From Mitosporidium daphniae (lineage: Eukaryota; Microsporidia), in NCBI RefSeq assembly GCF_000760515.2, contig NW_013546179.1, positions 1-28,393 of the forward strand: a DNA stretch of 28,393 bases, given 5' to 3'. The translations under genes and the position numbers were made by a program. Below the pieces are notes generated by a model. It made no database searches. It saw only the letters and a list, made by a program, of their open reading frames with translations, and was not told the DNA's origin. Shown here piece after piece: positions 1 through 28,393 of this stretch (positions are counted from its first letter, which is position 1; each line of letters starts with the position of its first letter).

Positions 1-152
1 TCTATTTTGGAAATGTCAAAGTTTGAAGGCAGCGAAAATACAGGATATTCAAGTGGACCCAAAAGCGGTTTGAAGATCCTGGTAAAAGAATATTTTGCGT
101 GTGGATCTGAGGGCTCAGAAATGGCATTCTTTTCATACTCGCTTTTATATTT
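1..152 (+). repeat. Left arm of a perfect 152-bp inverted repeat at the window edge
   Basis: Bases 1-152 are the exact reverse complement of bases 353-504; position i pairs with 505-i. Pairing breaks at 153/352, leaving a 200-nt spacer. The right arm lies inside the coding region of the membrane protein starting at 182, whereas this arm lies at the extreme edge of the sequence. Perfect identity over a coding stretch, ending at the contig edge, is typical of a fold-back chimera from amplification or assembly. A genuine hairpin end or recent inverted duplication is the alternative. Confidence 0.95.
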
Positions 153-181
153 CGTCGATTTCTTCCGCTTTCCATTCAAAT

Positions 182-1327
182 ATGGCAGTAAATTACACCT
201 TTTTTAGGGATTTTTTGTTGATTCCACTAAAGTTCCACGACTACCTATTTTGGAGAGTCTATCGGTCCGGGATATTTGCCTTTTTACAAAAATTTTCTTC
301 CTGTGCCATTGTCATTGTATTTATCCTGGTGCTGCTGCCGATTCTTTATGCAAAATATAAAAGCGAGTATGAAAAGAATGCCATTTCTGAGCCCTCAGAT
401 CCACACGCAAAATATTCTTTTACCAGGATCTTCAAACCGCTTTTGGGTCCACTTGAATATCCTGTATTTTCGCTGCCTTCAAACTTTGACATTTCCAAAA
501 TAGAAATATACCCATTTCCGCTCGCAAACAGCGTGTTGAAGGTATTGTGCAATTCCTTTTATCCTCTCCTTTTGCTTTGGATATTTACCTTCATCCACGG
601 CATTTTAATTGTACATGTTATGTCCATATTTCCTCTTGACTCCCACACTCAAATGCAATATGCCGCCAGTGTAATATATTCCAAATCAATCACCTTCCCC
701 AACATGATCGCAAGAGTTGTGATAAACTCTGCCCTAGAGCTGTTTATGTTGCAAATCGAGTGTAGTAGCGATCCTTCCATGGCTTCCTATGTTTTGTCCA
801 TCGTTTGGTGTGGCATGTGGTACTTTTTCAAATCCCTTTTATCGGAACTACTGCTGGACTTGAAAGATTCAAATGCACTCTTTTTGTTGGTTTGCGCCAT
901 GATGCTACTTTCTATTACCACCTCAATAGTCAAATCGAGCCGCTATATGCCTGCATTTTTCAAGTACATGACTAGCACTAGCTCATTTGATATCCTCAAT
1001 GGAGTCTTACTGTTTCTTATTGGGCTGCTTTTACTGGCATATTGCGGCGTATTTGAGGCTAATTCCTCTACTAACTTTGAGTATTTCTCGCATAAATACA
1101 TTCTCAGGGCAATCGCTCGGCTTTATTACTTTATCAGCCGAGAATTTAAAATATCGGTTTCCAAATTTATCACAATAGACTTTATGAAAATCATGGCTAG
1201 GATGAATCTGCCTTCAGGCATCACACATCCCATTTTGGCTTTGGAGCATTTTTATGCAGGTGTCAGGCCGGTATTTCTACTTTTTGATATCTGCCCAAGA
1301 TTCCTTTCAGAGTTTTTACAAGAATAA
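182..1327 (+). CDS. Multi-pass membrane protein, possibly membralin-like
   Basis: The frame encodes about 381 residues with roughly six hydrophobic segments: residues 31-57, 126-150, 172-192, 200-222, 232-250 and 270-290. A polar loop lies between the first two and a polar tail follows the last. The frame is open from 95, but the ATG at 182 is preferred because codons before 152 fall in the inverted repeat. The spacing (one N-terminal helix, a loop ending in an 'IEIYPFPLANS'-like stretch, then a cluster of helices) faintly recalls the ER protein membralin; this is an impression, not a firm match. The stop lies only 20 nt from the stop of the convergent kinase gene, so the 3' UTRs probably overlap. 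Promoter sequence is largely missing or replaced by the repeat. Confidence 0.7.
   Translation: MAVNYTFFRDFLLIPLKFHDYLFWRVYRSGIFAFLQKFSSCAIVIVFILVLLPILYAKYKSEYEKNAISEPSDPHAKYSFTRIFKPLLGPLEYPVFSLPSNFDISKIEIYPFPLANSVLKVLCNSFYPLLLLWIFTFIHGILIVHVMSIFPLDSHTQMQYAASVIYSKSITFPNMIARVVINSALELFMLQIECSSDPSMASYVLSIVWCGMWYFFKSLLSELLLDLKDSNALFLLVCAMMLLSITTSIVKSSRYMPAFFKYMTSTSSFDILNGVLLFLIGLLLLAYCGVFEANSSTNFEYFSHKYILRAIARLYYFISREFKISVSKFITIDFMKIMARMNLPSGITHPILALEHFYAGVRPVFLLFDICPRFLSEFLQE
353..504 (-). repeat. Right arm of the 152-bp inverted repeat (inside a CDS)
   Basis: This is the partner of bases 1-152 and encodes about residues 58-108 of the membrane protein, including the loop after its first membrane segment. 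Because it is embedded in an uninterrupted reading frame, this copy is presumably the original and the arm at 1-152 the derived or artefactual one. Confidence 0.95.
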
Positions 1328-1347
1328 CATAGAATACGGCGAGACCA

Positions 1348-3051
1348 TCACAATCTAAAGATATATTTGACAACATGATATTTGAGCAGTCTAAAATAAT
1401 AAAATAAATTTCGTTGCACATAGGAAAAGAAAAAGATAGGCGTGAAACTGGTCTTAAGGTCGTCAAAATTTGGTTTCAAGGCGTGTGCACAAGCAAGGCC
1501 AACTGCGGCAATATATCTCATTAGCGGATCGTGCTTTTCTGGATCAGAAAGCGTAAAGTTTAATGAAACCAGAAGATCGTTTGTTTTAAGAACTAGCAAA
1601 AGATCTCTTTGTATCGATTCAAAGATAAATGTGATGAGGCCTAGCCGTTCTGGAGTAATTAGAGGGGTAATGGATATGTTTTTAACACAAGATGAGGGAG
1701 AAGAGGAAACATTGAAGCCAAACTCAAGGGCCTTCCACGATCTGCGGGACAGGACGGAGGACAGCAGTCGATGAGCCTTTTGCCCATCCCTGGTCAATGG
1801 TTCTAATTGCTCAGAGTATCTTGAGGTAGATGATCTTGCGGGACAGAGCGTATGGAGGCTTTCAATTAGTCCTTGTTCATCCCCCTCAATGAGCGAGAGC
1901 CATAGTTTTGCATATGACTTGCGAATATCATCGGAAAGCTCTTTGTAAAGTCCATGGTCAAGAATGGCCAGTTGGTACTTTTCGCCACAAGAGGCTGGCC
2001 TGACAAGCTTGAAATTTCCAAGATGTGGATCACAATGGACCCATCCATATCTAAAAATCAAATTGGTAAAGCATCTGTTGATGGCATCCATGACCTGTGT
2101 CCTGATTGAAGAATCTTCTATTGAACACCCAAAATCATCAACAAATTCCATGACAAGCAGCTTTTTGGAACAAAACTCCAAGAGGGGCTTTGGAACACAC
2201 AGTGTGATCTGATTGCTTGATCCAAACAGAAAATTATAAAGCGACGATTGTTCTTCCAAATTCAATTCGTCAACAATTTCCCGCGTTCTTAGAGCATTTG
2301 TTGCTTCGTGCAAAAAGTCAATTTCCTTTGGAAGGTTTTCCGAAATCTCCTCAGCTAGCCATTGAAGCGTAAAGCTTGGAAACAGGTTTTTTAACACCCT
2401 AGCGAACATCCCCACTGCCTGAATGTCAAGCGGGGCAAATTTCTCGACAAGCGGATGTTGTACCTTTACCGCCACAACTTGAGATGAATCCTTCAAAACA
2501 GCGCGATGGACTTGAGCAAGCGATGCAACGCCAACGGGGATCTCATCAAACGAGGAAAACACGGCGTCGATGCTGGAAATATTTAGTGCTTGGCAAATGA
2601 CCCGATGCACCTGATCAATTGGGGTCTGAAAGGCCCTGCTTTGGAGGCACTTGAGAACTTGGCAATATTCAGACGGAACAAGGTAATCCAGTGTGGAGAT
2701 ATGCTGCCCAAGTTTGATGAAAACCCCGCCGTTTTTTTGGCACAGCTCCAAAAGTCGCATGGCTGAGCGATGATGGATGGAGGGCAGAGACCAATATTCT
2801 TGATCAAGAGAGAATTTGGCATTGCTCGTATTATGATAATGTGCTAATACTTCGGCAAATTTGTATTCAACAATAATGGCTCCAATTGTTGAAAAGACCC
2901 TGGAGTATCGCGTTGATATATCAAGATAATCTCTAGATTCGTGTATCTTGGTATTCAGGTTTTCTGCATCACTGAAAATATAGAATGATGAAAACACGGA
3001 AAGCAGCATAATTGGACGTTTGTTTTTGAGTCTGAATATCCCCCAACGCAT
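1348..3051 (-). CDS. MCP2: ABC1/UbiB-family atypical kinase, ADCK1/Mcp2 type
   Basis: A single-exon gene of 567 residues. The ABC1 hallmarks appear in order: KLGQ at 113-116, the loop GVASLAQVH at 174-182 in place of a glycine-rich loop, the lysine of AVKVQHP near 196, the ExD-type motif EIDFLHEATN from 243, the catalytic HCDPHLGN at 339-346, and LDHGLY at 364-369 in place of DFG. The GVASLAQVH and DHG forms fit ADCK1/Mcp2 better than COQ8. Family members sit at the mitochondrial inner membrane and act in lipid or quinone homeostasis. The N-terminus is basic, then hydrophobic (residues 7-25), compatible with a mitochondrial presequence or anchor. It is divergent from the Prp5 gene across a 171-bp intergenic region. 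Family assignment is firm; substrate is unknown. Confidence 0.93.
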   Translation of the reverse strand: MRWGIFRLKNKRPIMLLSVFSSFYIFSDAENLNTKIHESRDYLDISTRYSRVFSTIGAIIVEYKFAEVLAHYHNTSNAKFSLDQEYWSLPSIHHRSAMRLLELCQKNGGVFIKLGQHISTLDYLVPSEYCQVLKCLQSRAFQTPIDQVHRVICQALNISSIDAVFSSFDEIPVGVASLAQVHRAVLKDSSQVVAVKVQHPLVEKFAPLDIQAVGMFARVLKNLFPSFTLQWLAEEISENLPKEIDFLHEATNALRTREIVDELNLEEQSSLYNFLFGSSNQITLCVPKPLLEFCSKKLLVMEFVDDFGCSIEDSSIRTQVMDAINRCFTNLIFRYGWVHCDPHLGNFKLVRPASCGEKYQLAILDHGLYKELSDDIRKSYAKLWLSLIEGDEQGLIESLHTLCPARSSTSRYSEQLEPLTRDGQKAHRLLSSVLSRRSWKALEFGFNVSSSPSSCVKNISITPLITPERLGLITFIFESIQRDLLLVLKTNDLLVSLNFTLSDPEKHDPLMRYIAAVGLACAHALKPNFDDLKTSFTPIFFFSYVQRNLFYYFRLLKYHVVKYIFRL

Positions 3052-3147
3052 TTAGTGCATACAACGAAAATATTCAATCTAAAGGAACAAAATTTGAAGC
3101 GAAATATTTACTCAAATTGGGGCTCGAGGTTTGGCATAGGCTCCCAA

Positions 3148-3173
3148 AACCCTAACCCTTAAATTTTAGGGTT
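3148..3173. promoter_or_regulatory. Telobox-like palindrome in a divergent promoter
   Basis: The 171-bp region between the kinase and Prp5 start codons holds two overlapping AACCCT units (3148-3155 and 3154-3159) facing TTAGGGTT at 3166-3173. The near-perfect palindrome runs 3154-3173 with one mismatched pair. CCCTAA/TTAGGG units in fungal promoters are known binding sites for Myb/telobox proteins (Tbf1 class) and resemble the fission-yeast HomolE box. A promoter role here is inferred from sequence and position only. Confidence 0.45.
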
Positions 3174-3222
3174 GGGGGCCCATGGTATGTCAAATCGGAT
3201 CAGTTAATTTAAAGAATTTAAA

Positions 3223-5781
3223 ATGCCCCAAGAAATCGATCCGCTCGATGCATTTATGAGCTCATTACAGCCACAAATCGATAAAGACCTTGCACATTCG
3301 CTTTCTGGATTTTCATCCCAAAATATAAAGCCTACCATCCAGCCTGTTATTGACGACTCTAGTAGCGACGATGAATCTGCCTTTGAGGTTGAACAGGCCA
3401 AGGCAATCAAGGCCATTGGGACGGATCCCCTGCTCTCTGCAACTCCAGAGCAAATCATGGCGTAAGTCCGCCGTTTTTATTGCCTTTTTTGCTAGAATGG
3501 CTCAGAAGAAGGCCAAAAAGAAAGATGTTCTGTCCATTGACCATTCGGCTATTGAGTATGGGTCTGTAAGAAAAAATTTTTATACCGAAACCACGGAGCT
3601 CCAAAATCTTAGTGAAGAAAAGGTGCGAGCCATTCGCCAGTCGCTTAACAACATGAGGGTTAAGGTATCTTTTACGCCGTCGATTTTTCTAGGGCCAGAA
3701 TATTCCAAAGCCGTTCCTAAAGTGGACACAATGCGGGTTGCCTCAAAAAATGTTGGGTTTTCAGATTTTTATGTCGTAGGTTGGACATCTTACGAGGATT
3801 TCTAAACTTTGACAAACCGACTCCAATTCAATCTCAAGCAATCCCGGCTTTGATGTCTGGGCGAGACGTGATTGGAATAGCCAGAACCGGTAGCGGAAAA
3901 ACAATTGCATACCTTCTTCCTTTATTTAGACATGTCCGCGACCAGCGACCAGTGTCTTCCTCGGAGGGCCCAATTGCCCTTGTTTTGACGCCCACCCGTG
4001 AATTGGCCGTCCAAGTAGGTGGGGAAACCAAAAAGCTGGCACATGCTTTTGGTGTCAAGGTTGTTTGTGCGTATGGCGGTTCATCGATTAAGGACCAAAT
4101 TGGAGAGCTGAAAAGGGGTGCTGAAATTCTGATCAGCACTCCAGGGCGGCTCATTGATCTTCTTACGGCAAATGCTGGCCGTGTATTAAACCTACGAAGG
4201 GTCACTTTTGTGATTATTGATGAGGCCGATAGGATGTTTGATATGGGGTTTGAGCCACAGATTACAAAAATCATGGAGCTTATTCGTCCTGACAAGCAGG
4301 TTGGGATGTTCTCGGCTACGTTTCCTCGAGCAGTAAGCATCCCCTTTAATATGGCCCCTTAGATGGAACAATTGGCCAAAAAAATATCCACTCGTCCCAT
4401 CGAAATAATGGTTGGCGGTCGAAGCACTGTAAATACAGACATCATACAAGATGTCCGAATCGTTCCGGAAGAGAAAAAGTTTTTCCTGCTGCTAGAGATT
4501 CTGGGAAAGTGGGCCGAAGAAAATACCAACAGCGACTATTCCACCAGATGCCTTATTTTTGTTGACCGGCAAGATGACGCTGACCTCTTGTTTAAAGATT
4601 TGCTAAGAAAAGGCCACATTTGTATAGCCATCCATGGCGGGAAAGACCAGTCTGATAGGGATTCTGCTTTTGTTGATTTCAAGAATGGCACAATTCCAAT
4701 TCTGATCGCTACAAGCGTTGCCTCCAGAGGTCTGGATGTTCGCGAGTTAAATCTTGTCATCAACTATGATTGTCCCAACCACATGGAAGATTATGTTCAT
4801 CGAGTTGGACGAACCGGGCGCGCAGGAAACAAAGGAACAGCGATCACCTTTATATCCCCGGACCAAGAAAGATTTGCCGTAGATATTTCTCGTGCCCTAA
4901 GCATGTCAAATGCGCCTGTTCCGCCAGCTTTGGCGCAAATGGCAAGCAGTAAGCATTGGGGTGCCCTTTTCTTTTTTAGGGTTCATGGAAAAGGTTAAAA
5001 AAAAGGAGGCGCAATATTCTGCATATGGATATGGGGGCAAGGGGCTTGAACGGATTGAAGTGGAGCGAGATAAGGCCCTCAAGGTGCAAAAATCGGTACG
5101 TTTATTTTCCATAACGATGGTCGCTAGTCATTTGGAGAAGATCTTTCGGACGATGAAGACCACCTATCTTTGTCGAAGAAGGATGCCTCTTCCTCGCCAG
5201 AGATCGATGATGGCCAGGAGCCTAAAAAGAGGCCAAAACTGGCCACCATTGGTGCTGCCGATGGATCGGCAATTTCGGGCCCATCGAAAATGTCATTGGA
5301 GGATTCCAAGCAGCTTGTGGAAGACATTGCCAGCAAGATCAATTCTCGAGTCAAGGCCTCGGAATCATCGCAGGCTTCTCTTAATCAGCTGAAGTTGGGG
5401 CAGGAAAGATTCACCCAACTTACCTCGGCCTCGTCTGGGGATGTTGTACAAGTGTTTGAGGGCGACAAAGTGCGACACTTCAAATGCGAGATCGATATCA
5501 ATGACTATCCACAATATGCGAGATGGAAAGTTACCTCTAAAGACGTGATGCTTGCAATTCAAGAGACCTGCTATTGCTCCATGGTTGTCAGAGGAACGCA
5601 TATTCCACAGAACAAGACAAACCCGTCTGGCGAGAGGCGCCTTCATATTGTCATTGAGGGCGATAATGAACTCTCCATATTGCGGGCAAGAAAAGATCTG
5701 CTGGAAATCATCATTGAAGCTACATCGGAGGCTCTGCTGAAGGGCGCAGGATCGGAGCCCGGCAAATATTCCATCTTATAA
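3223..5781 (+). CDS. PRP5: Prp5/DDX46 DEAD-box RNA helicase (seven exons)
   Basis: Spliceosomal ATPase that remodels U2 snRNP during branch-site selection. I infer exons 3223-3461, 3496-3664, 3693-3751, 3780-4332, 4363-4948, 4980-5095 and 5128-5781, giving 791 residues; the introns are 34, 28, 28, 30, 31 and 32 nt, each GT...TAG. The joins restore continuous homology, for example [11 protein letters not shown] before the helicase core and SATFPRA-MEQLAKK between its lobes. Visible motifs: N-terminal DPLDAFM, Q motif ending PTPIQ at about 173, ARTGSGKT 190-197, PTREL 227-231, DEAD 303-306, SAT 334-336, HRVGRTGR 486-493. A C-terminal KH-like domain (about 692-785, with [16 protein letters not shown]) separates DDX46/Prp5 from DDX42. 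The N-terminus lacks the long RS region of the human protein. Confidence 0.93.
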
Positions 5782-5804
5782 ATAATTATTCTTAATGCAT
5801 AGAG

Positions 5805-5839
5805 GGGTGCCATATGATGCACTTAATTGCCGGGCACCC
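5805..5839. terminator. GC-rich hairpin between convergent genes
   Basis: GGGTGCC at 5805-5811 pairs with GGCACCC at 5833-5839 around a 21-nt loop, in the 89-bp gap between the Prp5 stop (5781) and the stop of the convergent glycosyltransferase gene (5871). It could aid 3'-end formation of either transcript. The stem is certain; the function is inferred from position. Confidence 0.35.
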
Positions 5840-5870
5840 GGTCACATTAGGGATACTTTATTCAAGAATT

Positions 5871-8600
5871 CTAGAAAAAAAAAGTGCGTGAGCTACTGTT
5901 TTGAGTTCCGCCACGGGAGTCTACGATGGATCTGGTAAACGAGGAGAATCGGTTGCCAATAAAAACATGTGATAGCGAGCAAATTTGTTGATCCACCAAA
6001 GCCCAAATGTTGGTGTCAAGAAGCCCCAGCAGGGTGACCACAGAAAGCGGGCGTACTGGGGGAATCGTCATGTGTGAAAATAAAATGGACTTTAGCAGAT
6101 AGGTAATTTGGACGTTAAAGGTAGCATTAAGCGCGGCCCTATCAACCAACTTGGATTGGAGAAGAGAGAGCGACACCATGGAATACTTGCGATCCCTGTT
6201 GACGAAGTTCATAAAGTTGGGGCCAAAGACAGCATTGGTGGAAATGTAGAGAGGTATCTTTCGCCCTGAATGGTCCCCAAAAGAGGTAGAAACCGAAGCC
6301 AGCCTCCGGCGAATTATGTTTGGAGTTTGCCAACAGCTGTTCCAAAACGGACTACGCGCACGGATTCGATGGTCAAATTTTGAACTGGCCGTGTAGTAGT
6401 TGAAATCTTTAGTACACTTTCCGAAATAGTCTCCCCGACGCAAATGAATGGCAATAAATTGGCGATGCAAAGAAGCTTCGGCAATCAGAAGGGCGGTCAG
6501 TCTTTTGATTTCGGGACGCGGAATCAGATAGGATCGAATGCTGGCGTACTTGTGCGACATAAAAAAGTCTTTATATTGGAGCTGTGGATAGGTCACTTCA
6601 GTTCCAAAGTTGTAGAACTGGAACATATTGCCGAGCAGCAAAAACTGCGATGCATTATACAGTGTGGAATAGCTGTCCAAAAAACCGGATTTTGACGAGT
6701 TGTGGCCTGGACTCTCGTCTACATATGCAAGTGAGGGGAGGAAAAGAACATCGTGATAATATTCAAGAGTTTGGTTGGGCGAAATATTAATGCTATTGAA
6801 GGCAGAACAAGCGTGAATCGTTCCTAAAAGGGACCTGATTGTGTTTCTATAAGACGACCAGACGATTTTAAGCGGCCTGGTGCTTTGCTGCTTCTTGATG
6901 TATGCGGAAAAGGCCAATGTTTCAAGAATGTTGGAAAAGTTGTATTCATCGATGACAGAACAAATGGGGTTTTCATTGAAACGATCCGAGTCAAAGTAAA
7001 TGCCGAATGGGTTCCACCGAAACTTGGAAACCTCAAATAGAGCCAGGTTGGCGGATCGCTCCTTTTTGTAGCCGATTTTGGGCAAAGGCAGGATTCTGTT
7101 CAGCTTCTGTGCAATGGCACATGCAGACATCAGCCCCTGGACCTGGTTATTTAGCTGCTCCCACGGGGCAAAGAGCAAAAATTTAAGCTTATCCTTTTGG
7201 AAATCAAGAGCCACCTGCAATAGCGATAATATGGACGGTATGTGGACAACAACATCTCGCCTACGGTACATTTCCTTTGAGGAGACGCTTTCCCAATTGA
7301 TGACGTCAAAAATCCCGTTGCGGGTGGTGTACTTTTCCTGCCAAGAGAGGTACAAAGGAAATGGAGAAAGCCCCGGGCTTTGGCGCCCAGCTTGATGGTC
7401 TGGGACGCCCCCGATGATTTTGATAAGATTTTGGTAGATTGCCTTTTTGATGCCGGTGGGAAAGATCTCAATGACCGTTGCATTTGGCCGCATCCATAGC
7501 GAATGGATCATGCTAGCTCCATGAACAGCAATCAGGATGTCGGAATGGTAAGCCGTTGCTATCTGCTCCTCAATAGACAGGGTTTCCAGAGAAATCACAT
7601 TTATCTTACAAGGAAGGGCACGGAGGGCAGATATAAGTGCATCCAAATTGAGCATAGCTCTCGAGGCATTTTCGGGCCTTTTAATAAGCGTGATAACTGG
7701 AATAGAAGAGAGACGTCCGCTCCGATCTTTGTCGTCCATCAGGCTATTAAATATCAGCTCACGGGTCAGTTTGATTGCAGTGTTCCTTCTACCTATACGG
7801 CTTTCGGGATCGTTTTGCGCATTTTGGATGTTTGTAATTTTGAGCTCTGGAACTTTGAAATGATCGGAGGAGCCCAGAAGGAGGGTTCGGAAAACTCTTG
7901 AAGCCGGCAATTGGGAAGGAAACATCGGTTCGATCGAAAAGTCGGTCACCGATCTTAATATCTTCTCAAACGGAAGCTTGTCATCAAGCCGGTTTTTCCG
8001 AACGGTGTCTGCGCCTTGTAAAAGGTATTCGCTGTGGGCATAAAAGTACTTGAAGTGCGTGGGATTCGAAAAATTTGTCAGTTGAAGCTCCAAGGCAGAA
8101 AATACCGATGAAGCGGCCGAATAAAACACGCGCATAATATTTCTCCACAGGGGCATGCCAAGCAGAGAGGGTTCCTCGATCGCCACCATTTGACCCCCCA
8201 GCGCTTTGCTAAGCGAGTGGGGACTGTAGTGGATAAAAATGGGGATGAATATGCGTTCAATATCTTTATCGGTCTTCACAAACCTAGCAAGCTGAAGATG
8301 ATATGAAGTGGCATTAAAAACACCTGATGAGAAAGAAAGTGCATCAAACCATGCAATTGGAGACAAAAACCCAATGCCAAGTTTGATGGGCCTTGGCACC
8401 GTATCCAACGGGGATTGCAACAGCAAATGTAGGGATCCATTAGAAGCAGCAGATTGGTACAGATTGGTCAGTTTGCACGCACCAAACCACTCTAAGCAGC
8501 TGACTTTGGAAACAGCAATGCCATCCAATGGGTCAGAAAGAGCCTGGGCATCGCCAAGGACGAAACACAACAGCAAAACTGCGAAGCCATGGACTTTCAT
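5871..8600 (-). CDS. Secretory fusion of a GT61 (EOGT-like) glycosyltransferase and a protein O-fucosyltransferase domain
   Basis: A single exon of 909 residues. Residues 1-20 form a good signal peptide, so the enzyme should act in the ER/Golgi lumen; several N-glycosylation sequons are present. The N-terminal half (about 60-440) is a GT61/DUF563 domain of the EOGT/plant xylosyltransferase class: a VITLIKR strand near 302, then HGASMIHSLWM at 360-370 and VIEIFP at 376-381, the family's nucleotide-sugar motif. The C-terminal half (about 470-900) is a GDP-fucose protein O-fucosyltransferase domain: FAPWEQLNNQ 477-486, IHLRRGDY 718-725, and VDQQIC...FIGNRFSSFT...R at 869-896, resembling the POFUT1 C-terminal signature. 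No KDEL-type retention signal is visible; the protein ends in RTFFF. Both active-site signatures look intact. Donors and acceptors (UDP-sugar; GDP-fucose) are inferred from family. Confidence 0.9.
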   Translation of the reverse strand: MKVHGFAVLLLCFVLGDAQALSDPLDGIAVSKVSCLEWFGACKLTNLYQSAASNGSLHLLLQSPLDTVPRPIKLGIGFLSPIAWFDALSFSSGVFNATSYHLQLARFVKTDKDIERIFIPIFIHYSPHSLSKALGGQMVAIEEPSLLGMPLWRNIMRVFYSAASSVFSALELQLTNFSNPTHFKYFYAHSEYLLQGADTVRKNRLDDKLPFEKILRSVTDFSIEPMFPSQLPASRVFRTLLLGSSDHFKVPELKITNIQNAQNDPESRIGRRNTAIKLTRELIFNSLMDDKDRSGRLSSIPVITLIKRPENASRAMLNLDALISALRALPCKINVISLETLSIEEQIATAYHSDILIAVHGASMIHSLWMRPNATVIEIFPTGIKKAIYQNLIKIIGGVPDHQAGRQSPGLSPFPLYLSWQEKYTTRNGIFDVINWESVSSKEMYRRRDVVVHIPSILSLLQVALDFQKDKLKFLLFAPWEQLNNQVQGLMSACAIAQKLNRILPLPKIGYKKERSANLALFEVSKFRWNPFGIYFDSDRFNENPICSVIDEYNFSNILETLAFSAYIKKQQSTRPLKIVWSSYRNTIRSLLGTIHACSAFNSINISPNQTLEYYHDVLFLPSLAYVDESPGHNSSKSGFLDSYSTLYNASQFLLLGNMFQFYNFGTEVTYPQLQYKDFFMSHKYASIRSYLIPRPEIKRLTALLIAEASLHRQFIAIHLRRGDYFGKCTKDFNYYTASSKFDHRIRARSPFWNSCWQTPNIIRRRLASVSTSFGDHSGRKIPLYISTNAVFGPNFMNFVNRDRKYSMVSLSLLQSKLVDRAALNATFNVQITYLLKSILFSHMTIPPVRPLSVVTLLGLLDTNIWALVDQQICSLSHVFIGNRFSSFTRSIVDSRGGTQNSSSRTFFF

Positions 8601-8679
8601 AAAAAGTTAGCCCATCAATAAAAGCATAAACAACTTCCCCTTAAGGCATGCGGCCAACAAGGGGGCAGCGCATTCACGC

Positions 8680-9192
8680 TTGAAAATGAAAACATTCGGG
8701 CTTTTAAATTTTAAAATCTTGACAAACATAAGTGCTGCGCACATCAAAACCGAGCTGGTCTTACTGGACCGAATCATGTGGAAAATCAGGAACCAGCACC
8801 GCAGGAGCCACCTGTTCAAGAAGCTTTCCATGTTTCGCAAAAAGGTCGTGCATGTTCAAAGTCTTTCGCCTGCCCTTGAAAAAATCCTGGCCTCTTTACT
8901 GGCAACCATTGAAGATAACTTGAGCCGATACCAGCTCGTTCCGTTGAGCGTGGTGGTTTTGGGCGTAATATCTAGGATATTTAGCCTTCTAAAGCAGCTG
9001 GAAAACGCGTCCACACTTGAGGAGGATATTGGCAGCCCCGTTTGCACCGAAGAGCGCCTTGCTTTATCGGCACAGCCGATTTCGTCCCTCGGGGGAGGCA
9101 AACGCAAATCTCGGCCCCACAAAAAGCCAAAAAACGGCAGTACTGACGAAATCGATCAAATTTTCGGCACGCTTGATAGTAAAGTTCAATGA
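8680..9192 (+). CDS. RMP1: RNase MRP protein subunit Rmp1
   Basis: A 170-residue basic protein. The diagnostic segment is LVLLDRIMWKIRNQHRRSHLFKKL at about 26-49, with RNQHR at 37-41 as in the Rmp1 family, followed by helical sequence (60-110) and a Lys/Arg-rich tail ending in DEIDQIFG at 156-163. That ending matches the family's C-terminal acidic-IDxIFG signature. Rmp1 is the subunit specific to RNase MRP, which processes pre-rRNA and some mRNAs in the nucleolus. The gene is divergent from the glycosyltransferase fusion with 79 bp between start codons, and convergent with the KH gene (37 bp). An ATG at 8686 is equally possible as the start. No intron is needed. Confidence 0.75.
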   Translation: MKMKTFGLLNFKILTNISAAHIKTELVLLDRIMWKIRNQHRRSHLFKKLSMFRKKVVHVQSLSPALEKILASLLATIEDNLSRYQLVPLSVVVLGVISRIFSLLKQLENASTLEEDIGSPVCTEERLALSAQPISSLGGGKRKSRPHKKPKNGSTDEIDQIFGTLDSKVQ

Positions 9193-9229
9193 TTTAATAA
9201 TTAAACAAATACAATAAGACTATTCCCTC

Positions 9230-11128
9230 TCAGGAGGACTCTCCGCCTCTGGTTGAGTTGATCCAACAAAGCATCAATTCGACTTGAAGCAAATGTGATT
9301 TTGGCAGCCCAGAGATTTCAATATAGCCAGGAACGGTGCTCTGAAAATGGCCGCCATCTTTACCGCCATCTTTACCGCCATCTTTACCGCCATCTTTATC
9401 ACCATCTTTACCGCCATCTTCATTTCTCTCTCGCTCTAGAAAGTCAATTTTTACACCGGTTTGTCGCACAATTCTTGCAAAGTCGCAATGGTGCACGCTT
9501 GGGAACCTGTTTTTGATGGTAACCTTTTCTTTCAAAATCTCCATATGAGGGAGATGGGAGTATAGTAATCCAGGGCAGTCTGGGGTGCCGGGCCCGGTTG
9601 GGATCGATGCCGGCTCACTTGAAGCGCAAAGTTCAGCAGAGTTGTATGGGCTGTCAACACAGGAACATCGTTGGCGAGTGCTCATCGTGACGATTGATTT
9701 CCACGATTCAATTAGGGCTTGTTTGACATTTGCAACGGACTCTTTGCAAATATTGTAAATGCTAGAAGATATGACAACCTCCCAAGAAGGAGAGCTCATG
9801 TACCTGGGGAAAGATACACGAACAGAACCGTTGCCAAATGTTTTCAAAATCGACTGAAGTCGGGCCCCAGCAATTCCAATCATCGGCGAGTGGAAACATC
9901 TTGGAATTAAAATCGTTGCACTATAAACGGGTTTTTGGAGAACAAAAGTTGTCGATTTTTCTTCCGGCATTTTTTGTACATTTTCAACAGAAAACAGGCG
10001 CAAGAAAAACATAACCAAATCAATGCCTTCACGATCGCCAAATAAAACAAGTTTGCTTTGTAAACTGTGCATCTGAATATTAACAAAAGTCTGCTCTGAA
10101 AGGGTTTTAACATAATGCATCCCGAGTTTCTCCAATCTTCGCAAGGCTTCGGTGTTCAACAATACTTCCGATGTGGTGAGGACGCATAGCTTAAATAGCA
10201 ATTCTCGTCGAGCAGAAGCGACGTCCAATAAAATTGAATCTGTCGGCATCTCTCCAAGCGCAACACTGTGCAACCAACTTTGCAAAACAGGCTTTGAGTT
10301 TTCAATGTAATTTTTTTCAGACGTGGCGATTTCTCCGTTCGATGCACCCAATAAATCTATGATCAGGGAATCGGATTTTATAACAACGCTTATTTTCGAG
10401 GCGTCATTGAAGCTTTTGAGCTTCTTTTTGGCAATTGAAGATATAATGGCCTCGTAATCTATTTTTGGCTTCAACCCCGAAAAGGGGATAAAGATTTTCG
10501 AAATGGCATATGTTTCCTTTGAAATGTTATCTAAACTGGGCTTTTTGTAAATGTCAAGAGATTTTTGTCGTTCAGCCTGGTCCTTTTGCATTGGTGAGCT
10601 TGAAGTGGGGGATCCCGCAAAAAAGCCCGGGGGCGGACCTAAAGTGATGGTTTGTTTTTGCTTTTCCATAGAAGCCTCGAGAGATTGCGATAAAGGTGAT
10701 AGCGGAGGAGAGATTCCCAAAGTGATGTTCTGTGCTTTTGTTTTGGTGACATAAGGGGGTGAAAACTCCAATGGAAGGCCCCATATTTCAGACAGGATGC
10801 TATTGGTGTTAAACTCATCATCTTTAAACAGCCTCTCACAGGGATGCGAGTCGCTTAAAGAGGGTTCGAAATGATGACTTTGACCCAAAGATTGTATAGA
10901 ACCTGCTGCATTTTGTGATTGGGGTTCATTAAGAAGCCCTTTGGGGCTAAAATGAATGTTTTGGTCGCTTGGCTGGAATAAATGACGGTTATATGGCGGA
11001 AATTGTGCATTGACCTCCTGCTTGGGCACGCGAAAGTTTTCTTTAGGCATCTTGGAAAGTTTAGGCGAGCTACCATCATTATTATTAAGGCGGTATTGAC
11101 GATCGGAATCATCCCTAGACTTGGACAT
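9230..11128 (-). CDS. KH-domain RNA-binding protein with a variable KDGG repeat
   Basis: A single-exon frame of 632 residues. The first third is low-complexity and polar, with Pro-rich ITLG(P/S)PP-type motifs at two places. A clear KH core spans about 406-476: an IPRCFHSPMIG...G strand-helix with the IGxxG loop as IGIAG, then VRVSF and VVISSS strands. A second, C-terminal KH-like unit spans about 536-620 (FARIVRQTGVKIDF ... YIEISG). Between its two strands lies a six-copy KDGG/KDGD repeat. Degenerate KH-like strands may precede the first unit (around 350-385). Multi-KH proteins of the vigilin/Bicaudal-C class bind mRNA, but no specific orthologue is recognisable. Its upstream region at 11129-11236 separates it from the LRR gene. 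Confidence 0.7.
   Translation of the reverse strand: MSKSRDDSDRQYRLNNNDGSSPKLSKMPKENFRVPKQEVNAQFPPYNRHLFQPSDQNIHFSPKGLLNEPQSQNAAGSIQSLGQSHHFEPSLSDSHPCERLFKDDEFNTNSILSEIWGLPLEFSPPYVTKTKAQNITLGISPPLSPLSQSLEASMEKQKQTITLGPPPGFFAGSPTSSSPMQKDQAERQKSLDIYKKPSLDNISKETYAISKIFIPFSGLKPKIDYEAIISSIAKKKLKSFNDASKISVVIKSDSLIIDLLGASNGEIATSEKNYIENSKPVLQSWLHSVALGEMPTDSILLDVASARRELLFKLCVLTTSEVLLNTEALRRLEKLGMHYVKTLSEQTFVNIQMHSLQSKLVLFGDREGIDLVMFFLRLFSVENVQKMPEEKSTTFVLQKPVYSATILIPRCFHSPMIGIAGARLQSILKTFGNGSVRVSFPRYMSSPSWEVVISSSIYNICKESVANVKQALIESWKSIVTMSTRQRCSCVDSPYNSAELCASSEPASIPTGPGTPDCPGLLYSHLPHMEILKEKVTIKNRFPSVHHCDFARIVRQTGVKIDFLERERNEDGGKDGDKDGGKDGGKDGGKDGGHFQSTVPGYIEISGLPKSHLLQVELMLCWINSTRGGESS
9351..9422. repeat. 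12-bp coding minisatellite, six units
   Basis: Six consecutive 12-bp units of the form CCGCCATCTTTA run from 9351 to 9422; the fifth begins TCACC and the last ends TCA. On the minus strand they encode KDGG (one unit KDGD) in the loop between two strands of the C-terminal KH-like unit. The unit length is a multiple of three, so copy-number changes keep the frame. Confidence 0.95.
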
Positions 11129-11236
11129 TTTTAATTTTATAAAAATTTCAAGTTTATTTAATTAAACGTGGCCAATCAAGACAGACGGGTAAAATGTACC
11201 AAATGAATGGGCACATGCCAACAAAGGGGGAGGGGG

Positions 11237-12558
11237 TTAATTTTCTAATTTTATTAGCAAAAGTTGAAGCCAAAAATCCTCCAATCGATTTTTGATGATT
11301 GCCTGAAGTTCGGAAACACTCATCAAGTTTGAGTACAAGGCCTTGGATTCTGTTGTTGAAAGCAGCCTCAGCTGGTGCAGCAATATGGACTTGTCTTCTA
11401 CTTGATCGATAGAGGATTGGTCGAGTAAAAGAATATTCTGAGGGTCCAAATCTCCATAGTAGCTAGAGATGCCGATAAGAGAGGCTTTTCTTGCAATTAT
11501 TTCAGATGATATTTTTGAGGGAAACTTTAGGGTTTTAAATGACCGAAGAGTGTTACACATGCTTTTCGCATAGCCAAGTAGGCCCTCGAATGTTATAGAT
11601 GTGTTGTCTAGGTTTAGCTCTGTTAAATTTGGAAACTTTTTTATACTCTGGAAAGAAGAATCCGATATTAGCAGGTTTCCATCAAAGTTCAAGCGTGAAA
11701 TGGACGCTAAAAAGCCGTTCGACATGTTGCTTAAAGCCTCCAAATGTTTGTCAGTTAAATTAGTGTTGGTGAGGTTGAGATTTGTTAAGTGTGTCAAAGA
11801 GTTCAACATGGCCACATTTCGTACAGAAAAATGCACATTAGACAAGTTTAGCTCTGTCAGGTTTTGTATGAGTGAGCTTTTGGAGCCTAGCAGTGAAAAT
11901 AGGCTGTCGATGTCCGATGAAGAGGGACAACAGGTAGGGAGGATCGGAAGATCGGAACGCTCATATTTAGTTCCAAATGAGTTGGACAAATCTAAGGCTT
12001 TTATTTCAAGCCGGTCCGATATTTTGTTGATGTATGAAATGGTTAACGCTCCTAGCCATTAAAGAGATAGGTAATACCGTTGGAGGATAAACTTGCCAAT
12101 TGCTTTTGGAGACAAGCTGCTCCAAACAGCTTTTTGTCTAAATCTCCATGCAGGCTTTCATTGTGTAAGTTTAAGTAGGTATCTGAAAGTGGCGAGCGAT
12201 TGATGGACGTCACCCTTTTGCTCAAATATTTTGAAAGAGGTGTCTGAGGAGACTTACAATCAAGTTTTGTAGGCATAACAACGTTGTCGATGGGATGAAG
12301 CATTAGGGTCGACTTGCCCTTCCGTTTAGAAGAGTCACTCGATAAATATCGAATGCCAGATTTGTCTTTAGATTGACGGATCGAGCCTGGCATGGCTTTC
12401 ATATCTAAAACAGACATGTTTGAAATGGATCTTAGAACCGGCCGAGTGAAAACATTCTCCTCGCTCGACAAAACGGAAGGTGCTGACGAGCTCTTGAGGG
12501 GCTTTTCCGAGCCATTCCCGCCAACAGGGGTTAGGCCTGATGCATTGATGTGTTGCAT
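11237..12558 (-). CDS. Leucine-rich repeat protein (two exons)
   Basis: Exons at 12558-12078 and 12051-11237 encode 431 residues. The 26-nt intron at 12052-12077 (GTATTA...GCTAG) was inferred because the upstream frame stops at once while the downstream frame opens without an ATG. The join reads through LSSN-GALTISYINKISDRL into the first repeat. Residues 1-150 are Ser/Lys-rich and probably disordered. About 175-320 hold at least five LRRs of the LxxLNLxNTxLT type (for example LTELNLSN, LTNLNLTNTNLTD, LTELNLDNTSIT). The C-terminus is helical. LRR proteins of this kind are scaffolds; I do not recognise the orthologue. The start codon is 62 bp from the LSm1 stop on the same strand, so its promoter must be very short or overlap LSm1. 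Confidence 0.75.
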
Positions 12559-12620
12559 GGCAGGGGAAATAAGGCGGCAAAAACAAATGCTTTATTACGG
12601 TTTAAATTTTAATTTAAACT

Positions 12621-13143
12621 TTAAAGGTCAAATTCGGCCATGATATCTGCCTCCAGAAGGCCAAACTCCCTGTTGAGCTCTCGCTTGGTTTTTATGATTC
12701 TTTTCCTCTCATCCAAGATTTGACGCTGCTTTCTCAATATCTCGTTCATGGGGATTTTTTCTAGCGTGGGATATGAAATTCCGTGCTGTTGAGTTTCCTC
12801 GTTATATTCGCCCAGTAGAACCACATTTTCGCCTCTAATGAGTAGCACCCCTTGGTATTTCTCCCCATACTGGTTATCTATGAAAATCCGCTCAGTTGCC
12901 TCTGTGATTGTGATATTTCCTATTTGCAATAAAAATATGGCAGCATACCGAACTGGTCGTATACTTTGAAATTTCCCTCAAACTTTCTTCCATCCTTCAG
13001 AGAAATGATTATACGCTCTAATAAAAAAAACGGCAGCAAAATGTACTGTCTAAAAGTAGCTTAAAGTTGATTATCCCGCAAAAGGAATCTGAAAAAACCG
13101 AATGGGAACCAGTGAAAGAATCATCAAGCCCAAAATTGTTCAT
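12621..13143 (-). CDS. LSM1: LSm1, U6-like Sm protein of the mRNA decay ring (three exons)
   Basis: Exons 13143-13047, 13017-12949 and 12919-12621 encode 154 residues; both introns (13018-13046 and 12920-12948) are 29 nt, GT...TAG. Splicing restores the Sm fold: Sm1 with RIIISLKDGRKFEGN and VYDQFGNI, then TERIF, and Sm2 as IRGENVVLLG at 83-92. The TERIFI...YGEKYQGVLLIRGEN stretch and the long charged helical tail are typical of LSm1, which joins LSm2-7 and Pat1 to bind oligoadenylated mRNA ends and promote decapping in the cytoplasm. The first 25 residues are not conserved in the orthologues I know, so the exact start is less sure. The ATG lies only 13 nt after the stop of the LENG1-like gene. 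Confidence 0.9.
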
Positions 13144-13156
13144 TTTAAAAAATACT

Positions 13157-13784
13157 TTAAGTGAATTTATTCGTCCTTAGGAGGCTATCCTGTCTTTCCC
13201 GTTCCCTTTTTTCTCTGATCAGGCGTTCTGATCTTAATCTATCGTATTCTGAAGAGCCCCCAGCATAGGGTGCATGCTTGCTGCTGGAGTTTGTTTTTGA
13301 ATACTCGGTGTCTTCAGATTTGCGGGTATTTGTGGCAGACTTGATTTTTAGCAATGGATCTCCCGGTCTGTTTGGATTTAGTTCGACGGCCTCCGTTGGT
13401 TGCATATCATACCAAGGGGTCTCTTTTTTGCGCTTGTCGTTTCGAGATACATTCATAGGAATTGAAAACATTTCTTCAACCTTAGCTCTTCTTTCAACCT
13501 CTTTTTCAGATGGCGTTTTGTGTTTCAGTATCGTATCGTTTAGGCTATTTCTATAGTCGTCCTCTTTTTGAGATTCCATGTTGTTTTGATGAGAGCGTTT
13601 CTGCTTTAAAGAATTCATGACCGAGATTTTCGAGTCAATAATCCGACGGTGGCTTGCCTTTTCTTGTACAATGTCATTTTGCCTTTCGTCTTTTAGAACC
13701 TTTTCTTTATTTAGGACATTCTTCACATGCCAGCTAAACGTTAATATATTGAATGTAGTGCCTTTTTTTGGGAAGCAGATTCAT
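13157..13784 (-). CDS. LENG1: LENG1-like protein with a CIR N-terminal domain (two exons)
   Basis: Exon 1 (13784-13762) encodes only MNLLPKKS plus the join; exon 2 is 13733-13157; total 199 residues. The join gives MNLLPKKSWHVKNxxNxxKVxxDE, an almost perfect CIR N-terminal (Cir_N) motif. Further LENG1-like marks follow: TPWYD at 113-117, then PLLKIKS, and a C-terminal LRxERLxRE...LLRT helix. Human LENG1 is little characterised; Cir_N proteins such as Cwc25 are splicing factors, so a spliceosomal role is plausible. The 28-nt intron at 13734-13761 starts with GC, not GT; no GT donor in reach restores the motif. Most of the protein is charged and probably disordered. Divergent from the Dss1-like gene, 59 bp between start codons. 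Confidence 0.82.
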
Positions 13785-13843
13785 AAAAGTAAATTTAATT
13801 ATTTTTTTGTACTGAAATTAATTGTCCCCCATTTTATTGCAAC

Positions 13844-16800
13844 ATGAGCATCGGATGCATAGGCTCTCACAGAAGCCGGGCATTGAACCAAGGGGCTCAG
13901 TACATATCCAGGAGAGCTGCTTATTCCGCCGCTTCTGTTAAAACGCCATTTAGAATTGTCCCGATTTCTCCAGATACATTTCCAAGTGATACACTAATGA
14001 AAAAACCATCACGACCGCAACTTTCTCGTAAGAAATCCGTGGAGAAGCAAACCTTGAAAATTGTTCCCATCACAAGAAGCTATGAAATGGAATCCAATCT
14101 TGGGTCTAACAATTTTAAAAAAGAACCCCGGGAAGCTTCTTCTGTCAATCATGAGGAGCAGCCTTTCCCTTTATTTCATGAAGAGGGCTCTTCTTTATCC
14201 TCTTCACAAGCGTTAGATTTCCCTATTTTTGAAAGCATTTCAAAGGAAAAAGATGTAGAGCCTGAGGGCTTTGTGCCGGCCTATGAGCCCGGGGATCTTA
14301 TTGAGATCGTCGTGCAGAAATCGCGCCATATACTTGGGATTGTGCTTTCCGTTGGCCAGGAAAACACCAATTTATTATATGCGCTCAATTTGACAAATAA
14401 GCAAAGTATGGATGATGCCGCGTTTTCGACCTTTTCATTGCAGCAAGTTATGAGCTTCAATGTCAGGTTCAAGGCAAAACGCTGGCTATTTTTACACTCC
14501 AACCTGACTCCGGAGCTGATCGATAATATCTTTTCCCTGAAAACACACAAAACTATTAGCTCTCAATTTACAGAAGCAGCACTGCTTTCTCTGAATGCTT
14601 TAGGCAAGGCGCTGAAAACGTTCGAGTCTAATTCTTTTCGGGAGCTGCAAAGACTATTACAGATCTTTACATCGTTTGAGAGGGAATATTTAGACCGGCC
14701 TTCACTTTCTAGTGCTACTTCAGCACGTTCTTCCCGTGCTCCCGTCTCTATGTTGGTTCGGGGACTGAGTCCTGAGGAATTTCTTTTAGAAAGTGAAAAA
14801 ATTGCTTCCAATTGCGGCAGTCTTTCAAGGCCGATCTCCATCGAGTCTCTCCATGCAGCTTACCGTTTTTTATTTTGCAACTCGAAATATTTTGTCAAGC
14901 CCCCATTTTTGGGTCCAACTGGTCCTTACTTTATGCGTCCTCCTGCCGAAATTGCAAAGATCAATTCGATCCTCTCTTTGCCCCCGCCACAAATAGAGCA
15001 ATTTAGGGAAAAACTCCGAGCACATTTGAATTGCTGGCACCGTTCTACTGCTGCAAATTCCGTTGCAGGGGTACCCGGTTCATGCTCATCGCCGTCAGAA
15101 CGACCATCACACAATGTTGGGACCTTTTTTACGTCTGAAACGGACCAGTTGCTCCTGTGGGCACTGCAACGATATGCCTGTTCGCANAAGTACAATTTAA
15201 TGGGCATCAACGGGCACCCATTAGCCGATGTTGCCATCCAATGTCTTTCAGGAATATTGGATACCGGTAACGAGGCGGGTGATCTGTATCCTACTCTTGA
15301 AAAGAGGGGTCTTTTACCCCCGGACCACAACGTGCACTGGGAGCAGTCCTGTCTGCAATATGAGATTCCTGCAGCGATTGAAGAGGCAGCCTCCAAAGCT
15401 ATATCCTTAGATAGTTGCAATCAAAGCATTTCCCCCCAAAGTCTGAAGACCTCTCCAGTGCCAATCAGCCTCTCGGCATCTCCTCGGAAAATTCTTCCAG
15501 ATGGATCCTCTTTNGAGAGTAGAATTGAATTTGGCCATTCGCATCTAGCCATAGCTATAGACTCTGCTGATACCACGGAGGTTGATGACGCACTGTCAGT
15601 GGATGATACAACTGAAGCCGATACTTATTGGGGAGTACATGTGCATGTAGCCGACCCCACTGCATTCATACCGATGGGCTCAACATTAGAACGCTGGTGC
15701 GCTCAGAGAACTTCCTCAATATATGTGCCCGAAGCAAAAGCTCCTATGCTCCCAGAAACGATGCTTGAGCCGATTTCTCTTGGTGGAAAAAAAGCTTTGA
15801 CGTACGAGCCGCTGGCCTTCACCTTTTCATTTCAAGTTGACAAGAGCAGTGGTGAAATTCTTAACCACTCGGCCAAAATCCGACCATCCATTCTTCGCAA
15901 TGTCCAAAGGTTGACATATGAAGATGCCGATGCATTACTTCAACCATGTGATTCCACATCCCCTCTCCCCTCCACCTTACTCTCGCAGCTTGCCCAAGTT
16001 GCGAATGCTTTGGCGCGAGCTCGAGGCAACATCGAAGGTGCCTCTTTTCTATCGTTCATACAGAATCGACCATCACCAGAGGTTCGACTGGAGGGGCCTG
16101 TCGAAGCGCCGGCCTCTGTTATCCGAATTATCAATAGTAATGACCAAAGCTCCGTTTCTAGACGAATTGTCTCCGAGCTGATGGTCGCAGCTGGCGTAGT
16201 TGCGGCTCGGGTTTCTCAGGAACTGAGTCTCCCGGTTCCTTATAGAAGGCAGGACCCTCCAAAAGCGGGATCTCGCTTGGATGCGCTCGCGGAACGAATC
16301 GAGTCTGTTTTAAAGATAGAAAAGCAGATGTCGCCTTTGATAAGAGATATTGTTGGTTCTCATTTGGTTAGCACCAGCGGCATTCTCGCCCCATCCAAGG
16401 TTTCCCTTGTTGCAGGGGTTCACTGGTCCATGGGTCTCAATGCATATCTCCGCGTAACGTCTCCAATGCGCCGCTATGCGGACATGCTCATCCATTATCA
16501 GCTCAAAGCAGCACTTGGGGGATGTGGCTCCTCTAACATCATGCGGAGCGGGGAGCTGATTAGCCGGTTAAGGGATGTCAATGAACTCGAGCCCCAGCTC
16601 AAGTCTCTGCAAAGACGGGCCACAAGATTCTGGCTTTTGACATACATTCTTCGTCAGCCAGCCGACAAGATCTGGGATGCTATTGTTCTGGGGGGAAGCC
16701 AGCCATCTCAAACGGTCTCTGCATTTACATGTCAGATCTACATTTTGGAGCTATATTCCTCGTTCTCCATAACCATTGATTCTTACATGCTGTCTGCACT

Positions 16801-16930
16801 TGGCATCGCCTCATTCCAAGAAATCATGGTGCCGGGAACCCAAATCCAAGTCACTGCAGGCGTCGTAAAACGGGATCTCAACCAGGCATCTTGGCACCTA
16901 GCTGCAATTGGAAATCGGGCTCGTGGATGA
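13844..16930 (+). CDS. DSS1: Dss1-type mitochondrial RNB exoribonuclease
   Basis: A 1028-residue single-exon protein of the RNase II/RNB family. The N-terminus (first 35 residues) is rich in Arg, Ser and Ala with almost no acids, as in a mitochondrial presequence. The RNB core begins near 565: AIDSADTTEVDDALSV places metal-binding acids at D573, E579, D581 and D582, with Glu replacing the second Asp of bacterial RNase II, a form I recall in organellar and cyanobacterial RNB enzymes. VHVADPTAFI follows, and SPMRRYAD at 873-880 supplies the catalytic arginine region. Dss1 works with the helicase Suv3 in the mitochondrial degradosome. Two ambiguous bases, 15187 (codon 448) and 15514 (codon 557), leave the frame intact. 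It implies RNA turnover in a mitochondrion with its own transcripts. Confidence 0.88.
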   Translation: MSIGCIGSHRSRALNQGAQYISRRAAYSAASVKTPFRIVPISPDTFPSDTLMKKPSRPQLSRKKSVEKQTLKIVPITRSYEMESNLGSNNFKKEPREASSVNHEEQPFPLFHEEGSSLSSSQALDFPIFESISKEKDVEPEGFVPAYEPGDLIEIVVQKSRHILGIVLSVGQENTNLLYALNLTNKQSMDDAAFSTFSLQQVMSFNVRFKAKRWLFLHSNLTPELIDNIFSLKTHKTISSQFTEAALLSLNALGKALKTFESNSFRELQRLLQIFTSFEREYLDRPSLSSATSARSSRAPVSMLVRGLSPEEFLLESEKIASNCGSLSRPISIESLHAAYRFLFCNSKYFVKPPFLGPTGPYFMRPPAEIAKINSILSLPPPQIEQFREKLRAHLNCWHRSTAANSVAGVPGSCSSPSERPSHNVGTFFTSETDQLLLWALQRYACSXKYNLMGINGHPLADVAIQCLSGILDTGNEAGDLYPTLEKRGLLPPDHNVHWEQSCLQYEIPAAIEEAASKAISLDSCNQSISPQSLKTSPVPISLSASPRKILPDGSSXESRIEFGHSHLAIAIDSADTTEVDDALSVDDTTEADTYWGVHVHVADPTAFIPMGSTLERWCAQRTSSIYVPEAKAPMLPETMLEPISLGGKKALTYEPLAFTFSFQVDKSSGEILNHSAKIRPSILRNVQRLTYEDADALLQPCDSTSPLPSTLLSQLAQVANALARARGNIEGASFLSFIQNRPSPEVRLEGPVEAPASVIRIINSNDQSSVSRRIVSELMVAAGVVAARVSQELSLPVPYRRQDPPKAGSRLDALAERIESVLKIEKQMSPLIRDIVGSHLVSTSGILAPSKVSLVAGVHWSMGLNAYLRVTSPMRRYADMLIHYQLKAALGGCGSSNIMRSGELISRLRDVNELEPQLKSLQRRATRFWLLTYILRQPADKIWDAIVLGGSQPSQTVSAFTCQIYILELYSSFSITIDSYMLSALGIASFQEIMVPGTQIQVTAGVVKRDLNQASWHLAAIGNRARG

Positions 16931-17039
16931 GGCGAGTGGCATTTAAATTAAATAAATCTAAACTGAAGACGGAAAAGAAATTCCGTCCCTAGTGCTGCAA
17001 TTGGATTCGTAATATTTAGATGCTACATCGATCTTTGGT

Positions 17040-17925
17040 TTACAAGGGAGGGCATGGGCTATCCATTGGCCCCACTGCGACGCATCCTTCCTTTACCACC
17101 TCCTTGTAGAAGGCAAGGAGCTGTGGAACAATAACTTCAAGAACGAGACGCCTTTGCTCTGCATCAGGTACCACCGTCGATATATGCTCATCGGCCTCCT
17201 TTGACGCCAGTCTTTTGGATATGGATATCCAAAAGGAAGCTGCTGCCAGCAAGGGCGGATCATATAAAAGCACCAAGGGGCTAAGCATGCTGAGGTGTAA
17301 GGAAAAGCACATACCAGTCGCTCAGAATCCGCCAGGCAGCCTGCGATATCTCTTGGGAGATCGACCGAGAAATCAGAATTTCCTTTAGGTATTTGAATGG
17401 CTGTTCAACAGCCAGGTCAAAGCAAAGTGTTTCAAGCAGCATGAATTCCATATCGAGCACCTTTGATCGCATGATTTGAAGCTGCTGATGGGAATGAAAA
17501 CAATAGAAACGTACCTTAACGTCATCAATTAAGATCTTTTGAAGGCCTTCATCACCATCAAAGTAGATGGTAAGGATTTCCTTGATCTTGCGTGGGGTCT
17601 CCTCGACCTTTCCAGCAAGGTAAAGTGAGGCTATTGCGAGCAGCTATATGGTTAAGCGGGTTGAAAAAACCTGGCCAAGCTTTTTATCGTGCGTGGCTAG
17701 TGCGCGGCGCATAAAAAACCGATGAAGGAATATCTGAGCACAGGTTATAGTGGATTGAGGACTACAAAGTAGGAGAAAAGATACTCACAATTTCAGCCTA
17801 ACCCCAAGGTCTAGTATGAATTTGCAAAGCAAAAACCGGTCCTTCACTTCTTCTTGATAAGAGATCAGAGGACGAGATGGCGTCCGGTTCTGTAAATCAT
17901 CCATGGAAAATTTCCACATTTTCAT
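17040..17925 (-). CDS. Cyclin of the K/T/Ctk2 class (five exons)
   Basis: Exons 17925-17789, 17761-17671, 17643-17515, 17481-17315 and 17280-17040 encode about 254 residues. Introns are 27, 27, 33 and 34 nt. The assembled protein shows the WxFxxxDLxxRTPS opening of transcriptional cyclins, a first cyclin box with the hallmark LAGKVEETP at about 86-93, then FMLLETLCFDLAVEQPFKYL and a second box with AAWRILSD...LYDPPLLAAASFWIS. This fits cyclin K/cyclin T/Ctk2-Pch1, partners of CDK9/CDK12-type kinases that phosphorylate the RNA polymerase II C-terminal domain. It lacks the long C-terminal tail of the animal proteins. The third intron (17482-17514) is a multiple of three without a stop and ends CAGCAG, so retention would add 11 residues. 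Starts at 17919 or 17904 are alternatives. Confidence 0.85.
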
Positions 17926-18134
17926 GCGGCACAATTCTGGATAAAAAATTAATTTTTAAAAAGACGGGGACCCATTGCATTTTTGCGACAACTTCATTGG
18001 TGTCCAAATGGCCTTCAAAGGGTTGGAATGCATATTTCCGGGGATAGTTTAATGGGTGTATGATGGAGTCTCTCAAATAGGAAAGACGTTCCCAAATTGT
18101 CACATGTACGTCAACTGCATTCGTAAATTTTATT

Positions 18135-19123
18135 ATGAAATTTACTAGGGAATCTCTACAATTGATCTCATCCTCTATCATTCACGAAAATCCAACCAAT
18201 CAATATAGGCTATGCATCCAGGAAAGAGCCAATTTCATCTTGCTTCTGGAGAACATCACTCCGGCCCTGCGCTCATTAGCTTTGTCTCAAATGTCCAAAG
18301 GATTTTTAAAGGAATTTAATGCAGATGAGGGTGTGAAAGGTATCACATCTGATCCGGAGAGCCCAGACAATGATCTATTGTTTTCTCTTATCCACCATCT
18401 ACTTTCAGATAAGCGCTCTAACAATGTTTCTTTTGAGAAACCCGATGCATTCGCAACTGAAGTTTCGTGTGGAGAGCTGGATCTGGGTACACTTTTTTCC
18501 ACGCTACACGCAGAAATTCTGGAGTTGCACAAGGCCTATCATTTAGGAAAATACGTGCACTGCAAGATGCGCATTAGGGCCTACATGCAATTGGTGCTAA
18601 CATGCCAAGCGCTCCGAGAATGTTTTTTGTTGTTCGTACAATTTATTTTGCAATTTCTGTTCATTTGGATATCCTGTAATGAAGCAATTGGCAAGCGTGG
18701 CAAACTGAATTTCAGATCCGCTCCAAAGAAGAAAGATCTAATTCTGCTTTTGATTTCCGGATATCTGTTTGCGGAGCTGATTTCCAGCGTGAACCAGGTC
18801 AATGATGCCGAAAAGCTCTTATTTACAGACGACTACTCTGCTCCTCTTTTGGAGGTAATGTTTTCATTCTCTTAGCTTAGAACCTGTCTCAAGTTCTTTT
18901 CCTGCTGTGGAAAGCCAGTAGAAAGCTAATGGTGCGTAACTGCATTTCGGTCCTGGTTCTCTCTTCCGTTTTGGGCAACTCTGAAGCGCTACAAACCCTA
19001 TCCAGCATGCTTAACAAAAAATCGGAAAGCTTTACGACGATGTCCCGGAAAAAGCGAAGTTTGATGAAGGAAATTTCGGCCAAAATTGACCTGGTCATTG
19101 GAGGCAGACCCCCAGTTTCTTGA
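18135..19123 (+). CDS. Unrecognised protein, two exons, one likely membrane segment
   Basis: Exons 18135-18854 and 18881-19123 encode 320 residues; the 26-nt intron at 18855-18880 (GTAATG...CTTAG) joins PLLE to NLSQVLFLLWKASRKLM in frame. The protein is mostly helical by composition. A hydrophobic stretch near 160-175 (FLLFVQFILQFLFIWI) could be a membrane helix, and others near 197-210 and 242-265 are weaker. The C-terminal 40 residues are basic, with KKRSLMKEISAKIDLVIGG. I cannot assign a family; a vezatin/Inp2-like membrane adaptor is a guess without a diagnostic motif. The frame is open upstream to 18081, and a mini-exon at 18052-18057 followed by a 23-nt GT...TAG stretch would also give an ATG, so the start is uncertain. 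It is 60 bp from the SRP68 start. Confidence 0.6.
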
Positions 19124-19183
19124 ATAAAAGTCTAAACTTGCAAAACCGCGCCCTAGTTCAAGTTGAATTTAATTTTAATTGTG

Positions 19184-20986
19184 ATGCCTGGCACTGCACT
19201 TGGTACACCGCCGCCCTCATGTATGGCCTATGATGAGTCGAGTTTAATTTGTAGTATTTGAGGCAATTAAAATTGCAAAGGAAACCCATCTTACCAGGCG
19301 AGGAAGCTATGATGGCTACATGTTGCATTTACTTTCTTAATTGTAGAAAATTTTGTCGCTCCCGCATCTCCACCCTTAGGGCGGGTCAACGCAAGCGGGG
19401 TATTCTTCCATGCAAGCCGCTTTTGGAAAATCCATCTGAAGAGATACCATCTTCTAACAAGCTGCAAGCAAAGCGATCGTTTTCCTGTGCAGGCGACTTT
19501 GAGATCCTTCTGTGGGGATGTGAAAGAGCCTGGGCATTTAGAATGAAATTAATGGAGTTGCAAATGGAAAATTCCAGAGCACGTTTTTCAATGAAAAAAA
19601 AGAGCCGAAGAGCACTTCAGTATGTTTCTTTTCTGGCTGCCCATTCAAATGCAGAAACATATGTGAATAGGCAAGAGCTGCAATGCTATTGGTATTGGAT
19701 TAGAGCGCACGAACGATTCGATCTGAAGGACTGGAAGATCGCAACGTCGGCCACTGATTGTGCCGAGTCAATATGTAGGGCTCTTCTCAACGATCACTGT
19801 TCTTCTGCTGCTTTGGAGCAGTTTTTAGACGATATTTCCCATCTCAAAAAGCTTTTGAAGGTGCGAAGCGCAACTCCCTCCTCTGAGAACCCCAAAAGTA
19901 GCCATATTGATAAGCTGGCTGTGGAGCTTGGCTTTATCTCTCTTAAAGGCCTCTCGCTGGATACCCCAAAATCCGCACCTGTTGAGTCACTGCCAAAACA
20001 GCACATCATCAACTGGGCTGGATTTGAACTCAAGTTGGTGGACAATTTATTGCTGATGTTCGATAAATTTCTACTTTCTCCTGATTCTTCTGGGCAAAAC
20101 TTGAAGGGATGGAAACGGATCAGCCCCCATCCCAAAATGGACACTCACATGTTGGAATTTTTGCAATTCCAAAAATTGTGCGCCAAGCTGGCACTTTCGC
20201 AGAGCCGTGCATTGGCGCTTTTTGGCCAGCTTGAAAAAATCTTCACCATCAGAGGAAATTCTCGCCAAAAGAAACTCCTATGGACCATCAGAGGATCCAT
20301 TGAAGAAGTTGTTCGAATATACGAGGAGATCAGGAGTCCGGCAGTTGCACCGATACATTCGAACCAAATCTTCAACTCAGCGATTGATTCCAGAACTTGT
20401 CTATTTAAGGCAATTAAGCAGTTGCTAAATTCATATTTCTTTGCGCTCCAGGCAGGACATTCGAAGCCCGCTGTCAAACAGAACCCCAGTAAATCGTCTC
20501 TTCTTGCGACAGCAGCCAGGGCCCTTTTAGATATGAAAGAAGCGCTCCCGGAACTGGAATCCAATCTTTTGATCCTTGAAAATTCTTTAGATGTCCTCCG
20601 AGTAGGCTGTTTATTTTTTATTTTAGTATCTTAATATTGGCCACTTATCGCCTGGTCCCTTCTTGAGCAAATTCAAGACTTTCCTTGATGGCTCATTGGG
20701 TCTTTACATAGCATGCATCAATGAGAAAAGCAATGATGATGGCGATTATACTCTTCTTTCCCGAAGATTGGAGCCTGGAATGCGATGTGTCGATGCAATC
20801 AAGTGTCTACAATTGGAGCCTCGTTTGTGTGCTCCAGAGCCTATTTTCTACGATGTTGCATATGAGGTTATTATGGATCAAGCCATTTCTGAAAGTTCCT
20901 CGTCGCTTTCCCCTGCCTCTACGTATATGGCGGATCCATCTGCAAGATGGTCCTTTTCCGGAATAGTCAAGAAATTTTGGAATTAG
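19184..20986 (+). CDS. SRP68: Signal recognition particle subunit SRP68 (four exons)
   Basis: Exons 19184-19220, 19255-19321, 19347-20601 and 20627-20986 give 572 residues, a little shorter than the human 627. Introns are 34, 25 and 25 nt, all GT...TAG. The joins yield SLFEAIKIAKETH...GSYDGYIKFCRSRISTLR, the RNA-binding start of SRP68 (human has a YRxYCxxRxRRLR-like stretch). Next come CERAWAFRMKL with the basic RARFSMKKKSRRAL helix, and YWYWIRAHERFDLKDWKIA as in the TPR-like core. The last exon carries PEPIFYDVAYEVI and a short C-terminal FSGIVKKFW, the conserved end that follows the SRP72-binding region. SRP68 forms a heterodimer with SRP72 on 7S RNA and remodels it for ER targeting. The first two short exons rest on frame and homology only. 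Confidence 0.88.
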
Positions 20987-21012
20987 TCAATAAATCCATG
21001 GTCAGAGCCATA

Positions 21013-21035
21013 ATGGGCCTCATATTTGGGCCCAT
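21013..21035. terminator. Hairpin just downstream of SRP68
   Basis: ATGGGCC at 21013-21019 pairs with GGCCCAT at 21029-21035 around a 9-nt loop, 27 nt past the SRP68 stop codon. It would lie in the 3' UTR or at the 3'-end processing site. The stem is plain in the sequence; the role is inferred. Confidence 0.3.
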
Positions 21036-21255
21036 AACATACAAATCCGCAGTGAGATGATCTATGCGACAATTCAGTTTGCAGAAATGTTTATTGGTAA
21101 CAATGGCTCAGATATATATCTAAGCACGGAAGCAAACCGATAATTAAACCATTCGCCCTCTTATTCGCCTTTAACCATCATCGCCAAAATAATAGAATTA
21201 TGAAAAATAGCATAAACAAACAATAAGCAAAAGGACAAAACAAAGGATAAAGACC

Positions 21256-21288
21256 AACAAATAAAGAGTAGAGTAACAAATAAAGAGT
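21256..21288. repeat. 14-bp direct repeat in the STI1 upstream region
   Basis: AACAAATAAAGAGT occurs at 21256-21269 and again at 21275-21288, 19 bp apart, about 330 bp before the STI1 start. Spacing near two helical turns could suit paired factor binding, but nothing else supports a function. Confidence 0.6.
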
Positions 21289-21549
21289 TCAGCTTGAAAA
21301 CTAGTAACCATGAAACCCGGTTGTGACAATCGCATATATAGCAAGATGCGATCGAAACTAGCACCTTGGTGCTGTAGGGTTGATGTCTTGGAAGAAAGTT
21401 GCATCATTGCAAAAACAAAAGAAAAGCCATTTCTGTGTCCCCATATTCTTCCGCTCAATTTTGACGTCTCGTGGTGGAGACGATAAAATGAAACGAAACC
21501 CTATCAGGACAAAGAGATAATTAAAATGGCTTTAAAAAATAAATTTACA

Positions 21550-21562
21550 GAAATTTCTGGAA
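21550..21562. promoter_or_regulatory. Heat-shock element of the STI1 promoter
   Basis: Positions 21550-21562 read GAA-AT-TTC-TG-GAA, three perfect alternating nGAAn units, the canonical binding site for a heat-shock factor trimer. It ends 11 nt before a TATA box and 56 nt before the start of STI1, a co-chaperone gene that is a classical Hsf1 target in yeast. Sequence, position and gene identity agree, so regulation by Hsf1 is a well-founded inference. Confidence 0.75.
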
Positions 21563-21573
21563 CATGCTAACCC

Positions 21574-21580
21574 TATATAA
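21574..21580 (+). promoter_or_regulatory. STI1: TATA box of STI1
   Basis: TATATAA lies 38 nt upstream of the ATG at 21619. With a usual TATA-to-start distance, the 5' leader would be very short. An AACCCT motif directly abuts it at 21569-21574, the same hexamer as in the Prp5/kinase promoter. Confidence 0.65.
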
Positions 21581-21618
21581 AGCCGTCTGGTTTTCACTTG
21601 TCAATTTTAAACCTTCAA

Positions 21619-23397
21619 ATGGCTGATGCATTTAAGCAACAAGGAAATACGGCGTTTGCCCAAGGACAATATGAGCAAGCAATTGCCTCGTTTTCAGAGG
21701 CCATAAAATTAGACTCCTCCAATCATGTTCTGTATTCTAACCGCTCGGCAGCCAATGCTGCTTTGAAGAAATTTGATCTGGCGCTCGAGGATGCAGAAGA
21801 GACTATAAAGCTGCAGCCCACATGGTCTAAGGGATATGGGCGGAAGGGTGCAGCATTGCATGGGCTCAATAGGTTTACGGAAGCCGAAGAGGCCTACAAT
21901 AAGGGCCTGGAGTTGGAGCCCAGCTCCACTGCTCTCCAAAAAGGACTGGAAGATGTACGCGTTGCCGCATCACCCCCATCGCTGGAAAGCAACCTACTTA
22001 ATCCTTTTGCATCTGAAGAGGCCATGGGTCGTCTATTCACAGATCCAGGTACCAGACAATTCATAGCACAGCCAGATTTTATTCAGAAAATCAATGAAAT
22101 TCGCCAAAATCCATCTGCCCTCTCGAAGCATATGCAGGATCAGCGTATCATGCAGGCGATGTTTGTGGCGATGGGACTTAATGCTTCATTTGGCGCTCCG
22201 CCTTTTCCAAAGACATCTCCGGCCAGTGCATCGTCTTCGGAGTCTCAATGCCAAGCGGACTCAGCGGCCTCCAGTGAGTGTTCCAAAGCCTCCTGCTGCG
22301 CAAAGGAAAATTCTGGGTTGAAAGAGGAAAACCTTAAAAGCTGCAAAGAAGCAGCGTGCAAGGAAAGCGTATCTGCGCCAAAGAACGACTCCATTAAGAA
22401 ACCATCGACGTTAGCCAATCCGGTTGAGGAAATCAAGAACAAGGGAAATGCGGAGTTCAAAAAGAAAAATTTTGAGGCTGCCCTTTCCTATTACGATGAA
22501 GCCCTCTCCTTGGAACCGGATGCTATTCCCATTCTTCTGAACAAATCGGCCGTCTACTTTGAACAGCAAAACTGGGATGAGTGCATCAAAGTGTGCTTGG
22601 AATGCATAGAGAGGGGACGCTCCCTTAGAATGGACTTCAAACTGATTGCCAAGGCCTTTGGGCGCATCGGGTCGGCATATTTGAAGATGGAAATGCCCAA
22701 CAAGGCCGTTGAGTATTTTAACAAGAGCTTGGCTGAGCATCGTTCACCCGAAATTCTAGAAAAGCTCAAAGAGACAGAAAAAAACATTTTAGCAGCAAAG
22801 AAGGCGGCCTATTTTTCACCCGAACTTTCGGACTCGGAGAGAGAAAAGGGAAATGAGCTCTTCAAAAAAGGGGAGTTCGTGGAGGCTCTCAATCGGTATA
22901 CCGAGGCCATCGCTAGAAATGATAAGGATCCCAGAGGCTATTCAAATCGAGCAGCATGCTATACTAAACTAGCGGCCTTTCATGAGGCAATCAGAGATTG
23001 CGACCGCTGCATTGAGCTTGACCCAAGCTTTATCAAGGCCTATCTGCGAAAGGCGTCCATTTTATATGGGCTTAAGGAATACCAAAAATGCCTGGACACC
23101 TGTTTTGAGGCCAAGTCGAAAGATACTGAAAATCGCCATTCAGCCGAGATTGAGCAGCATCTCGCAAAATGTTACTTGGAAAGCCAGAAGGCCTCTATGA
23201 ATGAATCTTCCGAGGAGACCCTTCAAAGGGCAATGGCGGACCCCGAAATAAGAAGCCTGATGACCGATCCCGTGATGCAATCCATCCTTCAACAAATGCA
23301 AAGCGATCCTCGCGCGATCCACGATCATATGAAGAATCCTCTGATTGCGAACAAGATTCGCAAACTCATGGCTGCCGGTATCATCAGGACTGCCTAG
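21619..23397 (+). CDS. STI1: Sti1/Hop Hsp70-Hsp90 organising co-chaperone
   Basis: A 592-residue single-exon protein with the full Sti1 architecture: TPR1 (4-117), DP1 (about 125-187), linker (195-266), TPR2A (268-390), TPR2B (403-525), DP2 (532-592). Dicarboxylate-clamp residues that bind the EEVD ends of Hsp70/Hsp90 are present in all three TPR units: K6/N10/N41/K71/R75, K273/N277/N308/K345/R349 and R408/N412/N443/K473/R477. DP2 ends in the family's LMAAGIIRT. The linker is odd: Ser/Ala/Lys-rich with six cysteines (211, 221, 226, 227, 242, 247). The start at 21619 is chosen over the in-frame upstream codons because the TPR begins at once and the TATA box is 38 nt away. The promoter has a heat-shock element. 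Confidence 0.97.
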   Translation: MADAFKQQGNTAFAQGQYEQAIASFSEAIKLDSSNHVLYSNRSAANAALKKFDLALEDAEETIKLQPTWSKGYGRKGAALHGLNRFTEAEEAYNKGLELEPSSTALQKGLEDVRVAASPPSLESNLLNPFASEEAMGRLFTDPGTRQFIAQPDFIQKINEIRQNPSALSKHMQDQRIMQAMFVAMGLNASFGAPPFPKTSPASASSSESQCQADSAASSECSKASCCAKENSGLKEENLKSCKEAACKESVSAPKNDSIKKPSTLANPVEEIKNKGNAEFKKKNFEAALSYYDEALSLEPDAIPILLNKSAVYFEQQNWDECIKVCLECIERGRSLRMDFKLIAKAFGRIGSAYLKMEMPNKAVEYFNKSLAEHRSPEILEKLKETEKNILAAKKAAYFSPELSDSEREKGNELFKKGEFVEALNRYTEAIARNDKDPRGYSNRAACYTKLAAFHEAIRDCDRCIELDPSFIKAYLRKASILYGLKEYQKCLDTCFEAKSKDTENRHSAEIEQHLAKCYLESQKASMNESSEETLQRAMADPEIRSLMTDPVMQSILQQMQSDPRAIHDHMKNPLIANKIRKLMAAGIIRTA

Positions 23398-23819
23398 AGA
23401 TGGCGATGCCAATTGGGATGTGTGTATCCTTGAATATTTTATTAAAATTTTATGCTTTTTGAATGTCCCACTGAAAAGCCAATCATCAGATTTAAGTAAT
23501 TTCATTTGTGCAACTCGAGAATCCAGGGACACCCTCAATAAGGAAAATGTACGATTGACATCCGCCAATGATTTGAGCCTTTAAAGCAATGGTTCAAGAT
23601 CAATCAAAAATATCTGACCTGCCTTTGACTTGCACCACAACTATAATGCAACTTCTATCCATTATATCTGTTGAGAACAAATGGAACGGTCAAGTAATTT
23701 GATGCAAATTACAAAAGTCCCTAGAATCCCGAGTGAACTCGAACCTTTTACTAATCATCACGAATTTATAATTAAAAAATCCAACTAATTGAAAATTACA
23801 TTTAAATGAAGAGCCCCAT
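23398..23819. other. Intergenic region after STI1
   Basis: These 422 nt separate two convergent genes and are AT-rich, ending in an ATTTATAATTAAAAAATCC-like tract. A minus-strand frame beginning at 23568 (MADVNRTFSLLRVSLDS...) looks mildly protein-like for about 40 residues but then runs antisense into the STI1 C-terminus, with no supporting motif. A CGAG-TGAA-CTCG hairpin lies at 23731-23742. I see no RNA gene. Confidence 0.55.
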
Positions 23820-24179
23820 TTACTGATTTTGCGATAGATTGATGGTCCATCTTTCTAGATTCCTCAAGGTTGAAATGCGATTCCTGGCCGATACTGTGAT
23901 GGGCTCTTCATTTCGCGATCTTGAAACAGGATACCTTAGCCTCAATTCATTTCTACTTTGTGGCGCATTGATTGGGGGTTGCATTGCATAGCTAGAGCCA
24001 ATAGCATCGTGGCCCTCACATTGATTGAGATATATTTCTAAAGCTGATTTTATCTCAAGGTCGATCGGCGTTATCTTTCCAGAGAGATTGTCCAAAAAAT
24101 AAACCTTCGGGTCGCTTTTAAGTGCATCTAATTGATGGGGAGGAGATGTATTTGTAAATAGGTTTAATGGAACACCCAT
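23820..24179 (-). CDS. Hypothetical protein, 119 residues
   Basis: A complete frame starting at 24179, 89 bp from the divergent tRNA gene. The first 60 residues look structured (a DPKVYFLDNLSGKITPIDLEIKSALEIYL stretch resembling a short helix-forming domain). The remainder is Asn/Arg/Ser-rich and basic. No signal peptide, membrane helix or known motif is visible, and no orthologue is recognised. Codon use is unremarkable. Further exons downstream cannot be excluded because the following 400 nt hold no other gene. It could be a lineage-specific small protein or a non-coding frame. Confidence 0.45.
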   Translation of the reverse strand: MGVPLNLFTNTSPPHQLDALKSDPKVYFLDNLSGKITPIDLEIKSALEIYLNQCEGHDAIGSSYAMQPPINAPQSRNELRLRYPVSRSRNEEPITVSARNRISTLRNLERWTINLSQNQ

Positions 24180-24240
24180 AGAAAGTTATCCATCCGAAAC
24201 TTCATAGCAACTTGAGATGGTTCAAGTTATAAAACTATCA

Positions 24241-24248
24241 TATATAAA
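24241..24248 (+). promoter_or_regulatory. TATA element upstream of tRNA-Thr
   Basis: TATATAAA sits 28 nt before the first base of the tRNA gene. In fission yeast, tRNA genes need such an upstream TATA in addition to the internal A and B boxes. The same element could serve transcription of the CIA2 gene downstream. Confidence 0.5.
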
Positions 24249-24268
24249 ATTAATCTGATCCCTTCGTC

Positions 24269-24341
24269 GGTCCCATAGCACAGCGGTAGTTGCGACTCCC
24301 TAGTAAGGAGTAGGTCGTGAGTTCAATCCTCGCTGGGACCT
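24269..24341 (+). tRNA. tRNA-Thr, anticodon AGT
   Basis: A 73-nt cloverleaf can be drawn: acceptor GGTCCCA (24269-24275) with TGGGACC (24334-24340), a short D stem, anticodon stem ACTCC/GGAGT (24295-24299/24307-24311) around loop CTAGTAA, and T stem GTGAG/CTCGC around TTCAATC. The anticodon AGT occupies 24302-24304, position 34-36 of the molecule, and reads threonine ACU (and ACC/ACA after inosine formation). Internal A box (TAGCACAGCGG) and B box (GTTCAATCC) are visible. There is no intron and CCA is not encoded, as expected for a nuclear gene. Confidence 0.93.
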
Positions 24342-24342
24342 G

Positions 24343-24350
24343 TTTTTTTT
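24343..24350 (+). terminator. RNA polymerase III oligo-T terminator
   Basis: Eight consecutive T residues begin two nt after the tRNA 3' end, the standard Pol III stop signal. It lies only 6 nt before the CIA2 start codon. Confidence 0.85.
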
Positions 24351-24356
24351 AACTTT

Positions 24357-24906
24357 ATGTTTCTTGAAAACGAAAGCCCTCAAATCAAAGAGTCCCTTAT
24401 TCCGGAGCTGGACTATTCCCTTATCCCAGACGCATACAATGACGATGTCCAAGATGAATTTCTCGTGTTCGAAGTGTTTGGTAATGCATAAATGGCTGCT
24501 TATTCTAGATTTCATTCGAAATATCCGGGATCCAGAGCATCCCCTTTCCTTGGAGCAGCTTAATGTGGTTTCCATGTCCGATATTTTGATCCTAAACGAA
24601 GACAGCTATCGTATGGTGAAGGTGCTGGTTACACCCACAATACCTCATTGCAGTATGGCCACTTTAATTGGACTTTGCGTTATTGTTAAATTGCAGTTCT
24701 CCCTATCGCCGTATTACAAGATTTCTGTGGAAATCAAAAAGGGTACGCATCAATCTGACGAGGCAATCAATAAACAGCTAAATGACAAGGAGAGGGTTGC
24801 CGCTGCCTTGGAAAACAGCCATTTATTCCGCATCGTTAAACAATGCATTTATCCTTCTCCTCCTCCTCCTTCGTCTCCCTCCTCAGTGTCTTCTTGTTGT
24901 AAATAG
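24357..24906 (+). CDS. CIA2: Cia2/MIP18 cytosolic iron-sulfur assembly factor (two exons)
   Basis: Exons 24357-24480 and 24509-24906 encode 173 residues; the 28-nt intron 24481-24508 (GTAATG...TTCTAG) joins FEVF to DFIRNIRDPEHPL. The family core is unmistakable: IRDPEHPLSLEQLNVV (47-62), TPTIPHCSMATLIGL (83-97) with the conserved reactive Cys89, KKGTH...AINKQLNDKERVAAALENSHL (118-147). Cia2 works with Cia1 and Met18/MMS19 to hand Fe-S clusters to nuclear and cytosolic enzymes. The last 17 residues form an unusual Pro/Ser-rich tail ending CCK, not typical of the family. The start codon lies 15 nt after the tRNA, so its promoter must overlap the tRNA gene unless it shares its transcript. Confidence 0.95.
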
Positions 24907-25010
24907 TAATTTATGGGTGGGCCCGATGTACTCAAGAAAGGCTTTTTGAATGGATGGCGGGGCGCCACAACAGCGTGCTTGGAAATAAAATTAATTTATA
25001 CAAAAGGCAA

Positions 25011-25522
25011 TCACTTGAGTGGCAGAAATATGGCAACGTCAATATAATCTCCTTGAATGAAGCGGCCATCATCCAAAGTGCGATTGTCGTCTGGAACTGA
25101 TTCCAGATCCAGCCGAGGTGGGTCCTGGCGAGTGTATGATTTTTTCCCAGGTGCGTTGAACACGGTGCCCAATTCGCGAACCCTGCAACCTCTGGAGTCG
25201 ATGTTTATGATGCGAAATATAAATTTTGCATCAAGTTTCCTGGAGTCCAAGTGGATTTCCTTGATCATGTTGGAAAGCTCCTTGAGGGTGGTGTCTTTCC
25301 TAGCATTGTGTAAAGGATAGCATACCATGCATAAATGACGACTTCATCGCCAACAGGCAATGTTTCTTGAGACAGGAAAGCAGAGACAGAATGAAATCCG
25401 CCTTCTCTGCAATACATGTGGACAAGCATTGGACAGGCCTAGAGATGAAAAGGGGATCGTGATCGTACCGTTTCCCTGTTGATCTTCAAACGCTCAAACT
25501 TGGAGTTTTGACCTGGATTCAT
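25011..25522 (-). CDS. SAP18: SAP18 (three exons)
   Basis: Exons 25522-25469, 25438-25326 and 25299-25011 give 151 residues; introns are 30 nt (25439-25468) and 26 nt (25300-25325), both GT...TAG. The product shows the ubiquitin-like SAP18 fold signatures: ACPMLVHMY near 19-27, VIYAWKDTTLKELSNMIKEI (human YTWMDATLKELT), IFRIINIDSRGCRVRELGTV, and the closing GDYIDVAIFLP. SAP18 joins RNPS1 and Acinus/Pinin in the ASAP/PSAP complexes tied to the exon junction complex and splicing, and was first found with the Sin3 deacetylase. The loop between the last strands is Asp/Arg-rich and longer than in animals. The C-terminal tail is absent. The gene lies 75 bp downstream of the aminotransferase stop. 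Confidence 0.94.
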
Positions 25523-25564
25523 GGGCGGTGCGCTGGCTGGCAGATTTTATTTAAAATGTTTGTA

Positions 25565-25597
25565 AATTCAATTCAATTCAATCCAATCCAATCCAAT
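25565..25597. repeat. Pentanucleotide repeat beside a stop codon
   Basis: Three AATTC units followed by three AATCC units and a partial AAT run from 25565 to 25597 and abut the stop codon of the aminotransferase gene (25598-25600, minus strand). The tract fills almost half of the 75-bp gap to SAP18 and should be length-variable between isolates. Confidence 0.9.
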
Positions 25598-26837
25598 TTA
25601 CTGCAAAACTTTTGAGAATACAGCGGCAATGGTCTTCACATTGGAGGTGGTGACACCGGCCATGCTCATTCTTCCATCCGACGTCATGTAGATATGGAAT
25701 TCGGTCAAAAGGCGATGACACTGCTCTGGCGTGAGGCCGGTATAGCAGAACATTCCGATTTGGTCAGTAATGTGCTTCCAGGTTCTGCTGGGGGCCAGTT
25801 TTTCAAGCTCTTCACGAAGGGATGTGCGCATAGCGATGATCCTGGCGGTCATTTCTTTCAATTCGGCCTGCCACGATCTTTTCAATTCCTCATTTCCAAG
25901 CACCAGCGACACCAGTCGAGCGCCATGGATTGGCGGAGAGGAATAGATTTTTCTTATTATTAGCTTTAGCTGCGAGACAACAGCTTCCTTTTGGGGTTTT
26001 CCTGAACACCACACAGATAGAGTGCCAACTCTTTCGCCATACATGCCCATGTTCTTGGCATAGCTTTGGGCAACAAGAATCGGACCGGGGGGATCCGTGA
26101 TGAAATGGCGAATTGCAAAGATATCCTTTTCCAAGTCGCCTGTTGCAAATCCTTGATAAGCCAAATCAAAAAACGAGATATGGGCCTTTTGTTTGATAAC
26201 CTCATGAATTAGCCTCCACTGCAGTGGGGATGGGTCCAGTCCCGTTGGGTTATGTCCACAGGCATGCAGCACAACGATGCTGCCAGAAGGGGCGTCCTGA
26301 AGAGCCTTGAGCATGCCCTGCTCGTCTAGCGTGTGAGTGCGCCTGTCGTAATAGGGATACTGTTCAGTTTGGAACTCGAAATTAGTAAAGATGCTTTTGT
26401 GGTTGCTCCAAGACGGATCGGAGATCAGAACTTTTCGTGTTTCTCCGGGCAAAAATTTGGAAAGAAACGAGGCTCCCAAATTCAATGCACCCGTGCCAGA
26501 GATTGACTGGACGATTGCGACCTAAAATGATAAGTCATTTGCATACATTTTGCGTGCAGACATTTTCTCCATAAATCAGCTTTTTTGAGAGCTCGCAAAA
26601 CTCGTCCACCCCACCCATCGGTGCATATTCCTTGAAGGGATATTTTTTGGGGAGAAGCTCCTTTTCGGCCTTTTTGACACAGTCCAAAACAACAGGCGAT
26701 GATTCATCATTTCTATAGGCGCCGATGCTGAGGTTTATTTTTTTTGGATCCGTGTCCCGTTTGTATGCTTCATTGAGCTCCAAGATGGGATCGCATTCGC
26801 CCATCTCAATGTGGCGCCAAGGAGAATCCCAGTCCAT
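25598..26837 (-). CDS. Aspartate aminotransferase (two exons)
   Basis: Exons 26837-26547 and 26521-25598 encode 404 residues, normal for the family; the 25-nt intron 26522-26546 (GTATGC...TTTTAG) joins GENVCTQN to VAIVQSISGTGAL. PLP-site residues are clear: SGTG near 105-108, HNPTG with Asn188, FFDLAYQG with Asp216 and Tyr219, SYAKN with the Schiff-base Lys253, and the substrate arginine in SDGRMSMAG. It interconverts aspartate/2-oxoglutarate and oxaloacetate/glutamate. WRHIEMGxxDPIL at the start and overall wording resemble the mitochondrial (GOT2) branch, yet the first ATG leaves no presequence, since the family fold begins within ten residues. Either it is cytosolic or an upstream exon was missed; the 226 nt before it show no obvious one. 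Confidence 0.96.
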
Positions 26838-27063
26838 TTTTAAAATAAACTCCCAATCCGTAAAATTTTACTTGCAATTTTGGCGACATCAATGCTGCTC
26901 ATGTGTCAGGGCGGTACAACGGAAACAATACCTTAGTTTTATAATAAATTGCCGGAAAAGGTCGAAATCCACTCGGTGCTTGCAGGATCAACCGGATACA
27001 AAACGAAGGAAACGCGTGAGTTTCAAAATATTCACATCCGGATCGATAGTGACAAGTTTGAGT

Positions 27064-28197
27064 TCAGCTACCCAGCCCGGAATTTTTCTTTCTAAAGGTG
27101 ACCTTTATCGCCTGGTCGTATATATCTTCCACTTTAGAGGAGCTCAAATTCGAGGTGTTTTTCCCAATAGAGGATCCAGGAGACCAGCCCAGCTTCCTCA
27201 GCAGGACGTTTCCAACGTTAGACTCGGAAATGGGAGGTGCAGACTCGCCCACAATTTGGCCTGGGCGCAGCCTGGCTTTTGAGGCTTGGGTTTCAAAAGG
27301 CCCGGGCGTTTTTTTTGCTCCTCTTTTTTTCTTGTCAAAATCGACAGCTCCACCAAATAAGCTGTCTCTTTGAAGTTGAATAATATCCGAAAATAGCGAC
27401 GAAATGGCCAATGCTGTGCGTTTCGGAATTGAGGCGTAATTCAGCGGTGTTTTCTCGGTTTTCATAAACACCAATGTCCTAGCAGACTTTGGTCCGTGGC
27501 TTTTGGATTTGCATTGCAAATGGTGAGCGATCTTGTGAAGTTTTTCCCTGGCAGCATTATCAAAAGACGAGGGAAATTCAAATTCACGCGAATTTCTTGC
27601 AAGCCACGAACACAAAATGTCATCTTTGATTTTGTTGATTTGGCTAATCTTTAGGCCGATCGAGCGATTGCAATTGGCTGATTTTGAATTTCCCGATTTT
27701 CTCGGCCTTAACTGAGAAAGGGCAGAGGGATCAAAAATGGTCCCCGACTTTTCAAACCCCGGCATATCATACTGGAGAAACCGGTCTATCTCATCAGACT
27801 CATCACTAGAGTAAGGGGACTCGTACTCGATGGGAAAACCCCCGGGATCATGTTCCTCAGAATCTTGGCCAAAAATAGGCCCAGAAGCAAATATCTGTTG
27901 TAGCGACATATGCTCCACGCAACTGGCCAGAAAGTCATCTGCAGATGTCGAATCATCACAATTCGGTTGTGAATCAACATCGATACCGTATACGTTGGAT
28001 ATGTAATCTTTGATGGCCTCCTTGTCAAAAAACGGATGGTCCGCTTCATTGTCGCTATTGCTGCTGTATGCAAAGGAATTGAGAAAATGAAAATCCGCAT
28101 CAATGCTACTTATATCCACCGCGTTCTTATTGTCTTTCTGCACAGACCGAGGATTCTTGCGCCGTTGCCTTTTCATTTCAGAAGAGGAGGGTGCCAT
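27064..28197 (-). CDS. SQS1: R3H and G-patch protein of Sqs1/Pfa1 type
   Basis: A 377-residue single-exon protein. Residues 1-25 are basic (nuclear localisation); 26-165 are acidic and low-complexity. An R3H domain spans about 188-247 with the RxxxH signature at R217/H221. A G-patch covers about 324-377: VGNVLLRKLGWSPGSSIGKN and the closing IKVTFRKKNSGLGS. This order (acidic region, R3H, C-terminal G-patch) matches yeast Sqs1/Pfa1, which activates the DEAH helicase Prp43 in spliceosome disassembly and ribosome maturation. The G-patch tryptophan and glycines are intact. Human R3H/G-patch proteins (NKRF class) are alternatives but longer. The start codon lies 20 bp after the stop of another minus-strand gene. 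Confidence 0.85.
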   Translation of the reverse strand: MAPSSSEMKRQRRKNPRSVQKDNKNAVDISSIDADFHFLNSFAYSSNSDNEADHPFFDKEAIKDYISNVYGIDVDSQPNCDDSTSADDFLASCVEHMSLQQIFASGPIFGQDSEEHDPGGFPIEYESPYSSDESDEIDRFLQYDMPGFEKSGTIFDPSALSQLRPRKSGNSKSANCNRSIGLKISQINKIKDDILCSWLARNSREFEFPSSFDNAAREKLHKIAHHLQCKSKSHGPKSARTLVFMKTEKTPLNYASIPKRTALAISSLFSDIIQLQRDSLFGGAVDFDKKKRGAKKTPGPFETQASKARLRPGQIVGESAPPISESNVGNVLLRKLGWSPGSSIGKNTSNLSSSKVEDIYDQAIKVTFRKKNSGLGS

Positions 28198-28217
28198 TTG
28201 TTGGTCAAATATTAAAA

Positions 28218-28393
28218 TTAGCCCCTTTTAAACTTTATTACATTTTCAATAAACTCGACCATATCTTCGTCTGCCCTATTAGAATCGAGCTGTATGGTAC
28301 CTTTGCAAAGCAATGGAGCGGGCCCATTTTTAGGGAGCTCTTGCGCTCCAATGTTTTGCTGTGTTTGGAGGAATAGGTGGCGGGTAGCTTTAT
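28218..28393 (-). CDS. C-terminal fragment of an unidentified protein (cut by window edge)
   Basis: A minus-strand frame is open from the window edge (first full codon at 28391) to a TAA at 28218-28220, giving 57 residues. The sequence is well mixed and ends in an acidic-hydrophobic helix, ADEDMVEFIENVIKFKRG, typical of a real C-terminus. The tight 20-bp spacing to the next gene fits the local pattern. A 25-nt GT...TAG stretch in the middle (about 28281-28305) could be an intron, but removing it gives a less protein-like tail. The family is not recognisable. Confidence 0.45.
   Translation of the reverse strand, partial: KATRHLFLQTQQNIGAQELPKNGPAPLLCKGTIQLDSNRADEDMVEFIENVIKFKRG

Follow-up and report, generated by a model that had tools for sequence, protein, structure and literature searches.

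The analysed window, a 28,393-nucleotide stretch belonging to the Mitosporidium daphniae draft genome assembly (4.66 Mb, 147 contigs), raises the question of what a single polypeptide could do that joins an N-terminal GT61 domain to a C-terminal O-fucosyltransferase (O-FucT) domain. The reading frame starts with an ATG at 8600 and remains open throughout to a TAG at 5871; three codons before the ATG there is an in-frame TAA. Among 5.8 billion proteins searched, the M. daphniae record MDAP_000185 was recovered, which differs from the window protein at one position (Leu231/Phe) and belongs to a cluster with a longest contig of 1.02 Mb. Eight frames of the window were scanned, and the remaining ones with a clear family represent unremarkable eukaryotic genes (ABC1 kinase, RNB, SRP68, STI1/HOP-like TPR and G-patch). 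The features of the locus are as follows, with residue equivalents taken from alignments:

5871..8600, reverse strand: coding sequence of the GT61–O-FucT fusion (MDAP_000185), single frame, 909 aa (open reading frame, Pfam, database match)
8541..8600, reverse strand: hydrophobic N-terminus, residues 1-20, a probable signal peptide or anchor (helix 3-17 in the model; hydropathy)
7194..8519, reverse strand: GT61 GT-B unit, residues 28-469
8130..8141, reverse strand: N154-I-M-R157, UDP-binding Asn kept, Arg at the proposed catalytic-His position
7659..7679, reverse strand: R308 and R314, equivalents of EOGT R372 and R377
7563..7565, reverse strand: Q346, equivalent of EOGT Q412
7503..7523, reverse strand: HGASMIH, residues 360-366; H366 is the equivalent of EOGT H432
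7458..7469, reverse strand: EIFP of GT61, residues 378-381
7167..7295, reverse strand: junction, residues 436-478, GT61 C-terminal element and short linker (R446-P479 spacing; W436, K442 and R446 kept)
5874..7193, reverse strand: O-FucT GT-B unit, residues 470-909
7143..7166, reverse strand: PWEQLNNQ, residues 479-486; N485 is the equivalent of CePOFUT1 N43
6426..6446, reverse strand: HLRRGDY, residues 719-725; R721, D724 and Y725 are the equivalents of CePOFUT1 R240, D244 and W245
5937..5957, reverse strand: GNRFSSF, residues 882-888; F888 is the equivalent of CePOFUT1 F357

The sequence-only reading had described one uninterrupted frame encoding both domains, and this holds for all 909 codons: judged against the curated Pfam gathering cut-offs, PF04577 (GT61) scores 62.4 bits versus 27 (E 7e-17, residues 270-377) and PF10250 (O-FucT) 40.8 bits versus 31.5 (E 2.8e-10, residues 483-734). 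The motifs it had quoted are all present, namely HGASMIH (360-366), VIEIFP (376-381), NNQ (484-486), HLRRGD (719-724) and FIGNRFSSF (880-888). When the window protein was used as a single-sequence query against solved structures, only GT61 enzymes were matched, weakly (best 3.8e-4), with no O-fucosyltransferase at E ≤10; the O-FucT assignment needs profiles or structure. The predicted structure (pLDDT 83, pTM 0.86 spanning both units) has two GT-B units: in fold comparison, model residues 28-469 match POMGNT2 and residues from about 460 to 909 match POFUT1/2. NCBIfam gave no name for the fusion protein, nor for L005, a second GT61 protein of M. daphniae.

When the C-terminal part of a relative served as query, 19 proteins were returned, the query among them. 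A profile of 15 sequences, for which 7,988 candidates were scored, gave 46 matches: 26 with both domains, 12 with O-FucT only, 6 with GT61 only and 2 with GT4 and GT61, some of the single-domain matches being truncated models. From the matches, 34 rows were picked for visible motifs of both halves (alignment A4); at E ≤0.001, PF10250 and PF04577 were each detected in 33/34. W436, K442 and R446 at the junction are kept in every row, and the R446-P479 spacing is 30-38 residues in 28 rows, the remaining six having 43-94. At the end of the GT61 unit, residues 445-448 (window 7257-7268) read YRRR/HRKK in Mitosporidium and its relative P0002 versus WRNQ in the family, and the Gln is replaced only in these two of the 34 rows. 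A hydrophobic stretch (mean hydropathy at least 1.6, first 80 residues) is found in 21/34 rows, with some of the others truncated, and the protein probably belongs to the secretory pathway. Where a signal peptide had previously been proposed, the window protein has a hydrophobic N-terminus, probably a signal peptide or anchor.

According to PMC13123520, EOGT contacts UDP through N245, H248, R372, R377, Q412 and H432, the N-R-R set is common to EOGT and POMGNT2, and POMGNT2 is without the Gln/His pair. R308, R314, Q346 and H366 of the fusion were placed by counting along the alignment to EOGT 9wjk. For N154 and R157, L005 served as a bridge: its N-T-M-H was aligned with POMGNT2 N163 and H166, and matched to N154-I-M-R157 by profile comparison. 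Conservation within A4 is strong (N154 29/29, R308 and R314 33/33, Q346 33/34, H366 29/34, HGA and E378 34/34), and Arg occupies position 157 in all 29 testable rows. The N-R-R constellation and a predicted GT-B fold like that of solved GT61 enzymes are found together with equivalents of the Q412/H432 uridine contacts. By alignment, the UDP contacts reported for EOGT are kept, with the exception of the proposed catalytic His (EOGT H248, POMGNT2 H166), which is replaced by Arg. The earlier label 'EOGT-like' is partly borne out, by this Gln/His pair and by the family profile, which is closest to EOGT among solved GT61 structures (9wjk 3.5e-25, POMGNT2 7.8e-22). It fails at the proposed catalytic His; POMGNT2 is the first match among solved structures for the window sequence alone, and the fold lists for the model contain POMGNT2 and lack EOGT.

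The invariant Arg invites a competing explanation, in which the GT61 half is a non-catalytic module that binds a UDP-sugar or positions the acceptor, and only the O-FucT half transfers sugar. Ala at the equivalent His of EOGT markedly cuts activity (PMC13123520), and copies without the HGA motif persist with O-FucT motifs: PWEQLNNQ is kept in the absence of HGA in 13 of the first 21 proteins, of which two (P0008, P0015) are without most of the N-terminal half. The named HGA-less copies are chytrids, e.g., Rhizoclosmatium, Obelidium, Physocladia and Entophlyctis, and those with O-FucT motifs form a mostly chytrid group; their N-terminal half is likely a decayed GT61. Against this explanation, the UDP pocket hardly varies even between divergent proteins, and some inverting transferases act without a protein base. 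POFUT1, for instance, has been proposed to use the donor phosphate (PMC3180450). The UDP pocket is also retained in the metagenomic protein P0053 despite altered O-FucT motifs: N-x-x-R, both Arg residues (the first assigned by eye), Gln and HGA...H are all kept, PWEQLNNQ and HLRRGD can no longer be recognised, and FIGN..SSF remains. In this respect P0053 is the reverse case of the HGA-less copies. Since some relatives are without the motifs of just one half, each half may be under its own selection, an argument that the Arg-type GT61 site has some function; the same copies indicate that coupling of the halves is not always needed. A non-catalytic GT61 half is, in our view, rather unlikely.

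The O-FucT half was compared with CePOFUT1 by profile alignment, using the numbering of PMC3180450. N485 (34/34 rows), R721, D724 and Y725 (33/33 each) and F888 (27/30) are conserved; N485 and R721 correspond to Asn43 and Arg240, the residues described as critical in that paper. Two positions differ, R40 being Gln482 (34/34) and D309 being Asn789 (33/33); the same paper reports near wild-type hydrolysis for D309N and a slight loss for R40A. Judged from these residues, the O-FucT half looks catalytically complete, and both donor sites of the fusion look usable.

We consider it somewhat better than an even chance that the protein is an old two-domain transferase of the secretory pathway, in which a POFUT-type half and a UDP-sugar-using GT61 half act on the same acceptor, the latter most likely on its partner's fucose. 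The C-terminal half would use GDP-fucose to fucosylate Ser/Thr residues in a secreted protein. The N-terminal half, with Arg at the proposed catalytic His, would bind a UDP-sugar and add it to this acceptor too, most likely on the fucose, which by analogy would yield a sugar-Fuc-O-Ser/Thr disaccharide. Such use of two donors is supported by the conserved UDP-contact and CePOFUT1 critical residues and by the similar junction length; the His-to-Arg change, which takes away the one base that has been proposed for GT61, counts against it. A precedent for a single chain adding two sugars in sequence is PgtA of Dictyostelium and Toxoplasma, where the sugars include fucose; as described in PMC6939170, its two transferase domains belong instead to GT2 and GT74, and it acts on Skp1 in the cytoplasm. 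More tentatively, the fusion may be a single early-diverging-fungal enzyme in which the POFUT half adds fucose and the Arg-bearing GT61 half caps it with a UDP-derived sugar, producing a new extended O-fucose glycan. In animals, placement and extension of fucose are carried out by separate enzymes, POFUT1 and Fringe; if the capping proposal is true, one chain would do the job of both. The His-to-Arg change also tests the mechanism proposed for the GT61 family, with the copies lacking motifs of either half as natural single-domain controls.

The sequence-only reading pointed to animal EOGT and POFUT1, separate enzymes that both modify EGF repeats; by this comparison the halves would modify separate sites of such repeats. 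The family profile is consistent with this, being closest to EOGT, as noted, and matching POFUT1 (9.8e-15) better than POFUT2 (8.5e-6), a preference absent from structure comparison (VIA-align tied). EGF and TSR acceptor domains were not detected: in the draft genome, the EGF models PF00008 and PF07645 had no match at E ≤1, and the TSR model PF00090 gave one sub-threshold match (E 0.42) with stops inside, none of these searches having a positive control. EGF repeats as the common acceptor have the profiles in their favour, and we regard this reading as improbable. The undetected EGF and TSR domains weigh against an enzyme using two donors.

Donor supply was examined in the same draft genome. 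A GDP-mannose 4,6-dehydratase (GMD) gene was found with E. coli gmd as second query (G000:C44:317-1488), as three frame pieces with 50-72% identity to the query, an arrangement consistent with introns. GDP-L-fucose synthase gave no match with E. coli fcl as query, a search run without a control. Of six PF01370 matches, two fall on the GMD gene, two on a single other gene, and two are weak; that other gene, a strong epimerase match, reads by eye as a UDP-glucose 4-epimerase. One gene of the TPT transporter family was found, in two pieces. GDP-fucose supply is half supported: GMD speaks for a two-donor enzyme and the undetected synthase against it.

The idea that two genes were joined by misassembly or read-through is very unlikely and was rejected, since the same domain order with a similar junction recurs in the MDAP_000185 record, a 905-residue relative 56% identical to the window protein, named chytrids, Amoeboaphelidium and a green alga. 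Named carriers of both domains are Chytriomyces hyalinus (two proteins), Blyttiomyces, Cladochytrium replicatum, Irineochytrium, Lobulomyces, Phlyctochytrium and Quaeritorhiza (partial model), along with the aphelid Amoeboaphelidium and the green alga Picochlorum. With such carriers, the fusion is not a parasite-specific invention, and the suggestion that it is a trait of a compact, parasite-like genome is not upheld. The Picochlorum copy (P0014, Picochlorum sp. BPE23) sits on a 2.3-Mb contig and may reflect horizontal transfer or, alternatively, deeper ancestry.

Two trees were built, one from 48 of 58 proteins (4 dropped for length, 6 without the cutting motif) and the other from 32 chosen rows plus the species' own POMGNT2-like protein. 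Groups common to both half-trees, Mitosporidium and P0002 with P0047, and P0004/18/19/20/22/23, favour the two-donor enzyme; disagreement on Picochlorum, P0024 and P0034 weighs against it. Picochlorum and P0024 both have HGA, yet the O-FucT tree puts them among the HGA-less copies and the GT61 tree elsewhere. Long branches occur in several places, and the program flagged as possibly false the joins that link Mitosporidium to P0047 or P0021 and Picochlorum to P0017. The simplest account would be one old fusion whose halves were inherited together.

Compared with known systems, the fusion shares with EOGT, the EGF-specific O-GlcNAc transferase of GT61, the equivalents of its UDP-site residues N245, R372, R377, Q412 and H432, and differs in having Arg157 for H248, in being joined to an O-FucT unit, in ending RTFFF in place of the ER-retention HDEL, and in its species' draft genome, where EGF acceptor domains went undetected with the two uncontrolled Pfam models. 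POMGNT2, an O-mannose beta-1,4-GlcNAc transferase, differs in its H166 and its reported lack of the Gln/His pair, and has a separate counterpart gene in M. daphniae. POFUT1 is classified as GT65; its structure aligns with the fusion at 13-20% identity, R40 and D309 are replaced, and the N-terminal GT61 unit is extra. No description of a GT61/O-FucT fusion was found in open-licence PMC text, in line with the earlier impression that none had been described, and the main text of a survey of fungal O-FucT proteins (PMC10481521) contains no GT61, Glyco_transf_61, DUF563, EOGT, fusion or Mitosporidium. The parts are known; the arrangement, for which no description was found, is conserved across early-diverging fungi, with the proposed catalytic residue changed in every testable row. 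It points to a conserved, apparently undescribed glycosyltransferase architecture shared by zoosporic fungi, an aphelid and Mitosporidium, a relative of the Microsporidia, organisms in which secreted-protein glycosylation is little known.

Further glycosyltransferase genes were observed alongside the fusion. L005 (L005:553-2478, G000:C69:22086-22364 region) is a single-domain GT61 protein clearly related to POMGNT2 (E 4.8e-67 to 7e9j), a hint that O-mannose glycans may be elaborated in this relative of the Microsporidia. A further O-FucT gene, of a different type with a GFSNQ motif, occurs at two places with the same score (L001/L002; G000:C126:18200-18454 and C128:17961-18215), the contigs being perhaps a duplicate or allelic pair. 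Among the profile matches, P0057 and P0058 (1,418 and 1,272 aa), probably bacterial, combine GT4 and GT61 with an N-terminal HLRRGDYR motif.
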